This document shows positions 1-64,000 of a stretch of 64,000 nucleotides of DNA, piece by piece. The first letter of the stretch is position 1. Each line of letters starts with the position of its first letter. The notes beneath the pieces were generated by a model, which saw nothing but the letters and a program-made list of their open reading frames with translations, ran no database searches and was not told where the DNA came from. Source of the stretch: Canna indica (taxonomy: Eukaryota; Streptophyta; Magnoliopsida; Zingiberales; Cannaceae); assembly GCA_034359265.1 (NCBI GenBank), contig CP136890.1, forward strand, positions 45,048,501 through 45,112,500, written 5' to 3'. A program made the translations under genes and the position numbers.

Positions 1-285
1 CTTCAGCAAGCTGCCTTGTTGAAGAGGTTTATTATCCCTCTTCTTGCCTATGTTGCTAGATGAAGAGGCGGGGAAGAAAAAAGAACGAAGAATAGAAAAG
101 GGAAAAGAAACATTAGTGTTTTTTTTTTTCATGTATTTATACAATGGCTGTAATAAAAAAGAATCAAATTCCCAAAGTACCCTTGACATTCTCTAAAACT
201 ATGTATATGTCCTTTTTATTTACTCCCCCTCCACTTCCCACTATGATATCTTTTATAAGTGTGCAGTATTTTGGGATTCGTGACA
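1..285 (-). mobile_element. 3' LTR (partial) of minus-strand chromovirus 1
   Basis: This segment is repeated at 4612-4901 with few differences. Read on the minus strand both copies start TGTCACGAATCCC. The internal side at 286-296 reads GGGGGATGA on the minus strand, a polypurine tract directly against the LTR start. A TATA-like TATAAATA lies near 134-142 (minus). The window begins inside the LTR, so its far end and total length are unknown. Confidence 0.85.
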
Positions 286-528
286 TCATCCCCCCATGCA
301 GATCAAGAACTCAAGCTTGAAGTCAGGATATAGCTTCCTCAAGTCTTCCTCTTTTTCCCAAGAAGCTTCTATTGGAGATAAACCATGCCATTGGATCAAG
401 AACTCCCAATGATCCCCCTCCCATTTCTTGTCCAAGACCACTTGAGGCTGAGTCAACAATGTTGGATCTAAAATTTTGGGGAGCTTAGGTGTTCCTTGTC
501 CTGGTTGTCCCACAATTTTTTTCAGCAA
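286..528 (-). pseudogene. Chromodomain tail of chromovirus 1 integrase
   Basis: The minus-strand frame ends with a chromodomain-like block: a run starting ILDPTLL, then QVVLDKKWEG, FLIQWHGLS and EASWEKEEDL. This is the aromatic and acidic pattern of plant chromovirus chromodomains, which steer integration toward modified chromatin. It sits just before the polypurine tract, the normal place at the end of pol. It is in a different frame from the preceding integrase C-terminal block (485-682), so at least one frameshift separates them. Confidence 0.8.
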
Positions 529-1627
529 TGACAGGCGGAATAAGCAATGACACGTGGAATACAGGATGCACTCGAGAATCCTTAGGCAGCTCTAGCTCAT
601 ATGCTAGAGCTCTGATTCGTTTAGTAATCAAGAATGGTCCATAGAATTTTGGAGATAGCTTGGAGAACTGTCTCTTATTCACCGAGTGTTGTCTATACTC
701 TATACTGTTGTAGTTTCAGCAACACCAAGTCTCCCACCTGAAATTCTCTCTCTTCTTCCAGTGTCAAAAAATATTTCATTCTCGCTTGAGCTTGAACTAA
801 TCATGCTTTAGTTATTGCCAACACTACATCTCTTCCTTGGAGTGCTTTATCTATGGTGTCAATGACAGCAGTGCCTTTTTCATAGGGCAGTAATCTAGGT
901 GGGGGTCTTCCATAAACCACTTGAAAGAGAGTGGTTGCAAGCTGGTATGGAAGCTAGTGTTATAAGATATTCCACCCAAGGAAGCCATACAACCCATTTC
1001 TTTGGTTGATCTCCATTGAAGCATCTCAAATACATTTCGACACATTTATTTACGGCCTCCGTTTGTCCATCCGACTGAGGATGATAAGTTAAGGAATAAT
1101 TCAATTTAGTATCACACAGCTTAAACAATTCAGACCAAAATCTGCTTGTAAAAGTGGGATCTCTATCACTGACAATGGAAATTGGTAATCCATGAAGTTT
1201 GAAAATGTTATCAAAGAATAGCTTGGCAATGGTGATGGCAGCGTAAGGATGTGTAATAGGTCTAAAGTGACCATATTTTGATAACCTATCCACCACAACT
1301 AGTAATGCATTTTTACCTTGAGACATTGGCAACCCTTCTATAAAATCCACATAAAATATTTAAGGGTTGTAATAGCCCTGCAGGATGTAATAGTTGAGTC
1401 TTATTTCTTTCACAGATGCAATTTTTTTTTTTTGTATGAGCCTTCATTTTTTTCCAAAAGAAATATGCCTTAAGCCTATGAGTTATTTTTTGATATCCTT
1501 CATGATAGGTATTATGTACTGCATCTAATATCCTAGAACAAAATGATGAAGTTTCTAATACGAACACTCTTCCTTTATACCAAAGTACCCCATCTTTTAC
1601 TGTCCACTTGTCATTTAGTTTCAACAA
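485..1627 (-). pseudogene. Integrase of chromovirus 1 (broken frame)
   Basis: Three integrase parts lie in order on the minus strand. At 1313-1627 is the H2C2 zinc-binding region (HNTYHEG, later CICERNK). At 895-1350 is the catalytic core with the first Asp in VVVDRLSK, the second in VSDRDPTF and the Glu in DGQTEAVN, so the D,D,E set is visible. At 485-682 is the C-terminal GPFLI / VHPVFHVSLL block. The parts are in different frames, with breaks near 1330 and 880. The protein would insert the cDNA of the element into chromosomes; this copy cannot make it whole. Confidence 0.85.
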
Positions 1628-2160
1628 TATTTGTACTCAATATTTGCATCTCAGGATTTTCTCCAACTTCTTTTCTGACCTCGTTCAGCAAAATGAGGTG
1701 AGGTTGAGAAATAACAATTCATATATTTTCTTTTGTATTGCTCTGAGACAAAGACATTAGCAACCACATTATTTTTTCCTGCTTTGTACTCAATAGTAAA
1801 TTCATGTCCAAGCAATTTACTGACCCACTTCTGTTGAGATCATGTCACCAATTTCTAATTTCTGCTCTAACAAGTACTTTAAAGTGAAATGATCTGTTCG
1901 GACTATGAAAGGCCTCCCTCACAAATACGGATTCCAATGTCGAATAGTTTTGACCAACCCCATTAACTCTTTCTCGTAAGCAAGTAATGCTTGATATTTC
2001 AATATGATGTAAAATTGCTCCTATTCTTGTGTCGCAAGCATCACATTCAATAATAAAAGATTGAGAAAAATCAGGTAGAGCTAGTACCGGATTTGTAGAT
2101 AGCCTTTTTTAATTCTTGAAAAGCATGCTCTACTGGAGTATTCCAGGCGGAAGCATTTTT
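1628..2160 (-). pseudogene. RNase H region of chromovirus 1, decayed
   Basis: Between RT and integrase the minus strand gives short broken stretches that fit the RNase H part of gypsy pol, for example FIIECDACDTRIGAIL near 2050-2080 and later a KLLGHEFT-like block near 1800. Several stops and frame changes interrupt it. The assignment rests on position in pol and these short matches. Confidence 0.6.
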
Positions 2161-2840
2161 CAGCATAAAGGAGCAGCTATGGATGTATAATTTTTTATGA
2201 ATATTCTGTTGTATCCTGCCAATCCCAAAAATACTCTCAAAGCCTTCACAGAGATGGGCCTTGGCCAATTGGTAACAACTTCTATCTTCTCCAAATCTAC
2301 CAAAACTCCCTCTTTAGTGACAGTATGTCCCAAGTAGGACACTTGTTGAACTCCTATTGCACATTTGGAATGCTTTAAATGCAACTGATGTTGTTGAAGA
2401 GTACTAAATACCTTCTTTAAATGGATGAAATGTTCTTGCCACGCTTTGCTATAAAGTAGGATATCATCGAAGAATACCAACACAAATTTCCTTACATAGT
2501 CATTGAAAATATCATTCATAAGGATTTGAAAAGTGGATGGACCATTAGTAAGCCCGAAGGGCATTACTAAGAATTTATAGTGTCCTTGGCGAGTTGTGAA
2601 TGCAATTTTTTCAACATCCCCCAAATCCATCCTAATTTGATGATATCCTAATCTTAAAGTTAACATAGAGAAAACAATTGACCCATTTAATTCATCCAAT
2701 AATTCCTCTACTACAGGTATAGGGAATTTATCTTTTATGGTAGTTGCATTTAGTGCTCTGTAATCCATACACATTCTCCAAGAGTGGTCATGTTTAGGAA
2801 CCAGCAAGACACGAGCAGAAAAAGAGGAGGTACTCACTAA
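2160..2840 (-). pseudogene. Reverse transcriptase of chromovirus 1
   Basis: A 225-codon open stretch holds the gypsy RT motifs in order: MCMDYRALNATT, GYHQIRM, MPFGLTNGPSTFQ, FFDDILLYS, KCAIG, VSYLGHTVT and FLGLAGYNR. The motif C Asp pair is present. In motif A the usual LDLR reads LTLR, so one catalytic Asp is lost. Together with breaks on both sides this marks a dead copy. The RT would copy element RNA into DNA in virus-like particles in the cytoplasm. Confidence 0.9.
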
Positions 2841-3277
2841 TTAACCATTGAAACAATAATTCTTTACATTGTTTCTCAATTTTTTCTTTCTGATGGTAAG
2901 GATATCGATATGGCCTCATAGCTATGGGTTCAGTCCCCTGCTTTAGTCTTATTTTATGCTCATGATTTCTTATAGGTTCATCAAATAGGATTTGATGAAA
3001 ATTCAGTAAACAGAGAAGTCAAATATGGAATTCTTCCTTCCTCTTAATCAACAAATTATGAGCAATATGTACCTTACCCTTATCCCTGTAGTGTAATCCT
3101 CTTGCTATCTTTTCAAAAAATCATTACCATGTGCTGGAAATCCCAGCTGATAGAACCTAAAATGCTTAACCAGTCCACTCCCAGTACAATATCAAAATCA
3201 TCAAGGGGCAATACAAAAAAATTGACCCATACTAATTCTTTATTTATCAGAATGGGAACTTCAGGACACCACCCTAT

Positions 3278-3540
3278 TCATTTTAGTGTAACTCCATTAG
3301 CTACTTTCACCTTCATTTTCCTTGCTTCAGTGATAGGTAATTGTTGTTTATTGGCTACCGTGGCACTCAAGAAATTATGGGTGCTTTCGGAATCAATGAG
3401 TACCCAAAGGGAAATTTCTCCAATTTTAACTTCAATTTGCATAGTATGTGTTTGCTGGACTCCAGTGCGGGCCATCAAGGATATTTGGGAGGGTTCATCA
3501 CTTTCTTCTTCAACTTCATCCTCTTCCGTACATTCAATCC
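3278..3540 (-). pseudogene. Aspartic protease of chromovirus 1
   Basis: The minus frame contains the retropepsin signature as VLIDSESTHNFLS, where the usual DSG is DSE, so the active-site Gly is replaced. It follows the gag zinc knuckle and precedes RT, the normal gag-PR-RT order. The enzyme would cleave the polyprotein. The stretch between this block and RT (2840-3278) is open only in pieces. Confidence 0.75.
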
Positions 3541-4560
3541 AGAATAACTTTTTACATTTGTGTCCTCTGGAAAATAACTCTCACAATTGACACACAATCC
3601 TTTGGCCTGTTAATCTGCCATCTATGCATTGGTAAGCTTCTTGATGGTAGGAGAAGGAGAAGGTGGAACTGTTACCATGGTAGAAGAACCAGGTTTTGTT
3701 TTGGAGATTGTTTTCTTTTCATACAATCGCGCCAAATACATGTCTTCCAGTAGGTCAATGGGGTGATGAGCTTCCACCTCCAACTGTAGATCAAATTGTA
3801 ACCCGCTAATGAAAATCTCTTTCTCTTATTGAGGAGTCATATAACTAGCTCTGGATAATAACAACTCAAAGCGACGATACTCTACTACTTATCTCACCTG
3901 CCTTAATTTGGACAACTCCCCCAGTCGGCTTCCTACCAAAGGACCAAAACGGAGGTGACAAACTGTTTTAAATTCCTCCCAATCAATCACAGGTTTATTC
4001 AACACAAACCTTGAAAACCACATCTGTGCATCCTCCTCTAGATGAAAAGAAGCTAGGTTGACCTTCATAGAATTTGGAATCTGTTGATGTTGGAAGAAGC
4101 TTTCGCAACGACAAACTAGGCAAGCAGGTCACTTCTTCCATCAAAATGAGGGAAATAAAACTTCACATACCTCGGAAGAATTCGAGCAGAGGGCGGAGGG
4201 GAAGCAGTTCCAGTGATCTCGTCATGTACAGGTCGCTTTGGCTTTGCTAACCGACTTCCTTTCTCAATCACGCGAGATCCACTCATCGTGGATGCTTCTT
4301 GTTTCCGTCCCATAATTTCCAATTTATTTGAGATATCACGATAACTGGATCTTCAGATCTTGCGCTCTAATTTCAAGGCGGCTTGATCATCTTCATGTTT
4401 TTGAAGCATCTCCCACTGGTTTTCCCGTAGGAACTCTCGCTCTCGCTTGGCCATGGCTTGATCTTCCTCATATCGAAGCATGAAGTCCTCCAGGCGTTTG
4501 AAGAATTAAAGCCTCGCCCATGCTTCGCTCAAGTCCACGCCTGTGATTGGGTGAAAGGCA
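3541..4560 (-). pseudogene. Gag of chromovirus 1
   Basis: Read piecewise on the minus strand, this holds a Lys/Glu/Gln-rich N-terminal stretch (near 4380-4500), then the retrotransposon gag core with YVKFYFPHFDG near 4130-4200, ESFFQHQQ, FHLEEDAQMWF and an FGPLVGSRL block, and last a zinc-knuckle start CVNCESYF near 3560-3600 whose second half is shifted out of frame. Stops and frameshifts are frequent. Gag would form the particle shell. Confidence 0.7.
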
Positions 4561-4611
4561 TGGTGTTCCCTAAAGTTGCACCATAGGCAAGCAAGGAGTC
4601 GTGGATCTCCT

Positions 4612-4901
4612 CTTCAGCAAGCTGTTGAAGAGGTTCCTTACCCCTCTTCTTGCCTATGTTACCAGATGAAGAGGCAGAGAAGAGAACGAAGAATAGAAAA
4701 GGGAAAATAAATATTAGTTGTTTCTTATTCTTTTTTCCCTTTTCTTATGTATTTATACAATGACTACAATTAAAAAGAATCAAATTCCCAAAGTACCCTT
4801 GACATTCTCTAAAACTATGTATATGTCCTTTTTATTTACTCTCCCTCTACTTCCCACTCTGATATCTTTTATAAGTGTGCAATATTTTGGGATTCGTGAC
4901 A
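4612..4901 (-). mobile_element. 5' LTR of minus-strand chromovirus 1
   Basis: Near-identical to 1-285 in the same orientation; the outer boundary TGTCAC (minus) is at 4901. A TATA-like TATAAATA lies near 4749-4759 (minus). No good tRNA primer site is visible on the internal side, so the inner LTR edge is uncertain. To the right the sequence changes abruptly to the integrase of another gypsy element, so this element inserted there. Confidence 0.8.
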
Positions 4902-5320
4902 AGGACCATGGTACCTTTTGAGTAGTGAGACATGGAATACATTATAAATTTTTGCGTCTTGCGGAAGTTCCAGCTCAGGCGATCGTGCCGACTTTGCGTG
5001 TGATGCGGAAAGGACCATAGAACCTTGGAGAGAGTTTTTGGGAAGTTCCTTTTGTGTGAGAGAGATGGCGGTAGGGGTGTAGCTTGAGGAGTACCTAATC
5101 ATCAACGTTGAATTGAAAGTCATAGTGGCGACGATCATATTGCTGCAATCCAACAGGATGTGGACAAGAAGGCAGCCCATTGTGCCCGCAAGCTGCATGG
5201 TGCAGGGGCTGGCGGTGCCGTCTAGGGCCATCAAAGAGATGAATAATGCTTCGACATCATCGTACGCGAGATGATAGGTGTCGTCGGGCGCTTCGCGTGT
5301 CTCATCTAGGCCCCACAGTT
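4902..5320 (-). pseudogene. Integrase C-terminal fragment of a second gypsy element
   Basis: The minus strand reads the end of a gypsy integrase in broken frames: QLVLLKLHPYR-type and QKELPKNS stretches, then LELPQDAKIYNVFHVSLLK right up to the LTR boundary at 4901. The remainder would lie to the left of the window. It is the host sequence into which chromovirus 1 inserted. Confidence 0.65.
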
Positions 5321-5325
5321 AGCCG

Positions 5326-5944
5326 ATAATTTGTCGTGCATAAGCGAGTGTACTTAATTCAATAGAACGCCTTCTATGCGAATATTCACGACCCGTTCTA
5401 ATTTTGATGTGATCTCGCGATCATCTCATTATCGCAATATTACTCACGATTCAAGATTAACGCCTAGCAACGTATTATGACTACCCGAATAGTGTGGAGT
5501 TCAATCCAAATAGATCTAGCGCCCTTCGTTGATTAGTTCCGTGCAATCAAATCCTTCGATACACAATCTCCCAAATACGGCTAGGGTATGGAAGATGTGT
5601 CAAACCTTAATATCGATCCATATGTAATCTACTTCCTCGAGTCGTTGTCTCAATAATGAAAAAATGGAAATGTCTTTCCAACTTTCATATCCATTCTGGC
5701 CAGAGATTTCCCGAGACGACACTCGTTGGAAGACATTCTATCATCTTTCAAAGAGAGAGATCTTGTAGATCAAATTCAACTTGCCATTTCATTCTTATCC
5801 TCATGTATTTATAAAGTAGAGCAGTGACAATATTCCAGCGGAATAAGTGCTTCGAATTTGTTACATGGGTAATTGAATGAGAATTAAATGATACTTTCCC
5901 ATAAAGAGAATTAAATATATGATGCTTTCCCATACATCAACAAG
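5326..5944 (-). mobile_element. Copia-type solo LTR with 5-bp flanking duplication
   Basis: AGCCG occurs at 5321-5325 and again at 5945-5949. On the minus strand the enclosed 619 bp start TGTTGATGTATGGG, hold TATAAATA near 5807-5818 and a CT-rich leader, and end near GACAAATTAT. No coding part is attached. The layout fits a solo LTR made by recombination between the two LTRs of a copia element. The missing CA at the inner end lowers confidence. Confidence 0.6.
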
Positions 5945-5949
5945 CCGAA

Positions 5950-6163
5950 TAAGTCTTTGATACTGGAGTCCCCAACGAAGTGTGTCCCTTGAGTGGACGA
6001 CTTGTTGATGTGGCTGTGAGATGTTGACTTCATGATGATGTGGCTGGGATATGCGGCTGGTTGCTGCTGTTGATGTGATGCAACTGTATCACAATCACTT
6101 GAATGCTTTTCGATTGTGCAAGTTTACTTCTTCAATTGATTTTTCTCCTTGCTCGAATAACAG
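5950..6163. other. No gene seen; presumed intron side of the AP2 gene
   Basis: This stretch repeats the phrase GATGTGGCTG (near 6007 and 6040). It ends in a pyrimidine-rich tract and AACAG, the splice acceptor of the first AP2 exon at 6164. The upstream AP2 exon that would be expected is not found here or further left. Confidence 0.4.
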
Positions 6164-6662
6164 GCACAGGTGGACGGGTCGGTTTGAGGCTCATCTGTGG
6201 GATAAAAGTACTTGGAACGAGAACCAAAATAAGAAAGGAAAACAAGGTAAATTTGGCTAAAGAATACTATGAATTTAGCCTCCTATTATCTAATTAATAT
6301 GGCTCGCTTTTCCTTCTTTAGTTATAATTAAGACATGAATTGCCGATGTCTCCTACATACAATACTCTTTTAGAATGGCCTTTTCAAATATGGTACAACA
6401 TACTGCATTAACTGAATATTTCTTGATTTGCATGGAAATTTTTGACATGTGGGCTGGATCTCCAGTATCTTTAGGTATGCAACAGGCTTCTAGCAGTTAA
6501 CAATTTCAGAGTCTTTGTTGTTCTTTATTTTGCACCTCATTTTGTTTCTTTTTCTGCATTTTGATTGTTCTCAGGGGCTTATGATGATGAGGAGGCTGCT
6601 GCTAGAGCATATGATCTTGCTGCTCTGAGATATTGGGGCCCTGGAACCCTCATTAATTTTCC
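6164..6662 (+). pseudogene. Partial AP2-domain transcription factor gene (three exons)
   Basis: Three exons join in frame into one AP2 DNA-binding domain. Exon 6164-6246 encodes [20 protein letters not shown] then QNKKGKQ. A 9-nt exon follows at 6466-6474. Exon 6575-6662 encodes [20 protein letters not shown] then [10 protein letters not shown]. Acceptors are CAG at 6161-6163, 6463-6465 and 6572-6574. Donors are GTAAAT, GTATGC and GTGAGA. The wording resembles WRINKLED1 and ANT-like proteins, most of all the Arabidopsis At2g41710 type as I remember it. Neither the N-terminal exons nor the exon after INFP could be found, and transposons crowd both sides. It is therefore either a piece of a gene with very long TE-filled introns or a gene fragment. 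Confidence 0.8.
6466..6474 (+). other. 9-nt micro-exon of the AP2 gene
   Basis: TATCTTTAG is flanked by AG on the left and GTATGC on the right. Its splicing joins CAA G|TA TCT TTA G|GG GCT and keeps the frame, giving Q-V-S-L-G-A. WRI1/ANT-type AP2 genes are known for a 9-nt exon coding VYL at exactly this point. Here the usual Tyr codon reads as Ser. Confidence 0.8.
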
Positions 6663-7418
6663 GTGAGAATTTCATAGATATGCACTTTGGTGTTGATGTT
6701 TGAGCTATTCTGTCCTCTTGTGGCATGACATAAAGTTAGAATTGTGTTGCTTTAAACATGACACAAGTACCAGTTGAAGCCATGATCGCCAATGCCCATG
6801 CCATGTCTTGGTACAAAACTTAAGAAAAAAATTTCACAAAGATCTTCCTGTTATATCTCATGTTAGCAACTTAGCATTGTGTTGACAGTCGAATAAGGAA
6901 AATTAAGGCAGAATCTTAAATTTGAAATAGTCCTCTCATGTGAACTATTTTTTTTTAAACATTAATGCCCTTATTTTGAGTCTTTAATTTTATTCTTTAG
7001 CTGTAACTAGTTGTTTTGACTTTTTGTGAATTTATTGGTGGATTTAAGTTCTAGTGGTTTTATGTTTAAAGCTCAATCAATTGGATACTAGATGAGGCTC
7101 AAGTGGTCACTTGGAAGTGGCCTATATATTCAGAAAATTCATAATCTTGTTATTCGCTGTGAATATTTTCATGCATATATTGATTCTCCACTTTGCATTC
7201 TGATGGTAGTTTGTCATGAAAGTAAAAATTGCCAAATTCTTCAAGTTCAGTAAATGGGAAGGAATGATCCTGATTATAGTTCCAATCATAGAGCAAACTT
7301 GCAATAAGGACAACACATCCATTCTAGAGCATCATTTATTTGTTTCCAAATTTTTTTTGTATTTCTGAAAAAATATTTCTTCATAATTGTTAGTTTCTTT
7401 AATTAGTTCTCCGTAGTG
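6663..7418. other. AT-rich presumed intron, no gene seen
   Basis: The sequence follows the donor GTGAGA of AP2 exon 3. It is AT-rich, without sustained open frames or repeats I can name. I looked for the next AP2 exon (a short acidic linker before the second repeat) and did not find it. Confidence 0.4.
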
Positions 7419-7426
7419 GTTTTTCT

Positions 7427-8349
7427 CAGTGTTATCGAATCGCACGATTCAGAATCGTGAATCATGCGATTCAATACGAGTCGCCCAGGCGGTGATTCGA
7501 ATCGAGCAGTGGAATCGCCGATTTCATCGAATCGTGTTTGAATCCGCGATTCAACACGATTCGATTCCGATTGCCGTCTGGTGTGAATCGCCGATCGCGG
7601 CTTTTCACCTTCAAACGCACTCGAAGACTCCTCGTATTCCTCCCTCCCTTGCCAATCGCCATTTCACCCTGCAACTTCACTCGACAGAAGAGGTTTTCTT
7701 CTTTGGACGCTCGCCGGTGCCGCGACTACATCTTCTCGCCCGGCGTGCGCTTCTTCAATTGCCGGCGTGCGCTTCTTCAATCGACGGTGCCGCTTCTTCA
7801 ACCCAGTCGCGAGTCGCGACTGCGCTTCTTTCAGTCGCGAGACTCACGACTGCTCATCACTCGACAATCGACTCTTCTTTCGGTCGCGAGTCGCGACTGC
7901 TGCCACTGGCTGAGCCAGTCGCCAGTTCATCCTCAAGAGTCAAGTCGCCACTGCTTCGTCAACAAGTCACCACTGCTTCCTCACTTTCAATTTGCAGTAT
8001 CAAGTCTCCAGTTTGCAAGTCAACGAGTCGCCGAGCTAGTCAACAAGTCTTCCAGTTTCTCTCCATTGTTCAACAAGCCAGTTTCTCCAGTTTGCAGTAT
8101 CAATTTTCAGTATCACTTGGCAGCTTTCCTTTCAATTTGCAGTGTGCAGTTTTGCTTCAACAGTCCTTCCTCATTTGCAGTGTGACTTTGTGTTTTTTGA
8201 GCTTATATAATATCATTTTATTTATGGTATGTTATGACTCATATATAAGTAATTTTTCATGTATCTTCTAAATCTTACGATTCGATACGATTCACGATTC
8301 AAAAATTAGCCTCGCGATTCACGTTGTGAATTGCGATTTGATAACCTTA
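7427..8349. mobile_element. Non-autonomous hAT element with 8-bp target duplication
   Basis: GTTTTTCT occurs at 7419-7426 and 8350-8357, directly against the element ends. The ends form an imperfect terminal inverted repeat: CAGTGTTATCGAATCGCA on the left, and TAAGGTTATCAAATCGCA when the right end is read backwards. Both subterminal parts are full of GAATCG/CGATTC motifs. An 8-bp duplication with CAG-type ends is the hAT signature. The interior is GC-rich, with repeated TCGCGAGTCGCGA palindromes, and shows no transposase motif. A 280-codon open frame (7429-8271, +) has low-complexity Ser/Arg content and I do not take it as a gene. Confidence 0.85.
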
Positions 8350-8654
8350 GTTTTTCTTGCTCTAATTGTTTCTTTTGGCTTCAATTGCTTTTTGGTGAAG
8401 ATGATATTTAAAATAAAAAGGAACCCATTATATGATTAATATGATCTTATTTCATGTGGAATGTATCCATTTTTGTATAAGACATCTAATCCCTATTGTA
8501 AGCCATAATATATTACATACTTTCTTTAAAGAACTATGATAATCATATTAATAATTGAAGTTAACTAATATCTATCTAGTCAACATATGAATGCGAAGAA
8601 TTTGAGCATGAAAGAATCAATGACCCAAGTGCCTAATGGATCACACAATAATGC
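8350..8654. other. AT-rich spacer, no gene seen
   Basis: It continues the AT-rich character of 6663-7418, as expected if both sides were one intron before the hAT insertion. No exon or repeat was recognised. Confidence 0.35.
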
Positions 8655-8780
8655 TATCTTGAGATTGCTAGTATCGTGGCTTGCTCCGACAGCTTTCGAG
8701 ATAATGCGTCTGCTGCCAGGTTTTGTTTACCAGCCTTATATTGGATGGTGAAGTCAAAACCTAGAAGCTTTGATATCTGT
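8655..8780 (-). pseudogene. Gypsy RNase H scrap
   Basis: The minus strand encodes KLLGFDFTIQYKAG and then NLAADALSRK, the hallmark end of a gypsy RNase H domain before integrase. Only about 40 codons remain, and the copia element beginning at 8821 follows. It is a relic with no other part recognised nearby. Confidence 0.8.
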
Positions 8781-8820
8781 TGTGAGTTCCCACACTAATT
8801 ATAAATGTGCATGCTCGTTG

Positions 8821-9010
8821 TGTTGGAAACAGAAACATTGTATTGGGAATATTAGGATCATTAAATAGCCATTACCTTGACATCTGTTCCTAATTACTAT
8901 TTCTTGTAAATAGATGATGTAATTACTTCTTTGTGTATATAAATATCAGGCTGCTTGCTAAGTGTTAATCAATTTATGCAATTCACTCAAAACTTCTTTA
9001 TTATTTTGAA
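8821..9010 (+). mobile_element. 5' LTR of a copia element
   Basis: It begins TGTTGGAAACAG, holds TATATAAATA near 8935-8946 and ends just before the primer-binding site at 9013. At about 190 bp it is short but in the range of some copia lineages. The exact inner edge is unclear because no CA end is visible. There is no 3' LTR, since the element is cut at about 10331. Confidence 0.7.
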
Positions 9011-9012
9011 GT

Positions 9013-9025
9013 TGGTATCAGAGCC
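9013..9025 (+). promoter_or_regulatory. Primer-binding site (initiator tRNA-Met)
   Basis: TGGTATCAGAGCC matches the 3' end of plant initiator tRNA-Met reversed, the usual primer site of copia and gypsy elements. It directly follows the short LTR, which fixes the plus orientation of the element. Confidence 0.9.
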
Positions 9026-9177
9026 TTCATCGCCTAAGTTGTTCCTGCTTCCGCATCTTTCAAACAACCTTCCTCGCTGATTTTATCTCAACCTATCAAC
9101 CATCAAGTTTCTGATCCTACCTTCATTGTTGGTAATTGTTCCACCATTTTTTCAAAACCATTTCTTCCTTTCCCACC

Positions 9178-10182
9178 ATGTCATATTCCACCATGTCCGA
9201 CTCCACCAATCAAACCAGCTCCACTATTGCTACTGCTCCTCTTAACCCCAATGATCTTCGAGTCATGCATCCAACTTACCATCTCAATGGAAATAACTAC
9301 TTATAATCGGCACAAGTTGTTCGTACTACAATTAAAAGTCGATGAAAATTAATCATATCGAAGGAAAAGCTCCAAGTTTGATGATTGAGACGAAGAGGAT
9401 TCTTTGATCATGTCGTGGCTTTGGAATTCTATGATTCCAGAAGTCAGCAAGAATTCTATGTCTTCCAACTGCTCGTGAGATCTGGGACAATTTGCGTGAG
9501 ACCTATTCTATGAAACAAGATGTAGCTGCTTGTTATGAGCTGAAAACAAAGATTTTTGCCACTAAGCAAGGTAACCTTTCTATTATAGATTAGTACGAAC
9601 TGCTTAATGAATTCTGGATTGAGTTGGATCAGTACCAGAATTTGACCATGGAAAGCAGCAAGGATTCTATTACAGTAGACTGTTTTGTGGAGAGAGATCG
9701 AATATTCGTATTCCTCTCTGGTTTGAATTCTGAATATAACCCTATAAGGGTTCAAATTGTGGGAAAGGAAAAATTGCCCTCACTTTCTAAAGTTTTCCAC
9801 ACTGTTAGAGCAGAAGAAAGTCGCATATCGGTGATGCTTGATGAAAAGCAAAATGATGGGTCAGCAATGATGGTGGCTAAATCCTCTAAACTAGCCATTA
9901 AAAATCCATTTACAACATTTGCACCTAACAAAGCTGTTGGTGTAATTATTGCAAGAAATCAGATCACACCAAGGAGAACTATTTCAAACTCTGGCAAGGA
10001 ACATGTTCTCAGTCGTACAGGTGAATTCAAAGGCATTCGGCGGAGCCAAGCAAATCTGATTTCACTGGATACAATTAAGGGTGAAAGCTCCAAGAATAAG
10101 GATGATATTCAAACCTTCCAAGAAGAAACAGAACGACTAAGCTTATTGTCAGTAAGACTTCTAGCACTTGCTCTCTTACTCT
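9178..10182 (+). pseudogene. Copia gag, interrupted
   Basis: The first ATG after the primer site opens a frame with MHPTYHLNGNNYL, the typical N-terminal sentence of copia gag. It is stopped at about 9304. Further down come IWDNLRETYSMKQD, then an open part 9624-10184 with VDCFVERDRIFVFLSGLN. The expected zinc knuckle is not recognisable. Stops at about 9304 and 9590 and shifts make it non-functional. Confidence 0.75.
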
Positions 10183-10331
10183 AAATGGTAAGCATCCTTA
10201 TTCCCACTCTTTTCATGTTTCAAGTACACTTTTTGGAGATTCTTGGGTTGTTGACTCTGGTGCTATTGATCATATGACATTTAGCTCTAATAATCACATA
10301 ACTTATAACCCATCTCCTAGTAATCATGTAG
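10183..10331 (+). pseudogene. Copia protease start, truncated
   Basis: SWVVDSGAIDHMTF is readable near 10240-10285, the copia protease active-site sentence with DSG intact. The reading breaks at about 10331, where LTR-like sequence of another element begins. All of integrase, RT and RNase H is missing. Confidence 0.75.
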
Positions 10332-10337
10332 TAGCAC

Positions 10338-10602
10338 TGTTCGTCCGCTCACATGTTCATGCATGAGCATTCTGCTCAGTGTCCATCCCGACCGATATCC
10401 GTCTCAGCTCACAGACTCATCATGGCAGCATATACAAGTTTCGCATCAACAATGTCCCAGCTTTATAAGCCAAGCTTGTGCCTCCGCGCACACAAGCAAA
10501 TCCATCGCCACACACCGCACATGCTCTGCAATGTCTGCCCCATGCATTCCATCGCACGGGCATTGCTCCACCAATGTCTGCCCCGTGCCTTCCGTTGCAC
10601 AG
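10338..10602 (-). mobile_element. 3' LTR fragment of the Galadriel-like chromovirus
   Basis: About 265 bp are clearly similar to 14424-14684, inside the 5' LTR of the same element and in the same orientation. Shared landmarks include GACTCATCATGGCAGCAT and ATGCTCTGCAATGT. It abuts RNase H directly, so the integrase and the outer LTR parts were deleted. Confidence 0.75.
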
Positions 10603-11087
10603 GTCGTTGAGGGTGTCAAGGAACCCAGATTCCAGCTGAGTTACCGTAGCTACTGTTTCCGTTGCCTTCCGAGTTAGAACATCTACAACCTAGTTATGTC
10701 GTCGAGGTTTGTGATCCCATTCGAACTCGTATTCCGCTAAGAACTCTTGCCATCATGCATGTCTTAGACTTAACTTTTTTTGTGATTTGAAAAATGTGTT
10801 GGCCACATTATCTGTCTTCACCACAAACACCATCCCAAGCAAGTAAACCCACCAAACTCGCAAGCAGTACACCACAACAAGCATTTCTTTTTCATGCGCA
10901 TAATACCTCTGCCGCTGGCTTAAGTTTCCAGCTATTAAAAGCAACCGGATGTCCCTCTTGCACAAGAACAACATCGACAACTTTATCGGAGGCACCGATA
11001 AGCACCTCAAAAGGCTTCCCGAAGTTTGGTAACTTCAGAATAGGTTCAGAAACTATCTTGCTCTTGATTCTATCAAAAGCTTGTTGA
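10603..11087 (-). pseudogene. RNase H of the Galadriel-like chromovirus
   Basis: The minus strand reads RYYAHEKEMLVVVYCLRVW, KTDNVANTFF, then EYEFEWDHKPRRHN and VVDVLTRKATE, the order of a gypsy RNase H. The reading shifts frame near 10920 and 10750. It ends at about 10603 against LTR-derived sequence with no integrase following. Confidence 0.8.
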
Positions 11088-11104
11088 CATGCATCAGACC
11101 AGTC

Positions 11105-11880
11105 CTAGTTCTGGTCTTTCTTGAGCAGATCTGTTAAGGGTGACACTTCTTTGGAGTACCCCTTCAGAAATTTCTGGTAGTAATTGACTAAACCAAGGAA
11201 ACTTCTCAGCTCTACCACTGAAGTTGGCGTCGGCCAATCTTCAATTGCTTTGATCTTTTGAGGATCCATCTGAACGATCCCATTGCCCACTATGTGCCCC
11301 AGAAATTTAATATGTCGGACACAGAACTTGCACTTCTCCTTCTTTACATAAAGTTGGTGTTCTCTCAGGTTTTAGAACATCTCTCTCAAATGTTTTACAT
11401 GCTCTCTTAAGGACGCACTGTAAATTACAATGTCATCAAGGTAAACAACAACAAACTTGTCTATTATTTCATTGAAAACATTGTTCATCAAATTACAAAA
11501 AGTCACCGATGCATCCGTCAAGCCGAAAGGCATGATCATGGTAGTCTTTGACTCGTCTCCTTCAGCGATGCGGACTTGCCAATAGCTTGAGCGCAAGTCC
11601 AATTTTGTAAAGAAGGTTGCTTCACCGAGTCTATCAAAAAGATCAGTAACAAGTGGGACTGGATACTTGTTCTTGATGGTCACTTTGTTGAGCCCGTGGT
11701 AGTCGACGCAGAGACGCATGGTGTCATCTTGCTTCTGTTGGAATAACACGGGCGCATCAAAGGGAGCCTTAGAAGGCTAAATCTTTTCGCCATGTAGGAG
11801 CTCCACCAATTGCTTACGGAGTTCCTCCAGTTCACGTGGGGACATTCTGTATAGGGCTTTTGCAAGAGGCCGCATACCCG
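11105..11880 (-). pseudogene. Reverse transcriptase of the Galadriel-like chromovirus
   Basis: Motifs run from LRKQLVELLH and SKAPFDAP through LCVDYHGLNKVTIKN, FFTKLDLRSSYWQVRI, MPFGLTDASVTF, VYLDDIVIYS and [11 protein letters not shown]. Both Asp of motif C and the Asp of motif A are present, so the catalytic set survives. A stop near 11778, a stop near 11370 and a frame break near 11295 split it. Confidence 0.9.
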
Positions 11881-12230
11881 AAAGAAGCTCAATTTGGTGA
11901 TCCACCGCCCGTCTCGATAGAAGGCCTACTGGCAGATCAACAGGCATGACATCCTAAAACTTCTCTAGGATTTCCAGAACACTGTCTGGAATTGCAGCAA
12001 CAACATTGTTCTCAAGTTCCTCTGCTTCAGCTTCATATATGGTAGCGAGGAAATGAGGAATGTTGGTTGGCCCCTCTTCCAGCCTTTGGCCATCTGCATG
12101 GCTGAGACGCATTCAGTGGATGCTCCGCTCGCTCCACTGCTTCCCTTATATCCTTGCACATAGCAAGGTTGAGTAGGGTCTAATTTCATAAGCCCAGCCA
12201 AGTGTGGGATCACTAAGGCACCTGCACTGA

Positions 12231-12500
12231 TCAGAAGTTCAAAATAAAATCAAAGTCATCAAGAGGTATAACAATGACATCACTGTTCCCAGTCCATTGT
12301 CCAACTTTTACATGGCTTGCCTTGGCGATGCCAAGGACGGGGCAGCTGACAAAATTCACCGCCTTAATTTGTGTCGAGTGTGGCTGCACCTTCAGTTTCA
12401 GGAAGTCAACCATTCGCTCAGCAAGAAAGTTGTGAGTCGCTCCTATGTTGATCATTGCCTCCATAGGTTGTCCATTTACTATAACTCGGACATAGCTCAA
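12231..12500 (-). pseudogene. Protease of the Galadriel-like chromovirus, active-site Asp lost
   Basis: The 89-codon frame has AMINIGATHNFLAERM where the family sentence has DTGATHNF, so the catalytic Asp is Asn and the Thr is Ile. The rest (KAVNF, VGQWTG, IPLDDFDFILNF) fits the chromovirus retropepsin well. It lies between the gag zinc knuckle and RT. Sequence 11890-12230 is a poorly readable linker. Confidence 0.8.
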
Positions 12501-12545
12501 GCCATCACTCTGGGACTTCTTCCCAGTGCACAGCGCCCCCAGTGC

Positions 12546-13380
12546 CTACAGTGGCGCCATTCGGGTGGGACTCTCTATAGAGGCAGAGTCTTCCCTGTTC
12601 ACAAGTGTAGTAAGTTTCTCCCGCTTTGGGCAGTCGCGGGCACGATGTAGGCCATTGCAAATGGAACATCCCAAGTGCGTCTTGAGGTCCTTCTTGGGCT
12701 GTTTGTCATCCACTTTAGCCTTCCCTTTGTCATCGTAGGTTGGGTACTTCTTGGCCATCTTGCTTGCCGACTTGGTAGGCTTGTGGGGCTTTTCAATAGT
12801 GCGCCCCTTGCGCGTCGCATCATCATCCCGTGGCGCAGTGCGTAGGTCAAGCAATGCCTCCGCACGTGCCATGGTAGTGGAGAGGTCCGCCTCGCCCTGC
12901 CGGTGTAACTCCAGTTGCGCCCTGGGCTGTAGCCCGCGCAAGAAGTTGAAGATCTTGTCTAATTCTGACATGTCTTCAACTCATAACAGCAGTGATATGA
13001 ACTCTGTCACGTATGCGTGGACGGAACACGTCTGCCTCAGACGACACAGTGCCTCCTAAGCCATCTAGGAGGAGTTTCTGGGCAGGAATTGCTTCCGCAG
13101 TTCTACCTTCAATGTGTCCCAATCTTCAACTTGGGACGACCGCTTGATTTTATCTCCGCTTCACGGGCTCGCCACGTCAGTTTAGCATCACCGACATATA
13201 CATGGTGGCCATCTTGACTTGTTCACCACCATCGATGTATGCAGCATCAAAGTAATGCTCAATGTCGTAGATGAAGTTTTCTAACTCACGGGAATCCTGA
13301 ATTCGTGAGAAGGTTTTGGTTCCGGATACTTCAGTTTGCTTTTGGAATGGTCGTTAGTCTCAGTTTTGCCTTCTCTGGTG
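12546..13380 (-). pseudogene. Gag core and zinc knuckle of the Galadriel-like chromovirus
   Basis: The frame 12546-12971 carries FLRGLQPRAQLELHRQ, a basic linker and a CX2CX3HX4C knuckle CSICNGLHRARDC followed by PKREKL. That knuckle form is the one I associate with the Galadriel chromovirus lineage. Upstream (12975-13380) the gag core continues in broken frames. The knuckle would bind element RNA in the particle. Confidence 0.75.
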
Positions 13381-13394
13381 CGTAGAATCACAAG

Positions 13395-13712
13395 TTAAGT
13401 GCGCTGGTCTGCTATAGTGGCCTCCATATTGGCTTGCGTGACCAGTGCCTCAGCCATCTGTGCCTTCAGCATGGCGTGGCTGCTAAGTACATCCGACAAT
13501 TGTGCCTTCTGTTTAGTCACTTCATTGGCGAGCGACCTGAACAATTCCGCCAGAGTACCGTTAAGGTCGGAGCCGTCATTGACCACTACCTCAAGGGTTG
13601 CTACGCGTTCTCTTAATGCGTCCATTCTCGGCATAGAACATAGAACAGAGGGTGCTAATTTGCTGTGAGGGTCTTCAAAGAGAGGAGAAAATGACAGTGC
13701 CGATTGCCACAA
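13395..13712 (-). pseudogene. Gag N-terminal coiled coil of the Galadriel-like chromovirus
   Basis: An open frame of 105 codons contains MDALRERVATLEVVVN and long Ala/Leu/Gln/Glu heptads (LSDVLSSHAMLKAQMAEAL), as expected for the coiled-coil start of this gag type. The likely start is the internal Met-Pro-Arg-Met near 13630, because the codons before it are not gag-like. It is separated from the gag core by a frame break near 13390. Confidence 0.65.
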
Positions 13713-13762
13713 AACTTACTCCGAAAATAGTAAATGTACCAATCTTCTGTCGATTGAGCCTA

Positions 13763-13781
13763 ACCTCGATCTGGTACCAAT
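13763..13781 (-). promoter_or_regulatory. Primer-binding site, diverged
   Basis: On the minus strand TTGGTACCAGATCGAGG directly follows the LTR end TGTGACA. It resembles the initiator tRNA-Met site TGGTATCAGAGC with changes, so the site is decayed. It fixes the right-hand LTR as the 5' LTR. Confidence 0.65.
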
Positions 13782-15068
13782 TGTCACAGGGTTGAACTGA
13801 GGGTCCAAGATTTTCACTGTCTCAACCGAGTGATGGCGCTGATCAGTGCGTCAAACTATCAGCTAGCCTATTGCGCACAAACGCTTTGAGGTTCGCTGCA
13901 CCCTTTAAGTAAGAATGCGCAGTGTAGACCAAACAAGTTCACAACAACATAGATGATGATGATGGAGCAATACAAGGTATCACAATGGAATACTCACTTG
14001 TTTTATTAATCAATGTTACAAGATACAAAACCCAAAGTACACTTTGCAGACACTCACACAGTGGTCGCGGTCACGTAGTAGAAGTATAGAACACCAAGTA
14101 CAAGACTCCAAATTCTCTCAAAACATCTAGCACTCTTGCATTAGTGGCCGACCCTTCCATTTTATAGGGCCTAGGTCGCCCATGGCCTTCATCTTGGCCA
14201 CCCAGCTCAGGGCCAAGTGTAATCTCGGCCAGCCATCCAAAGGGTGGCAGTTTGCTTGACCCAAACTGCCATCCAACTGCTCACCAGAGTCAAGTCTGGC
14301 TATGCCTCGCACGGGACCATCTGATCAAGTCCAGGTTGCCCAAGTGACTGAGTGGCTCAGTGTATGGCCACGAGGCCATTGTGCGGGTCAGAGTGCGGCC
14401 ATGCCCGCGCGGCTGCCGTTTAGTCTGCCTGCTCACATGTTTATGCATGATCATTCGCTCAGTGTCTGTCCCGGCCAATATCTGTCTGAGCTCATAGACT
14501 CATCATGGCAGCATGTACAAGCTCCGCATCAACAATGTCCGAGCTTATGCCAAGCTTGTGCCTCCGTGCACACAAGCAAATCCATCGCCATGCACCGCGC
14601 ACGATGCATGCTCTGCAATGTATGCCCCTTGCCTTCCATCGCACGGGCGTCGCTCCGCCAATGTCTGCCTTTCGTTGTACAGGTTGCACGGGTGTCGCTC
14701 CGCCAAGTCCTAGGCATGGCGAGGTTCTGCTCAGCCATGCTCTCGCCCGGGCGGGCCTTCGCAGTGCCAAGTTCCGTGCCATTGCGCACGCGGGTCATTT
14801 GCTGCTCCACCAGGCCGTCGCTCTGTGTCTCCGTGCCCACGTATGGCCCAAGTCTCCACCAAGTCGCGCCCATGCCTAGGGGCACATGAGCAGTCTGCCA
14901 CATAGGTCGTCGCTCGCGTCGCCCGCCAAGCTCTCGCCATGGCAGGCAAATCCCTCGCCAAGTGTGAACACACTTGTTGTTCCTCCATCCAACAACCGCG
15001 CTGCTCTGCGCGGGCCTGAGGCACGCCCCGCGCCGAGTCAAAATGCCTCAAAGTCTAGGGGTGTAACA
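13782..15068 (-). mobile_element. 5' LTR of the Galadriel-like chromovirus
   Basis: Read on the minus strand the 1287 bp start TGTTACACCCC and end CCCTGTGACA, a proper TG...CA pair. The LTR is GC-rich and has several internal near-repeats, such as the CACGGGYGTCGCTCCGCCAA phrase at about 14642 and 14687. Long open frames here (for example 14302-14889) are by-products of GC content. The sequence to its right is another gypsy element. Confidence 0.8.
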
Positions 15069-15840
15069 GTAGCCCTCTCTACCAGTATTTATATACCATA
15101 TTTACAAATAATTACATAGAGATAATATATATTTATAACTAGGTTCGTAATCAATAGTTCCATATCCTGCTATAAACTTCTTGTAGTAGCTCATTATTCC
15201 CAAGAAGCCTCTCAACTCGGTGGGTGTTTGAGGGATAGCCCAATCTTCAATCACTTTTACTTTCTTTGGATATGTTGCCACTCCTTGGTGTGAAATGACG
15301 TGCCCTTGGTAACACAGAATCTGATGTGAAGTAACACTTAGATTGCTTGACATAGAGACGTTGCTGCCTAAGAAGGGTGAACACTTGATTTAAGCGTTTT
15401 ATATGTTCTAACCAGGACCTACTGTATGATTAAAATATTGTCGAAAAAATAAGTACAAAACGTTGCAGCCAAGGTCGGAAAAATTCATTCATTAATGCTT
15501 GAAAAGTAGAAGGCGTGTTGGTTAAGCCGAAGGTTATTAGGAATTCGTAGTGCTCGTGGTGTGTTCTGAATGTTGTCTTTTCAATGTCCTTTGGATGCAT
15601 TCGAATTTGGTGGTAGCCCGCTCAGAGATCAAGTTTAGTGAAGGTATCCCCATAAAGTTCATCCAATAGCTCGTCTATTACTGCAATTGGGAATTTATCG
15701 TTGACTGTTGTGGCATTAAGAGCTTTGTAGTCGACACAAAAACGCCAACTTCCATATGTTTTTTTGACTAATAGTACTGGCGCAGAGAATGGTGAAGTAC
15801 TCGGGTGGATTAAGCCTTGCTCGAGCATCATCGAACATTG
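15069..15840 (-). pseudogene. RT of a third chromovirus fragment
   Basis: The minus strand gives [20 protein letters not shown] and [15 protein letters not shown] at 15622-15831, then VISHQGVATYPKKV and LRGFLGIMSYYKKFIAGYG at 15130-15353. Between them the reading is broken, and the YxDD motif is not readable in one frame. The fragment starts abruptly at the LTR of the Galadriel-like element, so it was probably its insertion target. Confidence 0.8.
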
Positions 15841-15842
15841 TT

Positions 15843-16637
15843 TTACGATCTTGTCTTTTTGAAAAAAAGGTATTGATACGGTCTTACCACTATTGGACGG
15901 GTGCCGGGGGTAAGGCAGATTTGGTGCTGCAGTTGGCGAATGGGAGGAAGGCTGGTAGGCTTAGAGAAAATATCTTTGAACTGCTGGAGTAATGTCTTTA
16001 GTTCTACTGGAAGTACTTGTTCGTTTGGCTGCATATGTTGCAAATAGATTGCGGTTGATCTGGAATCTTGCCCCTGCAATCGTACCCTTCTTCCTTCCAT
16101 TACGAATTGCATGGAAAGGGTGTCAAAATCCTAAGTAATTGGTGCCAAAGTCTGTAGCCAATGTACTCCAAGTACAATGTCAAATCCCCTGAGTTGTGCT
16201 ACATAGAATTCTGCTCGTATTAATTCCGATCCCAGTTGGCGAATGGGAGGAAGGCTGGTAGGCTTAGAGAAAATATCTTTGAACTGCTGGAGTAATGTCT
16301 TTAGTTCTACTGGAAGTACTTGTTCGTTTGGCTGCATATGTTGCAAATAGATTGCGGTTGATCTGGAATCTTGCCCCTGCAATCGTACCCTTCTTCCTTC
16401 CATTACGAATTGCATGGAAAGGGTGTCAAAATCCTAAGTAATTGGTGCCAAAGTCTGCAGCCAATGTACTCCAAGTACAATGTCAAATCCCCTGAATTGT
16501 GCTACATAGAATTCTGCTCGTATTAATTCCGATCCCAGCCACATCTCCAATGGTTCAACAAGTTTTGTGCTCCTGAGCCGATCTCCGTTGGCTACCGCTA
16601 CATTAATATGGTTGTTGGTATCCTTCGGGAGGATCAT
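15843..16637 (-). pseudogene. PR-RT linker of the third chromovirus, duplicated
   Basis: The minus frame has a protease end (FDIVLGVHWLQTLAPI) and then a linker with [31 protein letters not shown] and [13 protein letters not shown] leading into RT. The stretch from the ELIRAEFYVAQ block to the SLPPIRQL block is present twice because of the 303-bp duplication at 15931-16536. A TAG stop lies between the LAPIT block and the MEGRR block in both copies. Confidence 0.8.
15931..16536. repeat. 303-bp tandem duplication, two copies
   Basis: Copy 1 is 15931-16233 and copy 2 is 16234-16536. By eye only two substitutions separate them (near 16154/16457 and 16189/16492), about 99% identity. 303 is 101 codons, so the duplication keeps the minus reading frame. 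Junction AGTTGG follows GATCCC directly in both. Confidence 0.95.
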
Positions 16638-16639
16638 TT

Positions 16640-17290
16640 CTATGATAAATGTGAACTAATGAAGTTTAGTTTGCTTCGAGAGTTAAGTAACAACTTACAT
16701 GGGTGTTGCCAATGTGGCCAAGGATTTGCATGGTTTGCTGCTGTCGAATTCCTTGTACAACCATTAAGGAGAGTTGTGGTTCTTCATTATACTCTATGTC
16801 CTCATGCTCTTCCTCCTCGTCAATGAGCTGAATGGAGAAGAGTCGTTTGCATCGATGTCCCGGGGCCCACTTGTCGTCACAATGGAAACACAATCCAAGA
16901 GAACGACGATGAGATAGTTCTGAAGTGGTGTAAGTACGAGTTGGGGGCCGCCAACGGACAGTTGAGGGTATGTTGTTTCTAGGGGGTTGACTGGTTTGTC
17001 TTGGCGGTGATGTATTGCTACTTGATAGCCGGATGGCTCGCCTTGGAGGGATGTAATGTTGTTCATACAAATGTGTTAAGCTCATTGCTCATAGTAGATG
17101 AGAGGGCTGTTGTGCTTGAACATGCACCCGTATGTGATTTTGAAGGCCGCTAATGAACATGGCTGATGGTGTTCGGGTAGGTTGTTTGCTTGAGGAAGGA
17201 GACGCTCGAAAGCCCTTTGATATTCAGCTACAGAATTGGTTTGACTCAGCTTGGTGAGATCTTCGAATTCGCCCCCTTGGTCTGGTTGGA
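16640..17290 (-). pseudogene. Gag and protease start of the third chromovirus
   Basis: The frame 17085-16666 carries a Pro/Arg-rich linker, the zinc knuckle CFHCDDKWAPGHRCKRLF, an acidic patch and the protease start (MQILGHIGNTHVSC). The gag C-terminal part FEDLTKLSQTNSVAEYQRAF is at 17130-17275. The protease active-site sentence is lost in a frame break near 16665. The gag core upstream is missing, and copia sequence begins at about 17290. Confidence 0.8.
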
Positions 17291-17295
17291 CGAAA

Positions 17296-17372
17296 CGATT
17301 CACCCCCCCTCAAGTATAGGTCATTTCACCAACAATTCACCCTTCTCTAGTGTGACCATTCGACTTACATTT
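17296..17372 (+). mobile_element. Residual LTR end of a LARD-type copia element
   Basis: TCATTTCACCAACA near 17319 matches the terminal words of the LARD LTRs (for example GAAATAGCC...TATTGG at 23870 read backwards). A second, similar end-like phrase stands immediately before the primer site. The rest of the LTR is absent. Confidence 0.55.
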
Positions 17373-17386
17373 GGTATTAGAGCGGG
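17373..17386 (+). promoter_or_regulatory. Primer-binding site of a LARD-type fragment
   Basis: TTTGGTATTAGAGC is one change from the initiator tRNA-Met site. It precedes GTAGCTTGAGATTT, the same words that follow the primer site of the LARD at 23857 read on the minus strand. It shows plus orientation for this fragment. Confidence 0.7.
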
Positions 17387-17429
17387 TCGTAGCTTGAGAT
17401 TTAATCTTTTCTACACTTTGTCTCAATCC

Positions 17430-17737
17430 AAGAATAACGCTAGAGTCGGTAGCCACTACACCTCCTAGTTTCGATAGCTCTAACCTTGGGCTATGAAAAT
17501 CTAGGATGTATACCTTTCTAAAGACTCAAGGTTTAAGGGTTTATGAGATGTTAAAAACCCAATATATTGAACCTACAGTAGATAGCAATGCATGGACTCA
17601 AGAATAACATGATTTGTTTATATTAAATGCAAAGGCTAAGAATTGCATAAGTTGTTCTTTGCAAAATGATGTTTTTGGAAAAATTATACATTGTACATCT
17701 GCTTTCGATACTTGGGCTTGTTTAAATATGTTATATG
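17430..17737 (+). pseudogene. N-terminal gag fragment of a LARD-type copia element
   Basis: In broken frames it reads TPPSFDSSNLG, then LFILNAKAKNCISCSL, IIHCTSAFDTWACLNMLYV. The same sentences occur in the gag of the LARD at 23241-23800 (minus) and at 38420-38700 (minus). It stops where an Angela-like LTR begins at 17738. Confidence 0.7.
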
Positions 17738-17771
17738 TGTTAGTTTTTATATGCCCTAGTGCCAATGTACG
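17738..17771 (+). mobile_element. Angela-like copia LTR, left piece
   Basis: TGTTAG followed by TATATGCCCTAGTGCC resembles the start of the solo LTR at 56715 (GATATGCCCTAGAGCC), the hallmark of Angela/BARE-type LTRs. It is cut after about 34 bp by the LINE, and the likely continuation is at 36645-38150. Confidence 0.5.
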
Positions 17772-17821
17772 TTTTTTTTTTTGCAACAAGGCAAAAGGAA
17801 AATATATTAAATCAAAAATAG
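17772..17821 (-). mobile_element. 3' end of a LINE with poly(A)
   Basis: Eleven T at 17772-17782 are the poly(A) tail of a minus-strand LINE. About 39 bp of its 3' untranslated region follow until the CACTA end at 17822. The LINE body resumes at 32761. Confidence 0.55.
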
Positions 17822-17839
17822 CACTACTAGAAACTTGGT

Positions 17840-18125
17840 CTTCAGCAACGGCTATCAGCAACGGCCGCTCAAGCCGTTGCTATTTGCAACGGCATTCTTA
17901 CGGCCGCTCGAGCCGTTGCAGATATGTTGTATCTGCAACGCCTTTCTAACGGACATGCGAGCCGTTGCTGATTATGTTAATTATCAGCAACGGCTTTCTA
18001 ACGGACAAGTGAGCCGTTGCAGATGATAACTTATTAGCAACGACTTGCTAACGGACAAGTGAGCCGTTGCTGATGATAACTTATCAGCAACGGCTTTCTA
18101 ACGGGCGAGTGAGCCGTTGCTGATA
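17840..18125. repeat. CACTA 5' subterminal hairpin repeats (six units)
   Basis: Six units of about 45-55 bp each start with (A)GCAACGGC and end with AGCCGTTGC, so each can fold on itself. Units differ by small changes such as AACGGACAAGTG or AACGGGCGAGTG in the loop. Subterminal repeats are where CACTA TNPA-like proteins bind to bring the ends together. Confidence 0.85.
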
Positions 18126-18136
18126 AGTTTATATAG
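18126..18136 (+). promoter_or_regulatory. TATA-like box of the CACTA element
   Basis: TTTATATAGG stands directly after the last subterminal repeat and before a GC-rich leader, the usual position of the CACTA promoter. No transcription evidence exists in the sequence alone. Confidence 0.4.
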
Positions 18137-18328
18137 GTCGCAGATCGCGCCCGCCCCCCTTCTTCCTCCCGCTGCTGCCGCCGCCGCCTCCTCTCCTTCC
18201 TCTCGCCGCCGCTGCCGACGCCGACGACGCCGACGACGCCTCCCGCTGCTGTCGACACTGTCAAGTATGTGCCCTCCGACTGCTGTCTCTTCCCGTTGCC
18301 CTCCGACGTATGCCGATAAAAAATCCGA

Positions 18329-18459
18329 CCGAAACCCTAAAAATAGGGTTTCGGCCGGCGGCGGTCGGCCGATGGCCGCCGCCGGGCCTTGTACATTGGC
18401 CGGACAGTGTGTCCGGCCAGTGTATGCCGGCGCCGGAGTCCACCTGACTCCGGCGCCGG
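18329..18459. repeat. Four consecutive perfect hairpins
   Basis: Stems and loops: 18329-18339 with 18344-18354 (11 bp, loop AAAA); 18355-18364 with 18376-18385 (10 bp, loop 11 nt); 18397-18406 with 18410-18419 (10 bp, loop GTG); 18427-18440 with 18446-18459 (14 bp, loop CACCT). All pairs are exact. They lie in the 5' leader part of the CACTA element. Confidence 0.9.
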
Positions 18460-18583
18460 AATTTGTAGTTTAATATTATTTTATTATTGTTTTTTAATAG
18501 TTTTTTAATTGTTAATTAATTGTTAATTAATTATTAAATTTGTTAGAATAATTTTTAGGGTTTAGATTAATTTCGGAATTATC

Positions 18584-18687
18584 CACTTCGGACGCGCGCC
18601 GGAATCGTCCAATTCGGACTCGCGCCGGAATCGTCCACTTCGGACGCGCGCCGGAATCGTCCAATTCGGACTCGCGCCGGAATCGTC
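18584..18687. repeat. 26-bp tandem repeat, four units
   Basis: Four 26-bp units alternate between two versions (CACTTCGGACGCGCG... and CAATTCGGACTCGCG...), both ending CCGGAATCGTC. Units 1 and 3 are identical, and so are 2 and 4, so a 52-bp pair was duplicated. Confidence 0.9.
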
Positions 18688-18689
18688 CA

Positions 18690-18842
18690 CCAATTTGAGG
18701 GATTAGAGGTGTCATCAAATCGAGGGAAATCGAATCGAGGGCGTGGTGGAAGTGGTCCTCCAGGGGTAGTTGTTGTGGGCATCTCCTCCAGTGGGGAATA
18801 CTTCGTCTCGATCAGCACGGCAGCTAGTCTCGCTGACAGCAC
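18690..18842 (-). pseudogene. Gypsy gag N-terminal scrap inside the CACTA
   Basis: The minus frame reads PPRPRFDFPRFDDTSNPSNW, the opening sentence of many chromovirus gag cores. Before it lies a short Glu/Thr-rich stretch. It is cut by the 26-bp tandem repeat. Sequence to the right (18843-19121, resuming at 31102) looks like its leader and LTR, with a CT-rich tract and TATAAAC-like words on the minus strand. Confidence 0.6.
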
Positions 18843-19121
18843 GTTTGTTAGGTGCTTGGTGCAGGATCGGGTCTAGAGACGAGTAGCTTGTCGTTGTAGT
18901 TGTGACAGAGGATCGTTGGAGGGGCTGGAATAGAGTTCCGGCAGAGGGAAGGCCGATATCTACTTCTTTTTACCTATGTTGGTGCTATAGTGCGGTAGGA
19001 GAGAGAGAGAAAGAGAATATTGAGTTGTAAGTATGCTCTCTTCTCATTTCACCCTTGTATAAATAAGTTTATATGAAAGGATAAACACAAATACTCACCT
19101 TTATCTATTAAACATGATAGA
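18843..19121 (-). mobile_element. Probable gypsy leader/LTR remnant
   Basis: The stretch has a GAGAGAGAGA tract near 18990 and a TATA-like word near 19060 on the minus strand. It continues beyond the LARD at 31102 with the repeated phrase GGATAAACATGG. LTR borders cannot be fixed. Confidence 0.35.
19117..19121. repeat. Target-site duplication ATAGA of LARD 1 (left)
   Basis: ATAGA stands directly before the LTR start TGTTGG. The same 5 bp stand at 31097-31101 directly after the other LTR. Confidence 0.85.
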
Positions 19122-20403
19122 TGTTGGTGAAATAACCTACACTAGAAGAGGGGTGAATAGTGTGTTTACTAATCTTTTTGCCTAAATCTGATTTTAGTCG
19201 TTTATTTGATTACTTCGGCAATTCACGACTGAATGACTTAATGCGGAAGCGATTAATGATAAATCAATTAACACAGATAATATATCAATGCTAACACAAT
19301 GAGATTTATAGTGGTTCGGCCCCAATGCCTACTCTACTACCTAAGCATCCCGCTTAGGATTTCCAAACTAGCTCTACTAGATTAATCTTGTTTCCCTTAC
19401 AACGCGGACTTTGACTCGAAGAGTCTCACTCTCAACCTAAGACACTTCCACACCCGGAAGTTTCCACCTGCCTATCGAGAGTACTCTTCCACCTCAACCC
19501 TAAGGGACAACTAAACTAATCATAGTATCTATGTTTACACCGGTGGATTTAAGCCTCAAACACTAAGGCTACCACAAATTCAACCAAACCTAGCTACCTA
19601 GGTTTACAGAAGTTCAAATACAATGAAATAAACAAAAAAATATACAAGTAATGGAGCAAAAATACAACAATACAAATACTTAGCTCCAACACAATGAATC
19701 CTAGCTCCTCTTGATGCCTTGATGATGAATCAAATGAAGCTTGAAGACAAGATTAAAAATTGGAGAACAAAACTAGGGTTCTTGCAAGAATGACTCAAGA
19801 GAATCTTGAAGAGATGCAAGAAGATCACTCTCTTAGGCTTAGAAGCATTATGGAAGGCTTGGAAGAGAGTTTGGGGTGAGTATTTATAACCCCCAAACAA
19901 AAGAGCTCGTCAATGGACATTTTTCTGCCCGTTGGCGACGCCCTGTCGCTTGTCGGTCGATCGTCGGTCGACCTACCGAGCGACCGAAGGCTTTTTGCCG
20001 CGTCCTGGCAACCTTCGGTCGACCGAATTGGCTACTGCCAATTTTTGACCACATTCGATCGACCGAACCTAGGCTGAGCTTGATTTTTTTCAGCCTTCTT
20101 CTTGCGTGCTTCGTTTCTGGGTTCCGGCCTTCAATGTGCGTCAACTTGGAGAGCTTTCCATGTGTTCTTTAGACTCGTCCAAGACATCTTTGGTGCACAC
20201 GTCGAACTTCTAGAGATTTCCGCGATGAACCCGAATGCGTCGATCAATGTTCTTCCAATTTTCTGATTTTTTCGTTATTTCCGATCAAGGACTCGAGTGC
20301 TAATCGATATGGAACCTGAAAGATTTTTCAACGAAATATTAGTTCCATGTTTGTTATCATCAAAATCGAGATTAAGACTAAGGTTGAAAACCTTAAGTCA
20401 ACA
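19122..20403 (-). mobile_element. 3' LTR of LARD 1 (gag-only copia-type element)
   Basis: The 1282-bp LTR reads TGTTGACTTAAGG... on the minus strand and ends in ...TTCACCAACA. It contains the phrase AGTGGTTCGGCC near 19312, a TATA-like TATAAATAC near 19892 (minus), and a cluster of GGTCGACC-type palindromes at 19950-20065. A purine tract (minus AAAAAATGAGGAGAT) stands against its inner edge at 20404. SIRE/Maximus elements have similar LTR words. Confidence 0.85.
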
Positions 20404-22245
20404 ATCTCCTCATTTTTTATGATGACAAACATCCTTAAAAAATATATATCATTTAAGCACAAATGATATCAAATATGGGATTTCTCCCCCTATCAACATG
20501 CATATCTATGGAAATAAACTCTCCCTATCTATATGCATGGTTTTCTTATATTTTTTTTCCTTTTACCTATATTTTTCTCCCCTTTTTGACATCAATTAAG
20601 AAGGTCTAGAAAAGTCAACTATGGTGAAAGTTGAGACTTAGAAAACTAGTTTGCATGAAAACGAAATCAATCAACTCAAGGGATGAAAACAACATATCGA
20701 ATAAGAGACTAAGTAATACATGATATCATGAAGCGATAGTCAAAAATCAAAATTAGGAATCATGTACTAACTCAAGTATCGATATTTCCAAGTATCGGTC
20801 AAGGAGTCAAAAATTACTTTAGAAATGATTTTTCTCTCTAAAATATTTGAACGATACCAAAATTGAATTCAAAATATTATACTTGAAGTCTCATTTGAAG
20901 ATTGGACCAAAAATCAAAGTATTGAAAAAATAAATATTTGGGAAGAACGATACTTTAAAGTTTTGAAATCTAATTTTAAAAACTCATATCAAATCATATT
21001 CTTACTGAATTTTTTTGAAATTTTTACTGAAGAAACTAGATTTTTCAGAGAACATGCGGTTTCAAGAATCATCCAAAAATCAATTTTTTGCATTTTTCTA
21101 AAAATAATTAAAATCTAATGGTATTTTCGTAAATATTAACTATTTTTCAAAAGTTTTTAATTTTCATTCAAACTTTCCAAATATCAAGATATAATCATTT
21201 AAAGCATGTTTATCAAGTTTGAAATGAAAATAATATTATTTGGTCAAAATTTGACCTTAGCATGATTTCATTCAAAAATACATGGACACCTAACATGAGT
21301 AAATCTAAACATGTTTGTGAAGTTTGGACCTAAAATGAAGTCTCTAAGTCAATTTGTTGACTTAGGTCGACTCTACTCAACTTTATGTCTCCTAAAGTGA
21401 ACTTGTTATCAATTTATCTATTTTCTCATGATTTTTCAATTTTTAATCATATGGAATCAAATCATGAGTGAACTCAAACATGTTTATCAAGTTTCAACTT
21501 AAAATGAAGTCTCTAAGATGAAATTCTACCTAGGGCACATTTCATTCAAATAAGGTTTCATGAAATTGCCTAAGTTATCAAATTTTACCTACTCATGAAA
21601 TTTCATATATTGATCATGCAAAAACAATCTTGAGTATAGAGACGTCATTATATCACAAGTATTCAAGTATTATACTAAGATTTTTGTAAAATCAAACCCA
21701 TACCTCATTCTTGGAAATTTTGCCAAACTTGTCCCTTTTTTTTTACTTTTCAATTTTTATTCATGATAGCATAGTCTTCCATTAACGTCATACATTGCAA
21801 GCAATATTCATTAGTAGGATAAGGAAAATGTAATTATTAGCAAGTTATCAAACTAAGTAGCAAAGAGAGATCAATTATCGATATCTAAGTCTACTTTTGC
21901 TAAATAGTTTCAAATTCGTTTCAAAATGAAATAGAGTGATTTCAAAATGAAATTAAAGAGATCACAAGTGAAATATAAATGAAAACATGATCTTCAACCC
22001 TTCATTTTGGTTGAATACCGAAAGGCCACAATGAGCCTACGATTTAGAACCACGAGGTCGCATGAGTCCGTTATAGGCTACATAAATAGGTCGCCGAAGA
22101 GACCGAAAATCAAAAAATCAAAAATCATTTAAAATATATTAAGAGCGGGGAAAATCAATCAATTTTAAACATGTAACATAAACACCAACTTCAAACAAAC
22201 AAATAGAGAAAAGGTGATGATACCAAGTGATTTAGATGCCAATTC
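20404..22245 (-). mobile_element. Non-coding 3' internal region of LARD 1
   Basis: No open frame of note is found. The AT-rich sequence begins with the ATGATGACAAAC words that all LARD copies share. It contains one copy of a roughly 200-bp module (about 20990-21200) that recurs in the LARD copies at 38.9-40.3 kb and 48.4-48.7 kb. No pol domain is present. Confidence 0.7.
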
Positions 22246-22301
22246 TTGAACCTAAGGCATCTAGTCTATGTGAAGACCTTGAAGTTGCAACCATGTGAGG
22301 A

Positions 22302-23830
22302 TCATTCATTCAATTTCTTGGTCAACTTCAACTCTTCAATTTGCATTACCCGTGTGTGGTGGCTCTCCCCTACAAAAGAGCATGATACTTTTGGTACCCA
22401 AATGGCTTTGGGTCCTTGGAGGTTAGATGGCCTAGGAATCCATAGTGTCCTAGCAACACTTGAATTTTTCTTGAATGCACAATCATAAAAAGCATGACCA
22501 TATATGCCACAACAAAAGTAATATTCATGAAATTCTTTCTTTTTACCATTCATATGAACATGAGGTGTGATATTAGAATGCTTGGCATGAGAAGGATGAT
22601 GAGCATGAGCATTCTTTGATGAAATATTTTTCTTCATAGGATTTCTAAAAGATGAAACATGTGATAAACTACTAGTTTTCCTACTCAAGAAAACAACCTC
22701 ATTTTTCAAATCATTAATTCATTTATGTAAGGCTTGCATTTGAGATTTCATCATACTATTTTCATTTTTCATTTTCATATTTTCTACTTTCAAATTCCCA
22801 ATCTCAACTTTTGAGATGTTTTTCAATTCATCATTTTCATTTTTCAAATCAATATTCTCACTTTTTAAGTCATCAATTTCAACTATCAATTGTGAATTAC
22901 TAGTTTTCAAAACATCAATACTATCATGACAATCAACACTTGAGGAACTTAGATTTGCCTTTAAATTTTCATTTTCCAACTTTAGAGTATGCAAATCCTT
23001 AGAAAGCCTAGAGTTATCCTTTTTAATTTTCTTGATTTCTTTACTTTTTTTCAAAAGCATGGCACACATATTTTGATATTTTTCTACTAATTCTTCATAT
23101 GACATTTTGAGTGAATGTGAAGAACTAGCATCACTATCATAAGCTATATCTTTATCATGACTAAAAGTAGAGTATTGTACCTCATCATGGATACCCATGA
23201 GGCAAACCTTGGATGTGCTTTCATAGTCATGAGAAGAGGATCATTCACAAGATTCGATGGAGGACTTTGAAGCATTCGTCCTCTTCTTGCCATTTTTTTC
23301 AAGTGAAGAGCAATTCTTCTTTATATGCCCCTTCTCTTTGCACAAGTAGCAAATGACCTTTCTCTTTCGGCTCTTTGAAATGTCTTTTTGACTAGAGACA
23401 CTATGAGCTTCAAAAATCAAGTTAGCATTGGAGGGATGACCATTGTCATCACAACCTTTATGAAAAGTAGTTAACTCCTCGGTTTTGGCATAATCATATA
23501 AGATGTTTAAACATGCCCATAAATCAAAAGCCGAAGTACACTGCATGACTTTTTCAAAGATGCTATTAGGTAAGGTACAAAATATGGAATACATAGCATC
23601 TCCATTAGATTGAAACATTTTCTTGTCAAGTTCACTTCAATCATGCATGTCAATCTTTTGTTCAATGTATTCTAATTTTTTAACATGTTATAAACATCAA
23701 AAACTCTAGTCTTTAAGTAGGTGTACATCCTAGACTTTCAAAGACCAAAGTTCGATTCATCGAACCTAGGAGGTATAGTCGCTATACACTTTAGTGCCAT
23801 TTTCCGAATCACAGCAAAGTGTAGAAGAGA
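22302..23830 (-). pseudogene. Gag of LARD 1 (copia type)
   Basis: From right to left the minus strand reads an N-terminal sentence PPRFDESNFGL and SRMYTYLKT (near 23700-23790). Next is QCTSAFDLWACLNILYDYAK and a CCHC knuckle CYLCKEKGHIKKNC (23241-23618). Then comes a long coiled coil rich in Lys, Asn, Glu and Leu (22719-23198), and last a second Cys/His block FCCGIYGHAFYDC with ARTLWIPRPS (22302-22709). Stops near 23645 and 23232 separate parts. No protease, integrase or RT follows, so the element depended on proteins from another element. Confidence 0.8.
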
Positions 23831-23856
23831 CGATAAAATCTCAAGCTACGAACCTG

Positions 23857-23868
23857 CTCTGATACCAA
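23857..23868 (-). promoter_or_regulatory. Primer-binding site of LARD 1
   Basis: TGGTATCAGAGC on the minus strand, an exact initiator tRNA-Met site, lies next to the right LTR. This proves the minus orientation of LARD 1. Confidence 0.9.
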
Positions 23869-23907
23869 ATATTGGTGAAATAGCCTATACTAGAGGGGGT
23901 GAATAGT

Positions 23908-25685
23908 GTGTTTACTAATCTTTTTGCCTAAATCCAGTTTTAGTCGTTACTTGATTACTTAGACAATTGACGATTGAATAACTAAATGCGGAAGCGATTA
24001 ATGATAAAGAAATTAACATAGACAATATATCAAAGCTAACACAAGGAGATTTATAGTGGTTCGGCCCCAATGCCTACTCCGCTATCTAAGCACCCCGCTT
24101 AAGATTTCCAAACTAGCTTTACTAGATTAATCTTGTTTCCCTTACAATGAGGACTTTGACTCGAAGAGTCTCACTCTCCACCAAAGACACTTCCACACCC
24201 AAGCTTGTCAAAAGCGTTAAGCGCACTCAAGGCGCAAAGGGTCCATATCGCTCGAGGCGCAAAGCGCAAAAAAAATGCGCGCCTGACTAAAATAAGGCGC
24301 ACCTTAATAAATTCAAATAAAAAATAGAAATTAAGCATAAGTCATAACTCATAAGCAATATAACATACACCAAACAATGATAGCAAATCAAACAATATGA
24401 ATCCAACATGTTACATGTACCAAGCAATATAACATACACCAAAGTGAATAAACAATATGAATCCAACATGTACCAAGCAATAATAGCAAATCAAACCACA
24501 GTTACTACATGAATCCAATAATCTAAATTAAAGAGACAACCACACAAGTACACAACACACCAAATAAAAATTAACTTGATGAGGCGTTTGGTATGAGGTA
24601 ATCCATCCAGATTGCTGGCAATCTTCTCTTTAAATTACCTGGACCCCACACATTTCCTTGTTTAGTGTCTCACTTGTGTAGGTAATGTGGATTGCCTTGA
24701 TAATCCAAATTGCCATAAAAGTGGTAATTCAGATTTCTCAATGGAGAGGTGTCTATGTGGATTACCTCTGAAGTGGTAATCTTAAATTAATTTTTAGTGT
24801 TTACTAATCTTTTTGCCTAAATCCGGTTTTAGTCGTTACTTGATTACTTAGACAATTGACGATTGAATAACTAAATGCGGAAGCGATTAATGATAAAGAA
24901 ATTAACACAGACAATATATCAAAGCTAACACAAGGAGATTTATAGTGGTTCGGCCCCAATGCCTACTCCACTATCTAAGCACCCCGCTTAAGATTTCCAA
25001 ACTAGCTTTACTAGATTAATCTTGTTTCCCTTACAATGAGGACTTTGACTCGAAGAGTCTCACTCTCAACCAAAGACACTTCCACACCCAAGCTTGTCAA
25101 AAGCGTTAAGCGCACTCAAGGCGCAAAGGGTCCATATCGCTCGAGGCGCAAAGCGCAAAAAAAATGCGCGCCTGACTAAAATAAGGCGCACCTTAATAAA
25201 TTCAAATAAAAAATAGAAATTAAGCATAAGTCATAACTCATAAGCAATATAACATACACCAAACAATGATAGCAAATCAAACAATATGAATCCAACATGT
25301 TACATGTACCAAGCAATATAACATACACCAAAGTGAATAAATAATATGAATCCAACATGTACCAAGCAATAATAGCAAATCAAACCACAGTTACTACATG
25401 AATCCAATTATCTAAATTAAAGAGACAACCACACAAGTACACAACACACCAAATAAAAATTAACTTGATGAGGCGTTTGGTATGAGGTAATCCATCCAGA
25501 TTGCTGGCAATCTTCTCTTTAAATTACCTGGACCCCACACATTTCCTTGTTTAGTGTCTCACTTGTGTAGGTAATGTGGATTGCCTTGATAATCCAAATT
25601 GCCATAAAAGTGGTAATTCAGATTTCTCAATGGAGAGGTGTCTATGTGGATTACCTCTGAAGTGGTAATCTTAAATTAATTTTTA
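23908..25685. repeat. 889-bp tandem duplication across the LTR/hAT border
   Basis: Copy 1 is 23908-24796 and copy 2 is 24797-25685. About six substitutions are visible by eye, roughly 99% identity. Each copy holds the end of the LARD LTR part, the TCCACACC site, the left hAT terminal repeat (24200 and 25089) and the start of the MITE-like segment (24583 and 25472). Confidence 0.93.
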
Positions 25686-26547
25686 GGACAAAATTGTCCT
25701 CCTTAAACTCTAGTTTTTTTACAAGTTTTTTGGTCCTCCCACGACTTCTCCCATAACATAATGATATTATAATATAATATTATAATAATATTATAATATT
25801 ATATTATAATAATATTATAATATTATATTATAATAATATTATAATATAATATTATAATAATATTATAATATTATATTGTATTGTATTATAATATAATATA
25901 ATATAATATAATATAATATAATATTATAATATATTATATATATTATACTATATTATATATATATTATATTATATTATATTATATTATATTATAATATTAC
26001 AATATTATATAATATTATATTATATTATATATATTTTTTATATTATATTATATTATATTACATTATTTTAATATTATATACCATACCATACCATACCATA
26101 CCATACCATTTTAATAAAATAAAATAAAATAAAATAAAATATTATATAATATAATATTATATTATATTACACCCCACCCCACCCCACCCCACCCCACCCC
26201 ACCCCACCCCACCCCACACCACACCATATTATTTATTTATTTATATTAATATTAATATTATATTCTTTATATTATATTATGTTATATTATATTATATTAT
26301 ATTATATGTATAATATATTATGCAATATGATTAATTATAATATTGTAATATATTTGTGAAAAGTGTATTTTCGGAAAGTATATCTAATTACTTGGTAATG
26401 TATTTGTTATACCAAATATGTCTATGTGAATTCTAGCAATCTTATCATAACACTATATTCTACATTACCGGCAATTTTTTTAGTGGCAATCTATCTGAAA
26501 GGTAATCTAAATTGCTTGGTAATATGAAAAGTAATGCACTAAACGCC
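25472..26547. mobile_element. MITE-like segment inside the hAT element
   Basis: The left edge GGCGTTTGGTATGAGGTAAT and the right edge, read backwards, GGCGTTTAGTGCATTACTTT form a short inverted repeat. Related GGTAATYYRRATTGCC words occur inside on both sides. Such GGCGTTT ends suggest a PIF/Harbinger-like MITE. No matching 3-bp duplication was found. A truncated first copy starts at 24583. Confidence 0.5.
25750..26340. repeat. Microsatellite cluster
   Basis: Several simple repeats follow one another: TAATATTATAATAT-type AT repeats (25755-26080), CCATA x5 (about 26083-26108), AAAAT x5 (about 26114-26140), CCCCA x10 (about 26170-26215), TTTA and TATTA runs to 26310. They lie in the middle of the MITE-like segment. 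Confidence 0.95.
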
Positions 26548-26617
26548 ACCTAAATCTCAAATCAAAATGCAAGAATTCTAAAGACTTTAATTTAGTGATT
26601 CCTCTAATCTCTAAAGC

Positions 26618-29231
26618 TCAAGCCTCATCCTCGGAGTCCTCATCACTAAAGTTATCGTCCGTATCACCACCATCCGACTTATATGCTTCAACATCTTCTT
26701 TGGTTTCATATGAATTCGCCTCGCTTTCACCAAGATCAAATCGAGTTGAGCCTTGTGAACTTTCTGGATTAGCGCTGCTCTTTCCATTAGATGACTTAGT
26801 ATGTTTCCTAGTCACTCTAGTGGGTTCCCCAACTCCTGATGCTCTAGCTACAAGACCCCACGTCAAGCCTCCTCCACCTTCATCATCACTAAGAAAAACC
26901 CCTTCATTTTCAGCAACTTCATCATTCCCTTCACCCATTGTTCCTAACAACCACTCATTGCTATCATCAATGTCCTCCAAAGCAATCGGATCCATGGTAT
27001 CCTTGCAATCATAGCGAGCCTTAAGCGCTTGATTGTACTTCACAAATACTAGATCATTAAGCTTCTGCGCCTCAAGCTTATTTCTCCTCTTGGTGTGAAT
27101 CTATATAATCAACAGAAAATATTACAATTGATAAGATTGATTGCAAGCATAAACATGTTGAAAACTTGAAATGTTAACTTATAAGTTAATCACCTGCTCA
27201 AATACACTCCAATTTCTTTCACACCCAGATGCACTACATGTGAGGCTAAGAATCTTGATTGCTAGTTTTTGCAAATAGGAAGTGGTGCTCCCGTACAAAC
27301 TCCACCATTCAGCTGCCATGGAAATAATTCAAAAATTAACAATCAACTTCAGCAAAGCAAAGTAAATTAAGAATGAGGTGATAAATTTTACCAAGTGCCT
27401 TCATCTTTCAAGTTTTGATCGCCAAGGGAAACCCGAAAAGACCTTCGGCCTTCTTATATAACAACAACTCATCCATTATCTTCACTTGCACATTTTGATC
27501 TGAAACCAACTTTTCTATACAAGCATAAAGGCCACTTGTGACTTCTGAATCAAATTCCATATTTGGATCGTCATAGAAGAACCCGGGATTCAAAAAATGA
27601 CCCGCTGCATGAAATGGATGATGGAGTTGGCATTCCCATCTGTTATCGATAATCTTGAATATGTCTTTGTATTTCTCCTCTCTTCCATTGAAAGCACTCG
27701 TGATTGCTTCCTTTGCTCTATCCATGGCTTCATATAAATAGCCCATTGCCGGTTTCCTTTCATTGTCGACTAAACGAAGGACTCGAACAAGAGGTCCCAT
27801 CACCTTAAGGATGTACACAGTATTGTTCCAAAAGGAAGGCATTAACACCGTTTCTGTTGAACGCTTCCCCTTTGCCTCCTTTGCCCACTTGCTAGAAACC
27901 CATTCTTCCGAGATGAACATTGCCCTTAATGAGTTCTTGTGCTTGTGGATGCTTTTGAGTGTGAGATAGCATGTGGCGAATCTTGTTTTTTCAGCTCTAA
28001 CAAGATTAGCTTGCTTTGTGAACTTCCTCATCATATTCAAGACAAACACATGGTTATATATATAACCTGTCAAAGCTACGGCCCTTGTCAAAATTCTTGA
28101 AACTAATGGAATTTTCCCGATATCTTCTAACATGAGATCAATGCAATGTGCAGCGCATGGAGTCCAATATAAATGTGGCCTTTTAGCTTGAAGAAACTTG
28201 TCCGCCAACTTAAAATTAGAGCCATTATCGCAAATGACTTGCACAACATTAGCTTCTCCCACATACTCTACAAACTCATCTAGCAACTCAAATGTCTTCT
28301 CACCGGTCTTCGAATAGGAAGATGCATCAATGGAATTGACAAATATGCTCCCTGCAGGACAATTCACCAAGAAATTAATGATGCTCTTGCCGGTTGTACT
28401 AGTCCAACCATCAGCCATGATTGAACACCCATACTTCACCCACATATCCTTGTGACTTTTTAACAGTTCATTTGTATACTCAAATTCTTTCTTCAAGCAA
28501 GTGACTCTCACTTCGTGGTAGCTTGGGGGCTTCAAATTTGGACCATATTGTCCAATAGATTCAACCATACATTTAAATGAATCCAACCGAGTAACATGGA
28601 ATGGAATTCCGGCTTGGTACAAGAACATAGAAATGTATTGAATGGTCACAACTCTTCTCTCTTTATCTAACTTCTCATCCACATTTGTTTGCCTCAACCT
28701 TCCTTACTTGCGAAGCTCAACAACAGTTTCCAACTTCTTGTAGGCAAAAGAATCCATGGGACCTTTTAGCTTGCCTTTTTTTGGGTTTGGCACCAAGACC
28801 GCTTTACTCTTGCCTCTATCAATCCGATTTTCTGTCCTCTTTCCATGTGCATTTAACTGAACATCATCTTCAACTTCTTGCATATCATCCACATCATCAA
28901 AGTCGGGCAACTTATCATAATTAATCTTGTCTTGCTTTTTCTTGTTCATATACTTCATCAACTCCAATCTAACATGCTCGGGACACTTCAAGCACTTCTT
29001 AGCATTCCGGTTACCGCCGACTTGATGCAATTTTGCTCTGTAGATGCCTCCATTTGTAATTTTTCCACAAAACACACATTGAACAAAATTTGCATCTTGA
29101 GGATTTTGCATAACATTGTACTTCCATGCCGGGTCTTTCTTGTTTGTCGATTCAGATGAAGCACTACCACTAGCTACTGGTGCACTGCCAATTCCACTTC
29201 CACCCTCCATATTAATCCACTGCTCACTCAA
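26618..29231 (-). pseudogene. hAT transposase, three exons, two in-frame stops
   Basis: Exons on the minus strand are 29231-27392, 27312-27194 and 27100-26618, with GT...AG introns of 79 and 93 bp. Together they give about 813 codons. The order is a BED-type zinc finger (CVFCG...HQVGG), an acidic stretch, the DUF659-like part with IMADGWTS and VICDNGSNF (two catalytic Asp), and the C-terminal dimerisation block SASGCERNWSVFE (catalytic Glu side) continuing into IHTKRRNKLEAQKLNDL. Two stops break it: TAA at 28701-28703 and TGA at 27408-27410, the latter explainable by CGA to TGA. The start could also be the Met at about 29210. Otherwise the length is that of an active hAT transposase. Confidence 0.88.
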
Positions 29232-29359
29232 TACACAACTATCACAGTGTCACTGCACTGCTAGTTTGCCACAATCAACACACAAGGATGATTATGAGTT
29301 TATGACAAGAAAAAGTGCTGAAAGCATGGCTGAAAATAATGAGTGAGCAATCTGCAATC

Positions 29360-29760
29360 AACAAAATCTAGAAGAAGAAGAAGAAAAAAAAACTCGGCTG
29401 AAAACTGGCTGGAAAGAAAGAAAACATGGCTGGAATTCCGGAAAGAAAGAAAACAGGGATGAAAAGAAAGAAAATTCGGCTGATAAGAAGAAGAAAAGAG
29501 TAGAAGTAATGAAGAAGAAGAGGACTAGAGGAGAAGAAAGAAAACTCGGCTGAAAATGACTGAAAATGATTGTGAATACATGGTTGGAAGAAAAAAACTC
29601 GGCTGGAAAGATTAAAGAAAGAAAACATGGCTGAAAAGAAAAAAACAAGGATGAAAAGAAAGAAAAATCTGCTGAGAAAGTGAGAAGAAGAAAATACTAG
29701 AAGTAATGAAGAAGAAGAGAACTAGAGGAGAAGAAAGATAGAAAATGGAAGAACTTACTT
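29360..29760. repeat. Purine-rich degenerate repeat tract
   Basis: About 400 bp of the plus strand is nearly all A and G, built from variations of AGAAAGAAAACTCGGCTGAAA. It lies upstream of the hAT transposase start, where the minus strand would be pyrimidine-rich leader. Open frames here are Phe/Ser runs and are not genes. Confidence 0.8.
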
Positions 29761-31101
29761 GAAGAAACTGGGCAGCACTCCGGCGGCTGGGCGGCACTCC
29801 GGCGGACTTGGTGGCTGGACAAGTGAAGGAGAAGAAGAGAAGAGTCACTCGACGGCTGAAACAAGTGAGGAGAGAATTTTTTTTTTTGACTCACACGGGT
29901 GAAGCCCTACTGAGTCAATTTTTTTAATATTTTACTAAGTTTTATTAAGTGGGTAGGCCCCCACTTAAAGGTAGAAACCACCAGTTCACCTAGGCGCACG
30001 CCTGATGCGCCTGGGGCTTCAAACTTGAAGCGCTGCCAAGGCGCGCGCCTGGCTGAAGGCGCTGAGCCTCTGGTTCGCCTCGCCTGGTGCGCCTAGGCGC
30101 CCAGGCGCGCGCTTTTGACAAGCTTGTCCACACACGAAAGTCTCCGCCTTCTTACCGAGAACACTCTTCCACCTCAACCATAAGGGACAACTAAACTAAT
30201 CCTAGTAAACTATGTTTACACCGGTGGATTTAAGCCTTAAACACCAAGGCTACCACCAACTCAACCAAACCTAGCTACCTAGGTTTACACAAGTTCAAAT
30301 ACAATGAAATAAAGAAAAAAAAATACAAGTAATGGAGCCAAAATACAACAACACAAATACTTAGCTCCAACACAATGAATCCTAGCTCCTCTTGATGCCT
30401 TGATGATGAATCAAATGAAGCTTGAAGGCAAGATTAAAGATTGGAGAACAAAACTAGGGTTCTTGCAAGAATGGCTCAAAAGAATCTTGTAGAGATGCAA
30501 GAAGATCACTCTTTTAGGCTTAGAAGCATCATGAAAGGCTTGGAAGAGAGTTTGGGGTGAGTATTTATAACCCCCCAAACAAAAGGGCTCGTCAACGAGC
30601 ATTTTTCTGCCCATTGGCGATGCCCGATCGCTTGTCGGTCGATCGTCGGTTGACTGACCGAGTGATCGAAGGCTTTCTGCTGCTTCCTGCAACCTTTGGT
30701 CGACCAACTGGTCAACCGAATTGGCTACTGCCAATTTTTGACCACATTCGGTCGACCGAACCTAGGCTGAGCTTGATTTTTTCAGCCTTCTTCTTGCGCC
30801 CTTTATTTTCGGGTTTCGGCCTTCAACGTGCGTCAACTTGGAGAGCTTTCCATGTGTTCTTTAGACTCGTCGAAGACATCTTTGGTGCACACATCGAACT
30901 TCTAGAGATTTCCGCGATGAACCCGAACCCGTCGATCAATGTCATTCCGATTTTCTGATATCTTCGATATTTCCGATCAAGGACATCGACTGCTAATCGA
31001 TATGGAACTTGAAAGATTTCTCAATGAAATATTAGTTCCATATTTGTTATCATCAAAATCGAGATTAAAACCAAGGTTGAAAACCATAAGCCAACCATAG
31101 A

Positions 31102-31530
31102 CTCCACTAACTAGAACATGACTCAACTAACATGAGTGGATAAACATGGACTCAATGAAATGTGATAGACTCTACTAACTTAGAACTTGATTGGTCTGAT
31201 AAAAAGGATAAACATGGATTTGTAGACAGACATCTAGAAAAGATAAACATGGACTTTATTGTATTTCTTTCTATAAAAGAGTCTAATTTTAAGATTGACT
31301 TGACAACATTCCTTTGCCTTGTCAGTTGTCACTTCTCAGCTTTTGCAAATTGAAAATATCTTTGTATTCTAGCTTTCTTTACTTTGTTCTTTCTGTAGTC
31401 AATTTTAATGGCAAATTTTGTCTAATCCAGACAACCACAAAATAACTGGTGGGAAGCATCGTTTGGACAAATGCCTGGAGGTGACTATTTTGCCAATTGC
31501 AGTAAGTGCATGAAGGAAATGCCTTCGAAC
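31102..31530. other. CACTA interior with gypsy remnant, no clear gene
   Basis: It continues the gypsy leader/LTR remnant interrupted by LARD 1, with GGATAAACATGG words at about 31139, 31207 and 31240. A segment near 31430-31492 begins after CCAG and ends before GTAAGT-like sequence; it could be an exon but matches nothing I know. Confidence 0.35.
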
Positions 31531-31761
31531 TTATAGTGCTTGCCTTCTTGTCTTCTTAGATTCTTTGTGTAATGTTATAATGCCTTCGAACAATAGAGCA
31601 AGTTTTGAAATTAACTTAGATTCTTTGTCTTCTTGTCGAACAATTTGTCTTTGAAGGGTTTTAACTTTCTCTGTAAGGATCTTCTTTTCTTCTATCAAAA
31701 GTTTGTTCTGATCCCCAAGAGACTTGTTAAGTTTTGCCACTTCAACCCATTTGTCAAACAT
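31531..31761 (-). pseudogene. Copia gag coiled-coil scrap
   Basis: The minus strand frame has WVEVAKLNKSLGDQNKLL, EEKKILTEKVKTLQ and KESKLISKLALL, the heptad pattern seen after the zinc knuckle in SIRE/LARD-type gag proteins. Only about 76 codons remain, and their link to neighbours is unclear. Confidence 0.5.
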
Positions 31762-31832
31762 CTACTGATATGCTTCCTCAAGACTATCTACATATTGAAC
31801 TTTGCATTGATAACTATATGCATAAGAGTATA

Positions 31833-32151
31833 TGGCTTCGCAGATAGTGGTCATGCGCGAGCCATGCTAGGGCCACTTGGGGCACCGACCCCTCCGGTCG
31901 CTGGTGAACGGCCGTCCACCTCTAGATCCAGTTATGATCATAGTAGCAGAATAAGGACTCTAGAGGAGATGGTCGCGCGTCAGAGTCGGATGATGGAGGA
32001 GATGCATGCTATGCTACGCAACATGTCAGGTCATCCCGAAGCAGGCATCTCTTCGGCATCATCTCATCCATCGTCCTCGAGTCAGTCCACGCCGGTGTAC
32101 ACTCAAGCACTCCAGACCCCGCCATATGATCAAGACCATCCTCCATTGTGA
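31833..32151 (+). pseudogene. C-terminal exon of a CACTA gene (Transposase_24 type)
   Basis: The plus frame reads RVYGFADSGHARAMLG, a Pro/Gly/Ser linker, then TLEEMVARQSRMMEEMHAML with a Met/Glu/Arg helix, and a Ser/Pro tail ending in a TGA at about 32149. Plant En/Spm elements carry this sort of ending in their TNPA-like second gene. The upstream exons are missing or lost in the nest. It is the only coding evidence for the CACTA element. Confidence 0.65.
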
Positions 32152-32445
32152 TCATGAGATTTTGTTTATATTGACTTTGTTACTGAGATATTGAACTTGT
32201 TTAATTTATATTGACTTTGTTACTGAGATATTGATACTTCAATTTTGCATTTGAATTGTTTTTATACTATCGTGGATAATTATCAATATAAACATAATTG
32301 TTTTGATGTATATCTTGGTGTGTTTGTGATGTGTGAATGAATGTGTGTATGAGTGTATGGGTGTGTGAGTTATGTATCAGATAATGTATCAATGTATCAA
32401 TGAAAATTTTAAATTCTAAATTTTTTCGTTACCAGGTTCATATCA

Positions 32446-32745
32446 TCAGCAACGGCTTTCCCACGGCCGTCCGTGGGAAAGCCGTTGCTAAAAGTTTATC
32501 GAAAGCCGTTGCTGATGACCTACATCAACGGCTTAGCGACGGGCTTTTACTAACGGTGTTGCTACGGACTCAGCGGCCGTTGCTATTAGTGTTATCAGCA
32601 ACGGCTCCGTGTCCGTTGCTGATAATATTTTTAGCGACGGCCCAAGCGGCCGTTGCTGATATGTCGCAAAGTTATCAGCAACGCGAGTTTCTGTCACGGC
32701 GCTATTGCAACGGCTCAGCAACGGCATCAGCCGTTGCTGATGCCC
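32446..32745. repeat. CACTA 3' subterminal hairpin repeats
   Basis: Words CAGCAACGGC and GCCGTTGCTG alternate at least six times and pair with each other. They mirror the repeats at 17840-18125 and end at the terminal repeat 32749-32760. Confidence 0.85.
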
Positions 32746-32760
32746 ATTTTTCTAGTAGTG

Positions 32761-33695
32761 ATAGATACAATAGAGTTCATACACGACTATCATTAATAGG
32801 AACGGTAGAGCTTCTCATTCTCCCAAGGGGAAAAGATCACTTCCCTCACCTTCAGCATTACCATCAGCAAGGTAGTAGCCAAAACCTCAGGAGAAGAGGA
32901 ACAAAGAAAAAATACCATAGCCGGGTCAAGCATGACATAGAAAACATAGATAAGCAATGCCACATAAAATACCCACAACTCGAGCCAAGTAATAAGACTC
33001 ATGAGAGCAATATATAGCATGTCATTGATCATGGCAGACATGAATGAAGTTAAGTTGAATTCTCAACCGCTCTACAATGGCTCTATTTTTCGGTGTATCC
33101 TTGATGGGTTTGGCAGCGAAGCTCTGGAGAATTTTGCTTTTAACTCTTGCAATAATACTGCTAAGAACACTCGTAAGTGTTGAGGAGACATGAGAGAAAA
33201 TGCGATCATTCCGCTCACGCCAAATGAAGTAAATTGAAGAATTGAGTGTAATGCGCCTAATATAGCCAATGAGTGTGTTCCCTCACATGACATCTTCCCA
33301 CCATTTGAGTTGATCATCCTATTGATGCGAGGGGTTAGCCAAGCGGCAACCATATAGAATCTCGCGCCAAATGATAGTTGAGAATGGGCAATGGAAAAAT
33401 AAGTGCTCAATGGATTCATCCACTCCGCAAAAGCAACAACTTGTAGAAATTGTAATTCCCCAATGTGAGAGTCGATCAAGAGTTAGTAATCTTTGTGAGA
33501 GAGCAAGCCATAATATAAAAGAATACCTCAGGACCCTTCCTTTGAATCAAATAAGACAATGCCAAGTAATTATGGGTTTGGTGGGGGAAATGCTAGTGCA
33601 AGCTGATGCAATACTAAAGAGACCATCTACAGATGGCTTCCAAACAATCTGATCTTCGTTTAAGCTAGTGTTAACAGTGCCAATGGAGTCCCAGA
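32761..33695 (-). pseudogene. LINE: RT C-terminal zinc-finger region
   Basis: The minus strand reads DQIVWKPSVDGLFS, then SHWGITISTSCCFCGVDE and HLFFHCPF. This is the zf-RVT region that follows reverse transcriptase in plant L1-type LINEs and LINE-derived RT genes. Frames are broken after the HCPF block. It joins with 35483-36644 across the solo LTR and with 17772-17821 across the CACTA. Confidence 0.75.
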
Positions 33696-35482
33696 TGTTG
33701 GGTGAAATGGCTTACACTAGAAGGGGGGGGGTTAATAGTGTGTTTACTAATCTTTTCGCCTAATTTTGATTTTAATCGTTTAGTTGATTACTTAGGCAAT
33801 TAACAAATTAAATAACAAGTGGAAGCAAAGTAAATATGTTAATTAAGCAAACACAAATAGGAGCAATGCAAACACGGTGATTTATAGTGGTTCGATGCGG
33901 AAGCAAGATACAGCAATTAAGCAAACACAAGAAATCAACAATGCAAACACAAGAATTTTATAGTGGTTCGGCCCCAATGCCTACTCCACTACCTAAGCAC
34001 ACCGCTTAGGATTTCCAAACTAAGTTTTACTAGATTAAATCGTTTCCCTTACAAAGAGGACTTTGACCCGAAGAGTCTCGCTCTCAACCTAAGGCACTTC
34101 CACACCCGGAAGTCTCCGCCTTCTTACCGAGAGCACTCCTCCACCTCAACCTAAGGGACAACTCAACTAATCCTAGTAAACTAAGTTTACACAAGTGGCT
34201 TTACACCTTCTACACCAAGGATACCACTCAATCACAAGACCCAACACTAGGTCTTCTTACAAGTTCAAATATAATGAAATAAACAAGAAAATACAATAAG
34301 AAATGGAGCAATAAATCAAACAATGAAGTACTTAGCTCCACACAAAGTTTCCTAGCTTCCTTTTGATGCCTTTGATGGTGAATCAAAGAAGTCAAGGCTC
34401 AATCAAAGGGATGAGATATCAAAGCTAGGGTTTTCACAAGATTAACTCAATGAAAGCTTAGAATTGATCAAAGGATGGCTCAAGGAGGTTAGGAGTGATA
34501 AAAAAATTTTTAGGAAGGCTTAGGTTTGGGTATATATAGAGCCAAGAAGAAATGGAACGTAACAGGCGGCTCAACGGGCGAAAAACTAGCTATTTCCGCC
34601 GTTCGATCGCTTGTAGGTCGATCGTCGGTCGACCGATCAATCGACCGCTGGCTCAATCTCTCTGTGCGATCGACCGGCGGGTCGACCACCATATGCGATT
34701 CCTGCGATCCGCAATCCGGTTGACCGATCGGTCGATCGATGCGCCTTTTGCCAAATTTTGGCACACTTCGGTCGACCGACCGGTCGACCGAATTGCCTAT
34801 TGCCAATTTTTGGTAGCATTCGATCGACCGACCGGTCGACCGAACCTGGACTGGACTGGGCAGTTTGGTTCTGTTTGTTTGTTTTCTGGTTCCGTTAGTT
34901 AATAACTTTAAAACATAAATGTTATATAAGGATTACCCCCCATTTGGATTCAACAAAAATATCTAAAAAATCAAAATCCTTAAGAATCCCTAAAAACGAA
35001 TTTACCGAAAACGAAACTTTTCTATTTTTTCGGGTCAAATAAGGCTAGGCTAAAGGCTTCCAAAAAATCCCTAAAAATACCTCATTATCTAATTTTAACC
35101 CAAGGAACAATTACTGCCATTTTTTATGTCAAGAAACTATCTAGGTCATATAGCCCTCCAAGGAGCTCCCTAGGCTTAGTGAATTTAGGGCGGTTTTCGG
35201 GTTTTCATATTTTAGGATTCAGGATTGGTTTTAGGGTTCTTCGCATTATAAAGAGGATTTACAAAATATCTAGATACCCTAAACCTAAACTCTATCTTCT
35301 TGAAGAGTTCAAGCGCGTCGACCAACGTCCTTCCGATTTTCCAATTTCTCCGATTTTTTCGATTGCGGACGTCGTGCGCTAACCGATATGGAACCTGAAA
35401 GATTTCTCAATAAAACATTAGTTCCATGTTTGTTATCATTAAAACCGAGATTAAGACCAAGGTTGAAAACCTTAAGCCAACA
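33696..35482 (-). mobile_element. LARD-type solo LTR inside the LINE
   Basis: The 1787 bp start TGTTGGC on the minus strand (35482) and end ...TTCACCCAACA (33696). Flanks are CCAGA (33691-33695) and CCAGG (35483-35487), one change from a 5-bp duplication. When the LTR is removed the LINE frame runs through it (SAW then DSIGTV). It contains a partial 80-bp repeat (33885-33975), palindromes TCGGTCGACCGA-type at 34610-34850 and TATATATA at about 34530 (minus). Nothing internal remains. Confidence 0.88.
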
Positions 35483-36644
35483 CCAGGCACTAAGTAGATC
35501 AAGCTCATGGGCAAGACTGTCCATATGCCAAGTATTGTGTTGCCAAATGGAAGAAACCCTGGCGGTCTTACTCGAGTAGAGGCGGGCCTGTATATGGTTG
35601 TTCATCCTGTCAATAAGAAGATAATCAGGAATCCAAGGATCAAGCCAGAGGAAGGTATTCATACCATCACCAGTGCTTCCTTGCATAATCACGAGCAAGA
35701 AGGATGCTACGAAAACACCAAGAGCAAGCCCATGGTTATTTAACAAACCAAATGGAATCGTTGTTAAGATATTTAGAGCTGATCCAACGAATCCATAATG
35801 AGTCTTTCTTTAAAGCAATTGCCCAAATATACTTCATAAGATATGCAATATTAAGGTGTCAGAGTCGATGTAGCCCAAGCCCACCATTTTGATGCGGTTG
35901 ACATATATCATCTCACGAGACTTTATGGAAGCTCTTTTTATCATCACCACTCCATAAGAATCATGCAAGAAGTTGTTCAATGCGAGATGTGACTCTCTGA
36001 GGTAGCTTGTATGTGGCACACCAATAGGTGATCTTACCCAGTAGAACAGATTTGATAAGAGCCAACCTGCCCATGTAAGAAAGGTGCTTTGCCATCCAAG
36101 AGTGGATGCGGCTCTTGATGATCTCAATAAGAGAAAGGCAATCATTATATGTAAGTTGCTTGATCATAATAAGAGGAACAACCAGGAATCGAGTGGGGAG
36201 AGTACCAATAGGAATACCAAGAATGTCATGAACTCTATTCATCAAGTCTCTAGAGCACCCCGCCATATACATATTAGATTTGGTACTGCTTACAGATAGT
36301 CCCGAAATGTCTGCAAAGGACCCCAAAACATCTTTGATCGCTCTAGCATTAGATTTTGAGGCTTTGGCAAAAATAATGAGATCATATGCAAACGCTAAGC
36401 GAGTAATAAGCGGATTTGCCTAGCTCGGGTGTGGAGTGATCATACATTGCCTCTCTAAGTCATCAAGACGAGAATATGAGTGCTGCATAACAATAAGGAA
36501 CAAATATGAAGCCATGGGGCAGCCTTGCCTTAGGCCTCTAGAGCTTCAAAAGTATCCCACAGAATAGCCATTAATATTGATAGTAAATGAGGGATTAGAA
36601 ATACAAGCTCAGATCCAACTAATCATCATAGTTGGAAAACCATG
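35483..36644 (-). pseudogene. LINE: reverse transcriptase C-terminal half
   Basis: The minus strand reads RQGCPMASYLFL, FAYDLIIFAKA, FADISGLSVSSTKS, GIPIGTLPTRFL and LSYMGRLALIKSVLLGKITY then W, the order of plant LINE reverse transcriptase and its thumb. The motif C pair FADD reads FAYD, so a catalytic Asp is gone. It starts at about 36644 in the middle of RT (GFPTMMISWI), the usual 5' truncation of LINE copies. Confidence 0.85.
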
Positions 36645-38150
36645 CAAATGTATGTTTTGATTAATTCTTTTAAATTACAGTTTAGTATTCTTATAAGCAT
36701 AAGCTGTGTATGTTTAATTGAATAAGTCTAGAACATACTTGTTAGAATACTTCATTCTCAAGAGTCGAGAATATGAGTGATGGAGTATTCTAGTACAAGT
36801 TGTTAAATTAGTTCACGAACGTAGGAATAATAATTGGGCATTATTATTTCGGAAGATTGTCACCTTTGTTTGTTTCCATGATTAATATGAGATACTAATG
36901 AGGATGGCATACTGAGTCTCATGCTACATGACATTGGATGTCAAAAGAGATATCTGGACACTTATGAGATAAGTGGGTCGAACATGACACATAGATAATG
37001 TTCACATGGTATTTTACCAATGTCACTAAAATGTTATCTAGATCATATTAGTGCATATGATCCTTTGACCTTAGATGATATAGTTATCTTGTGCATAGGT
37101 GGCTAGAGTTTGCTACTACTTATATGCTCGTGCTTTGCATGTGCATCCGGCTTTATGTCGCTCTAGTTAGTTATGTATTGAGATAGGTGACCAGTCAAGA
37201 TGGGATTCATTACCCTGGGTAAACAAGAATAAGATCCTATGGATTTGAGGTTGTTCTTGATCAAGAAATCCTTGGCCAAGGTATCAGAGACTTAAATAGA
37301 AAGGAGTTCTAGTTTAAATCCTTTTGATCAAAGAATAGAAATTGAGAGGGATCTATATGGTCTAAGCTATAAGGTTTTACACTAGCCGTGACCTGGCTGG
37401 GTCAGGACCTTGTAATTAAAGGATATGTGTGCATGGTAAGTATGATTTTTTGGTTCATGAGAATGTTCTAGTTGAAGCATTCGTCACTACTTGGGTAGTC
37501 ATGGCATGTTATTCTAGTAGACATTACCCATGACTTATGAGAACTAAGGGTAATCTGGGGATTTTACTCTAGGTGCGGAAAAGAGTTTTCGGTGTTGTCA
37601 AAGTCTTGATATCATAATATCATTGCCAATTAGTGATGAACCTAGTTAGTCACACACAATAGAGCATGTTCTAGTTGAGAATGAATTTATTATAGTTAAG
37701 GTAGTTAATTAGGAATCAATTACACGATTCGGCTTGCGATACGATTGCAAGGATACTAGCACATCCCGAAGACAAATCGATCGATTAGGTGGATCTGAAT
37801 GAGTAACGTTTATATGGGATATAGACGAAGACTTCCTTATTTGGAGAACTACTATATGTAGAGGGTCTATATGCAGAAGTTTAAGTCAAGGGCTTATTGG
37901 GTGTTTAGGGATGTGATTCCTAAATTATGGGTAAGGCTTATTTGCTAAGAAGGAACACAAGGAAGGACATCCTTGACATCTATCCTCAATAGCCGACCCA
38001 CCCTAATCAGAAAGAGGACAACCTGCCTTCTAAGAGAGGTAAGAAACCCTAGAGAGCAAGTGAGAGCCGCCCCTTCCCTTGTGATTGTTGTCGCACCTCT
38101 CTTGGAGAAGAGGGGTAGCAATACCTTGTGACCATGCGCCTATTGACCGA
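36645..38150 (+). mobile_element. Angela-like copia LTR, right piece; no gene
   Basis: No coding frame is seen. The text shares words with the solo LTR at 56715-58417 (CTTGGGTAGTCATG, a long mostly non-coding body with repeated TATGAGA words), and would continue the LTR start at 17738 once the LINE is removed. The 3' border near 38050-38150 is uncertain. If complete it would be about 1.5 kb. Confidence 0.45.
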
Positions 38151-38757
38151 GTGTGGGGCAATGCGAGGACGTGATTGCATCGCGAGGAGGTGCATCTTCT
38201 TTTTCTTGGATTTCCCTTTTGTCATGGGACAATTTTTCTTGATATGACCATTTTCTTTGCACATGAAGCATACAACACTTTTTTTTTCGGCTTTTGGAGC
38301 TCCCTCGGCTAGGGGCACTAAGGGCTTCAAAAAACATGTTAAAACTAGGAGAATGACCATTATCTTCTCGTCATGAAGGGTAGTTAACTTTTAGTTTTGG
38401 CAAAAACATACAATATATTCAAAGATGCCCTTAGCTTGGAAGCCGAAGTGCATTGCATCACTTTTTCAAAAATCTCATTTGCCAATGTGCTATGATGTTC
38501 ATGGCTTGTGCGTTCAATTTAAACATCTCAATCTCATTTTCATTCCAAGCATGCATTTCATTTGTAGGTTTAACTTAGTTGATTTCTATCATGTTAAAGA
38601 CACTTATACCTTGAGTCTTTAGGAACGTGTACATTCTATCTTCCCAAAGTCCAAAGCTTGACTCGTCGAACCTAGGTGTAGAACCAACCAACTCTAGTGC
38701 CATTCTCGGATCAAGGCTAGATGTAGAGGAGATGTTGAGATCTCGATCTATGACATG
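38149..38757 (-). pseudogene. Gag fragment of a further LARD copy (minus)
   Basis: The minus strand reads PRFDESSFGLWEDRMYTF and LKTQGISVF at 38575-38680, then QCTSASKL and, in a broken frame, the CCHC knuckle CFMCKENGHIKKNC with a Lys-rich tail at 38200-38290. It is the same gag as in LARD 1. Confidence 0.75.
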
Positions 38758-38942
38758 CTCTAATACCAAATGTAAGTTCAATGTTCACACTAGTGGGGAG
38801 TGAATAGTGTGTACCACTAATTTTAGGCTAAGTTCAATTTTTTTAAATATGTTCTTGATTTCAATACAAGTATATGCTTTAGTGAGAAAATAATCAAGAA
38901 ATCAACACTAGATAAATCAATGCTAACACACCAAGATTTATA
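38757..38942 (-). mobile_element. Primer-binding site and LTR start of the minus LARD piece
   Basis: TGGTATTAGAGC (minus, 38757-38768) is the primer site. The LTR begins at 38771 and keeps GTGAATAGTGTG. It stops after about 170 bp at GATTTATAG, where oppositely oriented LARD sequence starts. Confidence 0.65.
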
Positions 38943-41812
38943 GTTTTGAATGTTTAAACTTAGTTTTAAACGAAACCATGCTCATTTAAACGAAAATAAT
39001 CAAGAAATCAACACTTGATATCTTTGACTTAAGGACATTATTTTCATCTCAAACTTGACATACATCATTTATATGGTCATTATGTGGTGTCATAAATGTT
39101 TGAATTACAAATTGGATAATTTTGAAAAATAATTGAAAATTACGAAAATAATATTGAAATTTCAGCATTTTAAGTTAATTTTATAAAAATATAAAAAATT
39201 GATTTTGAGATGCTTCTTGAAACTGCACCTTCATTGAAGAATCTAGTTTGTTGTGTAAAATTTTCATCAAGAATTTGATTTTTAGTTGAATTTTGAAGTC
39301 GGATTTCAGAAATACAAAATATCATTGTCTTGAAATGATAATTTTTTGATACTTTGATTTTTCGTTGAAAACATCAAATGAAAGTTTGTGTATACTACTT
39401 TGGTTCTATTTTTAATATCGTTCTCACTATTGTTTTAGTGAAATCATTTATAAAAATGATTTTGATAACTTGAAAATAAGTTTTTAGTTGGAATCGAGAT
39501 AGGTTTAAAATGAACTTAGAAAATTCATTTTGAGCTCAAATTTGACACATGCATCTTAAATAATCATTAGCGATGTCTGCAAAGTTTGAATGAAAATTGA
39601 TAACTTTTGAAAAAATACAACATTTATGAAAATACCACTGGGTTTTCGAGAATTTTATGAATTTATAGAAAACTAATTTTTGACTGATTCTTGAACATGT
39701 AGGTTCCTTGAAAAATCTAGGTTATCCAGTTAAAGTTTCAAACTTTTTCATCAAGAATATGATTTAATATGAATTTAAAAGTTTATTTTTTGTAAACTTG
39801 AAGTACCCTTTGACCTAAGTCAACAAAGTGACTTAGAAGCTTCATTTTAAGCTCAAACTTGAATGACATACTTAGATTCACTCATGTTAGATGTCTAGGT
39901 GCCTAAGTTAGTGAAAACATGAGTAGATAGCAAAGTTTGATACTTAGCTAATTTCATGTTTTCATGCCTACTTTGAATGAAATCGTGCTAAGTTGAAATT
40001 TTGATCAAATAATATTATTGTCACTTCAAACTTTATATACATGCTTTACATGACCATATCTTAGTATTTTGAAAGTTTGAATGAAAATCTGAAAATATCA
40101 TGACAAATTCCAGTTATTTACCAAAATGCCACTAAATTTCAATAAATTCTAGGAAAATATAGAAAAATGAATTTTAGTTGATTCTTGAATCTTCATTTTC
40201 CTTGAAAATTCTAGTTCATGGCATAAAAATTTCAAAAATATCCAGTAAGAATGTGATTTACTATAGATTTTTGAAGTTCATTTCGAAACTTGAAATTATC
40301 GTTCTCGTCAATTGCTCATTTTCCGATATTTTGAATTTTAGTCAAATCTTTGAATGAGTCTTCAAGTATGATGTTTTGAATTGATTTTTGGTACCATTGT
40401 AATATTTGAGAAAAATTAGAAATGATTTTTGATATCTAGATCAATACATGATAATATCAACACTTAAGCTAATGATTTCTAGACTTGGAATTTAGTTATC
40501 ATTTCATGCTATCATGTACGACTCAGTCTCATATTCGACATTTGGTTTTCATCCCTGTTAGTGTTAGCTTTTGTGTGTTGGCTATATTTGGCAAAAGTAT
40601 TTCACGTTGTTCTCAGTTGAATAGACAGTCACAACTGCGTTTGTCTATGAGGAGTTCTGGTTAAGTTAGTCAGTTGTAAGACAGTTACAACTGCTCATGT
40701 AACTGTGGTTTTGAAGAGGGGCTGCTACTGTGATGATGACTTTTGGTTTATGTAATTAATGATGATTCTCTTTATTATCTCTCTGATATTTTTAATAATC
40801 TTAATTACTTGTTTATTGCCTGCTTACTTATGTAATATTGAAGTGGACTTCATTAGTGATCCAGGCGATACTTCTGCAGCTATTATTGATTCAGTGCTTT
40901 ATGGTGACTCATGGCTGCCTGTTCGATTTGAACTGATTTTGTTTATGATCACTAATTAAGTAGGCATTTTTTTAGACTATTTGGTTTTCACATATATATA
41001 CTGATGAGAAGATCATAATATTTGAAGTGTCCTATGTGCGAAAATTGTGTTGCAAGATAAATGAGGAGTTGAGACTGCTGAGTGCAATAGATGGCAACAA
41101 ACTACTTCACTTATCTTCAAGACAAGGCGGAGTTGGGTTGTTAACTCACTACAACACAGAGACTGTGTGGAGGACGAAACTCTATGATTGTGATGTCTTA
41201 GAGAGGCAAGTCAGTTAGTACTTGTAATAGCAAATAAGTTATTTGTTATTTTCAATTCATTGTAGTACTGATAGTTGGATTTCGTCGTGTGAAATCCTAG
41301 AACTAGTATTGTACTTATTGATAGTGGATTGGGTATTTGTCCGGTGAGGGCCCCGCAGATTAGGTGACAAATTTGTCACTGAACTACGTAAACAATTCTT
41401 TGTGTTTGTGTGCTTCCTTGTGATTTTTGTTTTGGTACTTACTTTGCTACTTACAAGCAATTGCAATAGCAGTTACAACTTCATGTGTAACTGTCCCTTA
41501 ATAGAAGTTCCCCTAGAAACTATACTGTCAATCCCTTTGGTTAAGATCTTCATGTTTCATGGTTAATAGTTTTAGAGTCTCAACTTTGACTATAGGATGA
41601 CTTTTTCTTCTCTTTTTTTGATTGATGCCAAAAGGGGAAGAAACATATAAATTTAAGGGGAGAAACCTTAAGAAAATAATGCGCATAGATAGGGGTAGTT
41701 AATTTATCTAGATATGCATGTAGATAAGGAGAGAAATCCCTTAGTTGATATCCTTTATGCGTAATTGAAAGTATTTTATTAAGGATGTTTGTCATCATCA
41801 AAAAGGGGAGAT
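38943..41812 (+). mobile_element. Non-coding 3' internal region of a plus-strand LARD copy
   Basis: AT-rich, gene-free sequence with three degenerate copies of a roughly 200-bp module (about 39100-39300, 39585-39780, 40065-40290). It is interrupted by a solo LTR at 40556-41530. Its right end has ATGTTTGTCATCATC and a purine tract AAAAAGGGGAGAT (41800-41812) against the LTR. Confidence 0.7.
40556..41530. mobile_element. Copia-type solo LTR with duplication ATCCC
   Basis: ATCCC stands at 40551-40555 and 41531-41535. The 975 bp between begin TGTTAGTG and end ACTGTCA, a TG...CA pair. The body has GTCCGGTGAGGGCCCCGC and TTTGTCACTGAACTACG, words I associate with copia LTR leaders, and two related AGTTACAACT...GTAACTG phrases near its ends. 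A short open frame (41027-41218) inside matches nothing known to me. Confidence 0.75.
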
Positions 41813-42790
41813 TGTTGGCCTAAGGTTTTCAACCTTGGTCTTAATCTCAGTTTTGATGACAACAAACATGGAACTAATGTTTGAGCAAGAAATATTTTCA
41901 GGTTCCATATCGGTTTACGCATGATGTCCCCGATCGGAAAAATTGGAAAAACTGGCAAGGACGCTCGGATTTCGTCGGGAAGATAGAGTTTAGGTTTTGG
42001 GTGTCTAGTATACATGTATAATCTTCTATTTGATGTATAAGATCCCAAAAACCAAAATCCAAACCCCGAAACATGAAAACTAACATCTGCACAAAATTGT
42101 CTTCTGCGATCAATATGCAACCATTCTGCGACCAACTTGCTACCAATTTGTGATGGGCGGAGAGCCAATGACTCTTTTTTGAGCTATTGGGTGTCTTAAC
42201 TCGAAGTTGGTATCTTGGCTCCCTATAAAATGTTGTCCCCTACCTTCCTTTACCATTATTTGATCATCTTTGAGCCTTGAAAGAGCCATCCTTTGATTAT
42301 TGACCTAGTTGAATTTGAAACTTGATCTTTGCCTTTGCCCTTCAAAGATTCATCTTCAAAAGGCATCAAGAGGACTAGATTGCATCATTTGGAGCTAAGT
42401 ATTTGTTTTGTGTATCTATAGCTCCTTTTGTGTTGTATTATTTAATTTATGTATTAAGCTTGTGAATGACCGAGTGTGTTAGGTAAAGTGTGTGGTGTTT
42501 GCTTTGGTGTAGATGCTTAAATCCACCGATGTAAACTTAGTTTGCTAGAGATAGTTGTGAAGTCCTTAGGATAAGAGGTGTTGGAGGTACTCTCGGGTGA
42601 GAGTGACCCTCAGGTGTGAGGGTCGGTGCCTTAGCTTGTAAATTCTCTTGTAGGATACACTTAATCTAGTAAACTAGAGTTTGAAATCCTAAGCGGGATG
42701 CTTAGGTAGTGGACTAGTCATTGGAGCCGAACCACTATAAATCGCTGTGTTAGCATGCTTTCTTGTGTGGATCATTGCCTTAATAAGGAT
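41813..42790 (+). mobile_element. 3' LTR of the plus-strand LARD copy, 3'-truncated
   Basis: It starts TGTTGGCCTAAGG and runs through TATAAAA (42224-42230), the leader, and the GAACCACTATAAATC words. After about 42790 the match to other LARD LTRs is lost before their last 100 bp. It lacks the GGTCGACC palindromes that other copies have. Confidence 0.75.
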
Positions 42791-43663
42791 CATTGCCTTG
42801 AAGTGCAGCAAGAGAATGGTTAATCTCAGAATGACTTGGACAACTCAAAGCATTGACTTCTTGTGATTACTTTAAACAATGTACATTAAACAATGTACAA
42901 CTAACTGTACATGATAGTTTGAACAGGAGTTTCTCATACAAAATGGAGCTGAATATTACTGATGAAAAGGGAAGCATTCTAAATGGAGTTTGAAAATGAT
43001 ATTTGCCAATCATCAAACATCAATCAGTGGATAAGAATGAGTTCAAAAGCTCACAGAAAGCTTGAGGCTATGAGTAGCTTCTTGCGATTAGCTCCTTGAA
43101 ATTAGGGCGATTAGGGATAACGATCGATTAGGGCACGATGGAGATGATATAAGGGCCTGGTGGACACGACGCGGGATTCGAGGGATTGCGTTTAGGGTGC
43201 GGTGGAGACGACGCAAGAAATGATTGTAGAGAAACTAGAGAAAGGGGTAAAATGAAATGATGTGGGAAATGAAATGATCATAGGAGACTTGGTAGAATAT
43301 TATACCCCTTGCAATTAGGATTGCAGAGAAAGGGGTAAAATAGTCTACTCCTTGCGAGTATAAACAGAGGTAAATAATTTAATTTCCCAAGGAGCCGAGG
43401 CCCCTAGGAAAACTAAACTTTTATGGTCAAGGCCTCCAAGAAAATTATTTACAGAGGGAAGCCAACTATTCTGAGGGGTTACATTTTCGGAAGCCGAAAA
43501 TAAACCCCAGGAAAACTATTTCCTGGGGGATGAGTTTTGGGGAGGTTTTAGGGACGCGTTTGGCTAAAGGCCAGCGCTTGGCCCTCGGGAAATCATTGTT
43601 TTGCTGGGGGCTGGCGCGCTACCCACATAAAAGTCGTCACGAAATGTTAGATTTCTTGTAGTG
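42791..43663. mobile_element. Right end of another CACTA element
   Basis: The sequence ends with TTTCTTGTAGTG (43652-43663), which backwards is CACTACAAGAAA, a typical CACTA terminus different from that of the 15-kb element. Upstream lie repeated GGAAAACTA and AAGCCGA words. No left terminus was found, so it is a truncated copy or the partner is lost. Confidence 0.6.
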
Positions 43664-45140
43664 TGAGTTAATGAAGTAAGAAAGCAGGGTCGCATAGGGT
43701 AGAAACTTACGTTGAGACATCTGGCACTAAATCATATAGTTAAGGATGAGGTCCGCCATATCTACGGGTCTAGAGGTCATAGTACAAAAGATTAGATGGC
43801 TGCTCATATTGGTCACTTCATTAAAATGAGTGGCCGAGGCAAGATGTTTTGGGCAATGATAATGTGCATGATGTGGGCTACATGGTGAGGTGGATGACCT
43901 TTATGGGAAGGATTGACTGGTAAGATGGTGGAAAAATGTAGCTCATCACTTCCTCATTTAGAAGATAAGGAATAGACATTGTTCCTACCTGGGAGTTGGG
44001 GTCTTCCGGTCCGGTTAGGTTACCTGAGGCATGCCGTGTCTATATATATTGTAGGTGGAGGTGATCATTCTGCTCGGTAATCTCGCTAGGATTGTTGCCT
44101 AGAATGGGTTTATGATGGTATATCCCTTGTGGTAAGGGAGGACGTGGGAGTCCATGTCTAGCTTGAGTCTGGCTCAAAGGTGTAGCTTGGGCAGAGCCCA
44201 CTAGACAGGGCCGCATGGTTTGGTTCGGGGTGAATGATGGGGCAGTGCTGGGTCTAGTCCAACCGGGCCCAATAGGTCTAGCCTAGTCCACAGCCCCCGA
44301 GCTCGGTCGGAGTTTGGAGGACTATGTGCCGAGCTCTTAATTTGGCTTCTATCTTCTGACGTTTACGAGGGGTCTTCTAAGCTATGTAGGGAAACCTAGG
44401 GGGGGGGCGAGTTGGATGCTGCTTTGGAGCGTTTGATCGTGAAGTTTGAATCAGATGACCAAGGAGGCCTTCCAAGGTGGATAACGACAGGGGCTTAGTT
44501 GAAGGAGACTGCCAAGGAAGCTAGTTGTGTTAGAGCAGAAGTTGTTATATAGGCCGAGCGGGCCGCCTTGGGAACTTGCGGCGGGTAGATGGTTGTGGAG
44601 ATCGGGCTGAAGTGGGAGCCAAAATAGTTTTCTATCTTGTCTTGAGATGAGTTGAGTCGGCATATTTTGCCGTGTTTGTTCTCACGCCTCTGCGGCATTT
44701 GTGCCTCGTATGGCAGCTTTCTGCTGTAGGAGCTTTTCTCTCTTCATGGCGCTTCCCTGTTTGCTCTTTGCTCGCTCGGCCCGAGAGGTGATCATGGGGG
44801 AAAAGGGGGTTTCACATGTTCCCCTCTATTTCCTAGGAAGTTGACGCTTTTATTTGAATGGCTCAGATTTGTTTTTGGTGGGGAGGCCGACAGTCTAATG
44901 AAAGGAGGTTCTTCGCCTACTATATTGCCTTATAAAACCTTTTTCTTTTCTTGCCTCCGAAGTTTAGCCTTTTTCTCGACTCGGTATTTTTAGGGGATCT
45001 TCCTCAGCAGCGACTTCCAAATTTTGCTTGATCATTGTCACCTTCATTTCCTTTCCAGGTGAGTTCCTCCATTTCTCTTGTCGGTCATGTTTTAGGTATG
45101 TAGGTTCAAACTGACTCATCCTCGTTCTAGGGTTTCTGTA
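43664..45140 (+). mobile_element. Tat-like gypsy LTR/leader remnant, no gene
   Basis: The stretch lacks sustained frames. It has words such as CAGCCCCCGAGCTCGGTCGG, TATATATAT near 44040 and a CT-rich end, and it leads into the Transposase_28-like frames at 45150. Taken together this suggests the LTR and leader of a Tat-type gypsy element. Borders are not visible. Confidence 0.4.
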
Positions 45141-45141
45141 A

Positions 45142-46265
45142 TGGCGAGAAAGGGTGCCACAGAAAAATCAAAGGTTGGAAACCGGTGAGGGATCCAGATT
45201 CCTACTCTTGGGTCTAAGAGGATGTAATGTTGAGTGGCTCGGTGTTAATTGATCATGACAACATTCTTTTCTCTCTGGGAGAGCGTGCCCATTACCCGTG
45301 AAGGCAACGAGGAGGACTTCAAATGTCTTTCAAGCCTTTTGTCTAACCAGGTGTGTCATAATACAAACTCGTAGTTCATCTTTATGTATCAGACTTTCTT
45401 TGAGGAATTGGGTATTCGTCTTCCCTTTATCGGGTTTGAGCATGGTGTGTTAAATCTATCCAATGTGGCTCCTACACAATTGCACCCGAATAGTTGGGCC
45501 TTCGTTCGGTGCTTTGAGATAGTGATGGAGTGCCTTGATATCAAACCAAGCCTCCATGTATTATTTTCTCTCTTTCAAGCGAAGGGTGCCCAAAAAGGGT
45601 TGTGGGTGTCTTTCAACGCTGTTCCGAGGCAAAAACTTTTCGCCTTGTTTAAAAGTTCATATAAAGGCTTCAAATCTCGCCTCTTTCGAGTTCGGTCGCG
45701 AGAGGGGGTTTGCCCCTTTTAGCTAGAGCACGCGAACAATGTAGAGAATTTTCCCTTGTCTTGGAGATCGGATCCCTGTCCCGTGCAGGATTTCGAGAAG
45801 GGGGTATCCCGCCCTAGGATGAAGTCTTGATTGAGTTTTTAGAGCAGAATTGTCTGCATGTTTCTCTTGCTCCTCAAGAAATTTTTAAGAGGAGTCACGA
45901 CAAGTCTTTGGTCTTGGAGTACATAAGTGGGTTTTGTAGTATACGTAATGTGCTTATTGTTCTTTCTTTGTTTGGAAATTGTTTACTCATTCCCATCTTT
46001 GTTTTGTGTTGAGAAAATGTGTTTGTTATAGAAAGCACCTAGTGCCTGTACTCGGTGGGTGGCGAAGAAGAGGGGTGACTCAGAGAGTAATTCCTTTGTC
46101 AAGACTTTGCTTAAGTCTGTGAATTCTTGGCCCGTAAGGTCTCTGGCGCCTCTTGTTTTAGATGCTATTGAACGGCCAATGCTTTCAGATGCTCCCGCTC
46201 CTCCCTACTCCCCCTTGAGACGTAAGAAGAGAAATAGGAGCGTCGCAGAGGGTTCAAGTTCTAAA
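45142..46265 (+). pseudogene. 'Putative gypsy type transposon' (PF04195-like) ORF remnant
   Basis: The frame 45384-45722 reads FFEELGIRLPF, GVLNLSNVAPTQLHPNSWAF and RCFEIVMECL, and WVSFNAVPRQKLFALF, closely fitting the plant gypsy-type domain PF04195 (Transposase_28). The following parts (CLHVSLAPQEIFKRSHDKSL at 45855, a Pro/Arg/Ser-rich tail to about 46265) continue in shifted frames. The family function is unknown; it occurs in Tat/Ogre-like retroelements. Confidence 0.7.
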
Positions 46266-46379
46266 TAAGTCGATTTTCCAGTAAGTGGGGTTATGATTGC
46301 ACCCGTGGGAATGATGGAAAGCCCTATGCTAGTTATTCCATGTGGTGTTGGCGGTGGTGTTTGTTCTGGTGGTCGGATG

Positions 46380-47271
46380 TGTTGAACAAGTACTCACACT
46401 AGAAGGGGGGGTTGAATAGTATGTATCTACTTTTATGATTAATTGAATTCTTTTTAGATTTTAATCAACTCAACTACCTGATTCAAGTTACTAGATGCAA
46501 TCACAATTATATGAAGCACAAGCGAAAATCAAATTGAGCAATTAAGATAGCGATGCAAACACAAAATATATAGTGGTTCGGCCAACACCGCGTACTCCAC
46601 TACCTTGGCTCCTCACCAAGGATTTCAGACCTTAACACTTTATAGATTAATAGTTTTTGTAAGAATACAACGAGGACTTATCCCTCAACCCTAGAGGCGA
46701 GCCTCAACACCTATTCTCTAGCGAAAACAATAATCTACAAGACACCAAGGTGTTTACACGCACACCTTGCAAGCTACCCTAAAAATCGATACAAAGATAA
46801 ATGAAAACAATATAAATGGAGATTAAATGTAAAACAATACATGATGTAGATCCAACGCGTCTACTCCGAGCACTTCAAGGCTTCGAGTCTGACCGGTCGA
46901 TCGAATTGGCTACTGCCAATTTTTGGCTTCGTTCGGTTGACCGACCGATCGACCGAACCTGGGCTGAGGCTGCTTTTTTGAGTCTTCTTCTTGCGCGTTT
47001 CATTTTTGGGTTCCGTTTGGATTTGGATAGCATTACAATTTGTCTTGGGATATATTCCTAGAGTCATATAACATTAAATCTATTCCTAACTCTAGATTTT
47101 GTACTCAATCGATGATAGAGCCATTTTTGCTGATTTTTTGTATTTATCCTAATGAACTTCGTGTGCGATCATAACCTCATCCTGAGATCAAACACTTGAT
47201 AAATTCATTAGAATAAGTTTGTTATCATCAAAATCAAGATGGTGACCAAGGTTGAAAACCTTAGGCCAACA
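46380..47271 (-). mobile_element. 3' LTR of LARD 2
   Basis: Read on the minus strand the 892 bp start TGTTGGCCTAAGG and end ...GTTCAACA. GGTTCGGCC is at 46575. The palindromic GGTTGACCGACCGATCGACC stretch is at 46916-46950. It is shorter than the other LARD LTRs, with the TATA part deleted near 46850. The purine tract (minus CAAAAAGTGGGAGAT) stands at its inner edge. Confidence 0.85.
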
Positions 47272-47519
47272 ATCTCCCACTTTTTGATGATGACAAACTT
47301 CTCAATAAATGCATTAAGAAATGTATCAACAAGCATAGCATTTCATAAAGTGAAAGTATAATGCTCCCCTATCAACATGCATATCAAGAATAAATCCCCC
47401 TAACTATATGCATGTTTATGTCTAGATTCTTCCCCCCTTTTGACATCAATTAAAAAGGGCCTAAGTTAAGCACTTCTAGATTTCCCTTAATTACACAATG
47501 ACAAGATTTAAGCATACAC
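47272..47519 (-). mobile_element. Non-coding 3' internal region of LARD 2 (first part)
   Basis: It carries the shared LARD words TTTTTGATGATGACAAAC, CATGCATAT and TTTTGACATCAATTAA. No gene is seen. It is interrupted by the TRIM array at 47520. Confidence 0.7.
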
Positions 47520-48286
47520 TGTTAAAATCCCACATTGATTAAAAATATGGCCAAGGTAGCCTTTAAATAGTTTGGGCAATCCTCTCCCCATGAGCTAGCT
47601 TTTGGAGTGAGTTTGGCCTACTAATTTCTTAACATGGTATCAGAGCCTATCCTGTGGTTGATATTGTGCCACCCACAGATGTCCAATCCTGCAAAACTCC
47701 ATGCTCCAAATGTCCAATCCTAGGCGTGACGGGGGTGTGTTAAAGTCCCATATTATTTAGAATATGGCCAAGATAGCCTTTAAATAGTTTGGGCAATCCT
47801 CTCCCATTGAGCTAGCTTTTGGGGTGAGTTAGACCTACGAATTTCTTAATATGGTATCAGAGCCTATCCTGTGGTTGATATGGTGCCACCCGCAGATGTC
47901 CAGTCCTACAAAACTCCACGCTCCAGATGTTGAATCCTGGGCGTGAGGGGTGTGTGTTAAAGTCCCACATTGGTTAAAATATGGCCAAGATAGCCTTTAA
48001 ATAGATTGGGCAATCCTCTCCCTGTGAGCTAGCTTTTGAGATGAGTTAGACCTACTAATTTCTTAATATGGTATCAGAGCCAATTGTGTGTTTGATATTG
48101 TGCCACCTACAGATGTCTAGTCTTGCAAAACTCCACGCTCCAGATATCCAATCCTGGGCGTGAGAGGGGTGTGTTAAAATCCCACATTGGTTAAAAATAT
48201 GGATAAGATAGCCTTTAAATAGTTTGGGCAATCCTCTCCTCATGAGTTAGCTTTTGGGGTGAGTTAGACCCACTAATTTCTTAACA
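47520..48286 (+). mobile_element. TRIM retrotransposon as a four-LTR tandem array
   Basis: LTRs lie at 47520-47634, 47738-47851, 47955-48068 and 48172-48286 (114-115 bp each, TGTTAAA...TTAACA or TTAATA). The first three are followed directly by the tRNA-Met primer site TGGTATCAGAGCC and about 100 bp of non-coding internal sequence ending in a GGGGTG-type purine tract. TACAC stands at 47515-47519 and 48287-48291, an exact 5-bp target duplication around the whole array. TRIMs encode nothing and move with the help of other elements. Confidence 0.95.
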
Positions 48287-49587
48287 TACACGTTATCAAG
48301 GATGTTTTGAAATAATAAACACAAAGATAACACAAGCGTCAAGATACGTTAAGAGGGTTATACACACTCAATTATGGAATATCCGAAAGTCATTTGCTCG
48401 ATAAAGACTAAGTTTTTGATTTTTGATAAAGATGTATCCAAAATCATATAAAATCGAAATCTCAATGAAACTTTTTGCAACTTTTTCAGCGAAAACTAGT
48501 GTTTTCAAGCAAAGTGCAAAAAAAAAAATTTGAAGATTAATTTTTTGCATTTTTTTAATAAACCGCTAAAATTTCAAATTTCACATTTTATCGAAAAATA
48601 CTCATTTTTCATAATCAGTTCTAATTTTGATCAAACTTCTATATGACTAAGATATGATCATTCTAATCATGTATACGAAGTTTGAATTACTAGAAAGAGT
48701 CCCAAAGATTACTCAAATAACTTACACAATTTCGATCAAGAATTAACATGGTATATCAAGAAATTATTTACAAGTCATTTTCCTAAATGCTCATGAATTT
48801 TCATATAGACACAACCAAGTACTTTATCATGAGCAATGTGCAAGAGTTTCTACCTGCTTTATAAGGCATCATACTACATGGTGCAAAGATGAATCTACCA
48901 CCTCATAGGACTTTTAAGTATTTAGCATGTGTTCTCTAAAACATTCGTCTCCCAATCAATGCTCAACTTGCAAATAATTGAATCATAAATAGCACAATAG
49001 ACATTTTCTTACTTAGCAAGTTTGTAAACTAGATAGCAAAGGAAAGTCAAAATTGCTTCTAAAAAGTCAAATTTTGCTAACTAGTGGAGATTCATTTTTC
49101 AAGATATGATGGAAAATGAAATCAAAATGAATCAAAGAGATCTCAAGAAGTCAAAACATTTTAAAATCAAGATCTCAAACCCTTGCAAGGTTGAAAACCA
49201 ACACAACCACAATTAGCTAAGGTTTCAACACCAGAGATTGCATTGACCCATTATAGGTCATAAATGACCTCCAAAGAGACCAAAAATAAAATGAAAATGT
49301 TCAAATTTAAACTTGATACCACAAAGATTTTTAATCAAAGATAAACGCATGGTATATCAAGTATCCAATGACTATTAAATAAAGTACATTCAGAAGTCAT
49401 CAAACTTCCAATAGTAATGTAGGCAAGAATAGAGTTAGGAGTTGATACCGATCATATTTGTCACGAAGTTGCAATCAAATTAATTTCTCTTTCTTTAATT
49501 TCCAAGCAACTTCAAGCCATCAATGTGTCTTCATTTGAGTGTAGTGTCTACCCCTACATTTAAGCATGAAGACTTTGGTACCCAAAT
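48287..49587 (-). mobile_element. Non-coding 3' internal region of LARD 2 (second part)
   Basis: AT-rich and gene-free. The region 48400-48720 resembles the module in LARD 1 and the plus-strand LARD. Later words (CTATAGGTC-like, CAAAGAGACC) also match LARD 1 near 22070-22100. Confidence 0.65.
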
Positions 49588-51094
49588 TTATTTGGGTCCT
49601 TGGAGGTTAGAAGCTTCTGGAAGCCAAAGTGATTTAGCATTGGGGTTCCTTTTTAATACACAATCCTTAACCATATGTCCATACATGGCACAACAAAAAC
49701 AATGACCTTCAAATTTAATAGAAGCATGATGATGGACATGAATGTGTGGATGAGCATGGGAAGATACTTTAGAATTTTTTGCATAAGAGACTTGGGCATA
49801 CACATTTTTTATTTTCTCATTTAATGAAGGTAACTAATTGTTTAATGATAACATGCCAACATTCAAATTTTGTAGATCTACATTTTTCTTTTCTAAGGAA
49901 TTTTTATCATTTTCTAGAAGTTCAATCTTCATTCTTGACTCATTGCAAGAAAGCAAAAGATCATCATTTTCTTGTTCTAGCATTTTATTTTCCTTTTTAA
50001 GTTCCTTCAATCTTTTTCTAACGATACTAAATTCTTCATACATATGCTCAATTTCATTTTCTAATTCTACTTGAGTAAAGATATTACCACCTATAGTAAT
50101 AGTGGGTAGCTCATTATCCTTTGTCATGAAACAAAGGTTTGCATTCTCCCTTGAGCTTTCTTGCCCACTTGAAGGTGATGATGACTCGCTTACGTCCCAA
50201 GTAGCCATTAGTGCTTTTTTCTTCATCCTTCTTCTTTTATCTTTCTTTGATGATGATGAGGAGGTGAGCTTGGTCTTAGGACAATCGATCTCCAAGTGTC
50301 CGGGCTTGTTGGATTGGAGGTGAGCTTGGTCTTAGCACATGATTCTATTTTTGCCCTTCTTCTTCTTGAGAGGCTTTCCCATTAGTTCCATCAACATCCG
50401 TCCAAGGTGAATCATATCTTCGTGGTACTCGGATTCTTCATTCTCCGATGATTATGATGATGATGTCCTATCACCAAATGACGCTTTTAAGGCAATGTTC
50501 TTGCCTTTGGGGGCATCTTCCTCCTTTTTTGCCTTCAAATGGATCTCATGGGTCATGAGAGATCCAATGTGTTCGGTGAGCTTCATGGTGCCAAGATTCT
50601 TGGCCTCCATGATAGCAACTAAATTTGGCTCCCATGCTTTGGGAAGTGATCAAAGAAGCTTCCTCACGTTTTCTTCCTCTTGTATCTATTTTCTCATGAG
50701 TATGCATTTTAAAGAGTTCATAATCATGCATAAGCAAATTTATTTTGGACTCTTTAACTTGGGAAGTTCCCTCATGAGTAGTTTCTAAAACATGCCAAAT
50801 ATCAAAAGCAGATTTACAACATGATATTCTATTGAACTCATTTATGGATAAACCACAATGTAATGCATTCATTGCTTTGGCATTTGAATTAAACAATTTG
50901 ATCTCTTCTCGAGACCAATCATCCATGCTCTTGGAGGGTAGCTCATAATTAACATGAATAGTCCTCCAAGCATCTAATCCTAGGGATTGCAAGAAAATAC
51001 TCATCCTAGTTTTCCAATAAGGAATATTGTTTCCATAAAAAAGAGGAGGTGCATGAGTTGAAAACCCTTGACCTAGTGTGATACTAGAATCCAT
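49588..51094 (-). pseudogene. Gag of LARD 2 (copia type)
   Basis: From right to left the minus strand holds an N-terminal part with PPLFYGNNIPYWKTRMSIFL, AKAMNALHCGLS and FNRISCCKSAFDIWHVLE (50700-51094). A knuckle KPGHLEIDCPK follows near 50280-50320, with the CPKTKLTS words partly duplicated. Next is a coiled coil with ELENEIEHMYEEF and LKKENKMLEQEND (49834-50295). A last Cys/His block FCCAMYGHMVKDC with LWLPEASN is at 49588-49803. Stops and frame breaks lie near 50700, 50320 and 49815. No pol follows. Confidence 0.8.
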
Positions 51095-51133
51095 AAGTGT
51101 AGGTTAGATGGTTAAACCTAAGCCTACAACCTT

Positions 51134-51145
51134 GCTCTGATACTA
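51134..51145 (-). promoter_or_regulatory. Primer-binding site of LARD 2
   Basis: TAGTATCAGAGC (minus) is the initiator tRNA-Met site with one change. It lies 2 bp inside the right LTR. Confidence 0.85.
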
Positions 51146-51147
51146 AT

Positions 51148-51500
51148 TGTTGAACAAATACCCACACTAGAAGGGGGGGGGGGGGGGTTGAATAGTGTGT
51201 ATCTACTTTTATGATTAATTGATTTCTTTTCCGATTTTAATCAACTCAACTTCCCAATTCAAGTTACTTGATTCTTAGTGCGACTAGATGCAATCACAAT
51301 TATATCAAGCACAAGAGAAAATCAAATTGAGCAATCAAGATAGCAATGCAAATATAAAATATACAGTGGTTCGGCCAACACCGCCTACTCTACTACCTTG
51401 GCTCCTCACTAAGGATTTCTAACCTTAACACTATAGATTGATAGTTTTACTAAGAATACAATAAGTACTTATCCCTCAACCCTAGAGGCCAGTCTCAACA
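51148..51500 (-). mobile_element. 5' LTR of LARD 2, cut by the Tekay-like element
   Basis: It matches 46380-46720 in the same orientation (TGTTGAACAA, GGTTCGGCCAACACCG, CTTATCCCTCAACCCTAGAG). It contains a run of 15 G at 51173-51187 where the other LTR has seven. At 51501 the LTR of the Tekay-like element begins; the other half of this LTR would lie beyond the window. Confidence 0.85.
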
Positions 51501-51860
51501 TGTAATATCCTAGAAATTTAAATTTATTACTTTTCCTCTTATGTGTGTTTGCCAGCCTAGCGGACTAGTTCGTGGTTGAGCCGACTCAACTCTTAGTCCG
51601 GAGCGAGTTTGCGAGCTCGGGTAAGTAAAATAAGAATTTATGAATTTTAGGCTTGGGTAGTTGAAATTATTTAATTTGATGTTGTGTGTGCATAATTGTT
51701 AATTATGTTCATGTGGGTGTATATAATTATTTGCTTGTGATTTATTAGAATAAGTTTAATTAAATTAATTAAGTCTATCGGATTAGAGGGTTTGGTTGTG
51801 GCTTAAGGTGGATGCGGGTTGTGGATTAAGGTGCTCAAGGGGTTAGGGTTGAGGAGGGAG

Positions 51861-51867
51861 TATAAAA
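51861..51867 (+). promoter_or_regulatory. TATA box, first promoter block
   Basis: TATAAAA within GGGAGTATAAAACCCCCTCC, the probable core promoter of the LTR. The identical block occurs at 53136 and 61850. Confidence 0.75.
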
Positions 51868-53090
51868 CCCCCTCCCCTTGGATTGTGGCTCCTTATTTGG
51901 AGCCACACAAGTTTTTGAGAGGAGAAGCCAAGCCGCCCCCTTCCCTTTCCCCTTGGAGCCGCCGCCACCCAGAGCCAAGCCGATCTGCCCAAGCTGCCCT
52001 TCCTCTTCCTCTCTCTCTTCTTTCTCTCTGGAGCCGAGCCGAGAGGAGCTAGCCGAAGCTAGCCCCTCTCCTTCCTCTCCCCCTTTCTCCTCAAGCAGGC
52101 GGCTTGAGGTGAGTCGCCGCCCTCTTCTTCTTCCCCTTCTTGAATCGAGCCGCCATCCTTTAAAGCCGGATTCGAGGGCCGTCATTCAGGATTCTCCTCT
52201 TCTCATCCTTCCAAATTAGGTGAGTGGTTTACCCTCTCTATTCGGGATTTCAATCGGATTCTTGAAGCCGTTCTTGACGGCTTGGTATTTGTGTTTCGTT
52301 TCTTGATTGTTCTTCACGTTCTTGCCATGTTTCCTTGAGATTGTGCTTGAGGAGACCCTAATCTCCCCTCTATGGGGCTTGGCAGCCCTAGGGCAAGCCT
52401 GGGGTGCTCGGCCAAGGGGGAAACCCGGGTTGCCCTCAAGGTGTTCGATGAAAAGCCCGAATGAGTTCTTGTTTCCTTTGATATGAAATCTTCATCTATT
52501 CTCCTAATTTGCGATTCTTGATTATGAGTTTCTTGTTTAGAATTAAATCTGTGATTTTTTGGTAGAAATTATGTGGTAGGATTAAGATCTTGATAATGAC
52601 TAATTAGGGGTTCTTGAGAAGAGGGTTATTGATCTTAATGCTTGATACTTGGTTTAAGTGTGTGGGTTCTTGTTAATCTTGATGAATAGCATGATTTCTG
52701 TGAATTAATTCCTGAGATTTGTATTCTATCCTCATGGTAATTTAGGGGTTAATTTTTGTTAATTTTCGAATTTAATTCTATAAGTATGCTGAATTTGCAT
52801 GTTGCTGGAATTGTATGATGAGATGTTGAATCTGTGCTTATTTTAATTCTTTTGCTGTGATGTGTCTATATGTGTGAATATAGTCGTGTAACATATCGTT
52901 TCGACCAGAAAATATAGTTTGGAAACATAGGACACACTTTTGAGACTAGATTTGAGTTAGACATAATAGTTCTAGGCAGAACAATAACCTAAAACAAAAC
53001 CATAATTGAGATGATCTAAATTTTAATTATATAATTAAAATTGGATTAAGGGTGAGCATAATCTGTTATAAACTAACTTATAAATTTTGC

Positions 53091-53674
53091 GGGTTGTGGA
53101 TTAAGGTGTTTAAGGGATTAGGGTTGAGGAGGGAGTATAAAACCCCCTCCTCTTGGCTTGTGGCTCCTTATTTGGAGCCACAAAAGTTTTTGAGAGGAGA
53201 AGCCAAGCCGCCTAAGCTAGCCGCCGCCACCCAGAGCCAAGCAGAGCCGCCCAAGCTGCCCTTCCTCTTCCTCTCTCTCTTCTTTCTCTCTAAAGCCGAG
53301 CTGAGAGGAGCCAGCTGAAGCCAACCCTCTCCTTTCTTTCCCCCTTTCTCCTCAAGCCGACGGCTTGAGGTGAGCCGCCGCCCTCTTCTTCTTCCCCTTC
53401 TTCAATTGAGCTGCCATCCTTTGAAGTCGGATTCGAGGGCCGGTGTGAATATAGTTCTGTAACCTATCGTTTCGACCAGAAAATATAGTTTGGAAACATA
53501 TGACACACTTTGGAGACTAGATTTGGGTTAGGCACAGTAGTTCTGGGTAGAACAGTAAACTACAACAAAACCCTAAAACAAAATCCTAATTGAGATGATC
53601 TAAATTTTAATTATATAATTAAAATTGGGTTAAGGGTGAGCATAATTTGTTATGAACCAACTTATAAAGTATGC
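53091..53674 (+). repeat. Second, shortened copy of the LTR promoter block
   Basis: The copy restarts at GGGTTGTGGATTAAGG, equal to 51816. It runs to GAGGGCCG (53442) and then jumps to GTGTGAATATAG, equal to about 52875, ending with the ACTTATAAA words as at 53075. About 690 bp of the unit are missing in it. Its text is closer to the 3' LTR (61806-62154) than to the first block. Confidence 0.85.
53136..53142 (+). promoter_or_regulatory. TATA box, second promoter block
   Basis: TATAAAA in the duplicated block. The 5' LTR therefore offers two core promoters 1275 bp apart, and the 3' LTR only one. Confidence 0.7.
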
Positions 53675-53894
53675 ATGAAATAAAACCACATGGGCTCATG
53701 TCATTATGGGTCTAAGGGATAGGGGTCGGGTTTGGAGTGTTGAGACGCTTCATAATGTGGACATCCCTAGGACACTGTAGGAGAATCTTGACTTAGGTCT
53801 TGATGCGTCATATCTTTATGAATGGTGGAGAGGTTCGTACAGGAGCCGGATTGCGGGCTAAGCCCAGGAGGTTGGATAGCTAATTGCCAACCTG

Positions 53895-54216
53895 CAGAAC
53901 AAGTTCGGAGGGCCTTTGCCGATTGTTCTGGTTCAGCCTCGTGGGATAAATTTGGAGGGCCTACCCGATTATCCCGAGTTGGTGTTAAGGAATAAGTTCG
54001 GAGGGCCTTTCCCGATTATTCCTGTGTTATCCTTTAGGAGTAAGTTCAGAGGGCCTTTCTCTATTACTCCTATGATATCTTAAAGGGGAAGTTCGGATGG
54101 GCGAATCTTGATTGTCCCTATGCGTCTCGTCGAGCAAGTTCGGAGGGCCTGTCCCGATTGCTCCTGAGTTTCTTGTACTAGGATAAGTTCGGAGGGCCTT
54201 CCCGATTATCCTAGTA
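53895..54216 (+). repeat. Seven-hairpin array, 5' LTR
   Basis: Stem arms: 53895-53902/53923-53930; 53943-53949/53969-53975; 53988-53995/54016-54023; 54035-54043/54064-54072; 54085-54090/54112-54118 (imperfect); 54132-54137/54158-54163; 54176-54186/54206-54216. All share the apical sequence GTTCGGAGGGCCTTTCCCGA or close variants, but the stems differ and still pair. TCGG and CCGA inside the apical part can add an inner stem. Confidence 0.92.
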
Positions 54217-54224
54217 TGTGTTGT

Positions 54225-54332
54225 TGCCTTCGGGCATGGTAGGCTTCAGCATGTTGTACTCCACATTGCAGGGTTAGATGCCTTGGGGCATGGGTGGGCG
54301 GTTGGCATGTTAGCTAGTCACACCTTCGTGAC
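54225..54332 (+). repeat. Three small hairpins after the array
   Basis: TGCC-TTCG-GGCA at 54225-54236, ATGCC-TTGG-GGCAT at 54278-54291 and GTCAC-ACCTTC-GTGAC at 54317-54332. All three are kept in the 3' LTR (63607-63715). Confidence 0.75.
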
Positions 54333-54868
54333 ATTGTGTATTTAGAGAGAGATTTTATTCTTGTTGTCTCTGTGTTTTTATTTTTGAGGATTGGTAAAAC
54401 CGCTCGCTGAGTTCTTTGAACTCACCCGTTGTCGTGTGATTTCTGATTTGCAGAGCCTGACCGGTGAGGTGGGTTGGTGCACTTGGAGCATTTGGAGGGT
54501 ACTGGAGCCGCATGATCAGCAGTCCTAGTTAGGGTCGTAGTCGAGTTCTTTGGTAGTAGTCATGCACTTGTATTAGTTTGATTTGGAGTTGTAGCCCTGA
54601 GGGCATTTATGTCTTTTATGTCATTTATTTCTCATTTTATTGTTTCTAAACTTGTTAACTGTTGAACTTAAAACATTATTCCACACTTTTTGTTTCATTT
54701 GAGCTACTTGTTTAACCTATGTTTTGGTTTGCTTTTCATTAAAATAAAACTTGTTATTTCTTTTCGCTATATTATTTATTGAGTTGGCATATGCATGGTT
54801 TAGGCTGCGAGGTATAGACACGTATACCCTGGCCGGTCACGTGACCCTGAGTTGGGGTGTGACAATGT

Positions 54869-54880
54869 TGGTATCAGAGC
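54869..54880 (+). promoter_or_regulatory. Primer-binding site of the Tekay-like element
   Basis: TGGTATCAGAGC, exact initiator tRNA-Met site, 4 bp after the LTR end. Confidence 0.93.
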
Positions 54881-55079
54881 ATGTGGTTCGATTTGACTAC
54901 GATCTAGAGTTGTCACCGTATAGGGCATTGCTAGCGTGTCACTATGAGGTAGGGGTATGCTATGAGATCAATGGGCTATGCCTGCACCTCAGCGCGACTT
55001 GTGGTTTATTTGCTTAACGACTTAGGGTGAATTAATTATTTAAAAAAATTAATGTTTTCTTTATGGTGATTCCAGATCG

Positions 55080-56290
55080 AAGGAGGCTTTTGATGCCGCA
55101 AGGAGCGGTAGTGACAACAATTCTACTGAGCGCCGAGGCCGAGGCAGGCGCCGGGGTCGTGGGAGACCATCGCAGGCCCGAGAGGATGTGGGATAGGATC
55201 TCATGGTTGTTCAGTTGCAGGCCCATGTGTCTGAGTCGACAAAGGCACTCTGCAAGGAGCAGGGGTTGAGGCAGCAGCCATAACCAGTGCCAGCAGTACC
55301 CACAGCACCAGAGGTGGTCCAGCCAGTAGCACCGTTGGTCAGAGCCCCTAGAGCACCTTCATATGCAGAATTTATTGCATTCAGGTCATCGGAGTATACA
55401 GGGACAAATCAGCGGGTGGAGGTCACTAGTTTCCTGGGAGATTGCTATGAGCTGTGCCGGGAGCATGGTTGTTCTTCTGAGACGACCGCTCGATTGATCG
55501 GGTTACAACTGAGAGGTCGAGCCAATGATTGGCTTCACACCTAGAGGGACCGTAGAGCAGCAGATGCACCACCCCCTACTTGGGAGGAGTTTAAAGCTGC
55601 TATGGTGGAGAAGTACCTACCAATGAGCGTCCAGGACAGGCGACGAAAGTTTTCGTGCTACTACATTAGATGGGCAGTATGTCGATGATAGATTATGAGA
55701 TGGAGTTCATTCGGCTCTCGAAGTACCTTTCCACCCTGATAGCCACATAGACCACCAGGGTCAAGAGGTTTGTTGAGGGGTTGAGGCCGCAGATCACCAG
55801 ACTGATCCATACACCGAGGATACTTCTTTTGCTCGGGTTGCAGATGAGGCACTCCAAAAGGAGGCGTTGGTACCGACAGACAGGAATGATGGTCCCCATA
55901 AGAAAAAGTTTTGGCCCCAACCTCTAGGGGGTGGGCCAGCTCACTCAGAGGGGACTTTTAGGATAGCGAATCCACTGCAGGACAGAGGTCATAACAGTTC
56001 CAGAGGCCACATGGGTTTAGGACCAGGGGCGTTGTCTAGATGTTCGCAGCGGAGATTTGTGCCGCAGTAGTGTAACCAATGTCACAGGCGGCACCGGGGT
56101 GCTTGCTAGGGACGATTTGAGGGATGTTTTAGCTATGGGCAGACTGGGCATTTCTTAAAGGATAGTCCTGGCAAGGGCAGTCAGTAGCCTAATCTGACAA
56201 GAGGAAATGCACCAATGTTAGTAGGTTTCGTAGCTCAGAGGGGTCAGACTCAGGGAGGAGGCCAGCGAGCTGGTGGTTAAGAGAGACCCA
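55080..56290 (+). pseudogene. Gag of the Tekay-like element, many stops
   Basis: A likely start is near 55093. The best open part (55287-55541) reads PSYAEFIAFRSSEYTGTNQR, FLGDCYELCREHGCSS and LIGLQLRGRANDWLHT. It continues after a stop with TWEEFKAAMVEKYLPMSVQD (near 55580-55640). A zinc-knuckle end GYGQTGHFLKD at 56135-56165 has its last Cys changed to Ser. Stops are at 55542, 55682 and further positions. The order fits chromovirus gag. Confidence 0.75.
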
Positions 56291-56298
56291 CTACATGG

Positions 56299-56714
56299 GT
56301 GTTTGCTATGAATCAAGAGGGCACTGAGGCGTCCAAGGCAGTGGTGTCATGTAATATTGTTGTTGGGTCTGCCACTGCATATGTTTTGTTTGATCCGGGT
56401 GCTACACACTCTTTTGTATTTGATTTTTTTGCTACAAAGTTGTTAGGGGTACCTTCTGTGCTTGAGTTACCTCTTGTGGTGTCTACGCCTATGGGCGTTT
56501 CTGTGATGGCATAGACAATCTTTCAGGGCTACAAGGTTGTCATTTGTGGGCATATGTTGATAGCCTACTTGACCCTTCTGCCGATGCTCAAGCTTAACGT
56601 AATTTTGGGCATGGACTGGTTGGCGGACCATTTCACCACAGTGGATTGCAGGGCTAAGACTGTGACCTTCACTAAGCTCGGATTGCCCTAGTTTACCTTC
56701 CACGGTGAGGGAAG
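56299..56714 (+). pseudogene. Protease of the Tekay-like element
   Basis: YVLFDPGATHSFVF at 56377-56420 is the retropepsin site with the usual DSG changed to DPG. TAG at 56512 interrupts it, then ILGMDWLADHFTTVDCRAKT and FTFHGEG lead toward RT. The frame is cut by the solo LTR at 56715 and goes on at 58418 with RGEPLMAVSSLKARKLL. Confidence 0.8.
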
Positions 56715-58422
56715 TGTCAGTGATATGCCCTAGAGCCCTAATATAATTGGGAACTCTTTATGTACATTTTACTTATTTATGAAAGGCTATCTTTAATATT
56801 TCATGCTTATGTTAATTCATTTGCTTGCATAAAGACTTAAACTATGTAATAAAGTCCTTGGTATATGACACAGTGCAAAGGAAATCATGAAGAGTTCATG
56901 ATGTGAGATTCTTATGGCATGTAAATGTGTTTATACCTAAATTATCCCTAGTCGCAGTATTAACAAGATAGGACATTGTTAATACGGACAGACTAGCACA
57001 TGTTATACTTCTTGACTCGTTCAAGCAATAGTTCTCACAATTTGTGAGCATTGTGATGCTCAGAGTTAACATGTGGATGCTTGTTTGAGAAACAAGTTCA
57101 TTGGAGACCTAATCTTGAGATCTTCACAAGAATGTTCAATCTATGTTTGTGAAAGTATCTCATCATATCAGTGGTGCAAGTATCCTTGTAGTTGAGATCA
57201 CCAAAGTATCTTAAGTGCCTAGTGTTATATTTTGACTTCATTACTTATGGTTCACCTTTGGGTGTTCATAGCTTGAAGATTGGGTATAGCATGAATCACT
57301 TGGAGATAGTTGAGTGATCAACATAGGATTTACCACCCCATATTTATTTGGGGAGTTTATCTCACTCTTCTTGTACAATCTCTTTATTCAAGAGTCTCTG
57401 GCCAGGGCAGTATGTGTTTATGAATGTGATTCATAAAGGGCATTTTTGAAATAAAGATTTAAGATACAAGAATCTATACATTCAGGACTTGATTAACCTA
57501 GATGAGTTAAAGAGTGGTGACAGGAGTTGATTGCACGGTAACTGCATATGGAAGGGTGAAATGGTCAAACCACCGACCTTCTAACATTTGGGTAGTCATG
57601 ATGCTTGGCTAGAAGCCTCTCTTGACTTGTATAAGTGAATTTGTTTATTGAGAATGAATAATAATTTAAAGAGTTTAAATCATGTAATTCCACTTCAGTG
57701 AGAATTATAATTCACTATATACTACCAACAAGTTTTAGAAGCCCATAAGGTCAAACACTTATAGGAAGGATACAAAGGTAAAATAACAATGACATATATG
57801 GCATAAGATGTTATTAGGTTCATGAGAAAGAAGAGAGAAGATGGCTTGCAAGGCACATGAGATGGATTTGATCCATCTAGTTGAGTCCACTTATTGGACT
57901 CAAACCCGTTAGATGGATTTGATCCATCTTGTTTTAAACCCATGGGCAGATGAGATGGATTTGATCCATCTTGAGCCCTCTTATTGGTTTGAAACACTAA
58001 CCCTTGGAGTATATATATTTCCACTCCTAGGGTGCAGCTGGAGATAACAAGAAGAGGAGCAAAAATCAAATTTGGTCTCCCTTCTCTCATTGTACCTCTT
58101 CCTCCACTCCACCTTTCTCCTTGTGCCAAATTCCCTTGCTAGCATATAGGGAATTTTGGCTATTGTTGCTGCGCTTGAAGTGTTCTTGGATCAATCCTAG
58201 TGTGGATACTTTGGAGGTGATCCGATCTGGATCACTGTGGTTTATGACAACCCGGTGATGAGAAGCTCTTTCGTTCCTCTGATTTGGGTAACAGATCTAT
58301 CCTTCTCGTTGTTTTCTTCACTATTCTTTTAATGATGCAATCAGATCTTGTTTTTGATGATCAAAGGCACACAAAATTTTTGTTTTCCACTACCTCGTGT
58401 GTTAATGATTACCAATAGGAAG
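56710..58422 (+). mobile_element. Angela-like solo LTR with duplication GGAAG
   Basis: GGAAG stands at 56710-56714 and 58418-58422. The enclosed 1703 bp (56715-58417) begin TGTCAGTGATATGCCCTAGA, a start typical of Angela/BARE-type copia LTRs, and end ACCAATA. Three palindromes AGATGGATTTGATCCATCT (57860, 57911, 57953) precede TATATATAT (about 58009-58018). No internal part remains. Removing it restores the reading between protease and RT of the host element. Confidence 0.88.
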
Positions 58423-58433
58423 GGGTGAGCCGT

Positions 58434-59986
58434 TGATGGCGGTATCTTCTCTTAAGGCCCGGAAGTTACTTTTTGGCGGATGTCAGTCATTTTTGGCCTT
58501 TGTGTCAATGGCAGAGAAAGGCGGAGGTACGGCCAGAGACATCGGGGGGACGCCCATGGTGTGCGGGTTCTCTGATGTGTTTCCGGAGGAGTTGCCACGG
58601 TTACCTACAGAGATAGAGATCGAAATCTATATCGATTTGCAGCCAGGGGTGAAGCCGATCTCCATTCCATCGTATGAGATGGCACTAGCAGAGTTGAGGG
58701 AGTTGAAGTCCCAGTTGTAGGAGCTGCTCGACTTGGGTTTCATTCACCCCAGTGTTTCACCTTGGGGTGCTCCAGTGCTCTTTGTAAAGAAAAAGAATGC
58801 GTCCATGTGGATGTGCATTGTTTACCGACAACTTAATAAGGTAACAGTGAAGAATTGGTACCCGTTGCCCAGGATTGATGACCTATTTGATCAGCTTCAG
58901 GGAGCTCAATGATTTTCTAAGATTGACTTGCGGTCAGGGTATCATTAGTTGCGGATCCGGGATAGTGACGTCCTTAAGACTGCTTTCAGGCCGAGGTATT
59001 GGCACTTTGAGTTCCTGGTGATGTCTTTCGGGCTGACTAATGCACCTGCAGTATTTATGGACCTGATGAACCGAGTGTTCAGGGAATTATTGGATAAATT
59101 TGTAATTGTGTTTATTGATGATATCTTGATTTATTCCAGGTGCAGGGAGGAGCATGCTGAGCACTTGAGGGTAGTTCTGAAAACTCTCAGGGAGCACAGA
59201 TTGTATGCCAAATTCTCCAAGTGCGAGTTCTGGTTTGAGAGTGTTGGGTTCCTTGGCCATGTGGTGTCCAGGAAAGGGATAAAGATGGACCCCGCAAAGG
59301 TAGAAGTAGTTCAGAACTGGAAGAGGCCGACTAATATCACTGAGATCCATAGTTTCCTGGGGTTGGCAGGTTACTACAAAAAGTTTATGGAGAATTTCTC
59401 CAGGATTGCAGCACCTTTGACCCGCCTGACTCTGAAGAAGGTCAAGTTCGAATGGGACAATAAGTACGAGGAGAGCTTTCTGAAGCTGAAGGACCGTTTG
59501 ATGTCGGCGCCAGTTCTAGCAGTACCCTCGGGCTTGGGAGGGTTTGTTGTTTATTATGATGCTTCCCGGGTCGGCTTGGGTTGTGTGCTGATGCAGAATG
59601 GAAGAGTGATAGCCTATGCCTCCAGGCAGTTGAAGGTTCATGAGAAGAATTACCCAACCCATGATCTTGAGCTGGCTGCGATGGTGTTCGCATTGAAGCT
59701 GTGGTGTCACTACCTTTATGGCGAGGCTTATGAGATATACACTGATCATAAGAGCCTCCAGTATTTGCTCACCCAGAAGGAGTTGAATATGAGGCAGAGA
59801 AGATGGCTTGAGCAGTTGAAGGACTATGACTGCACGATCATGTACCACCCAGGGAAGGCTAATGTGGTAGCTGATGCTCTGAGCACGAAGTCTATGGGCA
59901 GTCTAGCGCAGTTGGCAGTCAGGAGGAGGCCGTTGGCTCAGGATTTGGCCCTATGTTTGGATGGCGGAGCAGTCTTATCAGTATGA
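58434..59986 (+). pseudogene. RT and RNase H of the Tekay-like element
   Basis: From 58434 the frame has DVFPEELPRLPTEIEIEIYI, then [42 protein letters not shown] and [11 protein letters not shown]. RNase H follows with [37 protein letters not shown] and VVADALS. Motif A and C Asp residues and the RNase H D, E, D set are visible. Stops at 58718 (TAG for Gln), about 58911 (TGA) and about 58948 (TAG) break the N-terminal part; the last 345 codons are open. Confidence 0.92.
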
Positions 59987-61412
59987 GATTCTGGTGCGCT
60001 GGTGGCCCACTTGAGAGTGCAGTCCACATTGGTTGACATGCTGCGGGCAACGCAGGAGGAGGATGTTTTTTGCGCACTCACTAAGGATCTGGTCAGGAGA
60101 GGAGATGTAGATAATGAATCAGTGAGGACTCGGAGGGCATTATGTGGTTTAAGAACCGGATTGTGGTACCCGATATGACTGAGGTTCGTAGGCAGGTACT
60201 GGAGATGGCTCATCAATCTACCTCCACTATGTATCCAGGAGCCACGAAGATGTACCGAGATCTCAGGCAAAACTATTGGTGGAAAGGCATGAAAAGAGAA
60301 GTGGCTGAGTTCGTGTCTAAGTGCCTGGTGTGTCAGTAGGTGAAGGCTGAGCATTTGAAGCCGGTAGGGTTGCTCCAGAACTTAGGGGTACCGGAGTGAA
60401 AATGAGAGAAGATAACCATGGATTTTGTAACCGTGTTGCTAAAGTCCGAGAAAGTCAATGATTCTATGTGGGTAGTGGTGGGTCGCCTAACCAAGACATC
60501 GCATTTCATACCAGCCAGGATGACCTTTTCAGCCGAGCAATAGGCAAGGTTGTTCTTGGATCGGATCGTCGCTTATCATGGAGTCTTATTATGATCATCT
60601 CAGATCGGGGCACCCAGTTCACAGCTCAATTTTGGCAGTCCTTCCAGGAGGCATTAGGCACTCAAGTTCGGTTCAGTACCGCATTTCAGCCTCAAATAGA
60701 TGGTCAGTCAGAGCGGACTATTCAGACGCTGGAGGATATACTGAGGGCATGTGTCCTAGACCTGGAGGTTAGTTGGGAGAGGCACTTACCTCTGATTGAG
60801 TTTGTCTATAATAACAGTTACCACAGTAGCATTGGGATGGCCCCATTTGAGGTGTTGTATGGGCGGAGATGCAGGTCGCCTGTAGGATGGTTTGAGGCAG
60901 GGGATTCCCTTATGATGGGACCTGACCTGGTGGAGGAGGCTGCGGAATAAGTGAAGCAAATCAGAGAGAGGCTGTTAGCAGCTCAGAGTCGCCAAAAGAT
61001 GTATGCTAATGGAAAGGCTAGGGAGATAGAGTTTGCTGAGGGGGACATGGTGTTCCTTGGGGTGTCCCCTATGAAAGGGGTGGTGAGGTTTGGTAAGAAA
61101 GGAATGCTAAGCCCTAGGTTCATTGGGCCATTTCCTATTCTCAGGCGCAGGGGAGTTGTGGTCTATGAGTTGGCCTTACCTCCAAGTATGGACCGAGTAT
61201 ATCCGGTGTTACATGTGTCCCATGTGATCGAGCCTACCGCAGTGGAGATAGATTCAGCAGTCTCTTATGAGGAGCGGCCAGTTGAGATGCTAAACCGGCA
61301 GATCCAGAAGTTGACATCCAAGGACATCCCCTTGGTTAAGGTTAGATGGGAGCACCATTCCTACCAGGCAGCCACCTGGTAGGTGTAGCAGGATATGAGG
61401 GAGCGTTATCCT
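59987..61412 (+). pseudogene. Integrase with C-terminal extension of the Tekay-like element
   Basis: The H2C2 part reads AHQSTSTMYPGATKMYRDLR and FVSKCLVCQ (60142-60340). The core has lost its first Asp (WVVVGRLTK for VVDR), keeps the second (IISDRGTQF) and the Glu (IDGQSERTIQ). The C-terminal part 60951-61382 has GPFPILRRRG, VYPVLHVS and a chromodomain-like tail IPLVKVRWEHHSYQAATW, then stops. Frame breaks are near 60340, 60400, 60470 and 60950. The tail wording fits the Tekay/Del lineage. Confidence 0.85.
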
Positions 61413-61475
61413 TAATGGTTTGATGATGTGGTGAGTCCTTATTTTCTTTTCTGAAATTAGAGGACGAATTTTCTT

Positions 61476-61489
61476 TAAGGAGGGAGGAG
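61476..61489 (+). promoter_or_regulatory. Polypurine tract of the Tekay-like element
   Basis: AAGGAGGGAGGAG directly before the LTR start TGTAATATCC, the second-strand primer. Confidence 0.85.
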
Positions 61490-64000
61490 TGTAATATCCT
61501 AGATATTTAAATTTATTATTTTTCCTCTTATGTGTGTTTGCTAGCCTAGCGGACTAGTTCGTGGTCGAGCTGAGTCAACTCGTGGTTCGGAGCGAGCTTG
61601 CGAGCTCGGGTAAGTAGAATATAAATTTATGAATATTAGGCTTGTGTAGTTGAAATTATTTAATTTGATGTTGTGTGTGCATAATTGTTAAGTATGTTCA
61701 TGTGGGTGTATTTAATTAATTGCTTGTGATTTATTAGAATAAGTTTAATTAAATTAATTAAGTCTATCGGGTTAGCCGGTTTGATTGTGGCTTCAGGTGG
61801 ATGCGGGTTGTGGATTAAGGTGTTTAAGGGGTTAGGGTTGAGGAGGGAGTATAAAACCCCCTCCTCTTGGCTTGTGGCTCCTTAATGGAGCCACAAAAGT
61901 TTTTGAGAGGAGAAGCCAAGCTGCCTAAGCTAGCCGCCGCCACCCAGAGCCAAGCAGAGCCGCCCAAGCTGCCCTTCCTCTTCCTCTCTCTCTTCTTTCT
62001 CTCTGGAGCCGAGCTGAGAGGAGCCAACTGAAGCCAACCCTCTCCTTTCTTTCCCCCTTTCTCCTCAAGCCGACGGCTTGAGGTGAGCCGCCGCCCTCTT
62101 CTTCTTCCCCTTCTTCAATTGAGCTGCCATCCTTTGAAGTCGGATTCGAGGGCCGTCATCTGGGATTCTCCTCTTTTCATCCTTCCAAATTAGGTGAGTG
62201 GTTTACCCTCTCTCTTCGTGATTTCAATCGGATTCTTGAAGCCGTTCTTGATGGCTTGGTATTTGTGTTTCATTTCTTGATTGTTCTTCACGTTCTTTCC
62301 ATGTTTCCTTGATATTGTGCTTGAGGAGACCCTAATCTCTCCTCTATGGGGCTCGGCAGCCCTATGGTAACCCTATGGGTGCTCGGCCAAGGGGGAAACC
62401 TGGGTCGCCCTCAAGGTGTTCGATGAAAAGACCGAATGAGTTCTTGATTCCTTTGATATGAAATCTTCATCTATTCTCCTAATTTGAGATTCTTGATTAT
62501 GAGTTTCTTGTTTAGAATTAAATCTATGATCTTTTGGGTTGAAATAATGTGGTAGGATTCAGATCTTGATAATGACTAATTAAGGGTTCTTGAGAAGGGG
62601 TTCTTGATATTAATGCTTGATTCTTGGTTTAAGTGTGTGGGTTCTTGTTAATCTTGATGAAATGCAGGATTTCTGTGAATTAATTCCTGAGATTAGTATT
62701 CTATCCTAATGGTAATTTAGAGATTAGTTTTTTTTTATTTTTGGATTTAATTCTATAAGTATGCTTAATTTGCATGTTGCTGGAATTGTATGATCAGATG
62801 TTGAATCTGTGCTTATTTTAATTCTTTTGCTGTGATGTGTCTATATGTGTTAATATAGTCGTGTAACATATCGTTTCGACCAGAAAATATTGTTTGGAAA
62901 TATAGGACACACTTTGGAGACTAGATTCGAGTTAGACACAACAGTTCTAGGCAGAACAGTAACCTAAAACAAAACCATAATTGAGATGATCTAAATTTTA
63001 ATTATATAATTAAAATTGGATTAAGGGTGATCATAATATGTTATAAACTAACTTATAAATTTTGCATGAAATAAAACCACACGGGTTCATGACATTACGG
63101 GTCTAAGGGATAGGGGTCGAGTTTGGAGTGTTGAGACGCTTCATAATGAGGACACCGTAGGAGAATCTTGACTTAGGTCTTGATGCGCCATATCTTTATG
63201 AATGACAGAGAGGCTCGTACAAGAGCTAGATTGCGGGATAAGCCCGGGAGGTTGGATGGCTAATTCCCAACCCGCAGAACAAGTTCGGAGGGCCTTTCCC
63301 GATTGTTCTGGTTTAGCCTTGTGGGATAAGTTCGGAGGGCCTACCTAATTATCAGTAAGGTGGTGTTAAGGAATAAGTTCGGAGGGCCTTTCCTGATTAT
63401 TCCTGTGATATCCTTTAGGAGTAAGTTCAGAGGGCCTTTCCCGATTACTCCTATGATATCTTAATGGGGCAAGTTCGGATGGGCGAATCCCGATTGTCCC
63501 TACGCGTCTTGTCGAGCAAGTTCGGAGAGCCTTTCCCGATTGCTCCCGAGTTTCTTGTACTAGGATATGTTCGGAGGGCCTTCCCGATTATCCTAGTATG
63601 TGTTGTTGCCTTCGGGCATGGGAGGGTTTGGCCTGATGTACTCCACTTTGGAGGGTTAGATGCCTTGGGGCATGGGTGGCCTGTTGGCCTGTTAGCTAGT
63701 CACACCTTCGTGACATTGCCTATTTAGAGATAGATTTTATTCTTTTTATCTCTGTGTTCTTATTTATGTGGGTTGGTAAAACCGCTTGCTGAGTTATTTG
63801 AACTCACATGTTGTCGTGTGATTTTTGTTTTGCAGAGCCTGACCGTTGCGTTGGGTTGGGGCACTTGGCGCAGTTGGAGGGCAGTGGAGCCGCATGATCT
63901 CATAACAGTCCTAGTTAGGGTCGTAGTTGAGTTCTTTGGTAGTAGTCATGCACTTGTATTAGTTTGATTTGGAGTTGTAGCCTTGAGGGCATTTATGTCA
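61490..64000 (+). mobile_element. 3' LTR of the Tekay-like element (runs out of the window)
   Basis: It matches the 5' LTR from the start, with one promoter block only (TATAAAA at 61850-61856), the leader, and the seven-hairpin array at 63275-63598. 2511 bp are present; by comparison about 260 bp are missing beyond the window. Confidence 0.9.
63275..63598 (+). repeat. Seven-hairpin array, 3' LTR
   Basis: The same seven units as at 53895-54216. The fifth pairs better here (GGGGCAA with TTGTCCC). The second and seventh have lost some pairs (ATCAG for ATCCC; GGATATG for GGATAAG). Confidence 0.88.

Follow-up and report, generated by a model that had tools for sequence, protein, structure and literature searches.

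A tandem array of hairpins with changing but paired stems in the long terminal repeats of a Ty3/gypsy-type retrotransposon of Canna indica

Results

The array lies in the LTRs of a Ty3/gypsy-type element

The window (the whole stretch of 64,000 nucleotides of Canna indica DNA that was analysed) contains on its + strand a Ty3/gypsy-type LTR retrotransposon, as seen from the pair of LTRs, the primer site, the polypurine tract and the order of the proteins (protease, reverse transcriptase, RNase H and integrase, the integrase being weak). The polypurine tract and the LTR ends were read by eye. The 5′ LTR spans positions 51499 to 54864, with approximate ends, and the 3′ LTR runs from 61490 to the end of the window at 64000; by eye it continues for about 210 bases beyond the window and apparently lacks the last bases of the 5′ LTR. 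The primer binding site TGGTATCAGAGC, presumably for initiator Met tRNA, is located at 54869–54880. The same motif is found at 47635, 47852 and 48069 within a tandem array of 217-base units (47520–48284, 3.5 copies). The coding part (56281–61382, + strand) is broken, and its domain matches are scattered over separate reading frames. They comprise protease, reverse transcriptase, RNase H, a weak integrase (20 bits, below the curated cut-off of 32.6 bits) and a Tf2-1-type SH3 domain, the latter being the only match in the last of the three reading frames scanned. A Gag domain was not recognised in seven reading-frame pieces of this broken copy.

A TATA box is present in the 3′ LTR (61850–61856, + strand), and the same context recurs at 51861 and 53136. 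Inside the 5′ LTR a promoter segment is duplicated: the second TATA-bearing segment (53088–53442) is 98% like positions 61802–62155 of the 3′ LTR, and the remaining sequence of the two LTRs differs by about 8–11%. Splicing was ruled out as the origin of this rearrangement, since the junctions consist of short homology and show no GT-AG (by eye). Splice-like AG/GTGAG sequences were seen at 53368, 62081 and 62192, and TTTGCAG at about 54452 (by eye). These sites flank the hairpin array, which would sit in a leader intron if they were used. The array is located about 1.4 kb downstream of the TATA box (3′ LTR) and upstream of the primer site. This position suggests that it is part of the RNA leader, and it is probably transcribed.

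Seven hairpins in a row share one stem design

Seven hairpin units occupy positions 53895–54216 of the 5′ LTR, with start-to-start distances of 47, 46, 48, 47, 47 and 49 bases, and a second array of seven units is present in the 3′ LTR (63275–63598, + strand). The primer site (54869) follows 653–974 bases downstream of the 5′ array, in agreement with the 650–970 bp given in an earlier note on this DNA. On the + strand, unit 1 (CAGAACAA/TTGTTCTG) is found at 53895–53930, unit 2 (GGGATAA/TTATCCC, apex of 19 bases) at 53943–53975, unit 3 (AGGAATAA/TTATTCCT) at 53988–54023, unit 4 (TAGGAGTAA/TTACTCCTA) at 54035–54072, unit 5, which has a different apex, at 54084–54119, unit 6 (GAGCAA/TTGCTC, to which the predicted fold adds a further outer stem) at 54132–54163, and unit 7 (TACTAGGATAA/TTATCCTAGTA, apex again of 19 bases) at 54176–54216. 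Directly before unit 1 lies an extra small hairpin with another loop (AGGTTGG/CCAACCT, 53869–53893).

The earlier note had described seven hairpins in a row with one constant apex in a Tekay-like element, Tekay being a candidate lineage within the Ty3/gypsy type that the protein order shows. The row was found as described; the apex is shared, with small changes, by six of the seven units and differs in unit 5. In the 5′ array the form quoted in that note occurs exactly in unit 3 only. The apices of units 1, 4 and 6 are at most three substitutions away from it; in units 2 and 7 the apex is shorter by one base, with additional changes in unit 2. The apex of unit 5 is GTTCGGATGGGCGAATCTTGA and recurs with small changes in other copies. 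Most other copies of unit 5 have GGGGCAA opposite TTGTCCC, which includes one G-U pair, while the 5′ arm of the window copy is one C short. A GGCC palindrome, with its four bases a weak indication of a packaging or dimerisation signal, is present in the majority apex of units 1–4, 6 and 7 and absent from that of unit 5.

In the following, k denotes the stem position counted outward from the apex. All seven stems follow a single design, NGRRYAA/TTRYYCN. In the majority stems the pairs at k = 1 and 2 (AA/TT) and at k = 6 (G-C) do not vary between units, and those at k = 3, 4, 5 and 7 alternate between A-T and G-C or between T-A and C-G, thus by transitions only, and are paired throughout with the exception of one G-U. 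Whatever the tree, the seven majority stems require at least eight changes of pair state at these four positions, all of them transitions. The majority pairs at k = 8 include C-G, A-T and T-A, so that transversions do occur further out. The seven stems had been reported as different and self-complementary. Their pairing is borne out by these data; they are variants of one design and not unrelated sequences.

The array contains six non-overlapping hairpins with perfect arms (arms of at least 6, loops of 12–26), whereas 1000 first-order Markov simulations yielded 0.87 on average and never more than 4. With up to three mismatches, GTTCGGAGGGCCTTTCCCGA occurs eight times in the window, always inside the two arrays, and not at all in 100 shuffles. 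The genome contains 852 exact apex matches (399 forward, 453 reverse; 0 for the reversed control) and 147 exact matches to the apex pattern of unit 5. An exact 24-base search of viral and of prokaryote contigs gave 0 and 0 matches, and the covariance models of Rfam 15 gave none on positions 53000–55000 at E values up to 1. Elsewhere in the window, 15 copies of GCAACGGCT, lying in both orientations (0.2 expected), make up clusters at 17845–18120 and 32449–32737 with many same-arm hairpins. These clusters at 17.8 and 32.5 kb are not arrays of the same type, as one motif is present in both orientations; we take them to resemble the subterminal repeats of a DNA transposon.

Pairing is kept across copies

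A first set of 82 loci was compiled from both window arrays and from 80 loci of contig C1 that surround an exact match to the apex, and 417 of the 429 units found were used for pairing (12 were dropped). Within units, k = 3, 4, 5 and 7 were paired in fractions of 0.88, 0.81, 0.89 and 0.77 of the 417 units, compared to 0.43, 0.47, 0.44 and 0.41 when the 3′ arm was taken from another unit of the same copy. The k = 4 pair of unit 5 was G-U in 38 of 41 units. For an analysis of covariation, 42 rows (40 distinct) were taken from the seven units of six hand-chosen arrays, two of them those of the window. The covariation score was 0.368 versus 0.208 in shuffles, which ignore the kinship of rows, and none of 500 shuffles reached it; 91.5% of the cells were paired, compared to at most 51.3% at slid partners. 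Two of five covariation measures were unfavourable: the number of pairs with a change on both sides was matched by 210 of 500 shuffles, and the number of further pair types was reached by 499 of 500. The covariation of the outer stems that the earlier note had pointed out is thus seen both between units and between copies, above shuffled, swapped and slid controls. All copies are from one genome, and the tests share copies and are not independent.

Inherited changes keep pairing more often than later decay

In a larger set, 176 loci yielded 1059 units, of which 885 in 163 loci were assigned by the letters at k = 9–20 on both sides and 174 were dropped. A tree of 153 copies was built from the flanks external to the array, and changes were placed on it by parsimony. 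The unit search included the stems (by similarity), and k = 9–11 of unit 7 counts in both stem and label. Internal branches represent lineages that kept multiplying, with changes inherited by at least two copies, and what changed on terminal branches is for the most part the decay of copies already inserted.

Of the changes that started at a Watson-Crick pair, 23 of 29 on internal branches and 183 of 510 on terminal branches left the position paired (Fisher p = 4.9e-6). The internal changes led to another Watson-Crick pair in 8 cases, to G-U in 15, to A-C in 1 and to other mismatches in 5; the respective terminal numbers were 26, 157, 119 and 208. The internal changes are small in number and cannot be treated as independent, as unit 1 at k = 7 and 8 and unit 4 at k = 7 flip repeatedly. 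These flips can in part reflect errors of the tree, and exchange between copies can also produce them. Due to such repeated events at the same positions, the count in which each kind of change enters once is the cautious one; here 11 of 17 internal changes kept pairing (p = 0.021). When only internal branches with a support of at least 0.8 were considered, 14 of 19 changes kept pairing (p = 0.0013), and in clades of at least three copies all 15 of 15 did (p = 3.2e-7). A smaller set of 73 copies with seven units showed the same direction, with, from Watson-Crick pairs, 1 double change, 10 G-U, 2 A-C and 4 other changes on internal branches and 5, 79, 68 and 141 on terminal branches. Double changes were found 8 times at the true partner versus 0–5 times at slid partners on internal branches, and 34 versus 5–20 times on terminal branches. 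Taken together, these data make it very probable that selection acted on the pairing of the outer stems while the family spread.

The numbers of internal and terminal changes were 39 and 837 for the apex, 52 and 588 for the stems, and 73 and 438 for the six individually aligned spacers. By these ratios the apex changed least during the spread of the family, with the proviso that loci were picked by exact apex match, which reduces the apex changes counted on terminal branches for one or more units of every locus. Internal transitions and transversions were found at 47:5 in the stems and 29:44 in the aligned spacers, a difference to which methylated C sites may contribute. For the inner TCGG/CCGA stem, also listed as recurrent by the earlier note, changes on internal branches (16 G-U, 10 A-C, 2 other) and on terminal branches (233, 208 and 73) did not differ clearly, giving no clear sign of paired evolution.

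G-U steps tentatively point to the sense strand

On internal branches G-U exceeded A-C by 15:1, compared to 157:119 on terminal branches (p = 0.003). The internal ratio was 8:1 when each kind was counted once (p = 0.084) and 6:1 when a support of at least 0.8 was applied in addition (p = 0.24). Terminal C>T and G>A changes were found at 360:275 in the apex, 146:137 in the stems and 86:116 in the aligned spacers. Since this ratio varies by region, no uniform strand bias produces the internal ratio of G-U to A-C. The excess of retained G-U over retained A-C steps suggests, though not strongly, action in the sense transcript, and we consider sense RNA to be rather likely the target of selection.

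Energies of predicted folds do not favour the sense strand, since the whole array reached a z-score of −4.30 on the minus strand and −2.76 on the sense strand, and the minus strand was also stronger in six of the seven units. Five of the seven sense units taken singly had z-scores of merely −1.2 to −1.8, and the 346 bases adjoining the array gave 0.17. In predicted folds, each unit alone formed a hairpin in the sense strand, while the predicted sense fold of the whole array did not consist of seven separate hairpins and mixed the units, with apex pairing with apex.

Units are gained, lost and exchanged

After filtering, seven units were found in 23 of the 82 loci of the first set, six in 25, five in 10 and one in 13; the remaining 11 loci had 2–4, 8 or 9 units. 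Loci with six units may have seven with one missed. The single hairpin of the 13 one-hairpin loci resembles unit 1 on its 5′ side and unit 7 on its 3′ side. Twelve of these loci and the two-unit locus L021 group together in a clade (support 1.0), next to which L042 is placed with weak support. This clade also spread, so that seven units are not essential. On contig C1, five one-hairpin copies (L029–L033) lie at distances of 53–65 kb from one another; their near-identical flanks suggest that a larger segment has been repeated. At k = 8, eight of the one-hairpin loci have C-A, three have T-A (L023, L030, L043), L056 has C-G and L051 has T-G. Read in terms of repair, five of these pairs could have been restored, on either side, and eight not.

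The first set contained seven hybrids whose 5′ side resembles unit 1 and whose 3′ side resembles unit 2. Of the 7 positions, a mean of 4.0 was paired in these hybrids, compared to 6.63 in 328 units with agreeing sides. This low value indicates that stems are disrupted by exchange mediated by the apex, which is what would be expected in the absence of selection.

Discussion

Our data support selection on a structure, as proposed in the earlier note, and between the two forms it had left open, RNA or cruciform, they moderately favour RNA. The folded RNA of the array was probably useful to the element while its copies multiplied. With a likelihood that we place a little below even, the array acts in cis as an RNA element of this plant retrotransposon of the Ty3/gypsy type, a reading that combines selection on pairing, action as sense RNA and a role of Gag. 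In this mechanism the stems would present the apex, and the repeated apices would form a multivalent RNA binding site. The likeliest partner would be the Gag protein of the element itself, which could mark the genomic RNA for packaging or pair two genomes, and the GGCC palindrome in the loops of six of the seven units could permit loop-loop contact. We put forward the part of Gag in packaging or dimerisation tentatively, as the leading candidate, to which roles in translation or for a host protein come close. It is somewhat doubtful whether the tandem covarying array as a whole is a packaging or dimerisation domain, in which the near-identical apices would act jointly and recombination through the apex could raise the number of units, or lower it to a single one, while function is kept.

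The same RNA hairpins might instead serve another partner, either a host RNA-binding protein with a function in nuclear export or stability, or the control of ribosomes by a structured leader. We regard this as possible and rather doubtful; the structural evidence fits it equally, as does the position in the leader, and nothing specific speaks against it. Due to the candidate AG/GTGAG sites upstream of the array, the export of unspliced RNA could matter.

Selection could also have acted on DNA, either on a cruciform or on a set of palindromes in the LTR that a DNA-binding protein would recognise. The arms are equally inverted repeats in DNA, the spacing is regular (46–49 bases), and the z-scores of the minus strand are equal or stronger. 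A protein site would, however, hold the letters of the arms fixed and not vary them in pairs, and a cruciform would not distinguish G-T from A-C, which makes selection on DNA unlikely.

Paired arms may further arise without any selection, if one arm serves as the template for the other during reverse transcription or repair, and imperfect palindromes are known to undergo such hairpin-templated correction. It is in line with this process that terminal double changes, too, were more frequent at the true than at slid partners, and that exchange through the apex is frequent, as seen from the seven unit-1/unit-2 hybrids. Templated correction does not, however, predict the 15 G-U versus 1 A-C on internal branches, the kept G-U pair of unit 5 or the difference in transitions and transversions between stems and aligned spacers, and it leaves the slow change of the apex unexplained. 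We therefore judge it to be improbable as the source of the pairing. Chance, or recent tandem duplication with stems of no meaning, is very improbable: duplicated units do exist (L076 has nine units, L084 eight), but the shuffle, swap, slide and Markov controls already contradict this explanation, covariation exceeds the controls across copies, and six or seven units are present in 48 of the 82 first-set loci, at least five in 60.

A repeated hairpin that is backed by covariation and has a nearly fixed apex offers a compact and well-defined object for studies of binding and for structure probing. Comparing inherited changes with the decay that follows insertion, all within one genome, is a practicable way to search for structured transposon RNA without other species. 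Ty3/gypsy elements fill much of many plant genomes, and to our knowledge the marking of their own RNA by such plant elements has hardly been studied. Among the literature matches listed, which cover few of the subscription journals, no title or opening of an abstract describes such an array.

Several known systems can be compared with the array. Ty1 of yeast belongs to another superfamily (Ty1/copia type), BARE of barley is also of the copia type, and the packaging signals proposed for STNV-1 are of hairpin form. As described in PMC5454406, the hairpins SL1a and SL3a of the Ty1 leader are proposed to form kissing loops, and compensatory changes restore function. They resemble the array in being hairpins in the 5′ part of an LTR retrotransposon RNA; Ty1, however, has two hairpins with complementary apices (two 7-base motifs) inside a pseudoknot (PMC5454406), whereas the present array is a series of units that share an apex. 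For BARE, the passages available from PMC3735527 describe a plant LTR element with conserved dimerisation and packaging signals, and a hairpin array is absent from these passages. STNV-1 is similar in that several short signals were proposed in one RNA, and according to PMC6475782 they are without discernible significance for selective packaging in vivo, which calls for caution with the packaging model. Those signals are degenerate, in contrast to the tandem, regularly spaced units of the present array with their apex of about 20 bases. With the retroviral Psi/DIS hairpins the array shares the probable position in the leader and the short stems and possibly, by the four-base GGCC of six of the seven units, a palindromic loop; unlike them, it comprises about seven units (nine in L076) and is located inside the LTR, 650–970 bases before the primer site.
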